Below are positions 1 through 64,000 of a stretch of DNA of 64,000 bases, piece after piece. The stretch is from the NCBI GenBank assembly GCA_000310025.1, contig FN648536.1, positions 78,946 to 142,945 on the forward strand. The letters run 5' to 3'. The stretch comes from Ectocarpus siliculosus. Lineage: Eukaryota; Sar; Phaeophyceae; Ectocarpales; Ectocarpaceae. The notes under the pieces are model-generated. The model worked only from the letters and a program-made list of their open reading frames with translations. It was not told the DNA's origin and did not search any database. Positions within the stretch are counted from its first letter, which is position 1. Each line of letters begins with the position of its first letter. The translations under genes and the position numbers were made by a program.

Positions 1-229
1 ACCATTTTCAAGGGGTAGTAGAGGCTTGCTTCCCGGAAGGAAACAGTGGTGGTCTACAGTACCTCTAAAGCGAAACAGCTCTTGGTAGGATATGCCTGAA
101 GACCCGTTCAGCGTTTCCTTGACCTGACCACCTTTGTTCTACCCCGCATGCCTCCATCGCCATCGCGAAAAATATAGCTTACTCATACCTACGCTGAGAG
201 CGCATCGTGGTGGGTGTATTGGGTTCTTT

Positions 230-3200
230 CGAGGCGCTGTTGTCCCCGTCGAGGACGGTGCTTACTTGGAGAAAATGTCGGGTGTGGAAGGCGTGCTGGC
301 GCTCGTGCGCGAAGGCGGAGATATGAGCAAGCGGTTCGAACACTATTGCAAGACAAACCTATGCCTGGAAAGCTGGGACTTTCTTATAGATTCGGCCTTC
401 TACGAGATGATGGTGAGCACCTGCTGAGTGTTCGTTGTTTGGACATGACTGATGTGCTGGTTCAGATGCCTGTGATGCGCACGACGTCCATGTTGGATAA
501 ACCGGGTAGGCCGAAGCTTGTAGGTTTGTGGAGAAAGGCTACTCGGCCAGTGAGGGCCGAGATGGGAAAGTCTTGTATTAGAGGGAAGAGGGAACAGCAG
601 AGAACACAAGAAGGCGAGGAACCGAAGAGTGCATCACCACACCTACCCGTCACGCAATTCAGATCACTCATCGGATCTCCGAAGAAACCAAGCAGAAACT
701 CCCTGTTCCTCCGCAATCTACCACCTGCAATCTCCGTAGATCCATGCCTCTTATTCAACCACATTACTATGCTACGAGTATATCTTACAGCCCCCCTGCT
801 CGTATGCATCGTAATGACACGGCAAGTCAATATAATTCCATCTACGACCCAAAATGTAGGTCCTACTCCTCCATGACACACAAATAACCAAGAACTCGAT
901 GATGCAAATTTTCCTGAACTCACAACGTCTTGTCTCACCGCCTTCATTCCTTCTCTGAAAAACGCTCTTCTTCTGGTCCATCCTTTCTCAGTGTTTCACC
1001 GCAACGACACCCGCAAAGTACTAATATCCCCCGCACAACCGAAGCATTAAACAATCCATCGAACCAAACCTATTTGTGACGCTCGTCATTACGTTCACTT
1101 TCGAAAACACGGATCAATTCGTAGAAATTCGCCTTCGTTGTGCTTCCAGTACATCCATCCATCCGTCTACAAATCCTACAAAGACAACACAAATTTCGCA
1201 ACAACAGAAGTAAGTATGAACATGCCCATATTGCAGGTAAAACGCAGCTGGGTATGGTATGGATCCATTTTTTACTCTCACATTTCCGATCAAACAACAT
1301 CCATGCTCAAACATTCGTTCAGCGTCAAGATCATTTGTGCAGAAAATACGCGAGTATTCCTATTGTTTCTCTCTAGAAACGTAGTACCACCTACAAGTAA
1401 ATTCCTTCCGAAAGAACAACGCGCCCCCCTGCTCTGGGAGATTCGCCCCCGTGAGTTTAGAAGGGGTTGGAGTCTGAACCATAGAACAAAAGAACAACAT
1501 TTAATGTTCATCCAGTCGAAACCCAAGAAAAACAATCCTCCTGCAAATAAATCCCGACGAACACCAAAACCAAATCAAATTCAATGCCAAAACATATAAT
1601 CCAATCCAGTACCAAAACAGAACATTCGAAAACCCTCCAATTCAATACCAAAACAATCAACACTCGAAAATCCTCCAATTCAATACCAAAACAATAACAC
1701 TCGAAACTCCTACATTTGCCGGCCCATCAAGCTCCAGCGCTAACCCATTGCCCAAGCCATTGTTTCTCTCCCCCCAGCGGATATTTCGCACGCCTTCGCC
1801 GCGGTCGCCTTCCGTCTTTCATCTTTTCCGGCTGGCCGCGACTCGAGCTTGGATGTTTGCGTCCGCCTGACGTGGGGGAAGAACATTTGTCGCTCCCGGA
1901 GGATTGACTCGGCGGTGGTGCAGGGCAGGTCGCGCGTTTGGAGAAGATGGCGGCAGATTAGTTCCGAACAAACCAGCACTGCTGAAGAGAATCACATACT
2001 ACCAACATTCCCCCCGGTTCTGCACAGTAGTGACTGCAGCAGAAAAAACAATAAATGAAATACACTTTCAAGTCATTGGATCCTACTTGTGCAATGTTTG
2101 TCTGAAATTACCGATCACTGCGACATTGCCACTCAATACATAGATAGCTGAATATCATCCTGAAACGGAGGTTGATTAGTCCTCTATCACAAAATCATAA
2201 TTCAGCCGCTGCTCCTGTTCCAAACAAAGGGTAATCAATCCTAAGTCGAAACTTTCACAACTTTGTAACCGCAATCTCACAACAAATAGCAACCTCAAGA
2301 CAACGTATAACAATATTCGGAAATCAGCATTTATTTCGTCAATATTGTGGATTTTTAATCTGCAACAAGGTGGATGTACCAATCAATGTTGCACGTCGCT
2401 GAGACTTCACACACACGTCTGTGGTACTCGCTAACACAACCAAGACATGAAAAGTTTTTGATCAGGTTAAACCTGCTACCGAAAGAAAGTCCAGATAAAA
2501 CGTTGATCACGCATTTTTGATCAGGCTAAACCTGTTGCTCAAAAAGTAGCTACCAAAGAGAGCCCAGATAAAACGTTGATCACGTTGTTGCCGGCGAGAG
2601 AAAGTTGGTCTCAGCACGGCTGTCAGGAAGACAAAGCACACAACTTCGCCAATCACTGCAGCATTACATTACGCACAATACTATTTCTAATACCATGCTA
2701 CACGCACACACAATATCATCAGTTTAGAAACTGGCATCAGTTTTTGAGGATTACTGGTAACCTGGATTGTGTCTACCCATTTGCTACAGGTAGTCGGCCT
2801 TTGACCGAGCGGTGGAGTTTGACGGCTGTACCGCACGACGTATTGTCGCGTTTTGATGGAGCAAGTGTTGTTGGTGTTTGACGGCTTTACCGCGCAGCGT
2901 GTTGCCGCGATTATACTAGAGAAAGAGTTGGAGAGAGAGTTTGACGGCAGTACCGGGTGGAGGTGGAGTTGGAGTAAGCGTTGGTGTTTGACGGCAGTAC
3001 CGCACGGCGTAATACCGCGTTTAGAATCTGACGGCACTATGTAGGTAGGCGTACCGCATCATCGCATGGATGGGTGTGTGTACACGTAACGACAGCAGTC
3101 GAAAACTGACAAGTCATCACGTGCCTGTTCATGCCTACAAGCCCAGTAGACGGCGGGCTCCAGCTAACGATGGCGCTGCTGTAGGTCTTGGGAGCGCTGC

Positions 3201-4232
3201 TGTAGGTCTTGTGGGTGCTGCTGCTGTGCAGGCCCTCGCCGCTGTTGGCCTCTTCGTCTGGTTGGATGTCGTCAGCCGCGCATGCGGCTGCCCATCGGTG
3301 CTACCCAATCACCCTCGACAAAGTCGTTAACGCTAGCGTGTTGGATAAACCGGGTAGGCCGAAGCTTGTAGGTTTGTGGAGAAAGGCTACTCGGCCAGTG
3401 AGGGCCGAGATGGGAAAGTCTTGTATTAGAGAGAAGAGGGAACAGCAGAGAACACAAGAAGGCGAGGAACAGAAGAGTGCATCACCACACCTACCCGTCA
3501 CGCAATTCAGATCACTCATCGGATCTCCGAAGAAACCAAGCAGAAACTCCCTGTTCCTCCGCAATCTACCACCTGCAATCTCCGTAGATCCATGCCTCTT
3601 ATTCAACCACATTACTATGCTACGAGTATATCTTACAGTCCATATCACAGTGTCGGCCAGCTCACTAAACACTGCTGTGTTCGCCTTCTGGTTTGTGCTT
3701 CAGGACGCCACTGATGCAGACGAGCAGTTCATGGCCTTTACCATGATCTCAGACAAGTACTTGCTGCGCACATCTCCAGATGAGGTCAATATCTCTAGCG
3801 CCACCAGCAAGCACGTGGCTGCTTTCAGACCAAGGTAGGTGGTGAACAAGCTCCTCACGTACATGGTCGGAATCCAGCGCTTTGTTTAGGTGCGATATGG
3901 AATAGCGCAAAGCGCACAGCGAGTAGACTGATGTCACCGCTGATCATCACGGCCTGGTTAGCCCAGCTCGTTGGGATCATAGTTGTGCGCTGTATCTCAC
4001 CCGCTTCGCTCGTTTCCCTGGTGCTAAGCACTGTGAGGATTGGGGCACACGCGGTTGGGTTTTAGTTTGTCGAGCACGTTTCTGAAAACAACCGAAACCT
4101 GCAGGGAGATGTTCGATCAGCTCGCCGTCGACGCAAGGGCGAGCATTCTCCAGGAACCACTCAACGACGTCGTACGGATGCTCGAGCAAAATCTATGGTC
4201 CAGATTCATGAAACACGTGGCTCTCGAGAACC
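230..4232 (+). CDS. RGS-domain protein, three internal exons of a partial gene
   Basis: RGS domains speed GTP hydrolysis by G-alpha subunits at the membrane. Exon a ends at 412 (its start, 230-251, is uncertain), exon b is 3704-3834 and exon c 4105-4232. Junctions agree in phase: ATG|gtgagc with cag|GAC (phase 0), then CCA-AG|gtaggt with cag|G-GAG (phase 2); exon c closes at AAC-C|gtgagt. The joined frame reads like an RGS bundle: RFEHYCKTNLCLESWDFLI, then the TSPDEVNISSATSK block typical of the central helices, then a last helix with LEQNLWSRFM. Amino- and carboxyl-terminal exons were not found; the 5' part may lie left of the window. The intron 413-3703 is long because an LTR element sits in it. 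The RGS call rests on pattern recognition. Confidence 0.72.
491..789 (+). repeat. Left LTR
   Basis: This 299-bp terminal repeat starts TGTTGGATAAAC and ends ATATCTTACA. It is preceded by GTCCA, the left copy of the target-site duplication. Confidence 0.88.
3339..3637 (+). repeat. Right LTR
   Basis: This is a near-identical partner of the repeat at 491-789 and is followed directly by GTCCA, the right copy of the target-site duplication. Confidence 0.88.
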
Positions 4233-5254
4233 GTGAGTTGCTCCTTGGCACGGTGTGTGGGATGTTTAGTCTGTGTTATCCATTCCGACATGCAACATCT
4301 ATGGTTTAGGTCGTCCAACGTATTTGGTACAAATTTGTTCCTGCGTTCAGCCGATTGGGACTACCGCCGTGGATAAATCTGGGTCATTGTAAGCGTGCAT
4401 CCATCTCTGGTCCGCATCAGGGTCATGTTCGATACCATGACCTCTCTGATATGGGGTTATCATTGATGCCATGGTAATGACTTTGGACGCTGTTTGAAAG
4501 CACCTCGTTGCCGAGAGCAGGAGCTGCGTCACCTTTTGGTTGTGCATGAAAGTCGTCAGACCGCATGGTGTTGATGCATGTGCCGGCAAAATTATACCCT
4601 TTGCGACATGCACCAGGTTCGACTATTGCGCCATCACGTACTCCCATCCACCCTAGTCATCGTCGTCCAGAACCCTGCGATCCAGACCTCTAACCCCAAC
4701 TCCACCTCGTCGTAATCTACTTGCCTTAATCAGTTATGACAAGGTTGACCCCTATGCGCCCACTCGACGAAGAATTTGATTGTTGCCGTTCGCCAGCGTG
4801 CTTTTGAAATCGTCAACAGCTAGCTCCAATCGCTCGAGGTGACAACGAACTCATGGAACTCATGTCAGCATCCTCGATGCAGATTAGATCTGGACCGTTG
4901 TCGATGTGTCGGCAAATGGAATGATTCCGGAAAACGCAATCACTGGCTGGTCTTGAAGACTTGGAGTCGGGTTTGACACTACCATCTTCAACCTCGACGT
5001 CTCCAAGACTTGCTACTTGGCGCGTACTCACCCGTCAAAGGAGCACTACAATGAAAAGAGGGTTCGTTGCACGGCTTGAGGCCAAATGTGCGATTGGACC
5101 TGCATGTTATACACACACACCCAGCCACCACACTCCTTGTTTGGGGTTTCGTCGCTTGGCAAGGACGTTGTAGAACACGCCGATCGCTTACTGAGTTCGT
5201 CAACCAGATTGCCGGGGGGAGGGCGTTGCCTTTTCGGTTTTCGTTTGCGGTATC
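4233..5254. other. Stretch without a recognised gene
   Basis: Downstream of the last RGS exon seen. Only short open frames on both strands, none with motifs or phase-matched splice sites that I could join to the RGS exons. Further RGS-gene exons could be hidden here. Confidence 0.4.
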
Positions 5255-5705
5255 CATGATGGTGGCCGAGTAGATCATGTTGTGCGGGGTCGAGAACCCT
5301 CACTCCGCGCAAAAAAGGGGAATGATCGCACCACGCACCACGCACCACGCACCCCGTTGTTCTAGATTGGCCAAGCACCCTCGAGGTACAGCAGTTGAAC
5401 ACTACAGCTGTCTCTGGAAGCTATGTGAAAACACATGAAAATATGTTTATTGAGCCGTTCGCAGGTGTCATCCGTATGCATGGAGTATAAGCACGAGATA
5501 CCGAACACCCTTAGCAGGATGCAGCGCACCCTCCATGCGACTCGCCGAATACCTCACGGCGCTTCGCGTTTGGTGATTTGCTAGTCTGGTCCGGTGAAAG
5601 CCCGGCGTGCTCCGTCCCGGCTTTGTAGGGATGCGACGAGCGAGGTGGTCAAACGGCTACGGCATGCACGGCTGTGAGTACACCCGCCCGCCCTCCCATA
5701 TGGTG
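5255..5705 (+). mobile_element. SINE-like repeat with tRNA-like 3' module (copy 1)
   Basis: The reverse complement of this stretch aligns along its length with 17521-17930, with shared blocks such as CCCCGCACAACATGATCTAC, TACGGATGAC, AGGTATTCGG and CCCTACAAAGCCGGGACGG, plus several length differences. Near its 3' end lies GGTGGTCAAACGGCTACGG, then GGCATGC, then GAGTACACCC and a C-rich tail: an arrangement like a tRNA 5' half with a box-A-like motif. No coding potential. It is probably a non-autonomous retroposon; similarity to a tRNA is by eye only. Confidence 0.6.
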
Positions 5706-5779
5706 GCTTCTGCCGAGGGAGAAAAAGAACAAAACCTAGCCAAGGAAATCAGACTAGAAATACATACTGAAAGAAGGAA

Positions 5780-6020
5780 TAGGGTTCAAGGAGCACCTAC
5801 ATGAACCAATGGATGCAGGGAGTAAGCTGAAGATCAAACTTAGGACTGGGGGCACAGCCGTCGACGACGTAAGCGGTGACGACGAGTTCAATTGCAAATA
5901 AATGCGGCTCCGAGGGCGAAGACCGGGTTCATGCAGTTGCGGAACGCTCGTTGTACGACAAGGAGAGAGAAATGTACACGACTACTGAAGCTCGGAGTAC
6001 AGAGAGATATTTGAGGCAGC
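5780..6020 (+). mobile_element. LINE fragment, C-terminal coding scrap
   Basis: This stretch resembles the 3' coding part of the LINE at 22466-23310 (in reverse complement), for example the shared AATGGATGCAGGGA block, the segment coding for the Cys/His zinc-like motif, and the following acidic helix. The frame is heavily decayed. The tRNA-like tail of that LINE family is not seen after it. It directly abuts the SINE-like repeat, so one may have landed beside the other. Confidence 0.65.
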
Positions 6021-7303
6021 AATAGCCAGGAGAGGACAGTAGCTTACTGGGGCACCACAAGTGAAGCAACACACAAGATTTTCCAGTCTCGGCCCGCCTT
6101 GGCGGAGCTGTGCCTGTTCTCCAACACACAACGGGATTTGACGGCGACGGCAAGGAATGACGGAGGAGCCATAACGGCGTGATCGACGAAGACGGCCGGC
6201 CCCCCAAAGACCACCTGAGCGACCCGATCGGACCCGAAGAAACTACCAGGCAAAGGTTCAAGTAACACACCCTGACTGAACTGACGTCAACTCAACTTCA
6301 CCATGCCCACGGCACAACAAACCACCCATCCCTCCACACCACATCCCAACATCAATCCGATGCCAAACTAGATTTGGTCTGTCGCGGCCCTTCGAAACCG
6401 GCCAAAATCGATTTGCGAACCTCCGTTGTAGCCGTTGAGTAAGCCGCGAGTCTCCCCCTGCCTGAAATATGAGTTGGTTATTATGTGGCGCTCTGGAATC
6501 ACTTTGAGTTGAAACGGCCCGTTGCACGGAGGCCGGCGGCATTCCGTCAACTCGACGAGGCGAGCCGTGAGACTGCGGGCTTAAGAGATTTTGGTCACCC
6601 TTGGTCACCGCCAATAAGGCACGGCCCGGAAGTTCGTGAGCATAGAGAAAATCGTTGTCATGTGTTGTGACAATTTTCCCGGTCGCATTTCTACTCTTTG
6701 ATGGTGCTGCTGAGACTCCAATTTGGAATTGGGAAAAAGCTGCTTCCAAGATGTGTCTTCTAGCGATCTAGCGTAGAACTGCTGTATTCAGAGGGCATAT
6801 TAGTGGGGACAGAAACCCGATCCCGTAGGGGGCTTGAAAATATTGGTACGATACAGTTTCTTAGTGGTTTGCATGCACGTTGCCAGCGGCTTCACTAATC
6901 TCTTCCCTTGATCGGGAACACTGTTTTGATCATCTCTACGAACGCCGGACGAACGATTTGACCTGAAAGCCGCTGGCCATACTCGGATCGACTTCACGCT
7001 CAGGAGTCAAAGTGGGCAATAAACTCTCAATCTCCTACATTAGTGCGACAGACCTTAAGGAGGGAATCGTTGGAATTTCGGCTACTTTCTCGGTCTCCAC
7101 ATGTCGCTAATCGCTTGTCTGAAGAGCCACATGAAGGGGCATCCCTTCGCTCTGCGAGTCAACAAAAACCAGCATGGGTTTCCGCTGAACAGAGCAGAGT
7201 GCTGTTGCGAAATCATCAACGCTATTCCGCGCGTGGCCCAAGCCATCGGGCCATCGGGACGGGGGTACAGTACCAAAACCAGGCCTTCGATGGCGCCCGC
7301 ACG
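6021..7303. other. Stretch without a recognised gene
   Basis: Only short overlapping frames on both strands. No domain, splice-consistent exon pair or repeat was recognised. Confidence 0.4.
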
Positions 7304-7489
7304 TTACATGCCCAACAGGTCATCTCCACTCGAGTCGGCGCCACCGGCATCCCCGTCGCCCCCACTACCCGAAGGAGGCGTCGAGGGGGGGGGAGGGTTG
7401 CCGCCAGCCCCGGATGCAGAACCAGGTGCGCTGTAGTCTTCCATGTCATCGTCGTCCAGGTCGAAGTCTTCGTCCAGATCGTCCAGTTC
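7304..7489 (-). CDS. Terminal exon with acidic, Gly/Pro/Ser-rich tail, unidentified protein
   Basis: A 62-codon exon opens after the acceptor ggcaag|GAACTG in phase 0 and runs to a stop. It codes for ELDDLDEDFDLDDDDMEDYS followed by a low-complexity Gly/Ser/Pro/Asp tail ending DDLLGM. Both the strong acidity and the flanking acceptor favour a real C-terminus. The phase-0 exon at 8168-8227 on the same strand could precede it, but I could not prove the join. Function unknown; an acidic disordered tail by itself says nothing specific. Confidence 0.45.
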   Translation of the reverse strand, partial: ELDDLDEDFDLDDDDMEDYSAPGSASGAGGNPPPPSTPPSGSGGDGDAGGADSSGDDLLGM

Positions 7490-8167
7490 CTTGCCGAACC
7501 AAAGAGGGGCAGAAGGAAGACACAAACATCACGAGAGCCCAACACAGAACGTACCACAAGTCGAAAACGCGGGGTGTTCACATTTCTGGGTTTTAGATGG
7601 CATGATACAGTAGCGCTGTCGGGTGCGGTACTGACACGCAGCTGCGCTACATCAAACCCAAAAGCTCGGGGGGGCGTCAAAGGTAACTGGCTGCATTCAG
7701 ATTGCAACACGCTTCAAGCCCAGGAATGACAGTATGCGATCGCGTTGCATGTAATGGGCAAAATGCTCAAGAACCAAACTTGGTTGTGGATAGGGTTCCG
7801 AGTTGGGGATCTACTTAATATATTGTTCAAACACATATTCAAGGGAGTCCGACCCGCGATCGACGTCTTTCGACTAGCGACAGCTGTTCGCCACGACCGG
7901 ACCACTACCTACTGAGACTGCCGGAGCAATCTCTAGCACCAGTACAGGCAGGTGAGAGAACCCAAAAAAAGAAGCAGACAAGGGGGCGGGCTAACATTTC
8001 CAAGACATGACGAATCCCACAGGGAGGCATGCACGGCAGCGTGGATTTCCAACTCTGAACAAAAGGGCAACTCCACCGGAGAACTGGCAGAACAGATTGT
8101 TGTGAAGTTCATACCCTGCTGCGTATGTATCACAACTTGAAGAATGAAAGTGTCGGAACAGACGCAC

Positions 8168-8227
8168 CTCGTCTGGCTTTTCGGTAGCGTCAACGCTGAT
8201 CTCTTCCCCGTAGAGGAAAATTTCCTC
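8168..8227 (-). CDS. Short internal exon, unidentified protein
   Basis: A 60-bp stretch lies between a good acceptor (tgaacag|GAGGAA) and a donor (GACGAG|gtgcgt), both phase 0, coding for EEIFLYGEEISVDATEKPDE. The charged, non-repetitive composition looks like protein rather than intron. It may belong with the exon at 7304-7489. No family was recognised. Confidence 0.4.
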
Positions 8228-10248
8228 CTGTTCAGCGAGACAAAACAAAGCAAGCAAACAGAAAAAAAAATGAAAAACGGCGGTCGGTGCGTAAACATTT
8301 TGATAATCGACCCGGTCGTAGTCGACAATCGCTGCCGAAGACGAAAAAAAGAAAAGGTGACGGCCAGAGCCCAATGTTGCTTTCACATGACGATCCGGCG
8401 GGTGGTGAGTGAACACGAACTGGTCCGAACAAGCTGCGAGCACAGCAACCACTCCCGAAAGTGTGGCCAGTTGGGGCGATTGAATATAACAGTGTTGGCA
8501 CGGCTGGTGCAGTACAGATGCATAGAGTTGGCACAGTGCTTTGAGTTGGCACTGGGGCGAGAACAAATAAAACAAAGGACGAGACAAAAGAAAAAGCAAC
8601 CTCAGCGTGGGGGTCGTCGCACAAGAGGGTGCGCAGATTCCGGCAAAAAAAGTCCGCAAGACTCTCGAGCTGTAGCCTATAAAAGCAAGGTTCTTCGCGG
8701 CGCGGCAATCCGTTGTATCGCGCCTAAGAGTCCGTGTCTTATTTCGTGTTTTGTTGCGTGTGATTTGACGACTACAGTATCTCAAGGCACAGGTGAACAA
8801 ACATGAGGTTCTCTACACGCATCTTCAAAGCAGCAGCGTAGAAGAGTCGCCGCGATGCTTGTTCCAGGTCGGATATTGCGCACGGTGTCCCACTCGCAAA
8901 AAGAGATTCAAGACTATGTTCTTCTATGCTGGGCGGTAGAAGGTTCAGTCCGTACGTACGGGAGTGTGCCAAGAACACCAGAAAACATTGCACCACATAG
9001 CGCCGTGGGGCACACATTAACTTAAAAGCACTCCACGGTGAGCAATAGAAGACCGACCTTGTTGCTCGTGAAGAAAACACCAGCCACACACGGGCAACGC
9101 CACACAGTCGAGACACCAGCAACCACAAAAAACAAAAGCATACTTCTCCTGAAAAAAGAGTCAAACAATTGGAAGGACATGCGTTCAGGACCAACAATTG
9201 CGCTTCAGCCAGGATAAAGAGGGCAACGCTAGAGCAAAACCACTAAATAAATAGCAGCAGCCGCGCGCTCCCGGAGAGTCGAACGAGAACTCTGCTGCTG
9301 TGCAGTACTCTTTCAATCACCTTTCAGGCAGCTCGGGAAAGGAAGCCATCGACAATAATCAACCCACCACGACGGATGACCGGATCGCAACAGCAGCACC
9401 GCAACATCAACTAGAGAGAGCACTCCCGTCGAAAGCATGTACGGCATCGTCAGGGGAACCCTCTGCGAGATCGCTCACCTCCCGTGCCATGTTTATGAAA
9501 GCCCTGCACGCCCAAGTAAAGCCGCCAAGCACGGTACCACCAACTGACCAGGGGGCGACGAAACAAGTTCGTGGTTAGAGGGGGGCTCCGCACAACACGC
9601 TGACAGGGGGTCGGGTATACAGGTTTGCCAAACCCACGAAAAAAACAATAAAAACGAAGCTAGGAGGGTAGGGGGCGAGAGGTGAACGACGTGGTTCGGG
9701 CTAGCCCACAAAGCCAAAGTGCCGAAAGATTGCAGAATCAAGTACGCCCGGTGGTGTCCTTCAGCGAGTAAGAGAAACCCAGGTGCTCAAGGATAGACAT
9801 AATGCACAACTAGCATCCGTTGCCCGACTCCCGTGGCACAGCGACCCACACGAAAACAAGTTGCAGGGTAGACTAGGCTCCGTGTGGGTAGAGCGCAACG
9901 CGCGCATGTGCACGTCCGTCTCCAGAGGCACGACAGGGCCAAGTGGTCGGCGCCTTGACGGCACCTTCCTGGGGTGTGCTGGGCCACTCCCATGGCGATT
10001 TCCTTTCACCCGCCGAACTTACAAATACCCATATGCAACCCGTGCCAGTCTCCTGCATACCGCGGGGGTACGCGCTGGTACGAGAAAATTCGACGTGTAA
10101 TCCCATCTCGGACAAGCGTCCAACATACGCGAGTGAGCCCCCGCGAAGCTAGGTATGCATGGGCGCTACACGGCGACGAGGATATCGCGAAAAAAAAAAC
10201 TTGTGCTGCGTAAGAATCAGATTCTGCACCTAGTAAATCCCGCCTTAC

Positions 10249-10324
10249 CGACCACCGCAAGGCCGCCTATGAGGGCGAAACTGGCGACTCCGAAAGACCC
10301 GGTAGCCAGTTTTCCTTCATCCAT
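10249..10324 (-). CDS. Possible first exon with a membrane helix
   Basis: An ATG opens MDEGKLATG followed by the hydrophobic stretch FGVASFALIGGLAVV, ending at the donor GTC-G|gtaagg in phase 1. This could be the start of a small membrane protein, perhaps the gene whose later exons lie at 8.2 and 7.3 kb, but no phase-1 exon was found to connect them. An in-frame upstream ATG at 10381 is an alternative start. Confidence 0.3.
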
Positions 10325-11164
10325 TGCTATGAAGTCTTCAACATGGCTGCGTCCGTGAATTTCGATCGCCAGGCACGACATGCAGGAAAAAAACAAAGGC
10401 GGTCGATCTCGGGGTGTGCGTGCGGTCGTGATCGTCATCGGGACAACAACTAAACCAGGGCCTACAAAATGATTCCTCTTCCGCGGGTCTTGTCGTATGT
10501 AGAACTTGAGGCGTTGTGCAGCTATCAGGAAAACTACCGCAAATAATGTACTTCAGCACGATGGTTGGCCCAACCACGTGTGCTTCATTCACGCATTTAT
10601 GGCATGGCTGCGACACCCAAAAGTTTGTCAGCATCTCGATGCATCAACTGGTGTACTTGCACACGGTCGGAGCGCGATTGTTGTTACGATCCACTCGTAG
10701 TGGTGAGGCTCTCCAACGCTTTCGGCTTCCTGCCCACCATGCTCAAAAAATGGATCCGTCGACTCAATGCTTGGGTGTGCCTCGGGGAGCTATTGAGGCA
10801 ATTGTCGATACCCGAACATTGTTCCAGAAATGCACACTCGGACTCGATAAGGACTGCCACAAGCGCAAAACCGGTCTTCCACCGGTGCTACCAAGTGCTG
10901 TAGACGAAGGGCTGGCCACCTTCTGACACAAACACACGGCAAGACCAGCCTCAGGCCAAACTTGGAGCGGAGGAGAAGCGACAGCAACAGAACATAACAA
11001 GCGCAACTCTCCGCACGAACAGGCGACCGTACAAGAAAGGCCCACGAGAAGGAATGGTAGCAAGAGCGCACGCCGCCCAGACGACAATAAACATCCCCAA
11101 GACGAATCAGACCCCCGCCGCATTTCGAGACCTTGTTTCGGCAAGACACGAAAACTTAAACGCC

Positions 11165-14100
11165 TCAGTAGTCGAGAAAGGCAAACAAGCCAGCCACCAC
11201 CTTGTTCCTATCGGCAGGTACCTTGGAAACATCATCCAGGATAAAGAACGAGAAAGGCAAACAAGCCAGCCACCACCTTGTTCCTATCGGCAGGTACCTT
11301 GGAAACATCATCCAGGATAAAGAAACGTGCTCCTGAGTGATAAACACATACCATCGACTCACCGAGCGTACTTTAGGCGGAACGACTCCCGCGCCCCGTA
11401 GCTAGGAGCGACTTTGTTCGAGAACATGTCAATCCTGGACCAAGAAAGCGAGGGGGGCGAAGGGAGGTTTTTTTCCTTTGAGATCGGGGGATCCATGGGT
11501 TCGCTGGGAGCACCGTCGACGTGTTGGTTGCCTGCACAGCCCGCATGTATATACATGCAAGGCCCAACTCAGGAAACATTTTTGGCTTCTCGACGGCGCG
11601 TATTTTCTCAGAAACGTCGTAGAAACGTTCAGGCGACCGGATTTACACATTGAAAGCTCGTGAACATTTGGGGAGGCCAAATTGGTGTCTCCTCACCCGT
11701 CCAGTTCCTCCTCGAACGCGGTCATGTCGTTGGAGTCGAACAACCGGTCTTGCTGGGGCGTCTCGCACTGGCAAGGGGTAGACAAGACGCATGGCGCGCC
11801 CACACGAGCACACCCATCATCGCGGAGGGCATCACACGGAGGGAGGAGTGGGGGGGGGCGTACTCTGAGGTTTCGCATGCCTTAGCGGTTAGAGGAGCAT
11901 TGACCACGCGTCCTCGAGAGGACAGAGAATTGTTCCCACCGGAGCATTGTTCCCACAGGACCGATCACCGATGGCCAACCGTTCCTTTTTACTTTCTATG
12001 GGTGGCTCGTAAACGTGGGAGGAGTGGGGCACCAACACAGACGCGGCAGCCAGGGGCGACAAGAGAACATTAAACTAAAATCAGTTCATTGTGCAACATC
12101 TTTGGAGATGTCTGACGATATCATCATACACAACGAGGGTGCGTGAAGATGAAAATTCACCCGAATTTGGCCAGGACGAGACCACACTTCAAACATGGAG
12201 ATGGGCACAGCTCATGCAGAGGGAATGCATACACGCAGCGGGGCACTAGCGCAGAAGACTGGGTGGTGCCAAAGCAATCTCTTGCTCGCGGTACACAACA
12301 CCACCCCCCAACCTTCCCAGAAAATCAGACCCATCAGCATTCAGACAAGGGTACACGCACACACGACGATGCAGAAATGTTTATTGCAGATGGTCAACAT
12401 GCCGCATCCCCGGAGCCGATCCACGACTACATTCTTGCCGCACGGCCGTTGATGTCGCAAGGGTCTCACTCAAAGGCCATTCGAACGAAACCAAAGGTCC
12501 AGCTCGTGGGGTACAATGACACTTGTCTCTATGGCGAAAGTGCTATCGCGGTTCTTGGACACCCATTAAGCAGGCGATTTTTCGGAAACGGTTCTTACTC
12601 GAGCCGACCAATGGGGGCGTTCTTGGCACCTATTCAGTCTGATCTTAACCTGATAGTGATTTATCACGCAAACCGATCCGTGTACAGTACGCAGGGCGCA
12701 AAAAACAGAAGAACAGACCGTTACAAGTTTTTAGCGTACTCTCATTGTCCATTGCCTCATTCGAGGCAGCACGGCTACGACCTATGTATCTACCAACCCG
12801 TCAATCCACCGGCGGTGGGCGTGCCGCTGACCTTGATGACATCGACTTCCGAATATTATGGTGCCGCGAAAGCTCAAGAAGACCGCAAAACATGAGGCGT
12901 AGTAGAGAAAGCTCGGGCGGGCTGCCGTTCACAAGTTGCTGTTACTCCTGCCTACTCGCGACGTATGCATAGATGCCGAAAATCAAACAGGCCGCACGCG
13001 TGAAATATCAAAGCAATCAAACGGCCCGACAGGGCTGAAAGAGCACAAATTCCACGATCCCACCAAACGCAATCCCCTTTCCGGCACCACGCGAAGATTT
13101 TCGTGAAGCTGCCTGTTTGATCCGACAAGGGTTAGGTTTTCATCCATGTCCAACAGCGCTCTGGTTGCGTGCGAGTGCCGCCGCTTGAACAAAAGCAAAA
13201 AAAAAAAGGGGGAAGCCGAAAGAAAACGTGCATCACTCAGGTGCAAAATGCGGAAAAAGTGGCAATCCACTTTAGACTTACAAACTTCTGCAGCTCTTCC
13301 CGCTCTTGGTAGATGCTCTCCGGCATGTAGGTGAGGCGAGTCACAGGCGCCTCCTTCCTACCACCAATCCCGAACAGCGCCTGGGCCGGGCCGGCCGAGG
13401 CGGTCATCATCATCACGGCAGCGGCAACACCGATTAAGGCCACCGACATCCTTCGGCGCCACGCAGCGACTCGCGCCCTCGTCCCCTTGCTGAGATGCCC
13501 AGAACGCGTCACAGGGGGGGAGAACGAGTTAGAGGCTGAAGGAAGGCCAGATGCAAAGCAAGACACAAAAATACGTTTGTTTTTCCCGTTCTCCCAGCGG
13601 TAATGAGCGCCAAGCAACAGGGGGATGCTGTTTGGATCGGGGTGGGTTCGCCTAGGGTACCCGGCGTACCTGACGGTGAGACTTGCATACACCTAGCTGT
13701 TGGTTGCTCCTAGTGTACACCCAGCCGCCGCCGCCGCGGCCATAGGCAGCTCCTCGCCAGCCACCACAAACGGACCAACCGGACCGCCGTGCAACTCAAC
13801 CATGACATCACCCAACAACCCCGCCTGAAACCACCCATCGCACCAGACGAACCGGACAAGAAACCAAGAGACCACTGCAAAAGAGTCCGTCGCCAGTCGA
13901 ACTCTGAATCATAGTCCCAGCAAAACAACAACCCCGTCCAAACCACAAAGCACTCGAGGGCACCCTATCGGGACTGCGTCAGGAGGGAAACATGGACACG
14001 AACCAAACCCGCCTCACGCAAAGCTTTCCGCCGAAAAAAAACGTTTCCATGGCAAATCCAGCACTAGCAACTGTGGAGGGCGAGGAGCGATCACCGTTTC

Positions 14101-16052
14101 TCGCAAATTAACATGACTGATGCCGGGAAATGGAGCCCTCCCCCCGCTAGCTACTCACATTTGACCAGCGCGAGAATAGTCTAATGGCTGGAGAGACAGC
14201 CCAAGATGATCAAAAATCAACTCAAACTCCCAGAGCACCCACAACAGGCACACGCCACTCAGCGGAACATCGTGTCTCCGATCTCGAAGCACTCCTGCCA
14301 TGCCCCCAAATGTTGGAAGGTCGAACGACAACCTCCCAACAATAAAGCTAGTCCGGGAAGAACTGGAAACGTCTACACTCTTTGGCGGAAACGGCCACAA
14401 CTCTTTCTACGTCGTCTCCAAACACATGGCAGGCAGTAGCAAGCACACACGAGCGCAGAGCACGACTGCGTGAAACACGGTACACGACATGTATCGGGGG
14501 CAGGGGGGGGGCGCACCCCGTCATTAGGTGGTTAACAATCACCTGGACTTGCTGACCCCGCGCTCCACCGCTTGCCGCACAAACCGCAAAACCGCCGCAG
14601 GCCGAGCGAAGCGGGTGCGCCGCGCTGCAACAGCCTCCCCCTCCCCACCTCCCTCCTTCCCACCGACGGCGCCCCCGTTGCGCCCTCCCTCGTTCATCCC
14701 CCCTTCACCTTCCCGGAAGCCCAACCTCCGTGTCGACATAGCTTTCCGGTTCCTACCGTGGAATGCCGGCGTGCTTGATAGGGAGGCCCGGAACGTCATT
14801 CCGCCCGCAGGTCGACCTCTGGGCGGGCTACTACAGCAAGCGGGGGCGAATGCCTGGCGGAGGCCGAGAGGGGCAGGGGATTGTACCACATCAGTAGGGT
14901 TTCCTTGGGGTCTGTTGTGATGTGACTTTGCTCGTACTTTGGAGACAAACTCTTCTCTGCTGACCCGTACGGTGAACGGGAGGGGAAACTATTGTCTGGA
15001 CTGAGTTCAGGTTGGACGTTGTCCGAGTGAACGGCGGCGGATGCGAACCCCCGGCTGCTTGGAGCCTACAAGTATGCATGCGAACAGCACCCCATGCAGT
15101 GCGGCACTTTCGTAGAATAGCACTGCCCCTGCTGTGGTGCAGGCATCCGCTTGCCGAGGTACGCCGGCGAGCTCGGAATGGGTATGAATGTGCATGATGA
15201 ATCTAGACTAGATTGCTACATGCGATGAGGTAAATGCGAAAATCAGTCGTACCCATTGCGGTAAAACAGCAATCATGTTCTTATGAACTGGCGCTTTCGT
15301 CTACACCAGTGTTCGGGTGTGTTGTCGATGCTTCAAAACCGGCATGCGGTTTGCGAAGAAAAACACTGGATGCCAAAGAGGCGTCGCCATTGAATGTGGG
15401 TGAGCACCAATGTAAACGCCACCTGTGGCTGAGCTCAATTGTTAGACATTCATTCCACAGCAGTTGCGACCAATGGTGCTGTGCAGGGACACCAAATGAG
15501 ATACAAGAGAGCAGTAGACGCCTGAGCTATACATGTAGACAGCGCCCACCCTCGGCGATCCCAAGATGCAAGATGTTCCCTGCATGCTCATGAGAGAGCA
15601 AGCAGCAACGGCCACAACACATAAATCGCTACCCAACATTGGCGGCGATCCCAAGATGTGAGTGAGTGGGTTCCCCCCTGTCAACATGTGGAGAGTACAC
15701 AGCCGGCTGGAAGCCAGACGTTATGGGATTGGAGCATGCAACACATGATGCGAGCCAAACTACAACTTATCAGGTGCGCCGCACGCACGGCCCGACACGT
15801 TGCAACAAGACAGAGAGACAGACAGCCAACCCACCAGCGAATATGTACCGACACATGCAAGCGACGGACTGCATCCACCCTACATGTGCTGGAAACAAGC
15901 TTTGAGGGCACACTTACCGACGTAGTCGCATGCACTGGTCGCCCTGGAGCCAGCCCCCGGCCCGCGCCTACAACAAACGCATCCCCTGGACCGCAGATCA
16001 ACGCAATCACGACCGCTGCCGCAAGGACAGAGCGTACAATCTTCGTCATCAT
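11165..16052 (-). CDS. Plastid (thylakoid-lumen) protein, PsbQ-like, at least five exons
   Basis: Exons: 16052-15918, about 13485-13282, 11767-11697, 11434-11363, and a last exon within 11332-11165. Exon 1 starts MMTKIVRSVLAAAVVIALI and ends its hydrophobic core with GDAFVVG, a heterokont signal peptide plus transit peptide. Exon 2 adds AAWRRRMSVALIGVAAAV...AQA-LFG, which looks like a second, thylakoid-transfer signal. Exons 3-5 give EEELDG-IDMFSNK, ARESFRLKYAR and a helix like FFILDDVSKVPADRNKVV, resembling the last helices of PsbQ, an extrinsic photosystem II subunit. Joins 1-2, 2-3 and 3-4 agree in phase. The last does not: exon 4 ends in phase 2, while the FFILDD frame needs phase 1. A 76-bp tandem duplication lies exactly there. 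The family call is tentative; the targeting call is firmer. Confidence 0.55.
11174..11325. repeat. 76-bp tandem duplication at the 3' end of the PsbQ-like gene
   Basis: Two essentially identical 76-bp units, starting at 11174 and 11250, both contain CAAGCCAGCCACCACC and CAGGTACCTTGG. On the minus strand each codes for the C-terminal helix of the neighbouring gene. The period is not a multiple of three, so read-through changes frame between units. Confidence 0.9.
11850..12015 (-). mobile_element. 5'-truncated LINE 3' end with poly(C) terminus
   Basis: The sequence matches the extreme 3' end of the LINE at 22466-23310, including the end of its coding frame, GACCGATCACCGATGGCCAA, CGCGTCCTCGAGAGGAC and the tRNA-like module, ending on the minus strand in GAGTACGC followed by nine C. 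It carries a short internal insertion relative to that copy. It sits in the intron between exons 2 and 3 of the PsbQ-like gene, on the same strand as the gene. Confidence 0.75.
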
Positions 16053-17520
16053 CTGGCCGGAAGACAGGCCCGCAAGCAGTCCGACACAGCTCAAGCCAAG
16101 ATAGACTCGATATCTGCAACGAGGCTAGGCGAGAAAAGCGGCAACGGCGCGCTCTCTCGGCTCCTGCCTGCTGTGCTGCTGCTGCTCTTCACATGGCATT
16201 ATGGGGGGGGTCGTGATATTGTAAGGGGGGTGGGCCACCAACTATTGTACATCCGCGGGGTGCGGTTGCGGCATGATCGACGTGCATGAAAAATGTCGTG
16301 CCGCTTTTCTTTGTTTTGTGCCATGGTGTGGCAATCCACAACAGCACGGGCGCTTGGAAACAGGGCAAAGCGTGGGCACGAGTAGAAAATCCAGCCACAT
16401 CACTTGAGCGGGGTGGTCTCACGCGGGGTCTCGCCGATTTCCCTCTGAGGTAAGGTTGGTTTCGTGATCGCCTTTGATCCAATTTTTCCAATTTTTTGCC
16501 CTGAAAACCCTGTCAGGATACAGCAGAGCAGCGGAGAGAAACAAACACGGAACAAAAACACCGCAAGGACACACACCAACGCAGCGGCGTGGCTTGTACC
16601 CAGGTTCTCAGTCGTGGTGATGGGGTAGTTGTCGGTAAGGGCGGAGAGTGTTGGCCAGCATTTATGTAGCCGTTGCTGTGGCGGTGCGTGCAGGGGTGGG
16701 AGCTCTTTGTGCGTGCTGGAGGTCCAAGGGCCGCTCATTATCCTCTTCTCGTTCAAGTCAATGTTGTACAAGTTACTCGACTGCTTTAGCGCCACTTCGT
16801 TGGTAAAAGACAAGATTCCTCCTCTACCATGGGCATAGAGGCGCAGGAAAGCACCTGCGTCTCTGCACCAGCTGCTGTCTGCATGACCATTGACTTTGGG
16901 CGTAGGCATACTTGCACATCAGTTTTGTTTTGAAGTGGCATCGAGCCAAATGGTTAAATGTGCTCACAAGGAAGACAATCCAGTTGAGTGGATGCAGCGT
17001 TGCAGACCAATGCGCTTCATGTTTGCTTGACAAGGGTGTGGACAGCACACATTTTCCAAACCTTCTACCTTTGTGATCTAACCGCCGGTTCGGCAAGAAG
17101 CAAGCACCCGTCAGTGAGGCACGTTTATTTACAAGGAGAGACGGGAAGGCTGATTGCCGACGGTACCTTGACCCCTTCACCTGGTGAAAAAAGACGACGC
17201 AACGATATTCGTCGCCCGGCCTGGCTACGTGTTTTCGCCCTCGCTTCGCATACGAATGCACTGAACTTACAGCATGAGGGATTGACTTCCGTAGTCACCC
17301 CGGCTCCCTGGCAAGCGGAGTTTGTTGCAGATCTATTGCGGCTTCTGGAACACGCTATAGCCAGAGAGCAAAGCACACACGACTGGGTATATTGTACGCA
17401 CCGGGAACCGGTGAGAGACTTGCCACGGCCTCCTGGGTTGAGATGCTGTAGAATTCTAACTCGGTGTAGCGCAGCGCCGACGACACAGAAGGACCTCCCA
17501 TGTAGACTAGAGAGGGGAGG
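16053..17520. other. Stretch without a recognised gene
   Basis: Upstream of the PsbQ-like start, this should contain its promoter, but no core element was recognised. A 255-codon frame (16988-17755, +) runs into the following repeat and is not credible as a gene. Confidence 0.4.
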
Positions 17521-17930
17521 AGGGGGGGGGGGTGTACTCATAGTCGCGCATACCGTAGTCGCTAGACCATTGACCTCGCATCCCTACAAAGCCGGGACGG
17601 GCACGACGGGTTCTCACCGGACCAGGCTCTCACATCACCAAGCGCGAAGCACCGTGAGGTATTCGGTGGGTCGCATGACGGGTGCGTTGCATCCTGCAAA
17701 GGATGTTCGGCATCTTGTGCATGCTTCCTTGCGTACGGATGACCGCTGCGTATGACTTAATTTATTTTCTGGTGCTTTCACTTCCAGAGACAGTTGTAAG
17801 CACTGCTGTGTAACTGCTTAACCAATTTAGCCCAACGTGGTGCGATCACCCCCCGGAGTGAAGGTTCTCGACCCCGCACAACATGATCTACTCGACCACC
17901 ATTATGTTGTTGTTGTCTTCACATTAAAAA
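17521..17930 (-). mobile_element. SINE-like repeat with tRNA-like 3' module (copy 2)
   Basis: Inverted relative to 5255-5705 and similar over its length. Reading the minus strand, it ends with GGTCAATGGTCTAGCGACTA, GGTATGC, GAGTACACC and a run of C (plus-strand G-run near 17522-17532). The start is marked by the shared TCGACCCCGCACAACATGAT block. No reading frame. Confidence 0.65.
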
Positions 17931-18410
17931 CCGTTCCGTTCTCTCTGCTCACCTTCTTCTGCCCGTACTAGTCTAACGCTTGGCTGGGTCGATTCCCGTG
18001 GTCACAGGCTAACTTACCCAAAAAAAGGAATACGAAAATAAAACGGACCCGAAGGGTCCGCTAGCCAATAAAAGTCAACGACAGATAGTCTAGACCACTC
18101 CGCTCGCCTCTCTGTACGCTATGCGAGGTAACCCTATAGATTGGAAGAAGATAGAAAAAGTAAAACGAAAAAGAAAAAGAAAAAGAACGGGAAAAAGAAA
18201 AAGGAAAAGCAAAAGAAGAAGAAAGGAATAGAGCAGATGTAGAGAAGCAAAGGGAAAGAGAACGACACAGACAGAGAAAGACACACGCCTCAGCGACAAA
18301 CAACAAACAAACAAACAGAACAACCCAAAACAACACAAGATAAAGCGGGCCACTCGAGCCCGCTCATGCACGTCATCGCTCGCGGGGGGTTGGTGCAATG
18401 GTGCAGTGCT
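17931..18410. repeat. Spacer with a purine-rich tract
   Basis: No gene seen. From about 18148 to 18330 the plus strand is almost all A and G, in GAAAAAGAAAAAG-like units, a low-complexity tract immediately downstream of the 3' end of the LINE. Confidence 0.7.
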
Positions 18411-21400
18411 GGGGGGGGGGGGGGGGGGAGATAAGTCAAGCAAGAGGTTCATTTCGGCACGGTGTTTCGCGCCACTCGGCCAGCCTCTTCGTGTTTCCTG
18501 CCTTTCCTCGCCGTCTCGTCCGCCTGCTGTACCCCTCCCACCCCCGTGGTTGTTGCCGTGTCCGTGTTGTCGGGCTTTTTGTTTCGTTTGAGCGCTCGTT
18601 GTCGGCTAGCCTCCTCTTCCTTCTTGTGCCAGGAGGCCATGAACCTCTTAGCTCCCTGCAGTACCCCTGTATGCCACGGTACCCCCCCGTTTACCTTCGC
18701 TGCTTCCATCCAAGTTGTTTCCGGGACTCGAAAGAAGCATGGCTCGGCGTCCGTAGATCCGTGCTCTGCTTCGAACATCTTGAGGTCGTCCTTCAGGCAC
18801 ATCTGCCAGTTTTGCTCCGGTTTCCCTCTGCCTGGGCCCTCCCCCCCCACCAGTTCGCCAAGCATCACCCTTTTCGGGAGTCGTCCGCCTGGCTACCTTA
18901 CCAGCGCTCCCGCGAACAGCAGGCGCCGTTGCCGGATAGTGGTTTCCACGCTCTGGCACCCTACCCTCTTCAGGGTCTGGGCGTAGGAAAGCTGCCGGTA
19001 GGTGCCCTTCTTGCGTTGGTAACCGATAACTCGCAGGAGCAGTCGGTGGTGTATCGTCCGCAACGTCCGGTATTGGTCTTAACGTGGGGCCCATGTTATG
19101 CAGCCGTACAGCAGTGCCTCCATCGCCTCGGCCTGGAGCAGGCGAGTCTTCAGTCGGAACGGTGCTTTCGGCCTGTCGACGAGCTCCTGGCTATATCTCC
19201 TGACGCATGCCCACGCCGTTCTGCTCCGGTATTGATCTCACGGGTGAGGTCGCCATGTTCGTTGACGAGGCCACCTAGGTACCGGAATTCAGGCGTCTGG
19301 GCATACCTCTGCCCTGCTGCCTCGATGATCAGCGGTGGCGGCGGGGGGGGCGGTGGTGTTGTTGTGTGCTTCTCCTTTGCGCGCATCAAGAACGTCTCCG
19401 TCTTCTTCTCCGATACCGTCAGCCCGAACTCCCGAACACCTCCACGATGACGTTCATCATTCTCGCCAGTCTTTCGGCAGACCTCGATACGACGCCGGCG
19501 TCATCGGCATACAGCATCCCCCATACCGCCCTCCACACTCGGTCAAGTGGTGTCCTCGCCCCTGCTCCCGTCTCCTCCTCCAGGTACACGAGGTTCTCCA
19601 GAATAACACCATCCTCGCTGAATCGAATGGCAACGACCTCGATGACCGCGGCGAAGAAGATATTGAACAGCAGTGGGGACAGTGCACACCCTTGTCGTAG
19701 GCCTTGTGTGACCAAGAACCAGGCCGAAAACTCTCCGTCGTCCATCCGCACCCGCGCCCGCATTCCGTCGTGGAATTGGCGGATGACGGCGATCATCTCA
19801 TCACGAATCCCGGCCCTGGCCAGGACCTTCCACAGCAGCTCTCGGTCCACCGAATCATACGCCTTCTTCAGGTCGACGAAGCACATGTAGAGTGGTATTT
19901 TCTTTTTCCGCCCCAACTCCTGGAGTCGGCGCACGACGAACAGCATGTCGATGGTGGATCGCCCGGGTCGCAACCCGCATTGTTCCTCCGGGAGGATGTT
20001 GTTGGTTTCGCAGAAGGCGCTTAGGCGGTTGGTGATAATCTTGATGGGGACCTTGCCTACGTGAGATAGGAGCGAGATACCCCTGACTTTGTTGCAGTTG
20101 AACCGGTTACCCTTCTTGTACAACACCTTGATGGTTGCGTCCTTCCACTCTTGGGAGATCTTTCCTCCGTTCCACACCTCAACGAGGGTGCCACGGAGGT
20201 GCTCCAGGACGATAGGTTTCTCGTCGTCGGCGTCGATCTTGAGCAATTCTGCAGGAAGGAGTCATTGCCGGGTGCCTTCCAGTTCTGCAGTCCTTTCGTT
20301 GCCCGTTCCACTTCCTCGAGGTCTGGCACCGCTCCCAAGCGTCGAGTGCCACGTGTCGCCGGTCGCTGTGTCACTTGTTCGATGATGTCTGGGTTCAGGG
20401 TGGGGGACTTGGTGTTGAGGAGGGTGCCGAAGAATCTCGCCCATCGCTGGAATATGTCGTTCTTTCTCCGGAGCAGCACGCCATTCTCGTCCGCAACGGG
20501 CTGCTGTCCTCCCGCTTGTCTCCCACTGAGCCCCACTGATCTCTTGAGGTGTTGGTAGAGGCCTCGCACATCGCGGTCCTTGTAGATCGCTTCGAGTCCC
20601 GTCACATATTTGTCCAGGTGGGCATATATGCCCGTTTCGACTGCTGCGGCCACTCCCTTACACGCTGCTTTCAGGGCCCTCCACGATGTTGTGTTCAACT
20701 TGTTCTTCATCGCTCGGCGCGCTTCCCGCCGTTCGGTGAGGGCCTCCTCCAATGCTGCTCTTGTCTCAGGGGTCTCACACCATTCCTGCGTGTGTCGTCT
20801 CCGCGGTTCCTCGGGTAGTATCGCCCTCGCCGCTTCGAGGAGAGCATTGGTGAACTCGGTCGCCTTCTCCGGGGTGGTGGTCACTCGTTCGCCCTGCTGG
20901 TGGTCGAGGTTGAGGAGGAACCGCGTAGTCACCTCCCATCGCGTTGCTTCGACCTGCAGTTCCCGTCGGTCGAATTGCTTCTGTTTCGGTTTGGTCCGGA
21001 CTGCTCGGTTGTGGGCAAGCCTGCCACCGAGGTTGACGGTGGCTATCACCATGTTGTGATCTGAGTCCGCCTTGACTGGGTATACCGGCTGGGGGATGAC
21101 AACCATGTTAGACACTCGGCCGCGGTGTGTCTGCCGCGTTAGAATGTAGTCGAGGCGCCAGCGGTCGGTCCCTGACGCACCGTTGGAGGTGTGCCATATT
21201 CCACCCTTGCGTGTCTCGAAGAACGTGTTCGCGAGTGCTAGCTTGTTTCTCGCTGCGAAGGTCAGCAGTAGTCTGCCATTCTCGTTTAGCTCATCACGCC
21301 CGTGTATCCCCATGACGCCCTCGTCTTCCCCATCCATCCTCTCTCCCGTCCGAGCATTGGCGTCCATCAGGATATACACGCACTCTTTGGAGGGAATCCT

Positions 21401-22465
21401 CCGCACGAGATTGTCAAGTTTTACCCAGAACTCTGTCTTGCTGTCAGCGGCAGCGACCTCGGTTGGGGCGTACGCAGCAACGAAGTTGACAGCTCCGCGG
21501 TGGCCCCTCATCTCAAACCTCATGGCCATGAGGCGTTCATCGACATAGTTCGTGGTGAAAGTGGAGGTCTTGCACAGTGACTCTTTACCGGCTTTTCCCA
21601 CACCGTGGATATTACGCTTCTCCGTACCACAGCAGAGCACTCGGAAACCCGCTGCTGCGAACTCCGTTTGACCTGGTCTCCTGGTCTCCTGTAGCCCTAC
21701 CACCGATACATCTTGCTTCGCTGCCTCGTGTAGGATATTGAAGGCTCGCCCGTATCCATTCTTCCCGTTTACAGCCAGAGTCCGCACATTCCAGCTTGCT
21801 ACCCTAAGAGGTCGACCCTGCTGTCTCTCTCGGGCGGTGCGTGCTGCTCTCTTAGCCAGCCTACGCTTCGCCCGTCCCCTCCTTTTCCTCTTTCGTGCCA
21901 TCTTTTTTGTCATTGTTTAATTGTTTTGCGGGCTCTCGGGCTAACGTACAAGTTACCCCGGTGCTTGCCTTTTGTCCCAGCGAGTTGTCTTGTCCCGGAG
22001 CGGTGCGGCCCTCCAGCTCTGGACCGTCTCCTTTCCCCTCTCTGGTGCATATCCCCACGGTGGTCACCGTGATATCTGCTGCTGCATGGCCCCGGTGTCC
22101 AAGCCGGGGCGTCTGGATTTAGTCTCATTTGCAGCTACCCAAGTCGGCTAGGCCGCGAGCTACCCCGATCTTACGACAGCGGTAGTTCCCGGCCGCCAAA
22201 CTCAGGATCCCCTTCTGATCAGTGCTAGGGACTGTGTATCCGTCTTTGTTGGGTGGTGTTTCGAGGTCTAAGTCCACTTACGGACCTCGACCCACCCCAG
22301 CAGGGAGCGTGGCAGGCCGGGAATTGGTCGACTTTAGCGTTACTGCAAAAAGCCGGAGAAAAACAAAGAAGCGGTAACCTGGTTGCCAAGCTCACGAAGT
22401 GATCGGCTTGTTTTACAACGTCGTTGCCAAGCGACGAAAATCCAACCCCGATGGCAAACACCTAC
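18411..22465 (-). mobile_element. LINE (non-LTR retrotransposon) with APE-type endonuclease and reverse transcriptase, frameshifted
   Basis: The ATG at 21913 opens a basic leader and an endonuclease domain with SWNVRTL, GLQETRRPGQ, AYAPTE, DANARTGERMDG, DYILTR and SDHNMVIATVN. The reverse transcriptase follows: [61 protein letters not shown] and YADDAG. A C-terminal region with GELVGGEGPGRGKPEQNW ends at a stop at 18449. Frames change near 20262 (between GNDS and LPAELLKID), near 19425 (before [10 protein letters not shown]) and at least once more between 19240 and 18870, so this copy cannot make one protein. On the minus strand it ends about 20 bp past the stop in a run of 18 C (plus 18411-18428). 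The 5' limit is uncertain; 21914-22465 is probably 5' UTR. RTE-like or a related endonuclease-bearing clade. Confidence 0.9.
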
Positions 22466-23310
22466 GGGGGGGGGGGGGCGTACTCTTATGTTTTGCATGC
22501 CTTGGCGGTTAGACCATTGACCACGCGTCCTCGAGAGGACGGAGCATTGTTCCCACAGGACCGATCACCGATGGCCAATCGTTCCTTCCTACTTCCAAAG
22601 GTGGCTCAAAAATGTCTTCCCTAGTCTGTCTATCCTAACGATATCCCTTCCCGCCTTTTCGAACCACTTCCTACTCCCCAGTACAGCTACCGTCCTCTCC
22701 TCTCTATTGTATGCCTGAAACATCTCCCTGTACGTCCCTTGTATCTTTCGCTGATCAGTCATGTTCACTTCCCTCTCCTCTTCGTACCACGGACATTCCG
22801 CGACTACATGAACACGGTCTTCCCATTCGAAGCCGCAATCACATTTGAACTTGTCGTCCTCGTCGTCTACCGTCCTATATCTTTGTCGACGTTCTCGAAG
22901 GCCTATGTCCCCGGTCCTGAATTTGACCTTAAGCTTTGTCCCTGCATCCATTGGCCCATGTAGGTATATCCTTGCACCCTTTTCCTTCTTTCAACATTCC
23001 GTACACTTCTAGACCCTCCTTATCCTTGGTGTCTTTCCTTAGATTCTGTTTTTCTCTCTCGGCACAAGCAACAGATTTCTTCTCCTTGAACCCCTGCATA
23101 TCCTCCGTTTCCAGCGTTTCTTCTTCGTCGATGTCTAACCCCTTCCATACGTCATCTACAACCTTGACCCATTCCGTGGGTTGTCTACCCCTCTTTTTGT
23201 TTGCCCACTTCGCCTCCCATACTATTCTCGGCAACCTCTCCTCTCCCATCCCGCACATGCGATACTGCCATGTCAGCTTCCTTGTGTCTCTTCCCGACCG
23301 TGGGGATTAG
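22466..23310 (-). mobile_element. Second LINE, 3' part only, with tRNA-like poly(C) end
   Basis: The frame contains RLPRIVWEAKWANKKRGRQP and, after a frame change near 22940, a Cys/His cluster (CDCGFEWEDRVHVVAECPWY) typical of LINE C-termini, ending with the stop at 22589. The 3' UTR holds GGACCGATCACCGATGGCCAA-like sequence (reverse complement), then GGTCAATGGTCTA, GGCATGC and GAGTACGC, closing in 13 C (plus 22466-22478). It abuts the 5' side of the larger LINE in the same orientation. The reverse transcriptase core is missing, so the copy is 5'-truncated. Confidence 0.82.
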
Positions 23311-24461
23311 ATCCCCAATTCTGCCCTGACGGCTGCATTACTTGTGCGCTCGTCGGGGGGCGGAATAGTCTAGAGGTTTCAATGTGAAAACACGTGATGA
23401 AACTCTTGCTGCGGGAAATTAGACCAGCCTTACCCGGAATCAATCGCTTTGATGAGCGGTCCATATGCCCTTGCAGAGCGCAACCGTAGTGGATCACCGC
23501 CCTGCAGCGATGCAACAGTCAGTGGAGTGTGCCATTGTAGCCGAGTCTAGTGTCGTACGGCGTTTCTTTCGGTAATTAAAATCGGCTGAAGTTCTACAAG
23601 CGAGAGATCCATCTTCTCGCCGAGGTCGGGCCGGCTCTTTGAGGTCCTACATCATCCCCAGTAAGCAGCACGAATCAAGGGCCATGAGGTAGTGATGCAT
23701 TTAAGTTGCCTGTTCACTGCAATGGGTGATGTTCCGTCCTAGCTCCATTTCCGGCTCTGCTTCACCGGCTCGGTTGATTGGCAAAATTGATGTCGATCCA
23801 ACGAGTGCAGCGCTGTACACTGCCATCTACAATACTGCTGTTCGTTGTTACACAGCAATGCTGGTGCTGTGCCTCGCGAGCGCGACTCCAAGAGCAAGAA
23901 CCTTTTCGAAAGTGAAGCAATTGTGGCAGCACCTTTTTGGTGCTATACACGGGTGACCAGGGCGTATCTCTACAGCGCCAACGTTGTCCTTAGGAACGGT
24001 TCGCTGCGTTCCCCCAGTCACTCTGTTCGAAATCGATCTCGTCCAGCCACCAAATTCTCCACGGCTGCTTGACGCTTGTGTTGCGACATCTGCATTTGTA
24101 TGTCTTTTGCGCCAGAGATGGACACCGTGACATGGTCGGGGAGATTCACAGGCCCGGTTGCAGGATTGGGGGCAAAGAATAGGTGGGGGGAGCACAAGGA
24201 CTCCATCGCGGGTCGCGCCACGCCTATGCCCATGCCCATGCCCGTCCACATTGCGATCGACGTAGGGGCCAACACGACGACGAACTTGGGGTACGCGGGG
24301 CTTGACTACGCGGCCTTGTCCAAGAGACCGAGCCTGAATCTCGGGATGCAGGTCACGCAAATGACCATATCGGGCTGCCCTCGCCAGGGAACTAGCGCTG
24401 TGAGCACGTGTTTCCATGCGGTGGTGGCTAACTCCGTGCTTCCAGAGTAGGTGGAGCACGG
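23311..24461. other. Stretch without a firm gene
   Basis: Both strands are open over 23848-24459 (minus) and 24076-24450 (plus) with low-complexity coding in both; neither shows motifs or splice joins that settle it. Confidence 0.35.
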
Positions 24462-25400
24462 ATGAGGTTTGCTCAAGTTAGCCTGGCATCAGTCTTGCTC
24501 ATGGGCTTGGTACCGTGTATTGAGTGCGCTCTGTGGTTGATTGTTCACTCACACAGCCCACTACTCGTTTTCCTTCGCGCCGTTTCAATGCAGCTTCCTC
24601 CTGTTGGCCGGTCCAAAAGGTGCTTGCAGCCACCGCTATTCCTGGCACAGGAAGAGGTGAATCGTTCCCTTCTGACGCTGCGCTCAATAGCTTTCAATAG
24701 AATGACCAGCCAAGAGGCGTCAGGTGTCGTTGAAGCCCTCATCCCTCGGCTCCCTCCCGCATGGCGCGTTGTGCCTAACCTCGTCGTTTTGGAGCTATCT
24801 GATATCGTGGTGGAGAAACCTCCCAACATACATCCAATTGGCAAGATCGGTCAAGCAATCAAAACGTATAACCAGCTGCCGGCGTTGGAGGAACTGATCA
24901 TCCGGGACGGCCACGCCCGACACTGCGACGTGGTGCCTCTGGCTGCTGCTCTCAAGAAGGGAAATGCCCCGCAGCTACGCGTGTTCGTCTGGGAAAACCA
25001 GTGCAGAAAAGGGAGCAAACCGTCCAGCCGTCTCCTATCGACAACGAACCTCCTCCTGGGTTCTCTTGCTCTCGGCGCGTACCCCCGTCCTCGAATGGAA
25101 CGGCTCAGCTTCGTCAACAATTTCAGCTTCGTCGAGAGTAACTTGCCCTACCTGAGGGGAGCCTTGCAAGCCTGCCCGGGGCTTCGTGCTTTCAGCGTGG
25201 ACTGCAGCCAAATGTGTTCGACCCAGCTTCTCGACCTGGCCTACGCGCTGGCGATGGGGGAGGTGCCCCAGTTAGAGCATGCCCACATGCGTGTTCCGGT
25301 TGTCCGTGCTGGGCACGAGCCATGGCAAGCCATGGACGTGCTCAAGCGCGCTGCCATGTCGAAGACTCCGCCTGTGCTCCTGGAAGTTCGGCTTGGCTAA
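24462..25400 (+). CDS. Leucine-rich-repeat-like protein, apparently single exon
   Basis: A 312-codon frame begins at ATG 24462. Residues 1-30 are hydrophobic (VSLASVLLMGLVPCIECAL), a possible signal peptide. From about residue 105 there are spaced leucine-rich segments: VPNLVVLELSDIVV, LPALEELIIRDG, APQLRVFVWENQ, RMERLSFVNNFSFVESN, CPGLRAFSVDCSQ and VPQLEHAHMRVPV, each separated by a helix-like stretch, as in ribonuclease-inhibitor-type repeats. Such repeats bind proteins; the partner is unknown. The start is uncertain: an acceptor-like gcttgcag|CCACCG near 24632 would make the hydrophobic leader intronic and require an upstream exon, so secretion should not be assumed. Confidence 0.55.
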   Translation: MRFAQVSLASVLLMGLVPCIECALWLIVHSHSPLLVFLRAVSMQLPPVGRSKRCLQPPLFLAQEEVNRSLLTLRSIAFNRMTSQEASGVVEALIPRLPPAWRVVPNLVVLELSDIVVEKPPNIHPIGKIGQAIKTYNQLPALEELIIRDGHARHCDVVPLAAALKKGNAPQLRVFVWENQCRKGSKPSSRLLSTTNLLLGSLALGAYPRPRMERLSFVNNFSFVESNLPYLRGALQACPGLRAFSVDCSQMCSTQLLDLAYALAMGEVPQLEHAHMRVPVVRAGHEPWQAMDVLKRAAMSKTPPVLLEVRLG

Positions 25401-26904
25401 ATCGACATCGAGGACACAACGCTCTCCACAACAAAGCAAAGTGGCGTTCAACTGGTTTGGGAAAAAATAAACCGAAGGCCAATGCCTTGCGTTTTCTGGA
25501 GATTGACGTGCACACGGTGGTTGTACTACAACGAGCTGCCGTTCCAGAAAGGTGGAAAGAGATGGTCGGGTGTGATGAGCGCAGAGCGTGCTGAAGGTAC
25601 TTGTGTTAGCACAATGAGATGGAGGGACGTGTGTGTGCCTACGTGAAAAAGCCTAGCCGATGATACGCACGTACTGGGACAAGACTGGCTGAAAGATGGG
25701 TGAAACCACGAAGGGGTCATTCTGCTCGCCACCAGAGAAAGGGATCAAGCCTCGAGAGACAAGCACCGCAGGGACTTGAAAGGCTACATTGCAACAAATC
25801 AATCTTCGATGCGCGATCCGGCATATATTGCGCTCGGAATGAAGCAAACAATCAAATGATTTGGTCAGCAAACCGCAAATAGTGGAAGACCATGTGAACT
25901 GCAGGAGAGTTCCTGAAAAACGTTCCACGATCACAGTCGTTCGCCAATGATGAACGAGTCCCTTAGAACAATCTGGTTAAACGAATAACACGTATCATCC
26001 CCCCACGAACACCGAGCCCAAGAATAACAATCCCGAAACACGAGTAGTCCAGAGGAGATTGATATGTTTGATGTCGTTCTTCTATTGCAGCCTCTTAATG
26101 GAGACGTTACAGGTGAAACCGCGTGTTGGTTAGTCAGGCCGCTTCTTGCAAGTGCCCATGTAGTGCGGAGCGGTGTCTAACCTTTTCAGTTTCCTCCGAG
26201 ACCCCGCTACGTAGGTGTACTGGCAACTACGAGTACCCTTGGTTAGTTTAATACAGAGAGGGGGGGTGGTATTCATCATCATCATGAATACGGCCCGCAC
26301 CTCATAAATAAATGCGGCCCGCACGTAAACGCGGCCCACATATGTATGCCTAGAAAGATGCAAAATGCGGGCCGCAGGAAGGAAGTGATCCGAACACGTT
26401 GTTGTGTAGTGAGACGAGCATGCACATATTCGAGATTTGTGGGCAAACGTCTCCGTGTTATGCTGGATTGTACCGTGACCTGGCGAGGGCGTTAGTATGG
26501 GACACACTCTAATAGAATGCCAAACCTAACCCTCAAAACTGGCATTGCTTGAGCGCCTACCGTTTTGGCTCCTTTGACTTCAATTGAGAATGGTGTGAAT
26601 TTTTGTCTTGATTTCAATGTAGGCCTGTGGAGGTAGACGCGTGAAATGTATGTTTTGAGCAGCCTCTACTGCCGCCCTGTGCGAGAATCAACAATTTCTG
26701 TTTTTCGCGGTGCCTTCCTACTGGTGTGGTTTGTCTGTTGTGCAATTTCTGGTGCTCTTGCGTTTGTTTTCAAAATTAGTCAACATCAAAATTCGTCTTC
26801 TGCACCCCCTTAAAAATCGAAGAATGTTGCTAATCGGAAAATCGTTAACAATTTTCCAATTTTCCACACAACGAGCCTCCCTCCGCTGATAGGCTGATTA
26901 TCTT
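25401..26904. other. Stretch without a recognised gene
   Basis: Short frames only; nothing recognisable on either strand. Confidence 0.4.
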
Positions 26905-28063
26905 TCCCAAAAAACTCACTTTTCAGGATGCCCAAAAATCGGGCTGGAAAAAAGTCCCGCCGTTCTTACAGTGAGCCGGATTCCTGAGGCGGATTCTTGG
27001 GGGGTGGGTGTAGATCAATCCAGACGACATTATCATCGAGTGCGACCTGAGTTCTTGGCGTATCGCTCCCATCAAGGGCTCCCAGCAATCCTACGCTGAA
27101 GGGCTTGCTATTCTGCACGCTGGCTGTTGATGGTCACTCGGCACGCGTGCGTAAAAAAAACAAAATCGCACCGCACCGAGCATGGAGACGCCGAAACAGG
27201 CCAAACCGCCACGAGACAGCAAAAAGAGTCGCTTTTTGTCAGAGAGGGGAGGACGCCGCAACTGATTTCTCGCTCCCTAGGCCACCGATCGAAGCCAGAC
27301 CAGTCAGGGCGTGCTCTCTGTTCCTTGCTCTCTGCCGGAGTAGACTTGCTCGGCAGCGCGTACTCTGGGTCGACGGAGAGAAGCATGCGCGTGGTGCCCG
27401 TTGCTTTTTCGAACTGTGATTTTTTTCTGGTCTGCTTCACTTGAGAAAAGAGTAATGTGTTGAAGGCCTGGAAACAATTTTCAACAGACAGCTTGTGTAC
27501 ACGCAGACGACAATTTCAAATGATTGTATCAACGAGCTGCTGAGCAAATCTACTCCGGCAGAGAGCAAGGAACAGAGAGCACGTCCTGACTGGTCTGGCT
27601 TCGATCGGTGGCCAGAAATCAATTGCGGTGTCCTCCCGTCTCTGACAAAAAGCGGCTCTTTTTGCTGTCTCGTGGCGGTTTGGCCTGTTTCGGCGTCTCC
27701 ATGCTTGGTGTGATGCGATATGATTTTTTTACGCACGCTTGCCGAGCGGCCATCAACAGCCAGCGTGCAGAACAGCAAGCCCTTCAGCGTAGGGTTGCTG
27801 GGAGCCCTTGATGGGAGAGATACGTCAAGAACTCAGGTCGCACTCGCCGATTATGTCGTCTGGGTTCACGCAGCGGTGAATTTTGTGGGATGAGAAATCT
27901 GGGTGGGCACCATCCTGATTTTTTCCAAACTTTTCGGGTGGAGGCCACCCAAATAGCTTAACCCGGATTTTGTCGACCCAAAAAACTTGAAGAATCTGGC
28001 TGTATAAGAAGCCGGATTTCTGCCCATTCTGAAAAGTGAAGCTTTTTGGGAAAGGAATGCAGG
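26905..28063. repeat. Long inverted repeat (about 330-bp arms)
   Basis: Plus 27021-27358 pairs with the reverse complement of 27533-27863, sharing blocks such as TGCGACCTGAGTTCTTG, CAAGGGCTCCCAGCAA, TACGCTGAAGGGCTTGCT and GAAGCCAGACCAGTCAGG. Weaker symmetry continues outward to about 26905 and 28063 (CTTTCCCAAAAA...CACTTTTCAG on both sides). The unpaired centre is about 175 bp. No protein motif is seen; matching frames on the two strands only reflect the symmetry. It could be a foldback DNA element, an inverted duplication, or a hairpin RNA precursor. Confidence 0.85.
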
Positions 28064-28781
28064 TGTGTAAGAATCAGCATTGAAACTGGTTTTTTTTCCT
28101 TATCGTGGGTTCTGGCGAGACTGTCAGGAACGATCCTCAGAACGATGGCTTACATCAAAATATATTTCCTAAATTGGGAAAAATTTTGAGTCCGGAAGAG
28201 TCGATATGTACTATAAGATTTGGTCCCTTTTCATTCTTCGGCATTTCTTGCTCTCGCGGTAGCGAGTCTTTTCTCGCGTTTCCTTCTCAGGGGCATGCAG
28301 GAGGCTCGTCGGTACATTATCGCCCGTGCCCGGAGCTCGGTAGGCCTCCGTGGCGCGTGTCGTTGACGGCCAAAGTTGCGAAAACTGGCTCAAAACCCCG
28401 GGGACGCGTTCCGCGCTTCAAAGCCTGGCGAACCAATTCTGAAACCTGTCAAACCCATCAAATAGGACGGTTTGACATATTTGCCTCTTTCTTCTCCACT
28501 TTCATTCGTTCATTCATTCATTCGATGATTCATGGCTGTGGCTCTTCGTGTCATCGCATTGTCCGACAGCAGTACCTACGTTTACTACACTTCGCAACGG
28601 GCCAAGTGCAGACAAGTCTGAGAGCATGCATCCAGCCGCAGTGTTGAACATGTCCAATTCGTGGTGTTGTTTCGGCTTCAAATTCGGTTCTCATCGGAAA
28701 CCTGCCATCAATCAAAGACATCATAGAAGTCTGAGTTTTCGCTGTCAAAATATTGTCCGCTCGAGCTGGCTCCAATGTAGA

Positions 28782-29068
28782 ATAACAACGTGCGAGATGT
28801 TTTGTGCGGAAATACAAGCGTTGTACGACACACAGTCCCTCTCCGGGCAATGCGCATGTGGTCTTGCGTCACCTGAGTGAGGGAGGGTAGACACCCACGT
28901 CCCGAAGGGAGACCTTGTATGTATATATAACAACGTGCGAGATGTTTTGTGCGGAAATACAAGCGTTGTACGACACACAGTCCCTCTCCGGGCAATGCGC
29001 ATGTGGTCTTGCGTCACCTGAGGGAGGGTAGACACCCACGTCCCGAAGGGAGACCTTGTATGTATATA
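28782..29068. repeat. Tandem duplication, about 141-145 bp, two units
   Basis: Units start at 28782 and 28927 with ATAACAACGTGCGAGATG and end in CTTGTATGTATATA. They are identical except for a 4-bp length difference in the GAGTGAGGGAGG segment. No coding function seen. Confidence 0.9.
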
Positions 29069-31537
29069 ATAGTATTCTAGAGGAAACTCTGTAAAAGAAA
29101 AGAAATGGGGACATGCGAACTACAGCTCACATCCCTGCGGAAATATCGTGTTGGGCCTCGCTCAACATGCAGCAGCAGTGTACATACATACATAGGTGTT
29201 GCGAGCGGAACAGCACTGCTGTTTGTAGTATGCATATATATATGGCGGTTGGTTGTCCTAATTAAATGCTGTAAAGTCAATATACAGCTACTACATACAA
29301 TAGATCGATCGTAAGATCTGCAATCAACAAGTGCACTCGTGCCTGCAATAAAGCACGAGTAACGCGGGAATGAAATCAGGAGCCTATGCTGCTTTGGGTG
29401 CGTCGCTGAGTTGGGTGTCTACTGTGCTTCCCAACAGCAGTTAGAGATCGCAGCACAGCAAAGCTTGATCGGTGCCATGCTCATCCCATTATCTTGGACA
29501 TACAATAAGCCATACAATACGAAGCAATGCAGCGGATTACGTCGGGCTCATTACGTCGAACAACCTTTACCTCTCTCTGTGAAACACTGGAACGACGTGC
29601 GCGGGGGCCAGTTTTCCTAGTCCTCGATCACAGGATCTGCTGCCGTGCCCTTTGATCCAGATGGGAATGCTCACTGCTCACTGCTCACTGCCACACGGGA
29701 TGTGAAGCCAGCAGCCATGTGCAGGCAGCATGCAGGCGGCGGAACATGTGCGTACACTGCGAATCCCCCCTCCCCCCATTTTTTTTTTATTTTTCTTAAT
29801 ATGACACAACGAGAAAAGAGTCTGAGACAGATTTTGTTTTTCCCCCCAAACAGAGCAAAAAAAAACGGCATTTCGCGCGCCCCCCCGTTGGCAGACTCTT
29901 GGATTTTGTTCTTTTCGTCTTTTGCCCTCTCGCGCCCGCGGCCGCACTATCGGATTTGTGGGTGGCTGAGATACATGGCGATGAAAGTGAGTTTCTTCAC
30001 GAAGCCGAATGACGAAATATATCAGTATCGTCGAGGAATCCTAATCTGATAGTAGTTGCATTCTTCTACCTTTGCTTTGTCTGGTAGACTGTAGACTAAA
30101 TCTCTGTCTGGTAGACTAGAAGACTAAATCTAGACTACTATGTGTTGAGGACGATGACGACTAAATAGACCAGCGCTGACTACTTTGTAGTGGTCTAGTG
30201 GTCATCGTGCTTCTCAACGCTACAATGCATACAGAGTAGACAGATAACGATGTACTGTGTACTTCTAGCAAGTCGCAAGTCGGCGTCGCGGCACGAGTAA
30301 CCTATGCCGCGCGTGCCCGAATTGCCAATTTAGCTGCGCTTGCCTCTGCCGTGTGACGAAAACAGCCTGCTTCGGTTCTCGAAGTATTTAGACCAAGGGA
30401 ACCAAGGAGAAGCTGTCTTATTCTACGTACCTGTACTGTGTACATGTACGTGTGCAACGCTTCTTCTTGCCCACTCGAGGATCGATCTTTTTTCTGCACG
30501 CGCCACTAGGCCTGCCGCTGTCACCATGCCGTCCACAACGGATAACGTCAAGCCCAACCAAGCTCCCCTACTCGGCTTGCCTGCCAACGCTCCTCCCACT
30601 GTGCCGCACCGAAACCCGTTGGCACGCGCTCGACATGGAACAACAGCAGCAACACGTATATTCGACTGCGCCCCAACGATTGCCAGGCAGGGCCGCACAT
30701 GCTGGCCCGCAACGAACGCTCGAGAGCTTTTAGCCGAGGAAAAGCGGCAGAAGGCGGACGCGGCTACGGCCACGGCCGAGAAACTACATATATATGTAGT
30801 GCTTGTACGTGCGGGGGCGCCGAAATACTGAGAGAGATTCACTGAACGCGAACGACCGACATAAAAGAGAAAGCTAGACAGTACTCTCTGGCCAGTGCTG
30901 AGCAGCAAGAGGCCGGGTAGACAGGGTTGCCGCCATAGTGCAATATTGTGTGACGGTTCCACGCGTACGCCGTCTGCGCCGTTTGTTGGCGAGGTCTGTA
31001 GCAAGCCGTCGAATCGTGAAAAATGACGACACACGACAGTATGAGCACCGCCTTCTTCTCGAACCCCGAGAAAAACAGCCAAACCCCGAGAAGAAAAGTC
31101 AAAATCGCCAGACGGTGAGTTTGAATGAGCGCTATCAAGATGCAACCATCGCCATCGCCCGACGGAAAGGGAGGCGGAGCAACAAGAGCACTTCGGCAAG
31201 ACTCAAACGCGCGTTACATTTGCGTGAGTAGCTCAGTTCGTCACTATGCGCGCGTTACATTTGCGTGAGTAGCTCAGTTCGTCACTTTTGAACGTGGCAA
31301 GCAAGAGACACGCTGTTGATACTTGTTTCAGTAGCAATACAAGCAACGCGAGCACTCGCATTTGTTGGGTGTTCCGAAGCTATATTCCCGGTCGTCCAAG
31401 GTCGTCGTCATATTTTCATTGCAGCCAAGGCCTGTCTATCCTTGGAGCTGCTCAATGTGTACGTATCCGATTCCTGTGTAGCTGCCGTGACAGGGTGTAC
31501 GTGGCGAGAAGTACAGAACATCCACAACTCCAGCGAA
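29069..31537. other. Stretch without a firm gene
   Basis: One plus-strand frame starting at ATG 30526 (about 100 codons, ending ELLAEEKRQKADAATATAEK and a short tail) might be a small gene but is overlapped by an open minus frame and has no motif. A small GTAGACTAGAAGACTAAATC-type repeat lies at 30075-30145. Confidence 0.35.
31209..31287. repeat. 40-bp tandem duplication
   Basis: GCGCGTTACATTTGCGTGAG and the following AGCTCAGTTCGTCACT occur twice in a row with a period of about 40 bp, just beyond the 3' end of the malate dehydrogenase gene. Confidence 0.9.
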
Positions 31538-34500
31538 CTACGACAAAGCCTGTCTTTCCGATTCTCGCAACGTTTCGAGTGCTTCTCGCCGCTCTTCAAG
31601 AAGTTCCTTCGCAGATTCATCCAGCATTGCCATGTCGGGGCGAAACCCGTTCAAGATCCGATGTCGACCTGGCGATTGAGGTTGCCGTTGGGCAGTAAAA
31701 GCCACACAACATGGATGGGAGAGGGAAAAAATCTCAAGGTACGTCAGAACGCGTTGATACACACGGACAGATTCCCAGTCATCTCCACGTTAAAGGTGCA
31801 CAAGGTTTCAATTAGCATCCTGTGCGAGAAAGTATCTATAAGGTTTCAGGAGATGACACGCCATTATCCCTGGGGTCAATGGAGGTATGTTGTACACCAA
31901 ACGATACGTCTTGGCGAGACGAGTGGTAGCGCGAAAGGCAAGGAAGAAAATACAAGGTGGCGGCAAGTCAGGCCACCATGTGAACGTCTTATCAATGCAA
32001 AACTCGAGATGAAAAATTGGTCAACGTTACTTGGCACCATGCAAGGTTGGTCAACTGCACTCCGTGCGCGATAGGATAGTGATGTAATGCAGTCACAACA
32101 TGTAACTTCTTCAAACCAAAAGTGATGCTGTTGAACTGCAGCCGTGCGTGTGCACCAAACATACTCTTGCCCCTTCCGTAAATCGTGAATACTTGCCTAC
32201 ACTTGACTAGAGCGTCACATGAACGAATGAACAACTTTCGAATAAAAGGTGCCCGCAGTTTTCTGATTGCCCAATATTTTTTAAAGGAATAATCCTTCGA
32301 CCGAAATTTCCGACCGATGAAGTCATCCACGGTCATGACGTCACATCTCTTTTTGCAGCCATCACTGCCATATATGCATACCTTCTCCGCACTCGACAGG
32401 AAACGAGAAGACAACGTCGTCCGGGACACCATATGGGTTTCCATCTGAAAACACGCCCATCGATACACCGGCATGCGTCCCACTTGTCGAAGAATGCAAC
32501 CAGTCCTTGAGGTGGTTTGCGATGGCGTTTGCGGCGGAGAGGGCGCTTGATTTCCCTCTGGCCTCGATCACTTTCGTACCCCTGGATTTGCGGTCGTGTG
32601 TCACGAAAGAAGGGCGTGTGCGTTGATCAAACCGAAGAGGATGAGCACAGTGAACGGCCGCCAATACTACTCAAATGTAATGACAACCGTCGCCTCTAGG
32701 AGCAGAGAAGGACGTTAGTCCAAGAAGCGGCGCAACAGCCGCTTATGAAAACATCTTACGCATAGACACTCCAGGATTGTGACCAACTCGAGCGATTGCT
32801 TCAAACATTATTGGTGCCACCCCCCATCCCCCATTGACAGAATCACCCACGCAGTTGCAAGTGATGGCGCTGACAACGCATCACCAATCTCGCCGTTTTT
32901 GGTGGGTATCCCTGGGGGCCCCTCAAAACGCGTGAGACACACTTTTGCTATGCTGTGCAGGGTACAGAGGCGCTGAACTTGCCAATGGCTGAGGGTCACA
33001 TAGACGGATGATGCGACGAAGAACAAGAAAACGACGCTGGAAATTCGTGGGAAGGAGCACGACCTGTCAAGAAACGAAACATACGTATCCAGGCCTTTCC
33101 GTGGGGAAAGTTGTTGCTCCGTGTGGGTGAGCACCGCAGAGCGGGGGAAATATGCTGCGAGTTATGGACGATGGCGATACGAAGAGAAATCTTCCGTTGG
33201 CAGCGCCTGAGAGCACAATGATCTTATCTTATCTACTTCGAAGTAAGACTATTCTTGGTCAAGAGAAACATTTACAGGTCCACATGCGGCATGAAGGTGT
33301 ACTGCTAAAATATTTTCATACTTCGGCTACAACCGTATTCTCGTACACAGTCCTTCGGGTTAAACGAAAGCAAGGTAGGGTGATGGAAAAGACTCTTGAA
33401 CCCCTGTTCACTACGAGGGCGCCCACGGGGTTTTGGCACACACCCTTTTATTCTCATCTATTTACACTGCTTTTTATGGGAGCGTGAAGTTGCGAGAAAA
33501 GGAAAAGTTTGTTTGCAAGTTTTGGTCGGGAACTTTTGTCAAAAACACTTTTATTGCACGCTCACTATGGGGCGAAGGAAGTTTCTTCACGTGACTGGTG
33601 GAACGCGGAGGCGTGATCGTTTTTTGTTTATTGAGCAACGGCGAGAAGCAGGCATACCCCTTCGTACCACCCCGAGAAACCGGCCAGAGCTTGGAACGAC
33701 GATTTGGAAAACGAGCTGGTGGCACAAAACCTGGCGTTGTGCCTTCCATTTGAAGCCAGGAAGACCTCATTCATGCTCACACCAAAAACAAATAATGTTT
33801 GACGCAGACTCTATGGATACATATACGTATTCCACATAGCTGCGGCCATCGTAGGCCATAAACTCCAACTCGTCGTTGAAGTATTCTGACTTGGTCGTTC
33901 ATCTATCGCGTGGATCGTGCGCGTGTGTGTGGCGGGAGAGGATCTACGTGTGTGGTAGGGGCAGGTACTTGACGTGGATTGGTGGAGAAAAAAATTCAAA
34001 CTTTAAGCGCAACTTTTTGCTCCCATAAAGATCGTACATAACAACAGTTGCGAGAAATGTTCGCAAACCACAACTTTTCTCGCAACTTTATGCTCCCATA
34101 AAAAACGGCGTGTGAGGAGCGATGGGGCGCCTGAAGCGCCGGTTGAACGACCCCGGCACATTGGACGCGAACGCGCCGACGTCAAACGATTGGGCTGAAG
34201 ACCTGAGTTTTCAAATATTAGCAAGAACAGGTGAGTTTGCAATGACCGCGTGACGATTTTCGTCGTCACCGTAGCTTCCAACCCACCTTTCGCGCACTGC
34301 CGGGACAAGCGTTTCAGATATCCAATCGTGCCAGGCCGAATCCAAGTCCGGTGCCGTACCATCTTCACGAGCAGGAGACAACAGTCCCGTCCCATTTGGA
34401 AGTCCACCGTCTCGTTGCAGAGCAGTCTGCAACGGTACCCACCGGCCGTCAATTTTTGCCTCCGCTCCAGACACGTCGGGCCACATGGTGGGGCTGTGAT

Positions 34501-36926
34501 TGCCCCATACATACACCCCGCGAACGCCTGGCCCCTCGAGCTGGAGGATATTTCTGTCTTGCCTCGTGCGAACGGCGTGCTGCCTCTCCGGCTCTTGCTG
34601 TGGGAGCGAGACATCCCCGGACAGCGGCTATAGGTCAGGCAAACGGGTCAAGTTCGCACGTTGTGGAGTCAGAGCGCTGTTCGTAGCGGGGAGTTCCATC
34701 ATCAATAGGCAATATTGACAAGCTCTCCTCACAACCCGTTATCTGCAGTATGCACAATAGCCCATACCCAAGACATCGTATAACATTAGAGGAAGCATCA
34801 GTCACCGGAGCGTACGAACGTATCAATGAAGAAACCAAGTCCGGGGGGTCCCTCGAGGTGTATACACAACAAGCATCGACACGGAGCGATATTAGTCGAT
34901 TCAATCAAACATAGTCAGGAGCAGCACTAGCTGAAAATTGTGTGAAGGGTGTGGAAACCACGGTGTTCAACGGCAGAATACACAACCTTCATACAAACAT
35001 CAAGGCAAGACGTACCGTACGTGCTCCCCCTGAAGTCTGTTCCAGAGTTTCTTCTGAACAGAGGTTTTCCGCCAACATCGCCGACAAGCGATCCTGGTCC
35101 AAGCGGGCGAGGCTGCTGAAGTGACTGCGCGGAATGGATGGCGCGCTGGTGGCGGCCTGCCACGTCGAAAATGGTAGTAGTGAGAAGGTTGGAGTCTTTC
35201 CAGGGTTGCTTGGGGTCAGAATCAGTTGGGATCTGACCTTGTTGATACTAGTCTCCCCGACGATAGTTCCAATCACCAGCTGTGCTAGGGCAGAGCTCAT
35301 CAAGCAAGCACCGACTACACGAGCAGCCATTGCACTTGCTAAACGCACAACCACCGCACATGCTAAGTGAACAGTGCATGCGCAAAAAAGGAAAATGCCA
35401 AATAGTCCTTGATGGGATAAGCACTCGAAGGTCTCCAGCTACCGCACGAAGCGGCGTCAAGCGGGTACAAGCACGGCACACAAGGTCCGCATGATAAACA
35501 AGGCGTGCGCAAACAACGGGATTGAATTAATTCACAACACGCTTCGTCGTTCATGAGAACTGGCGAAATCTTCCTCTCAGTCACCATGAGACAGTTTGTG
35601 CATGCCGGGTTGGCCACTACAAGCACCCTGACCCCGTCCTTCGCACACTTCGCGAGGGCTCTGCCGTGCTCGGCCATGATCGGCACATTCTTGGCTATCA
35701 GATCCCGACGCTCCATACCCTAGGAAACGAAAGAGGAACGGAACGCGGTGTGTAGGCGGAGGTTTCGTTTGGCTTCAGGTGGATCCAAAGGCATATCGAT
35801 GCGTTCGAATGAACTTAGGAAACAGGAGAGCCGTGTAGATGCTTCATAGCTGAGGTCCATGAGCCGCATCTGATCACCACGCGTGGATGAACACTGCTAC
35901 ATCTACCATTCTGTGTTCTACTGGCGAACTCGACAAAAAGTACACCTAGTTGCCAACCGACCGATCTTTCGAGGGAGAATTTCCTAGAGGGTCTCACCGG
36001 CAGCCGCGGAAACCCTCCGAGGAGGACAGCCACGTCGGCCCCCTTGAACGCCACCTCCGGATCGCTTGTAGCAACAACTTCTGTCACCTAGATGGCCAAA
36101 ATGTTGATGAAAGGGGACGTTCTTCAGCGCTAATAGTTCTTGCATTGTACAATGCTTCTGCCCATCGTGAAATATATTAGACTCATATCACGTTGACGGA
36201 TAAGATTTTAAGAGCCAAACGCATCCAGAAATCATAATGCATAACCTAAAGATCGCACGTGCGTGAACGTGGGCGGAAACAAGCCCTATGGAAACAAACA
36301 CAGGTAGGCAAGAGTGTGGGATGGGTGGCGACCCTTCGCAGGAGAGGTAGTGACGGATTGAAGCAAAACAATGCACGAGCGCAAAACCTTTGCCCGTGGC
36401 GAACATTTGAACCCCCAAACATCTTGTGAATAGGGTTGCGGCACTCCGGTGCAAATGAAAGCATCAACGCTGCCATTGCATGGCAAGCCCGCCCAAAGTG
36501 AAGCACTATCGGTGCTCGGTCTCCGACGGAATCCGTGTGGAAACCAAGCACTTGGAGGGAAGCGACATGGACTTCCCTCCAGATTTCCTTCTTCCGTTCA
36601 TGTGTTCAGCCATGTGACGCGCAATAAGACAGACCCAAAGGGAAACATTGGCAAGTGCATAATTGAGCTGTGGCCTGACTCGTGAGTCTAGACCCAACGC
36701 TGACCACGCTATGGGGAATTCCCCCGCAATCAGCAACCCACCAGGTCGGAATTGCAGTCTTGAATTTCCATGGCGAAACCTTGCAGAGCCCCGACGCACG
36801 CCTCGATGTCTAGAAGTCGTAGCCTGACTTTGCGACCTTCCCCGAACACGCGGCCGTGCATGAGGAGTGGCACGAGGGCGTAAGCTATTTGACCCGCACC
36901 CCCGGTAATGGCGACACACACATCAC
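31538..36926 (-). CDS. NAD(P)-dependent malate dehydrogenase, cytosolic-type family
   Basis: This enzyme interconverts malate and oxaloacetate. Exons: about 36926-36742, 36087-35998, 35719-35585, 35156-35021, 34527-34287, 32581-32382, 31668-31538; all six joins agree in phase. Motifs in order: nucleotide-binding [54 protein letters not shown] (mobile loop with substrate-binding Arg), [12 protein letters not shown] (family NPANTN), LARLDQDRL (Asp and Arg of the active site), [15 protein letters not shown] (catalytic His), [14 protein letters not shown], and C-terminal [13 protein letters not shown]. About 372 residues are visible, longer than the usual 330 because of a tail in exon 5 ([15 protein letters not shown]). 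The N-terminal exon was not found: the first exon opens at an acceptor-like aacaag|GT in phase 1, and no in-frame ATG precedes it. Compartment is therefore unknown. Confidence 0.93.
33471..34105. mobile_element. Terminal-inverted-repeat element in a malate dehydrogenase intron
   Basis: TTTTTATGGGAGCGTGAAGT plus TGCGAGAAAAG at 33471-33501 is mirrored by its near-complement at 34074-34105. An extra copy of the inner motif (GCAACTTTTTGCTCCCATAAA) lies at 34008-34028. No transposase frame is present, so this looks like a non-autonomous DNA element of about 635 bp within the 1.7-kb intron 34286-32582. A target-site duplication was not resolved. Confidence 0.6.
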
Positions 36927-38296
36927 CTTGTTCAGATAGTGGAGATGACCGCCTTGGGTTCGAAGAGGTGCCGTGAACCGCCGCTGTCGGTTGGTAGCTT
37001 AGCGGATAGGGAGGGAGGTAGAGCAAGCGGAGGTGGGGTGCTGCGGGTCATTCTGTTGTTTTCGTTTTCGATCTTGGAAAGCCTAGAGGTTGGGAGCGCC
37101 CATGCCTTCTGCGTGGGCGGCGGCAACTTGCCAGCGTACCACATCAGCTGACAACGGTAGGATTGAGTAGGAACTGGACCCACTGCATCACCAAGAGAGT
37201 ACTAGCCAGAAATGTCTTGTGTGGAAAGATACAGCAGTGTTAAGGAGTGTGGCTGCTAGCATTAAATAGGGTACATCTTATTGTTGATAGGATGTGGGTC
37301 GGTCAGGAGGTATTCCTTCTTGTACCCCTACCCCCTAAGAATTGTCTACTCTGTGTACCCCGTGAAATGAAGTTGGATCCCCACTTCATCTCAGACCCTT
37401 GCTGATCGTCTCTCAGCAATAATAAGCAACTTTGCCATCTCAACGTGGTCGTGGACAAGAGTGCCAACGACAGAACCTTCATCTATCTCTAGGAGCAAGC
37501 TACCGCCCACGGCTTCGCCTCCTTAATTAAAGCAGTACCTCTGTACACACACCTATTTCGTTTACAACACATGTTTCGGCCCGGTGGGCCCGTTCAACAA
37601 AAAAATATCTGTCAAACAGTCAGAGAGCGTCCGGAGACAATAAAGAGGAGTACAAAAGCGACAACGATGCATGGCCAAAACCCAACAGCAGCTGGGCACA
37701 CCATGTGCCGGTACCGAAATAGTTGAAATAGTCTACAGCAGGTGATGTGCTGTATGTTGTAGGTATTGACATGTTGCCTCTTAGATTGCAAGCTGTATGT
37801 AGAGAGGCATTAAATATAAGCAGCTGACCTGTGACTGGAGACACCGACAGGAGTATCTTGGGTCACAAACGCAAGCGCCGTCCCCCAAAAGAGCGCGAAC
37901 AGCCGCATCACTACGGTCGTCGGGTCTATTGTCCATCGCACCGACGGCGGATGCGGCGCAAAACCGGGGATCTGCGTACAGGATTTTTCATCTTCCTAGG
38001 ATAGGTTTTTGTATCTGCGGAGCACCCCTCTTCTCCGGAGATTGCCGTATTGGATCGCTGAAGCCCGCCGCCCTCGAGCTACGAACCACAGCGCAGCTCA
38101 GCGAGTATCACCTTCACGCAGAGCGCGAGAGGTGTTCGTATCCTCGCCATTCCGTGCCTCGGTTGACAGCATATTTCATCATTCTTGAGGAGTGAATAAC
38201 CTTCGGTAAATCAAGAGAGAGCGGAGAGATTGTGGTTAGAGCTGCAGATTTTTGAACCGGCACACCGACGGCGTTGGAGGGCAACTAACTGCAGCC
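36927..38296. promoter_or_regulatory. Divergent intergenic region, malate dehydrogenase and lipase
   Basis: This 1.4 kb separates the first visible malate dehydrogenase exon (-) from the lipase start (+). It must hold the missing 5' exon(s) of the former and the promoters of one or both. No TATA box or other motif stands out. Confidence 0.4.
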
Positions 38297-41200
38297 ATGA
38301 TCGGGACGGCTCTCGACTGGGCGCACCTGTCATTTGTTGCGAGCGTGTTATGCCTATCCACGATAGGGCAGTACGTGCTCCTCGCTGTTCATGCTCTGTT
38401 TCCGTTTCCTCGGGCGCTGGAATGGCTGCATCGCCGGTCTCGACCACTACAGAGGTGATGAACGGAGGTGTTCTCCTCGCGGCTGCTGTGTAGCTGTACT
38501 ACAGCAGGTTTCCGGAGTTGAGGCCGGTTTCACCTTGCATCTCGGCAGCACGGTTCTTTGACTGTCATGCGGGGATGATATGCATACCACATTCAGCAGT
38601 AGGCGTGCCACCGGGCAACAAGACAGCAGTACGCTGTAGCTCAGCGCTGACTTGTAACCTTGGTATAGCCTAATGGTTTGATTTCGGCTTTCAATAAGCG
38701 GCCGCTGCTGCGGTTGTTGCGGCTACACCACATTATTTAACGAATTTTATACATGCAATGAACTTTTGTCAAGAATCGCATGGCTCGTGGTGGAGCGAAA
38801 GGTGTGTGCCAGGACATGTACTCTCTGCTGAATTGTCTCGCGGTTACCACTGCGGCTCCACAGGATCGCACCTATCCAACAAGGGCATGTGATGGCCCTC
38901 TTGCACTTTTCGGCAGCACGGGTGTTGTCTGGCTTCGTAATCGCGGACGTGGCACAGATGGGTCATCTCTGAGACTGCCTACAATCGCACATGCCATCAA
39001 CGACGTCTGCTGTTGGTCGGCTTACAAAGTGTTTTTCCGTCGCGCCCCGCTTCCAGTCTGTTCCGAGCTAACTTGGGGATGCGCTCGGCCGGAATCGAGG
39101 GTCGAAGGTCGGCCAGGGAGCTGGCGGAGGCCGTTGGGTTTTCCTTGGAGGATCATCACGCCGTAACCGCCGACGGCTTCGTCCTTGTGTTGCATCGCCT
39201 CGTGACCCCAGATAGACTGGTGAGTTGGTGAAGGTGGGTGACTGGGTGCACCCTACTGCTGCGAAGGAACACATGTGTTCATCTTCCTCTTCTGTCTCCT
39301 CCTGACTGCTGTCGGCGCAAGTCATGTGCCTCTTGGCGATAAGGTTGTTTTTTCGGACGGCTTCATCTATGCCCACCACCACACCGACGTGTTGGGCATT
39401 CTTCATCCCTCCGACCTCCTGTCGCGCCTGTTGTTCCTCTCGTATTGTTGGGAGGTTTCACGTGGCTCAATCAAGCGTTTGAAGCGGGTCTTGGGTCCCC
39501 CCTCCGCCGTAGCCACCTCGTGGTTGTGCCCGTTTCGCTCGCTTGATTGGACTTACCCCCATATGACCCAGACTGACTCACATGTAGATCGTAAATTTCA
39601 ATAGCCGCCCCATTCTCCTTCTCCCCACCACCGCCTTTTTTGTGTCGTTGCCGCGCCGTGTGTGACCGTTGCATTGAAAGCGGCCACCTGGTACTCATGC
39701 AAAGCCTAAAGGAGCGTGTTGATTTTCATATTTTCCCGCCCTCCACGGTAGAAAAATCAACGATTCAGCGGATATCATCGAATGAGAGTGGTGGGCAAAA
39801 CCGAGGGTTCGGCACTTTTTCCCATGGCCCCCTCCCCAACACCGCAGTCCGTAGTGGTTTTGCTGCCGTTGGGCTGCCGTTGAGATTTTGGCGTTCCCCC
39901 TGGCGTGGTGCAATCCGTAACAAACTATCTTTCCCGTACGGGGCGAGTTAAGAGGTTGGCCAACAAAGCCCCCCCCCCCTTTCCCCGACACGAGAAAAGC
40001 AGGACGGCACCGATGGTGATGGCGGTGGACGCTGTGAAGCCAAGAACATCAAGAGGCCAAGACCGGCGGTTCTTCTGATGCACGGTTTGATGCAGGACTC
40101 GGAGGCGCTTCTTTGCGGGGGAAGGTGGGAGTTGTTCACAGGCCGAACGTCACTGGTGTATGTATCTTGTGCGGTCTTGGATTGGGCTCAAGTAAATGCC
40201 GCAACGTTTGCCGCACAAGAGCCATGCACCCCACACACGCCCCGAACTCCGCTTCGCAGCAACATTTTGCCACTGATCTGCCCTTCCGCGAAATTTTGTT
40301 CCAAGTATTGTCACACCGATTCATCGCAAGATCTGTACGCCTACATGGTTTGTTCTTGCCAATGGCTGTGGCCATGCTAATTGAGCGATCAGGCGTAGAC
40401 TATTCCCGTGGTATAATACAACCCACGCGCGTACGTCCATTCCACTTGTTTCAGAGACCACGCGCTTGGGCTGCGGCTAGCGGCGGCAGGGTTCGATGTG
40501 TTCCTAGGCAACGCCCGGGGCAACCGCTATTCCCACAAGGTGCTCCACTCTCTGTTAACTGACTGTACTTGGATGTGTTGTATCATCGATTGTCCCCCGC
40601 CCCCCTTTTTGCACCTCAACATCGCTCCAGTTTAGCCTTTCCGTGGAAACCCCGATGTTCATTTTTCACTCTCTAGGTTAAGTAGTGCATGCTTGCGCTG
40701 TGGTTGGTCCTCTGATGTAACGAAATCCATTTGCTGCTTCACCTGCGACTGCAGTATTTCCGCTCCCCCCCAGCACTGAAGAAACACTTAGGACCTAACC
40801 ATTGTTCAATCAACCCCGCAATGAAACGCGTGCTCGTGCGCTTTGGCGTTGGAAACAAAAACCATCCCTCAGCACCTCCGACGATCGCCAGTCACCTCGG
40901 ACGCGTACTGGGACTTCAGCATCGACGAGCTGGCGCGGTACGACACGCCGACCATGATCGATCACGTCCTCAAGGTTTCGGGGTGAGGAGTCTCGAAACT
41001 GGCGACGCGGTACTTTAGCACTCGCGCGCGCAGATTGACGATGTAGTTTTTGTCGCAACAGGTCTTGAATGGTTTGCTGATGGCGGCGGTGGCACAACCC
41101 ACCACCGCAGGAGAGTATTTTGTTGTCGGCTAGAAGCGTACTGAATTTTTGTTTGTTTTGTTTTTTCGGTAGAAGCGGTCGTGGTGTGGGTGCGCCGTAC

Positions 41201-44200
41201 CACGTACCACGATACCACCGGTATCGAACCTGCTGGGGACGGAAGGCAGCTCTTCCTCTCCGACTCGTTCCCTCTCCGCCTGCTCGCGTCACCGCGTGGA
41301 CCCACGCAGACAAACCCAGCTGTGCTACATCGGGTTTTCCCAGGGAACGGCGCAGGCGTTCGCGGCCTTTTCAAGCGACCCCGACCTCCAGGCGAAGGTG
41401 TTCCTTTTCGTTGCGCTTTCTCCCGCCGTCCGCGCGAACCACTTGTCCAAGAGCCTGCTGCTGTCATTGGTCCAGGCCAATCTCAGGTATATCGTGGGGC
41501 CGTGCTACCCTGGGGTCGGAGTGTGGGCTAGTGGTGTTGTTGTCGTTTCGGGGGTCTGCTGTCGGGAAGGGGGGGTAGAACCAGCGGAGAAAGGTTGACC
41601 CAAGACCTTGGTTATTTTCGAGTGAGCAGGGCATGCGAGCCCGTGCACGGCAGAAGGGAGGGTCGCCCTTCTACAAACACATATTGTACACTTAACCCCC
41701 CAGATCTCCGTAGATCCGTATCTAGTGCCGAGTACACCTAGCAAGTGGTCCACGAATACACTTGGGATGCGATATCTGATCCCGCAACGAATTTGGTGAA
41801 AGGAATACGGTGGTGTTTGGATCGGACGGTGTGGTGTAAGTGCGCGTGATTGTCTGGCAAATGATGATATCGGCGATGTTTTGGCGCGATCAGGGCACGA
41901 AGGTTTTCGCTCTGGTTTAGGACGGCCTTCCTTTGGGTGAAATCCTTGCTTGCTTTGTTGGGTTTGGGACAGGTACACCAGCCGGCGGCGCTCATCTTGT
42001 TTGTTTGTTGCCAGCAAAAGGTACACAGAGCACAGCAGTTGGCGCGCGCACTGTCCTGGAAAACAAAACAACGCAGGTACCAAATCAATGCCAACCCTCC
42101 CTTGCCCACACCCGGCGCTCTGTTTTCGCCTGGCTTGGTTGGCAAACTGACGAACCGCTAATCAGGTTCATCTATCTCCTGTTCGGGAGAAGACGGATGC
42201 TACCGGTGGCCCTAACGTGGCAGAGGATGATGAGCCGCGAGTTCTTCGTGGCCACCATCGACGGGGCTATTTCCTACCTGTTTTCGTGGAGTGCGTCCGA
42301 GGTTGGTTTTCCCTTGACCGGCAGTTATGCTTCACTTTTTTGCACACGATGTTTCTGTGTGCCTGTGCCAAGCTGCAATTTTTGCTTTCTCTCTTGAATA
42401 GGTGTATAGCATCGAAGAGTGAAGTATGGTTTTCCTCCCGGTTGGTGGAACGCCTCCTCCGACCTGCTCGTCTCCGTCTGGAATGGGCAATGTTCTTTAT
42501 AACACCTTTGTAGTAGTGCTTGTTTTCCATTGTTGACACCCTCGCCTCGCTCGAGTACCTGCTTGCCTCCATATCCCCTCTTCCCGCCTTCCTTTTGAGA
42601 TGTGGAACAACCTCTGTTTCCCTCTCGCTTGGTTTCACCTGTGTCGCACAGGTTTCGGCCAAACGGAAACTGGAGGTGTACCCGCATATCTACAGCTTCA
42701 TCTCAGGTGGGCGGGATTGGAAAAGCGACAACTTGTGGTTGACAACGACCCAACTGGGAGGAGAGAAAAAGCGACTCTTGACACGCTTCTTCTTTGTTAA
42801 GGGCGTCTCAAACCTCCAACTCAGTCTTCCCGTGTGGCACGAGGCGTATCTCTATTTTATTGCTTGTGTGGTCGTACTGAATACGACATTTTGGCAGTAC
42901 ACGCGCCTGGCGAGGTGTCTCCAATAGGACGGGAAGGATGGAAATATTGCGTAACTGTTTTATGAAACCTCCCATGATGTGAGGCGACACTGTAAGAGGT
43001 GGTAACGACAATCAAGACGACAAGAAGCGAGTTTTTCCTTCGTATTTCGGGAGGATGTCAGGGCAATTTCCTAGGGCGTGCTAGCCATCAACGAAACCGC
43101 CAACATACCGTAGGTTGCATATGATATCACGCCCCCTGGACCGAGTTTCGAAGCCCGATACATCGGCGGGAAAAGCAGTGACGGTGCCGAAAATTTCGTC
43201 TCGTCGAGAGCTTTCCGAAAACGCATTCTCCAAGGTCGGCATCCTCTTGGCGGTGGAGAAATCGAGCTTTGAAAATCGGTCCAGTGGGTGTGGTATCTTA
43301 TGCAACCTACGGTAGACTGGTCAAGTTGTCACAGACGCGCCCTCGGCACCCCGCCTGAGATGCAAAACCACCACCCCCGACCGCCCTCAACATTTTCTCC
43401 AGGTCCAAGCCACCACGTTCGGTCACTAACCCTCTCTGCAAGTTCCATGGTCCCCGTGCGTATCCAACCGCCAGCGAAGTGCGTGCTTCTCAGGTTCCAG
43501 ATGGTGTGCTCGATTACTAACACTCTCTGCTCGTTCCATGTCTCTGTGCACGTACCCAACCACTATAATAGTGAAGTGCGTTCTTCACTGGTTCCAGATG
43601 ATGTACTCGGGCCGCCTGTCGATGTTCGCCGATGGGCCCGCTTCGCAGTACGTTCCCGTGACGTACGACGTCGCCAGGGTGTCGTGTCCGGTGGCAATCG
43701 TGTACGGAGGCCGCGATCATTTGGGTGAGCGTGCCCCCCCTCGCCTTCACGTGTCGTCGTCGGTCGTTGCTGCGGGTGTGTTGCCGTGAAGTCATGGGAG
43801 GGTGTCCACTATGTCTTGTTCCGGCCTCTCCCAAGAAAGAAACAAGAAAGAGAAGAGTTCCAGGGATGGGGGCTTTTTCCGCACGCCCTTGGCTGTGAGA
43901 ACTCGAGCTTCGAAAGCCAGCATAGGATGCCATCTCTCTTCCTCTAAAGGTAGTTGCGGGAAACCTGCTGGCACGAACAGACAACGTGAGGCGGTTCTTT
44001 ATCTTCCCAAATAATGAGCGAGGACACAAAACCGAAGACCGGCAAGCTGCGTGAAACGCGCCTGAAAAAGACTGGCGTGCGAAGCCAGAGACACCCTGTA
44101 CTTTTGCCATACCCCCTGGTCGTCAACACGCGCGCGCAATCCGTTTCCCCCGTGTGTGCCCCCGCCTGTTTGTCGACGGGTCCCGAGAGGTCGTCCTCGC

Positions 44201-44640
44201 CGCACGCCGTGGGCGCTCAATGACCCTTCGTTCCGCCGCTTCGTATTTCCACCGCTGCCGACGCCTGTTGCCCCGCAGTTGAGGTGGAGTCGCTGATAGA
44301 GATTCTGCCGAACGTGGTCCTGTCCATCCGGGAGGACAAGTACGAGCACCTGGACACCATGTGGGCGGACACTGCGAAGGACACGGTGTTCCCGAAGGTA
44401 TGGAGGCGTTTTTTGGCGTGCCCACACCCTTTGCCGCGCGCGTGCTTTTGTTTTTTTGGTCCCCTCTCGAGAAGGTGTGCTTTTCGCCCGCTCTCCGAGC
44501 CGCGCTCACCGGTTTTGTTTCGCATATGCGAAGCCTTAAAGAGTTAAGAGAGTGTGCGTGCCGTGCAGCGCCTGGCGTTTGTTGATGGCCTGTATCAGGT
44601 AACACAAAATCGCGATTGCGGGGTGCGATGTAGGCGGTAG
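38297..44640 (+). CDS. Acid-lipase-type alpha/beta hydrolase, 11 exons, 449 residues
   Basis: Lysosomal acid/gastric lipase family enzymes hydrolyse ester bonds of neutral lipids. Exons: 38297-38454, 39057-39219, 40003-40124, 40455-40539, 40873-40982, 41310-41486, 42166-42301, 42652-42706, 43572-43724, 44279-44397, 44569-44640; every join agrees in phase and the total is 1350 bp. The ATG has a fair context (gcagccATG). Residues 11-36 are hydrophobic (LSFVASVLCLSTIGQYVLLA), a signal anchor. AVGFSLEDHHAVTADGFVL is the family's N-terminal domain; VLLMHGLMQDS carries the oxyanion HG (134-135); DVFLGNARGNRYSHK follows. Catalytic triad: Ser223 in YIGFSQGT, Asp384 in GGRDHL, His410 in KYEHLD. Length and motif order fit the family. 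The last exon is the least certain, as its tail is not conserved and a further donor (CAG|gtaaca) lies in it. Confidence 0.93.
43106..43314. mobile_element. Palindromic MITE in a lipase intron, probably TA-inserting
   Basis: A 209-bp element with about 50-bp terminal inverted repeats: CCGTAGGTTGCATATGATAT and the following CACGCCCCCTGGACCGA on the left match the complement of the right end. Both ends are bounded by TA, as in Tc1/mariner-derived MITEs. No coding capacity; near-complete inverted symmetry. It lies in the intron 42707-43571. Confidence 0.85.
43424..43610. repeat. 93-bp tandem duplication spanning a splice acceptor of the lipase gene
   Basis: The unit starting with CACTAACCCTCTCTGC near 43424 is repeated from about 43517. 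The second unit contains the real acceptor (ataatag|TG) and the first codons of exon 9 (VKCVLHWFQMMYS). The first unit holds a decayed version (AKCVLLRFQMVCS) now lying in the intron, which would shift frame if used. Confidence 0.8.
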
Positions 44641-45044
44641 ACCACCGCTATCTTGACCCGGTAGCACCTATCTTCTGCCAATGGCTTGGAGAGCTGGTAC
44701 TGTAGCTAAAAGGTTATTTGCCAACAGCCGCGGTACGTTGTCATGGCACGAATCATAACCACCGTGCGCCAGTGCGGCTCAAGATGCTCGGTCGTGGTTC
44801 TTTCATGCACTCACTGAAGCTGTGCTCCAGCTGCTCCCTGGCGTCCGACGTTAGCGGCAGTGACACGCGTCGGAGATCGGTTTTCCTGGTGCTGTGCAGT
44901 CGATGCATGGCTGTTGCCCTCAGCACCGGACCCCCCCCCCCCCCCCCCCCTGGGCGCCCTTTGGCTGAACAGGGGGAGACCTTGGTGCGCCCAAAGGGTC
45001 CCACGACGGGAAAAGGGGGGCCTAACATTTGGTGACTGGGCCTT
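44641..45044. other. Lipase-serine acetyltransferase intergenic, left part
   Basis: No gene. Contains a run of about 20 C at 44931-44950, just before the assembly gap. Confidence 0.5.
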
Positions 45045-45144
45045 NNNNNNNNNNNNNNNNNNNNNNNNNNNNNNNNNNNNNNNNNNNNNNNNNNNNNNNN
45101 NNNNNNNNNNNNNNNNNNNNNNNNNNNNNNNNNNNNNNNNNNNN
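45045..45144. other. Assembly gap (100 N)
   Basis: Exactly 100 unknown bases, the usual placeholder for a gap of unknown length. Confidence 0.98.
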
Positions 45145-45813
45145 GGAACAGGGGTTTCCGAAGGGAAGGGAGGGTTTTTTGGGGGGCCCCCCCCCTTTTC
45201 CGGGGGGGGGGTTTTTGTTTTTTGGTTCCCCTTTGGAAAAGGGGGGTTTTTGGCCGCTTTTCGGGGCGGGGTTCCCGGTTTTTTTTTCGAATAGGGAAAC
45301 CTTAAAAGATTAAAGAGAGTGGGGTTCCCGTCAAGCCCCGGGTTTTTTTTAAGGCCCTTTTCCGGAAAAAAAAAAATCGGAATTGGGGGGGGGAATGAGG
45401 GGGGAAACCCCCCGTTTTTTGGCCCGGGAAGCCCTTTTTTTTTCCAAAGGGTTGGGGAAGGGGGTCCGGAAGTAAAAAGTTTTTTTCCAAACACCCGGGG
45501 AAGTTGTTCAGGCCAGAAATAAAACCCCCGGGGGCCCAGGGGGGCCAAAAAGGTTGGGTGGGGGTTTTTTAAGCCACCCACGAAAGGGGTGCCCCAGTGC
45601 TCCCGGGGGTTCGGAGTTAGGGGGAAGTAACAGGCTTGGGAAATGGTTTTTCCGGGTGTGGCCCAGTGAAGCCAGGGGTGTGCCCTTAACCCCGGGACCC
45701 CCCCCCCCCCCCCCCCGTGCGCGCACTTCGGCTGAGCAGGTGGAGACCTTGGTGCGCCAAATGTGTCCAACGACGGGAAACGGGGGGCCTACCATTTGGT
45801 GACTGGGCCTCAA
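45145..45813. other. Corrupted duplicate of the lipase 3' region, probably an assembly artefact
   Basis: The bases follow 44382-45043 in order at an offset of about 763-766, but with homopolymers stretched and many substitutions to G or C, for example GGGGTTTCCGAAGG for GGTGTTCCCGAAGG. It ends in a cleaner copy of GACCTTGGTGCGCC and TTTGGTGACTGGGCCT. No genes should be called here. Confidence 0.88.
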
Positions 45814-47483
45814 GTCCAGGCTTAAAGTTCATGTCTGCCGTCGGAGGTGTAACGCATGACACATGGTGGAAGGGTGCCACGCACGTTGTTCGGGGTGGGG
45901 GGCCCGCAAGCTGGTTGCGGGCCGAAGGGGGGTAGCACAGGAGGGAAGCGAAAGTGGGGTTCATCGTTGATTAAGTGTGACGGGAAAATATTATAGCGCA
46001 GGCTGAAACTGAAACCTCTTCACAATACAGCAGTAGGGGTTTCAGAAGGAAGATGAGATGTTGTCGGTTGGTCAGCAGGACGCCACGAAGGATTTTCCAA
46101 AGTGTGCGCGGCCCGCTCAGCCCACAGGGCGACATGCATCACCAGCCCGTTTAAAGGATGCAAGAAGATGCATTCAAAATGGGAGGGCAGGGTCATTTCG
46201 TCGGCAATTGTTTTTGTACATTTTTCCATAGCTATCCTTGTCTACTAGGTACACAGCGAGTTTTACTAGAGATGAAAGGGAGACTGGTGGCTTTCCACTG
46301 CTCCGTGTGAGCTACTAACTCTTATGCTACCAAATTCGATCGTTAGCTTAAAGCAACCACGTTAACAAACGCGAAAAGTTCAGCAGAGGCAAATTGCTCC
46401 CGAGCAGTCGTGAACTCCTTACGGGCCGCGGCCGTCGACTTGGAACCACAAACAACATGCCTACGAGTGTTCAACGAACAACCGCCAATCCAAGCTCACC
46501 CCGACATATCCTGAAAGAGCCAATCACGTCCTCCATACTCCCTATTTAGAGACTTTCGACGTCCTGCCTGGTCCCATCCCAAACAACCAGTAGGGCTCGT
46601 AGAAAAGGACACCCCCCGGCAGTGCATTGCCCGATTCTAGACACCCTGTAACCCCCGCCGACATCGGCTGTTCAGAGTCGCAACATGGCGCAGCAACCGA
46701 AAACAAAAAGATACACAAAATGGCCTCCGAACCGTCGCGTTGAGACTTTTACCAACAGGGGAGATAATAGCTTTATGCTGGTCGTCATAATACAACGCGA
46801 TGAACTAGTTGCAACTCTATTCTGGACTCTATATCAGTGCGAGAGGCGAATTCGTTTTCTTTTTCTTAAAACAAAACGTCACCCAACGTCGATATATTTA
46901 CTGCCACGTATCGGAGCGCACGATGTTTCCAACGCTATGAATCCATTATTCTCTTCCGGGCTCTAATCTGCGGAAGAGACATGAAAGCTGTGATTCGTAA
47001 GAAATTAAAAGAAAAACAACTTCACCCCCGTCGATATTTACTCTCATGTATCGGGGGCGCACGATGTTTCCAACGACATTTTCTCTTTGCCCGCCCGGCC
47101 TCCCGCCTGACGATGACACCAGGTCACGGTAGCACAAGTTAGGGTTCCGCGGTAGAGACTATCAGACCCCGACGATACGAGCTCGCTCGTTCTCGGCGGG
47201 TGCTACGCTTGGGGCAGTCAGTGTAAGGCTCGACCCCCGATATTCACAACCACCACCATGATCACTCCCCCCTTCAAGGCCAAGCCAGAGCAGTTCTCGA
47301 ATAGAGCCCTGACCTACCCTTCTAGCACCAACCCGCAAGCTTTCGATTCCTATTCCATTTCCACGTTCACTTGCGCAACTGTGTCAGCTACCAAAGTAGC
47401 ACCAAGCCGCAAATTCCTTGGCCACAAGATGCCAAAAACGGAGACCTCCGTCTGGACACAACCTCCACACCACCAAAACGCCC
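45814..47483. other. Stretch without a recognised gene
   Basis: Intergenic region between the convergent lipase and serine acetyltransferase genes. A motif pair ending CGCACGATGTTTCCAACG recurs at about 46888-46935 and 47030-47076, a weak tandem repeat of about 143 bp. Confidence 0.45.
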
Positions 47484-50400
47484 TCAAATGTCTTTCCCCC
47501 CCCAAACTTCTTTGAAGCAGTCCTGGTCCATCGCCAGGGCAGGCTTTCGTTTCTTTCCTTGCCCGAGAACCTTGGCAGGTACTCCGACCGCCACGCATCT
47601 GCGACAGGTGCGCGCACAGTCAACGTATACACACGAAAAAAAAAAAAGGCAAACAAGGCACAGGGGATGGATGGGGTCGGACAATTGCACTCAATCTTGG
47701 TGTTAGGAGAAAAAAGCGGTGCTTTGCCGTGGTTGGCGTGGCCTGCGGTGAGGTCACGAAACAGGTCTGTCTGTACTGGCACAATAAAACGATCCCGAGG
47801 GCAACTTCTTGGAAAGTCAAAACTCGAAAGCCGCCGTCACCGCCGCACCTCTCTGGCAGATCCGTCGCTACCAAGGACCCCGCGCCGATCTGCGTTCCTT
47901 TCCCGACCTTGATGTTCCCCAGGAGGCAGGCCCCCGCACCAATCAGCACGCCGTTGCCAATCTGGGGAGGGGAACCACCCGCGGGTCCATCATCGGTTTT
48001 CAGCGATAAAGTAGCGTGTCGCGAGCGCGCACCCAGCCGAACGGGGACGACAGAGAGAAGGGGGGCGGCCGCCATAGCGACCCCGGAAGGGCGAACGGGA
48101 CACTGCTGTCAATGATGTAGCGGGTTGGCCAAGTGGATGGGTTGGGGTATGTATGCAACCTTGCTTGCTGTGCTTGATGTTAATAGTAGTGTGCAACGTC
48201 TGCGCCGGGAGTGCTGGCGAGACTCTGCTGTCATAGTGGTGGCTGGGTTGGCCAGTGAACGGTTGGGGTACATGTGTGCAACGTTGCTGCCTACCGGCGG
48301 AGAAACGGAAACAGAAGGAGACAGATAGTACCGGGGAGGCCTGAGGCCTGCCTCGAAAAAGCTGCCTTGCAACACCCGGTGCATGTGAAACAGGCGCCGC
48401 CCCGATTCCTGCCTGTGGGTGTTGTTCAATCAACCTTGTCCGTGCGTGTCTTGGAGTTGCGCATCTGCATGTGTGCGCGTGTCTTTAGCTACTATTGCGC
48501 GGGGCGGACGGCAGAAAAAGACGGTTCTCTTTGCTCGTTCGAAAATTATGACGCCCGCACAGGTACTCGAGATACGACAACGCAAGCTGTTGTACGAGTT
48601 GATACATGCGCGTTTTTCGTCGAACAGGGATTGGAGTTGACACGAGCGAGAGCAAATTGCGACGACGCAAAGCCACCCGAGTCCAAACAGAGGCAAAACC
48701 GTGAGAGCCCCAGAGGGTACACCAAACCCCACACCACACCACACCGCACCGCACCGCACCGCACCGCACCGCACCGCACCATACCGTACCATACCATACC
48801 CACCATACCACACACCACACCACGCCACACCGCACCACACCATACCGTACCATACCCACCATACCACACACCACACCACACAACACGACACCACACCACC
48901 GGACGGACCTTAGGGTGTCGATCCGCGCTCTTGACCCCGGAACCCCCGAGAGTGACGCGGTGAAGCATGGACACGTCATCGCCAACAACCGCAGTCTCGC
49001 CCACCACAATGCCTGTGCCGTGGTCGATGAACACGCCCTCCCCGAACTTGGCACCGGGGTGTAGGTCTATCTGGAACTCCTGCGCGACCTGGGGTGAGGG
49101 GGGTTGGGGGGAAGGGAAAAAGTCAAACACGGACACAACCGCAGCGAACGGCAGGGAACAGACGATATTTAAACCCGTGCGTCTGTGCGCGCCCGCTCAT
49201 GCTACCTGGCTCTGCAGGTAGAAGGCGAGCGCATGCCGGCCGGTATGGTAAAGCCAGTGCGCCACGCGGTGCGTCTGCAGCGCCTGGAACCCCTTGAAGT
49301 ACAGGAGGCAGTCGTGGTACGAGTCGCACGCCGGATCCCGCTCGCTGCGAGAACGCGCACGCGGCAGCAGCGACGGCCGCGCCAACGGGGGGGGTATCAT
49401 GCAGGCCGGAGGGGCGAGGCGGAAGGTGCCACGGGAAAGGGTTATGTGCTGTGGGATGAAGGGGGGGGGGGGGGGGTTCCTGTGCCTCGCAGAAATGTCA
49501 GTACACGTTGACACACGAGCACCTTCGGAAACAACGTCCAAAACGACAAACCTCAAACCCCACCAATGGTAGGCACGCCGGATCTCGCTTAGTTGTCTAT
49601 GCATGTACGCGTAAGTCAAAATGCTAAGCACCATGGGGTGCTGGAAGGAGAGCTGGCGTTACAAGCCCATGCACGAGCAGCCGCCGTAGCGGTGGCGGCG
49701 ACTGCTGCTGCTGCAGCGGCCACCGCCGTTGTCGTCGCTGCCGCCATTGTCTATGCCGCTTGGAGCCGAACCCAAACACAGAGGCGACCTCTTTACTCGC
49801 ACAACGGGTGGCGGCGTGCCACACCGCACCCGAACGCGGACACACAGCACAGACCCCAGGGGCGCGATGAACGAACCCTCCCGCAGCAGACCGAAACGGC
49901 ACAAATCTCACCGCACTGCGATGATGTCTCGTCGGAGAGTCCGTCGCAAGGGAGTCCCCACGTCGGCGAAGTACTCTCTCACGAGCGCCTGCACCTGAGT
50001 GCTAAGCATATGCGGCCCGGCAAGCTGAAAAAAACATGGATTTGATGCGCACATACCGGAGAACGACACACGGGGCGTAGGCGGTCGCCAACGTCGCAAA
50101 AAGAACATGAGGGACGGTTGGTGCTGTAGTTTGTTGTTGATAATCATCCACGGAGGACGAGAGAAAGCGGGGTGGCCTCAAGTCGAAGAAACCGCAGACT
50201 CGGATACAACGAGTGTGGGGGGAAAAACGAAACGACGGGGACCAAAGCCGACAGTCGCGGCTCCGATGCAAAAGCGTACCTTATTAGAGGGGGATCCGCT
50301 GTCAGAGGGTCGAAATCGGTTGTCACGCCGTCATAGTACGTCTTTCTTGGGTACCCTCGTATTCCGGTACAAGAAGGGGCGCCGGCACAAGGACTAAGAG

Positions 50401-51154
50401 CCTTTGTCACACCACCCTCTTGCTTCGGAGCCACAACTACTGCTATGAAAACAAAAAAAAAACACAGCAAAAAAAAAAAACGGAGAAAAAAATACTCGAC
50501 CGGACCAGACCGACCGACCGACCGACCGACCGACCTTGTTCGCGAGGTGGAACGCCACCGCGGCTTCGAGCGTCTTCTGGTTGAGGATGGTGCTGTACAC
50601 GAAGGACACCAGCAGGGGCTCCTTCTCGGCGGCCCGCTTGGCCTCCTGCCGCATCGAAAGCCACACCTGTGACCGACGGACGGCAGGCATCAGGGGGCGC
50701 CGCAGCGTGGCCAGTCAAGCACCAACCAACCCGCTCCACGCTTGCTTACAAACACGTGTTGGTGCTGAACCCTGTCCTGGGTGTAAGGGGTGAGTGTCAA
50801 AAAAAGGGGGCTCTTGTTCGATTTCAGTTCGCCAGCAAAAGATGAACGAAAACTCTTTCACTTGACCGAAGCACTTGATGATACCTCGTAAAAGGGAAAA
50901 AACTAGGGAGAGAGGCACACAGCCCACGAAAAAGCCCCAGAACAAGGGGGGCGAAACTGCCCCCTGCCTGGCACTAGAGAAGAATCCTCGGCCTTGCGCC
51001 GGGTGACTCGGCTCCAAAGTCTGACGTCAACTGACCCCTACTTTTTGGCCCCTCCTGTACAAGCTACCCTGTCGCAACTTCCATGTATTGTTTCTGCTAC
51101 TGGACGAGGGTCAGAGCGGAGTGCAAAGGCAACAACGACGACGGCAACAACAAC

Positions 51155-51224
<70 letters not shown>

Positions 51225-51810
51225 CAAGAGCTGAGGTCTCTCACGCGTTTCACCTCGTCGTAGTCTTCCCAATCCTCGACCAGCTTCCGCCTCTCCGACC
51301 AGTGGTTGTCGTCCGTCCCGCCCTGCTCCTCCCCCTCGTTCTTGCTAGAAGAAGCCGCCGCCGACTGCACCACAAAAACACGAGAACGCGACACAAGGTG
51401 CTAGCTGAGAACTCGCTCTTCACTTTCAGTGGCCCATCGAGCACCATCATTGGTCTATCGATCAGCGCGGTCGATGCTCGGCACAGCACTTCTTCATCAT
51501 CACATTGCTCGATCGAGTAGCGCGGTTGACGATGCTCGGCACAGACAGAAGATAAATACCCTTGCTCCCCCCACCATTATACCTGTGAGCTTTCTTCTGG
51601 CGGTGCGTCCGTCGTCCTGGAGGGTGCAGCAGCAGAAGAAGCATGGCCTGACGTAGAGACGGTAGTGTTGTCCTGCCATCCGAAAACAGACCTGGAACAA
51701 CGTTCGTTCGACAACATGGTTGCAACAGCACGACAACAACAGAGGGCCCTAGAAAAGAGCGTCAGCAGTCCGACCCAACTGATGTCGAAGCAGAGCGCCA
51801 GACCAAACAT
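47484..51810 (-). CDS. Serine O-acetyltransferase (CysE/SAT family), 8 exons, 379 residues
   Basis: This enzyme makes O-acetylserine from serine and acetyl-CoA, the first step of cysteine synthesis. Exons: 51810-51583, 51364-51245, 50666-50535, 50024-49912, 49344-49206, 49088-48909, 47961-47849, 47598-47484; all joins agree in phase. Residues 117-244 form the N-terminal helical domain (VWLSMRQEAKRAAEKEPLL, HLANKLAGPHMLSTQ, ERDPACDSYHDCLLYFKGFQ). The left-handed beta-helix follows, with IDLHPGAKFG, DHGTGIVVGETAVVG, LGGSGVKSADRHPK, IGNGVLIGAGACLLG and CVAVGVPAKVLG. Asp252 and His267 are spaced like the catalytic pair of E. coli CysE. The protein ends in Ile, the residue that docks into O-acetylserine sulfhydrylase in cysteine synthase complexes. 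Exons 1-2 code for an unconserved, hydrophobic then Ser-rich leader; a targeting role is possible but unproven. Confidence 0.93.
48722..48898. repeat. Pentanucleotide microsatellite in a serine acetyltransferase intron
   Basis: Long run of CACCG and CACAC/CATAC-like 5-mers (plus strand), with higher-order repetition of CCATACCGTACCATACC-type blocks. It lies in the intron between exons 6 and 7. No unique spacers, so not a CRISPR array. Confidence 0.9.
51169..51224. repeat. (AAC)n microsatellite in a serine acetyltransferase intron
   Basis: About 18 AAC triplets, just inside the donor of exon 2 (minus strand). Confidence 0.95.
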
Positions 51811-52382
51811 GGCTCCCTGCGCGACGACAACGAGAACACGCGTTTGGCAGTGCTGCTGCTACACACTTCGCAACGAATGAAAGCGGACGCCAGCGATGAA
51901 CCCCTGTGGAAGAAAAAATAACTGAAGCAGCACGCTCTCACAACGGCGGTCGGTTGTGGCGAGGGACAAAGACGAGGAAGAACTTTTTCTCTGCGTTGCC
52001 TTGTTCATTGATGTATCACGGCTAAACGCCGCCGCCTGGATCGATTTTCTTTCTCCACAGCGGGCAAAGGGCGCTGAGCGCCTTCTAAGCATCTCCCAAA
52101 ACTGCATCGGTGAGTAGGCGCAAAAAAATTCGGCGTCGAGAGCACTGCCGTCGCCGTTGAGACACGGAGCTTCAAAAGTCCAGCCGCGGCGGGCCGGCCG
52201 GCCGGGGGCATGTCGTCTCTGACGCTGAAGAGGACAGCACTGGCTTTTAGTAAGGTGGGCGACGACGCTTGTGAGGGGAAACCTCGAGGCAAAACGACAG
52301 AGGAGAGCTGCGTTCAACTCTTTGTACAAAAATGATTTTGCGCCCCAACAGCAGTAAAAGGGAAGCGAAACAAATCAAAACC

Positions 52383-52939
52383 TCACCCCGCTTCGTCCGC
52401 CGGCGAGTACCAGCCGTGCTCCCCGAATCCGTCCCCCTTGTCCTGGGCAGCGGTAGGGGTTTCGCCCTGTTGTGGCGGCCCACTCGCGGCCGGCTCCGAC
52501 CGTGTTCCACTCTCTAACTCTACGGACGCTGGAGTTGTCGGTGTTCTATCTGCTATCGTTCCCGCCGCCCCCGCTGTTGCTGCTGCGTCTAGCGGGACGT
52601 CGGCCCGGTCGACCTTAGGAACGGGGTCCTCTCTCCCAGCTGGGGTAGACGTCCCCCCTCGAATAGAGTCACCTCTGCCGTCTATCACAGCCACCTCGCC
52701 CCGCCCTTCCACCTTCCCATCCGGCTTGCTCCCGTCTAATCGTGGCGACGGAGAACGAGCTTCCGTTCGCGGTCCTGCCGCCGCTGTAACTGCTGTGGCG
52801 CCGTCAAGCGTCATCTCTTTGTCTCCGCCACCGCCAGCGCGCGAGACGTTATCGACGGCTTCCGCCCCGCCGCTACTGATAGCGGTCCAGGGCCGTCTCC
52901 TCCTGGCACGCCGCTGCTCCCGCATGTCCCACCACTTCT

Positions 52940-52981
<42 letters not shown>

Positions 52982-52985
52982 GCAC
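52383..52985 (-). CDS. Terminal exon of an unidentified protein with a polyglutamine tract
   Basis: A minus-strand frame of about 200 codons runs to a stop at 52383. It opens with 12 Gln (CAG repeat, 52944-52980), then KKKWWDMREQRRARRRRPW, a Gly/Ala/Asp/Ser-rich disordered stretch, and ends FGEHGWYSPADEAG. The antisense frame is also open but reads as a run of Cys plus Pro/Ser and is less credible. The 5' exons are uncertain: an adjacent frame codes for TIDHFQARILIGQTCLGDHG and closes with a donor-like GGA-AG|gtgtgc at the repeat edge. Another possible minus start is ATG 55889 (MTRAFASAAPTFDVAVE). The call is an exon, not a full gene. Confidence 0.45.
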
Positions 52986-53322
52986 ACCTTCCGAACCCGT
53001 GGTCTCCCAGGCAGGTCTGGCCGATGAGTATACGGGCCTGGAAATGGTCGATCGTTGGTATTGGGGTTGCCATTGGCGGTGGAGAGGGCGGCTACGGCCG
53101 TTGCCGATGAGGACGGTCTTGTCGGCGGCGACGTGATTTCGGGCGGCCGGCGGCGCCAGGAAAGCTAGTGGTGCAGAGGAGCGCTGAGGAGGAACAGATG
53201 GTGCTGTAACGACGAGCGCGATATTTCGAGAGACGGGTGTCCGCGGGGGGGCGAAATCAGGTTATTGGAGATGGGGGACGACGTGGCCTGGGGAAGCACG
53301 ATGAGAGGTGTATTTCCAGCGT

Positions 53323-53837
53323 TTTTTTTCATCCTCTGGTGACGATATCAAGAGTGAAGCTGACAGAACTCAGTCGGTTCCCTCCCACGTCGTGGGCCTC
53401 ACAACTTTGCTCATCGGGTCCAGCATCGCTCCCGAAAATTCTACAAAACTCGATCTCGAGGAACGGTCAACCGCCCGCGCCCTGCTGTCGACAGCAGAGC
53501 TCACTTCCCTCCGTCGGGATGTAACCGCGCACGCTGTATGCGACAAACCCAGGGCGTTACAGGGAAATTGTCCTCCCGGTAAGTACACGGGCAAACAGCT
53601 ATGAAGCTGTTGCCGTGTGTGCACTCGGGTGCATGTTTCGTCAAAACAGCAACTTGGACTTTGGACGAAGTGCGCTTGGCGGCAGATAGAAAGAGTTTGT
53701 TACCAGAGGGGCGACAAAGCCTCAAGTCCGCAATCAGACACAGGTACTGCAAAGGCCTTGCCATTGGCACTGCGGGTGCATGCTTCACAACCTCTGGGAT
53801 ATTTCCTTATAGACTCACTCACGAGTGCAACACATGA
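53323..53837 (+). CDS. Small spliced gene, C-terminal exons, unidentified
   Basis: Three exons fit: 53323-53578 (acceptor atttccag|CGT), 53650-53743 and 53813-53837, with donors CCC-G|gtaagt and CAC-AG|gtactg; phases 1 and 2 match the following acceptors. Introns are only 71 and 69 bp, much shorter than in neighbouring genes. The frame gives LTTLLIGSSIAPENS, ERSTARALLSTAELTSLRRD, WTLDEVRLAADRKSLLPEG and QSLKSAIRHR, ending THECNT. It looks helical and soluble; no family was recognised. An upstream exon is expected because exon 1 starts at an acceptor without an ATG. It overlaps the region where the minus-strand polyglutamine gene may have an intron. Confidence 0.5.
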
Positions 53838-55967
53838 CTGCGGTGTAATATACGTTTGGACGCTTTGAACGACTTCATGTTTCGTTCTCGACGAATCCGC
53901 TAACTCATCTACGTCCAAATTCACACGTCAAGCAACATGCCCTGTGCTACTGCTCGGTTCTTGAAGGGCGGCGGGCCAATCTAATGCAGCGTCAAGGATC
54001 TGCGAGAGCTAGTTGAACTTACGTACGTATATACAACTCGAAGTAACGCATCCCTAGTGTGGACTGCTGTGTGGCAGACTCGAGACATTTTGAGTACCTG
54101 CTTCAGCGCTCGGCCACGATCCAGGAAACGCACATTCCGAGAGGGAAGGGAGGGCCACGCTCGCAACAAGCACTCGAAACATCTTCTCTTCTACCCCTCT
54201 CTCTCTGCTTCTCCTTCCGGAAGACAGAAGAGGAGCACAGAGTGCAAGACCGAGGTGTCTGGTGTCGGTGTGAGGTGCCGGGCGCCAATAATGGGTTTCC
54301 ACGAAGTTCCCGCGGCAAGAAGTAGCTTCCGTTCAAAATTTGGCGTCGGCAATGCATCGTGATGCCTGGGTCATTTCACCGTCCGGTTCCTGGGCATGAA
54401 TAGAGAGCTAGGCACACAACTCAAAGTTCGTCGTCTTTCGCGTCAGTGGGGGGCCAGGGTGCGGCGAAACGACCGCGCAGATCCGAAAACCAGGCCGTTT
54501 GGCCTAATTGTTTGTGTATAATTTATCATCCAGTTGCGCTGTAACATCTGCCCTCCTACGTAGGTAGGCTTCCAGGAGGCGGCCTCCGGCCGGCCGTCGC
54601 CTTTTCCATTGAACAAGGCCGACCGGGGGGGTGGGCGTGGAAGGGAATCCCTTGGCCGCTTGTGACACTTGAAACTACGGACGTGTATGCATATTGCTAA
54701 ACGTACACCGGCGAAAGAACCAAGGATGAATGAGCGAAACATACAAATAAATGTTTTGATGGAGAGGTCGTGTCGATTTCCATGCGATCAGGCGTGATCT
54801 ATTCGATGCTCGAGGGATGAGGCGGCAAGGAGGCCTCGATGCCACTTTGACAGGAGACGAGAGAGGGCGCACAGACAGCACGACGGGCAACCCAAACTGC
54901 TTTCTTCGTAGGTACGCGAATGGGGCTTCCACTTTTCCGTCGCGGACCCACAGCGGAGTATCGGTGTGATTGCCACTGTACCATGGGGAGCACAGCACCC
55001 ACAAGACCACAGATATAACCCAAACACCCACACATTACCACGCCGGAACCATCGCGAAGGTGTTTTCTTCTCGGCGTCGAAGTGAAAAATCTTGGCACCG
55101 GCAAAAATCCGAAAGGCAAACGTCGAGACCGGTTCTCTTTTGGGCGTAACATCGGTATGGGAGCAAGAGACAGGACCAACGACCAACATACGTGGTTGCC
55201 CGACAGAAGAACAACACGGACATACAAAGGCGTTTCATTCAAATCGCCAACTTTGGGTGATCAACTTTGTTGTCAACGTCAACGCGTTCTCGGCGAAATG
55301 GTTCTCGTGGCACCACGAATCAACCCTCCTTGCCCCCCCCCCTCCTGACCACATGACACCTTCATATACCAACACTCCTGATGTAGATGCTACAGCCATG
55401 ACCTTGACTTGAGCATCACTTGCAGACGGTATTCACAGATATTCCGCCGCCTCAGTCACCCCCCTCTGTGCTGCGAGCCATGTACCGACGGGTTCTCCGC
55501 CCACATCGTGTACTCTCCTATCCCCCACCCTTGCCCGGCGTTCTTGGAAGAAAACCTGCCCCATCGTGCCTACCAACGCTGGCCGTAGGCCCCCTGAACA
55601 GGCTGAGAGCTATCTGCACGCGCAGAGAGAGAAAGAGAGAGAGAGAGCTATTTCGCTCAGAGCTATTTCGCTCAGAGCCATTCTCCAAGAACGCCGTTCT
55701 TCCAGACGTTGTGAGCTTCTCAGCTCCGCAGGCCCCGCGATTCACATATCTCGTTCTTTCCGCCCGCGGCGGCGGTTCTCCGACGAGACTCCCCGCATCG
55801 ATACAGCAGTAGTCGGCACTTCCGGCGAGCAGGCAACGCTCGACAGCTACGTCAAAAGTCGGCGCGGCCGAAGCGAAGGCCCGAGTCATAAAAACCCAGA
55901 ATGCATGACAACACCACTACATAAAAAACCGGCCGCGTGGGCAGGTGCTGCCGACGAACGGCAAGCT
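53838..55967. other. Stretch without a firm gene
   Basis: Short frames on both strands. The minus frame from ATG 55889 (MTRAFASAAPTFDVAVERC) is protein-like for about 75 codons but no splice partner was found. At 55621-55680 there is a GA-rich run followed by a doubled AGAGCTATTTCGCTC. Confidence 0.4.
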
Positions 55968-58900
55968 CTACGAAGGCGACATCGGCGGCGGCGGTGGTGG
56001 CGGTGGGGTGAGGACGACGGTAATGACCAACGGTGACCTCCTCGGCGGCGCAGCAGCAGGAGCCCTGTCCCTGCCCCGATCGCGCGGGATCTCTCTGGCC
56101 CGCCCCCGGTCCGCGCGGGCGCGCCCCAGTCGCCCATCACCGTAGTCGTGCTCGACCTCGTGGCACTCCTGGTCCCGCTGCTCGTCGCTGCGTCTCTCGG
56201 CTGTTCTTGCGCTGCTAGCTTTCGCGGATGACTGCCGGGTTTCCTGCCGTCGGTCTCGGGGAGGCTCGGCGGTCGCGGTCCCATCAGCACCGGGGCAAGC
56301 GGCGCCAACGCGGTGGTGGTCATCGTCGTCGTGGCGCTGTCCTGATCTATTCCAAAGGCGGAGAAGCCCCCAGGCCCACCCGGCCTTCCTCCTCCTCTTG
56401 TTGGCTCTTTCTGCCTCCTCGTTTCTCTCCTCGTCGTCTGGCTCATCACTACCACCGCCGGGAGGGCACGGGTGGCGTTCGCCGGTGGCGGCAACGGCGG
56501 GGGTCGCCGCCGCCGCCGCCCCGCGCCTCCCTCCGTCTCCAACCCGTCGAGGGTCCACCACTACCTCGTCGCCCCGGCCACCGCCGCCTCGTCGGTCCGC
56601 TGGAACAGCCACCACCGCTTCTTCGCCGGGCTCGGGCCTCGGCCGCTTCTTGCCGCTAGACGATCGGCGCCCTTCCTCCTCCTCCGCCGAGCCGGTCCGC
56701 CGCCGCAGAGAGTCGACGCCCCGCCGCACGCGGCTTCCCGCCCCCGCTTCGCCACCCTCGCCGTAGTCAGACCCTGACCCGCTTGGTGATACCGGCATTG
56801 GGGATGTGGATGTTGCGTCTGCGGTTCCGTGTGGGCTACTATTGCGAGGCGGAGGCGGTGTGTCCGACGCCTTTTCGGGAGCGGCATCGCGCCGCCGCCG
56901 TGGCCGTGGGTGATGGTGGGGGGCAAGCCGAGGCGCTGGAGCCGGAGGGAGAGCAATGTTGATCCCCAGGAGGTGGGCTGTGCCAACTTTGAGCTGTGGC
57001 TGACACCGTCGAGAGAGCGGGGGAAGGTCGGGGGGGGCGAGAAAAATGCGTCGATGGTCACCAGTTCCCACTTACTGGCCGAGGCAGCGGAAACGTTCTA
57101 TATAGCGTCGGTGTGTGTTTGTCATGGAGCGCAGGCGGAAGCTGCGTGCCAGAGCCACCACCGTGGTCTACGATTTCTCCCCTACTGGGCGTGGCACTGG
57201 GAAAGCGGAAGATGCGGTGCTACATCGCGTTCCGTTCCCTACACTCGCAGTGGGTCGTTAATTAGGGGCCGAAGCTACGAGACTACTGTACGAAGTGATC
57301 GCGGACATTTGTTCTTCAACGGGACACAAGCACCGAACATTGACGCAGGATCAAAATTTCGAAAAGCTGTGCCCCCCCGCCCCCCAGAAAAAAACACGTC
57401 TCAACCCTAGCCTTCCCGCTCCATACGGCTCACCTCACACTCCCTCTCTGCGGAAGCTTCCGGCGGACAGAGCTCCACCGGCGCATCTCCCCATTCCAAA
57501 GGAACAACGTCGTTGGCTCGATCCCCTCTAGCGGTACCACGGACACCAATGCCCGCAGTACCACACCCGCCGGTGGTAGAGTCTCCACGAGCGCCCCCGC
57601 CCACTTCCTCTCCGACCCCGCTGCTTCGGCCACCGCCGGTGGGACTCTTGCCACCGCGACAGTCTCGCCTGACGCGGTGCCGTTCCCCGTCATCTTCGTG
57701 GATGTTCTGTGAGGGGATAATACCACCACCAACATGTATTGTGTTCCGAACGGGGGAAGGAGCGTGCGCAAGCAAGTGGTTGGTTGCTCAGCAAGTACAC
57801 GAGGCCATTCTGTCCTTCCAAGTACGAAGTACTGTACTAGACTTCTGAGGGTACGAGGCACGAGAGCGAAAAACGTTTCTGCCCCTTCGAGCAGAAAGCA
57901 AGAAGCATCCCGCGCGCGAGAAGGGAGACAGAAAAAATCTCCGTTTCCGAAGAGATGCATGCCACTGCTGAAAAAGTAGACCGCAAAAGGGACCAACTGC
58001 TGTACAAGCAAGCGAGCCAACACAAGCCGCTCGCCCCCCCCCCTGCAGCAATGGGTGGACACCGATGCTGACAACCAAGAAGCGGATCGGGTGGAGGAAC
58101 CTCGCCGCTTTTTGAGGCAACCGAGTGAACGAGGGTGGGCTTACGTGTGGCCGTGGCCGTGGCGATGGTGGTTGTGGGAGATACACCCCCCCCCCGGTGT
58201 GTAGGAGCCGGGAAACCACCATAGGCGTTTTGGTCCGGAGCTGAAGCACAACCTGCTCCAACACGTTCGGAGGGCGAGGACCAATAGCAACAGAGGCGAA
58301 ATAAAAAAACACATTGGCATGAGACTTCCGGTAGAGAGCAAGCAGCGTGGGGGACAACCGGATGGTGGGTAGTGGACGTGGGGATGGTCTTGTTCTGCAC
58401 GTTTCCTCATAACCTCACAAACCTCCCGGAAGTTGTGCTATGGGTCGCAATACACTACAGAAAGTTTGTCACGAGCCGTTCGTTTGGTCGTGTGATTTCC
58501 CCAGTCCTTTTGCACGTCGACTCAAGGTTGACTCCAACGCCAACAACAACCTCGAGACCCCGCAAACTAGCCCTATGAGTTACAAAACCCGCAACCAGGG
58601 CAAAAGAGAAAAGCAAGCCAACTTTGACACAGTGGGTAGGGAGCGCCAAACGTGCGCCCTAACTAGCTAGCAAGAGTGTATGTGTTCAACAACGACGAGC
58701 TACCAACACAATAAAGGCCCGAAAGTGGAACTCGACCAGCCTCTCTCAACCAACCGGACAACCACAAACAAAATCTGTACAACGGTTCTGCGTCTCAACA
58801 ACTGGGCACGACCACCGATGCCCAACAGAAACGTCGCCCCGTCACCTGCAGCTGCATGACGGGGTACGACTCCGGCCCCGGCTCAACCTCCTCAACGCCA

Positions 58901-61900
58901 GCAGCACGGGGTTCCCTCTCCCCGTCCCCGGCCCCAGAACATGCGGCGCCCACCAAGCCAACGTGTCGAACCCGAACCTCACTCCGAAGTAGCTCCACCG
59001 AGGCGCTGCTACCGCCCCTAGCCCCGTCGAGGCCTAGACCGTCCTGACCCCTGGCGTTCGGTAGCGGTAGGCAAAAGCAGCACACACGGGAGGATGATAG
59101 CTCACGGATAGCCTCTGTTGCATCATCATCGCGAGAAGCCGGCCACGGGGGGGGGTATCGGGAAAAAAAAGGTGGTCCCTCCGCGACAACCGCGACGTAC
59201 ACCGGACAAAAACAGACCCAGGACGACATTTTTTCGAGGCAAGAACGCGACCAAGGGTCTACCTTTGCGCCGCCCTGGTGTCTCGGCCGCCATCGGCATC
59301 GACAACAGTAGCAGCTGCCGGCGCGACGACCCCTCGCCGCTCCGACTCCATTACAAGCCGCAGCATTTCCTGCGCGAGGGCAGAGTAGACAACCCGCACG
59401 ACGACTCTTGGGGGCCCCGGGAGCGACGGTGCCGGAGGCCGGGCGACCGCGCGACGCGCCGACTCGCCGGGCGCCGCGGCAGCGCCTCGGCGACCCCCGG
59501 TCAGCCAAGACAGCGGGCCGCGCCAAGCGCTGCCCTTTCCCGCCGATACTACCGCCGACGGCCCTCCGCGATCGCTTGCGGTAGGGGTGGCGCCGTTGTT
59601 CGAGGCCGTCGGTGCTGGCGGCCAGGGGACCTTCGGCAAATTTGTCCTCAGGGCCTTGACCACGACCAGGCTGGAGGATGGCCGAGCGCCGGCACCAGCG
59701 GCGGCGGCGGAGGTGGCGGAGGCGGTGCGGGGATTGGAACTGCTTTCGCCACCGCGTGCGCGGAACACTCTCATGGCCCAGTCCTCGCGGGGGTCACCGT
59801 CATACCCTTCGCCGGTCTCCTCGCTGCTGCTGGTCCCAGCCGAGCTACGGTCGCCGCTACCGCCTCCGCCAGCGGCGGCAGAGCCGGGCGGTGCGGCACG
59901 CTCCGGACGCGAGAGGGTCAGGGCAGACGCCAGGGGAGGCTGCGCAGCGGGTGCGCTCGCCGTCGCTGGTTTCCACGCCGCCCACTTGGCAATGGCCCTG
60001 GGATACGGGGAGAAGGCCAACACAACACACACACACACACACACAAGCGCTTGACCAATATTTGCTTGGTTGGTTGGGTTTTGGTGCCTTGTTGCATGTC
60101 GCTATTTTGGAGATACGGCAGTTCCTGACAAACGTGGGCGGGGAGGGGGACGAACTGGCTGACATCGGGAACGACTGGTCAGGTGGAAAGCAAGGAAGGA
60201 TTGACCGCAAAAAGTCGCTGAGGGCATCTGACAACAAACACAACAACGACGATGACGCTGAGGTACCTCAAGCTCTCGCCCTGCTTTGCCAGCAGCGCCG
60301 CCGCGCGCACGTCTCCGTCGAGCGCCGACAGCGCCGCGGCTAGGTGCCGCGCCGCCGCTGCGGTCCGGCCCCCAACCCCAACCCCGCCCCGTTCCCTCCC
60401 GCCGGCGCCGACAGCACCGCGCCCGTTCTCGCCGAGCGGTAGGGTACCAAGCAAACCGCGCGGAGTCGCTGCTCGTCGGCCGAAAACCGCCTGAGTCACG
60501 GCACACACCGAACACACCGGCAAGTCATGGCCGTGCTCTCGCGGCACTACTACCCCTATTCTAAAGCACGGCGAAGCTTCAGCGGACTCATTGAATGGTG
60601 TCTCTTCGCTCTCCGAGTCGGGGCTAAACCTTGCCGTATTGATGCCGTGCAGCGGCGCCTCCTTGTGAGGAAGAATAGAGCAACGCATGAATGGGCGGCG
60701 AGCTACTAGCTCGACCAAACACAGGAGCCGCAAAAAGTCCGCATCTTCTTCATCGATGGCGGCGGCAAAAGTGGTTGCGGGGTTGATGGTAATCTGGCAT
60801 CTTGAAGCTGCTATCAATAGTGCCAACACCGGCGGACTCATGAAAGGACATCAGTCTCGACGGGGCATGAAACGCCAAAAAGCCTCTGACCCGCAGATGC
60901 CCCAGATATGGGAGAAACCGAAGGGATCGGCCTTAAAAATATCAAGAATGCGGGTTCGGCGCTCGGATCTAGACCACTAACAACAACACCAACGTTCGTG
61001 TTCGCTACGCTTGCAATAATTTGACCGTGCCAACCGCCCGTCAAACGTGCCTATTCGGCCAGTGATACCATGTTTTTCGAGAGACCAGTGCATATACCAC
61101 TGCATAGTCGGCGCTGTTTCTTCCGTCCACAACGGTCTCGGCTCTCACTAGCTACTTGCGGACACAATACACTCCATCTTGCGGAACAAGTCTAGCTCAC
61201 CGCTAGATTAGCCTGGTGGCATTCGGCTAAGCCCGCTTCCACCGCAGCATGCAGCGGCCTGAACGCCTGCTGAAGCTCGGGAACACCCTATTTGTAGCCA
61301 TACCGGGATATGCGAATCAGCGGGCGGGGAGGGCAATGGGGGCATTACGTTGTCATTCCGTACCACTTGTACTCTCCTTGGGGTTGTAGAGCTGCTGAAA
61401 AACAATGAATATGACTTGACGCGACGTTAACGAACAAAAAAGTTCGAAACACTTGACCAACAAAAATAAAGCCCACAAGTTTCAGCCTGAGCCATGGGAG
61501 GGTACGCAGGGCGTCGACGCTATGCCTCAATAAATTTACCGCTGTCCCGACATCACCCCAACGCGTTCTGGTCAAGTAACACATTACTCCCGCTGGTCCT
61601 TGAGGAAACGTTACGCCTCGGCAAGACACACTGCGCCTCGCAGCACAATGCACGTTCGTCGCCCAAATCCGTGTTATCAAGGTACAAATATCGAGGGTTT
61701 CCATGTTCCTTCTTCCCCTCGCTGCCTCGGCAAGGTTTTGCTTAGGCATGACCCAAAGCGAGGGGGGGGGTCTTTCTAGCGAGCAGGGCTAGACTCACCC
61801 TCAAGGGACCGATACCTTCTTGCTACGGCGCACCCGCCGCGAGGCGTGCGCAGTGGTGGAGTTGGGTCGGCACTGGTGCGTCAGGTACAAAGGTGCAGAT

Positions 61901-61971
61901 GCGCGGGCCTCGAGGCCGTCGGTGCAGGCAGCAATGCCCATCTCATCTTTGTGCGCGGAGGCAGACGCCAT
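55968..61971 (-). CDS. Ankyrin-like, largely disordered protein, 7 exons, 1004 residues
   Basis: Exons: 61971-61816, 61287-61201, 60793-60267, 59997-59263, 59050-58846, 57706-57434, 56999-55968; every join agrees in phase and the total is 3015 bp. The start ATG is followed by Ala (MASASAHKDEMG). Residues 62-80 (RPLHAAVEAGLAECHQ) and 86-106 (PATTFAAAIDEEDADFLRLL) resemble two ankyrin repeats; a third helix-rich block is HLAAALSALDGDVRAAALLA near 230. Beyond residue 270 the chain is Ala/Gly/Ser/Pro/Arg-rich and probably disordered, with basic clusters (GKKRPRPEPG, ANKRRRKAG) that could be nuclear signals. No enzyme motif seen. Exon 3 may hide a 71-bp intron (60561-60491). A role as a scaffold is only a guess from composition. 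Further upstream exons cannot be excluded. Confidence 0.62.
60018..60047. repeat. (CA)n microsatellite next to a splice acceptor
   Basis: About 11 CA units on the plus strand, lying roughly 20 bp upstream of the acceptor of exon 4 of the ankyrin-like gene, where on the minus strand it forms a TG-rich run. Confidence 0.9.
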
Positions 61972-63011
61972 CAGAAAGGTGGACGGGCACTATGTACACG
62001 GCCCTATGCTTGCTAGAGGGAGCTGTACTGTCTCAGTAACCTGGTTTTGCCATGAAATGAGGAGGGGACAGGTGGTGACGAGCTGACTGGGCTGGTTGAC
62101 CCTTCGGCGCGAGAATTTTCAGACCAAGAACCCTAAGTGCAACGAGGGAGAAAGCGAGGAACCGACTGGGAAGGACAGCAACGAGAGCGTGTACGAAGCG
62201 GAGCGGGTCGAGTTTGGTCGTGCTAGGATTGGCCACAGCGACACCGGAGAAGCGGCACCGGAGCAGCGGCACCGGAGCAGAGCGGAACCGGAGCATGCGG
62301 ACGGCATCGAACCGTGTCGCACGGACAAACATCTCTTCTTGTGTTGTCAATTATTTTCCGTTTTTTTTTTCCTGAATATAGGTGTTAGGTGTGTGTAATG
62401 ACGTCACTGGTTTTGTAGAGAGACGCGGCAGAGATGGCGCGGATAACCCGGGTGCCTTAATTGTGTACCTGCATCGTGGAAGACCCCTTCAATGTGGAAC
62501 GATTCCTAGTCAGTGTCGATGTTTACACTGCTGTGTCTAACACAGATGATCTGGATAGATTCGGGCGATTGTCAATTGCAATGATGGCTTTGGTTGGTTG
62601 TTCTTCTTCATTGTATGTCCACGGGCCCATTCTGACAGCACTTCAGACAGCAGCTGCATGCCCCGAGCTTGTTGTGCACCATACACCATGGTGTTATTTT
62701 TGTACAGACAGCACTTCAGACAGCAGTACGCTGTAGTCGACAAACATTCATTTTGGTGAAGTGCGGGACAAGGGGGGGGGTGATGCCGCCTGCTGTAGTC
62801 AAATTGTAGTGTGTGGGCGTGTAGTTCAGTTGTGAGCACGCAAACGTGCTGCAGGGATTGTAGGTGTACCTCCTCGGGCTTGTGTACCCTTTTCTTGCTA
62901 ATAGTGTGCGTGTTCTTTAGATCTTCCGATGGCTTTAGCATTTTTGTGACCACGGGCCGAGTCTTTGCCAGATTTTGGGATTAGCAACTGACACGAGTTT
63001 AATGTGAAGAA

Positions 63012-63055
<44 letters not shown>

Positions 63056-63111
63056 TAGCCTGAAAAAATGGTCTGATTCTGTAGTCTCAAGCCATGCAAC
63101 CAAACGCTCAC
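61972..63111. other. Stretch without a recognised gene
   Basis: Presumed upstream region of the ankyrin-like gene. Contains a doubled CTGACAGCACTTCAGACAGC-type block (62633-62655 and 62703-62725) and the (CAA)n run at 63013-63052. No motif-bearing frame. Confidence 0.4.
63013..63052. repeat. (CAA)n microsatellite
   Basis: About 13 perfect CAA triplets. Confidence 0.95.
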
Positions 63112-63461
63112 CTGGGCCACAGAAGGAAGGGGCCGTGTCCACGGCAGAGCAACCGATCCCCCTTTGCCTGCACCATCTGCTATGCACAGAGAGGCGAATC
63201 CCCTATTGAAATCTGATGCACCATACGCCTTCAAGCCAACCTCACAAGCAACAACCACCAACACACCTGCGCCACACATCGCAAGGCGTCGACATTTCCC
63301 GCCGACTGCCACCTCAGCTCTGCCAGCTTCAACGACAGGTTGTACACCTCATCAGCCAATGAAAGGGACTGGGGAGGGCCCACGACACTGGCGCTGCTAC
63401 CGACGCCACTCCTGTCGCCGGGCGCGGCGGGGGCTTTCGTCATTTGGAGTCCTCCCAACAA
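63112..63461 (-). CDS. Two internal exons of an unidentified gene
   Basis: Exon 63461-63267 lies between gacacagcag|TTG and GCGCAG|gtgtgt (phase 0 to 0); exon 63179-63112 follows gcatag|CAG and ends CCC-AG|gtgagc (phase 0 to 2). The frame reads SLADEVYNLSLKLAELRWQ and NVDALRCVAQ, then QAKGDRLLCRGHGPFLLWPR. It is helical and non-repetitive. The 5' part probably lies right of the window; 3' exons were not found and might even belong to the ankyrin-like gene. Confidence 0.42.
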
Positions 63462-64000
63462 CTGCTGTGTCAGGCACACGTCCTGAAACCGGAGGACGTG
63501 ACGCGGAACACGGAAATCTTTGTGGTAATGTTTCCAAAGAAGGCAGCCCGTAAAAAACGTCGAATGGTCACAGCAAGTGTACCGCGGAGGGGGAGTGTCG
63601 GCAGGCAAGCAGCAGACGCCTACTCTCGACAGGCGGCCACGGTGATTACAAGGGGTAACTCACGAACGGCCCATTTGCCTACGGCGTGGTTGGCGTGCGT
63701 GGCGACTACTGTTTCTTACATGTAGGTTCCGAACAGCAGAAGCTAACAAGGCGGCTATGTGTCTTGCGCACGTGTCAAGCTCCTTCTCCCACCGGATGGT
63801 GGTACTGCAGCAGAGATATGTCGTGATTTGGTAACGGACTAGCGTGTAGGCCCCTCGACCCGCACTCGCCGTGTGTCTGGCGCAGGAATGACAGCATGAC
63901 AAATGCTCGCGACGTGCGGTTGTACCAATTTTTCCAGATACAGTACTGTAGTCGATCGATCTCGGGAAGATACATTATTCACCATACCAATCGTTGCATG
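63462..64000. other. Window edge without a recognised gene
   Basis: Short frames only. It may contain intron of the partial gene to its left. Confidence 0.35.

Follow-up and report, generated by a model that had tools for sequence, protein, structure and literature searches.

Why do LINEs and a SINE-like element that otherwise differ end in the same sequence, and is the run of C that follows this sequence the tail of the element or part of its target? These questions are raised by a stretch of 64,000 nucleotides from Ectocarpus siliculosus (assembly GCA_000310025.1, contig FN648536.1, positions 78,946 to 142,945 of the forward strand), which is called the window below. A preliminary description of this stretch reported one 3' signature at four sites, two of them at LINE 3' ends and two in SINE-like bodies, and interpreted it as a tRNA-like module with a poly(C) terminus. 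All four sites could be read and placed exactly. At each of them the order is GGTCAATGGTCTA, GGCATGC, GAGTACRC and then C, and each is followed by a C-rich run. BLASTN extents and alignment agree with the assignment of sites 11859 and 22479 to LINE 3' ends and of sites 5647 and 17532 to SINE-like bodies. However, these two bodies had been thought to be unrelated, which does not hold for one relative to the other, as both belong to a single family. We refer to this SINE-like family as alpha, and to two LINE families with the same core as beta and gamma. The interval from 11850 to 22478 to which the module had been assigned takes in two complete cores, but of a third it has no more than the C-run, and site 5647 lies outside it. 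The features of the window are as follows.

5141-5683, plus strand: alpha copy, near full length and diverged (anchored BLASTN extent of 543 nt; multiple alignment)
5647-5683, plus strand: degenerate 3' core of this alpha copy (direct reading)
11841-11858, minus strand: C-run (9 C) and 3' copy of the target-site duplication of the short beta copy (flank comparison)
11859-12016, minus strand: 5'-truncated beta LINE of about 158 nt, comprising ORF end and 3' end (159-nt BLASTN homology)
11859-11905, minus strand: 3' core of this short beta copy (direct reading)
12017-12029, minus strand: 5' copy of its target-site duplication, CCCCACTCCTCCC (flank comparison)
17532-17905, minus strand: 3' part of an alpha copy split by a nested LINE (other alpha copies are uninterrupted there)
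17532-17575, minus strand: 3' core of the split alpha copy, with its C-run at 17522-17531 (direct reading)
17906-22338, breakpoints approximate, minus strand: another LINE, nested in alpha, with endonuclease (EN)-like and reverse transcriptase (RT) frames and an ACA-repeat 3' end (frames, Pfam, BLASTN)
18411-18428, minus strand: C18 run in the nested LINE, a paralogous empty site (the related LINE in locus L017 has alpha there)
22339-22465, minus strand: 5' part of the split alpha copy, beginning directly at the beta C-run (BLASTN, reading)
22466-22478, minus strand: C13 run, both the end of a beta copy and the landing site of the split alpha copy (direct reading)
22479-22522, minus strand: 3' core of the longer beta copy, readable as an ORF end (direct reading)
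22479-23350, minus strand: 5'-truncated beta LINE, comprising ORF end and 3' end (BLASTN extent; ORF-end peptide)

The core is abundant well beyond the window. Its first 13 letters, GGTCAATGGTCTA, have 2,539 exact matches (1,265 + 1,274) in the 189-Mb genome of 492 contigs, against none for the reversed pattern, which places the shared core beyond chance. When up to three mismatches are allowed, whole cores of the beta type occur 610 times and those of the alpha type 2,260 times genome-wide, with zero in the controls. Likewise, GAGTA[ACG]N followed by eight C residues is found 2,814 times, compared with 31 for the reversed pattern. Chimeras of alpha and beta cores are rare (6 and 5 places genome-wide at no more than three mismatches, the clearest being in L047), and some of these are explainable by mutation. 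No exact match to a 28-nt piece of the alpha core was found in viral contigs.

Alpha is an element of ~520-600 nt; judging from BLASTN extents and an alignment of 14 long copies, it measures about 520-550 nt, starts with (C)GGTGTTTGCCATCGGG and has the core as its terminus. Internal T-runs are present in the multiple alignment, and 6 of the 14 aligned copies carry an additional 5' unit of about 70 nt. The copy at 5141-5683 is 73-76% identical to its best matches and lacks a clear target duplication in its flanks; its core variant is GGTCAAACGGCTA, and the C-rich stretch at 5684-5697 is interrupted (CCGCCCGCCCTCCC). When the alpha consensus was compared by BLASTN with the beta LINE of L069 and the gamma LINE of L070, significant matches were confined to the last 58-80 nt (76-83%). 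The proposal that a LINE and a SINE share their 3' end is thus borne out, with homology restricted to this terminal segment. Alpha is a non-autonomous element. It does not qualify as a SINE in the strict sense, which has a Pol III promoter from tRNA, 7SL or 5S: in the window with its two alpha copies, Rfam at the gathering score returned no family and ARAGORN no tRNA. Alpha may nevertheless carry a diverged promoter.

The core of the LINEs is coding sequence and comprises the last in-frame codons of the ORF, the stop codon included. L069 holds an open frame of 905 aa with RT that ends in ..GRVVNGLTAKACKT*, and L070 one of 1,088 aa with RT that ends in ..GRVVNGQMTTASNK*, both copies being apparently 5'-truncated; a second core lies just upstream of the beta copy in L069. 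In the window, the ORF-end peptide RVVNGLTAKACKT* of the longer beta copy spans the core in a frame that differs from that of the ORF piece just upstream, and the peptide of the short copy is broken and readable piecewise. The beta and gamma proteins share 55% identity over 883 residues. Of 896 aligned codons, the longest identical stretch is six codons and overlaps the start of the core, and third positions reach an identity of 0.75 over the final 20 aligned codons, compared with 0.41 for the whole alignment. This combination suggests that the core of the LINEs is constrained at the nucleotide level as well as at the protein level. A 124-aa piece of the beta RT gave 562 candidates; among the 150 that were scored, many are at 92-98% and a second group is near 70%.

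A very short 3' UTR after the ORF is a trait of RTE-type LINEs, and only 7 nt in L069 and 5 nt in L070 separate the stop codon from the C-run. A stop codon that immediately precedes the 3' end parts is described in PMC2887409. Beta and gamma probably represent a LINE lineage of the RTE-X type, a clade name that we borrow from their probable counterparts in PMC12477816. APE-type LINEs have an APE-like endonuclease N-terminal to RT, and gamma retains a stretch whose motif we take to resemble the end of an EN domain. Pfam gave no match on this stretch, and the beta and gamma copies that were fetched are apparently 5'-truncated.

Whether the C-run belongs to the element can be judged from its 5' side. 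A fuzzy-pattern search of the window and 20 loci of 10 kb gave 54 matches, of which 7 showed no resemblance outside the pattern and were discarded by eye. For flank matching, the same seven and L042_-1412 were left out and 90 copies kept, and 89 after removal of L065_-368, which had no homologous partners; dropping three further copies with less than 140 nt upstream gave the 86 used for 5' junctions. Loci L001-L008 are outside all counts and L069-L074 outside the 86, and the loci were chosen mostly by an exact match to GGTCAATGGTCTA. A run of at least five C stands at the 5' junction of 61 of the 86 copies, compared with 6 at -60 and 6 at -100, and runs of the other bases are scarce at this junction (G 2/86, A 2/86, T 5/86). 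Among copies outside the 480-700-nt class, the proportion is 39/60, against 3/60 at -100. By family, and with controls in parentheses, 5' C-runs accompany 40 of 52 alpha copies (5), 18 of 28 beta copies (1) and 3 of 6 others (0). Alpha and beta are thus similar in this respect; gamma is represented by only two copies, neither of which has a 5' C-run, and with so few gamma copies their ends are poorly known. Because truncated copies start at many positions of the element, the 5' C-run is not element sequence, and its presence in most copies, truncated ones included, indicates insertion into pre-existing C-runs.

This insertion is a preference of about 70% (61/86) and not the strict choice of a site-specific LINE. 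In 25 of the 86 copies no run of at least five C was found at the estimated 5' junction; some of these cases arise from a wrong estimate of the junction, as in the split copy of the window, and others are perhaps genuine. At the 3' side, a run of at least six C occurs in the flank of 71 of the 86 copies, unlike the poly(A) of L1-type LINEs. Run length has a median of 9 at both ends, and this equality implies that most of the poly(C) comes from the target. The C-run does mark the 3' boundary, as the preliminary description held, but it is not a simple tail, since C-runs flank both ends. The sequence upstream of the run contains no strong motif. There is a weak rise of T at -14 to -6 from the run (0.30 vs 0.23) with G lowered (0.21 vs 0.27), and TTT occurs 6-14 nt upstream in 8/61 cases compared with 18/244.

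Target-site duplications point in the same direction. In a search confined to matches that begin no more than about 14 nt from the core, 9 of 89 copies have ungapped flank matches with a score of at least 15, whereas the proportion among 1,059 mismatched pairs is 1.0%; seven of the nine start with C and two start one base before the C-run. Runs stand on both sides of 67 copies; in 13 of these, the flanks repeat for at least 5 nt past the C-run, compared with 1.5% for flanks taken from different copies. Duplications that extend past the run are thus confined to part of the copies, and in most the duplication may consist of C only, which is indistinguishable from chance sharing of C. In L014, a 24-nt duplication surrounds an insert of just ~50 nt. 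An occupied and an empty site can also be compared: the LINE that carries alpha at a C-run in L017 has a paralogue in the window with an uninterrupted C18.

The strongest rival explanation is that the RNA itself ends in a genuine poly(C) tail, either templated or produced by slippage, and that 5' C-runs reflect clustering of insertions in older tails and not a preference of the endonuclease. Some copies do lie inside the tails of others, and part of the C may be contributed by the element, since in the 13 clean duplications the median excess of the 3' run over the 5' run is 2. However, insertion into a recognised tail accounts by rule for only 5 of the 86 copies (the cases at window position 22465 and in L069 were identified by reading), although 61 have a 5' C-run. 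Moreover, the 3' run is not longer overall (it exceeds the 5' run in 26 of 61 copies and falls short of it in 28, with 7 ties), and no core is present in the upstream flank examined of L014_+8821, L018_+3523 or L045_+1425. We therefore regard this explanation as unlikely.

Far less probable still is the idea that the 3' module is derived from a tRNA, or resembles one, and serves as the recognition signal in that form. In its favor are a part of the core, TGGTCAATGG, which we take to look like an A box, and a consensus fold of the three families, based on a hand alignment, that forms a closed multi-helix structure with a free C end. Nevertheless, an Rfam search of one beta and one alpha 3' region gave no tRNA match at E<=10, ARAGORN detected no tRNA in the window, and the core sequence is accounted for as the end of a LINE ORF. 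Descent of the core from a tRNA is thus largely refuted.

A structured 3' end is a separate matter. Taken singly, four sequences fold no better than their shuffles (z from -0.9 to 0.8), but the fold common to alpha, beta and gamma has an SCI of 0.93, against a mean of 0.58 in column shuffles and reached by none of 300, and its energy is reached by 2 of 300. Its closing stem is GUGCUC/GAGUAC, with one mispair in beta, and in the second stem one pair is changed on both sides (U-A vs C-G). Beta and gamma alone give an SCI of 0.71, reached by 21 of 300 shuffles. When two diverged variants are added, a different fold results (SCI 0.76, reached by 3/300), and some pairs of the closing stem mispair in the variants. 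The alignment behind these values was made by hand from two to five family sequences; a MAFFT alignment was left out of the covariation analysis because it puts alpha and beta out of register upstream of the core. We therefore have moderate confidence in a predicted 3' structure closed by GUGCUC/GAGUAC. Folding of the module, as anticipated before, is plausible as a closed multi-helix across three families, but not as a tRNA or from single sequences. A simpler hairpin recognised by eye, GGYATGC/GTACRCC, was rejected, as the letters of alpha, beta and gamma pair in it inconsistently.

The split alpha copy contains a LINE that is not a partner of alpha. Its RT and the beta RT share 34% identity over 238 residues, and its EN-like frame matches Pfam Exo_endo_phos with E 1.5e-4 and 22.1 bits, which is under the cut-off of 24.5. 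Homology with two relatives, whose open frames are 1,242 and 1,245 aa long, ends at the ACA repeat, and their fetched ends have no alpha match; this LINE is consequently taken as a later insertion, outside the pair. On the same grounds, 17532-22465 was rejected as a single full-length LINE with alpha ends. That alpha might be an internally deleted derivative of this 4.4-kb LINE, as the flanking alpha 5' and 3' parts in the window could suggest, is scarcely credible, given the ends of its two relatives and the other alpha copies that continue straight through the breakpoint, as expected of a nested insertion.

We consider it likely that the core is a 3' recognition end of the LINE lineage that alpha acquired, and that insertion into C-runs proceeds by reverse transcription primed from a G-run. 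Alpha would have acquired the LINE end so as to exploit the LINE machinery. Within a C-run, the LINE enzyme would nick the strand rich in G; the resulting ...GGGG-OH would anneal to the C residues at the RNA end ..GAGUACRCC, and reverse transcription would begin at this annealed G-run primer. The LINE protein might recognise the folded RNA end closed by GUGCUC/GAGUAC. With the C-run duplicated on insertion, C-runs would come to stand on both sides of the element as new landing sites, each of which could take further insertions. The orientation of the copies is nearly fixed, with C on the plus strand of the element in most alpha and beta copies.

More tentatively, we suggest that the LINE machinery could be specialised on C-runs, with a G-run primer that pairs with the C-ending RNA, a recognition RNA that overlaps the last codons of the LINE protein, self-renewing sites that seed nested arrays, and a role as a main maker of C-runs in the genome. 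That C-runs are common here tells against the targeting model. The genome has 56,634 runs of at least eight C on both strands (28,216 + 28,418), and about 3,900 per strand are expected for independent bases with the C content of the window (0.27). Because simple repeats commonly exceed such a model, this excess alone proves little. About 5% of these runs (2,814 of 56,634) follow GAGTA[ACG]N.

The pair formed by alpha and the LINEs has close counterparts among described elements. RTEX-N1_Ec32 of Ectocarpus sp. 7 is a non-autonomous element of ~600 bp with more than 6,000 copies, the most abundant single family, and its 3' end is conserved with the autonomous RTEX-1_Ec32 and RTEX-2_Ec32, the origin of its 5' region having been left undetermined (PMC12477816). 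Alpha resembles it in length, in abundance and in a 3' end common with LINEs. Matched by description, alpha, beta and gamma are probably RTEX-N1_Ec32, RTEX-1_Ec32 and RTEX-2_Ec32 or close relatives of these. The examined text of PMC12477816 makes no mention of a C tail, of C-run targets or of a coding 3' core, and its main text has no occurrence of the whole word 'poly' or of 'c-rich'. LINE/SINE pairs of the stringent type have a common 3' end, a terminal simple repeat and a 3' stem, and RTE and CR1 elements predominate among them (PMC3747384). Alpha and its LINEs share the common 3' end, the 3' simple repeat and, as predicted, the 3' stem with such pairs; according to this model, the LINE protein would recognise the core and would also mobilise alpha (PMC3747384). 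However, the 3' repeats given in the consulted part of PMC3747384 for RTE elements of flowering plants and RTEX elements of green algae are (TTG)n, (TTGATG)n, (CA)n, (CAA)n, (CCAT)n and others, with no (C)n.

A comparison with the Bov-B LINE and the Sauria SINE is also informative. In these elements, the target duplication starts with a nucleotide that also occurs in the 3' repeat (PMC13295347), and in the present elements it similarly fits, being C. The weak rise of T upstream of the run lies where PMC13295347 has a T-stretch, but it is far weaker. In contrast to most copies here, Bov-B copies are rarely flanked by a target that resembles the 3' repeat (PMC13295347). Simple repeats are known as targets from Togen, which inserts in (TG)n, and target-specific families belong mostly to the early-branched, Tx1 and R1 groups (PMC4640811). 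Unlike the microsatellite-specific elements of that study, the present elements have a homopolymer C-run as their target, and this as a preference of ~70%. By titles and abstract openings, no LINE that targets C-runs was recognised among the open-access papers searched.

Hence, the LINE/SINE pair is of a known kind, and what is new is the C-run target together with a coding 3' signal. According to the part of PMC13295347 consulted, there is no general consensus on the role of 3' simple repeats in pairing with the nicked target. Since the 3' end matches its target in the majority of the copies examined, and copies number in the thousands, this question is directly testable here. A partner LINE and an insertion rule can also be offered for a family that probably exceeds every other single transposable element family of Ectocarpus or a close relative in abundance, and C-runs beside such elements would be landing sites and not simply tails.

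As a separate observation, the EsV-1-7 domain has at least 150 matches in this genome and none in 14 control genomes; proliferation of this domain in brown algae is described in PMC12477816.

Composite and variant copies of alpha, the abundant non-autonomous SINE-like element, and of the core, the 3' terminal signature that it shares with the LINE families beta and gamma, occur at further loci of the genome. At six of these (L011, L015, L016, L017, L018 and L024), the alpha copies carry at their 5' end an additional copy of approximately the first 70 nucleotides, and a C-run stands before this additional unit. A chimeric copy (L047, 327-412, minus strand) has a beta-type core with alpha sequence upstream of it and a C-run at each side. 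Other core variants (L018_+3523, L041_+1380 and L013_-4843, named by strand and position) differ in the loop, which reads GTTTACATGA or similar. The detected lengths of these variant copies are only 83-91 nucleotides, and they perhaps represent a fourth family.

Runs of N start at or just past an element's C-run in L028 (near 1000), L034 (after ~1424) and L043 (after ~1380), and it may be that C-runs mark assembly gaps.

Several further features were found in the window:

491-790 and 3339-3638, direct repeat of 300 nt, 99% identical
5768-6052, plus strand, diverged beta-type LINE fragment
11173-11324, 76-nt unit in two identical tandem copies
17906-22338, minus strand, LINE nested in an alpha element; it has an EN-like frame and an RT frame, and its 3' end is an ACA repeat
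27017-27866, long inverted repeat
~47620-49140, minus strand, ORF pieces of serine acetyltransferase-like appearance
48732-48878, short ACACC/GCACC-type repeat between these ORF pieces

Relatives of the nested LINE are present elsewhere in the genome, with open frames of up to 1,245 amino acids. The beta-type fragment, which lies shortly downstream of an alpha copy, is 75% identical to L020. The arms of the inverted repeat (146, 120 and 82 nt) are 91-95% complementary and nearly continuous in order, an arrangement like that of a large hairpin or foldback element. Finally, the ORF pieces resemble a serine acetyltransferase in their hexapeptide-repeat motifs.
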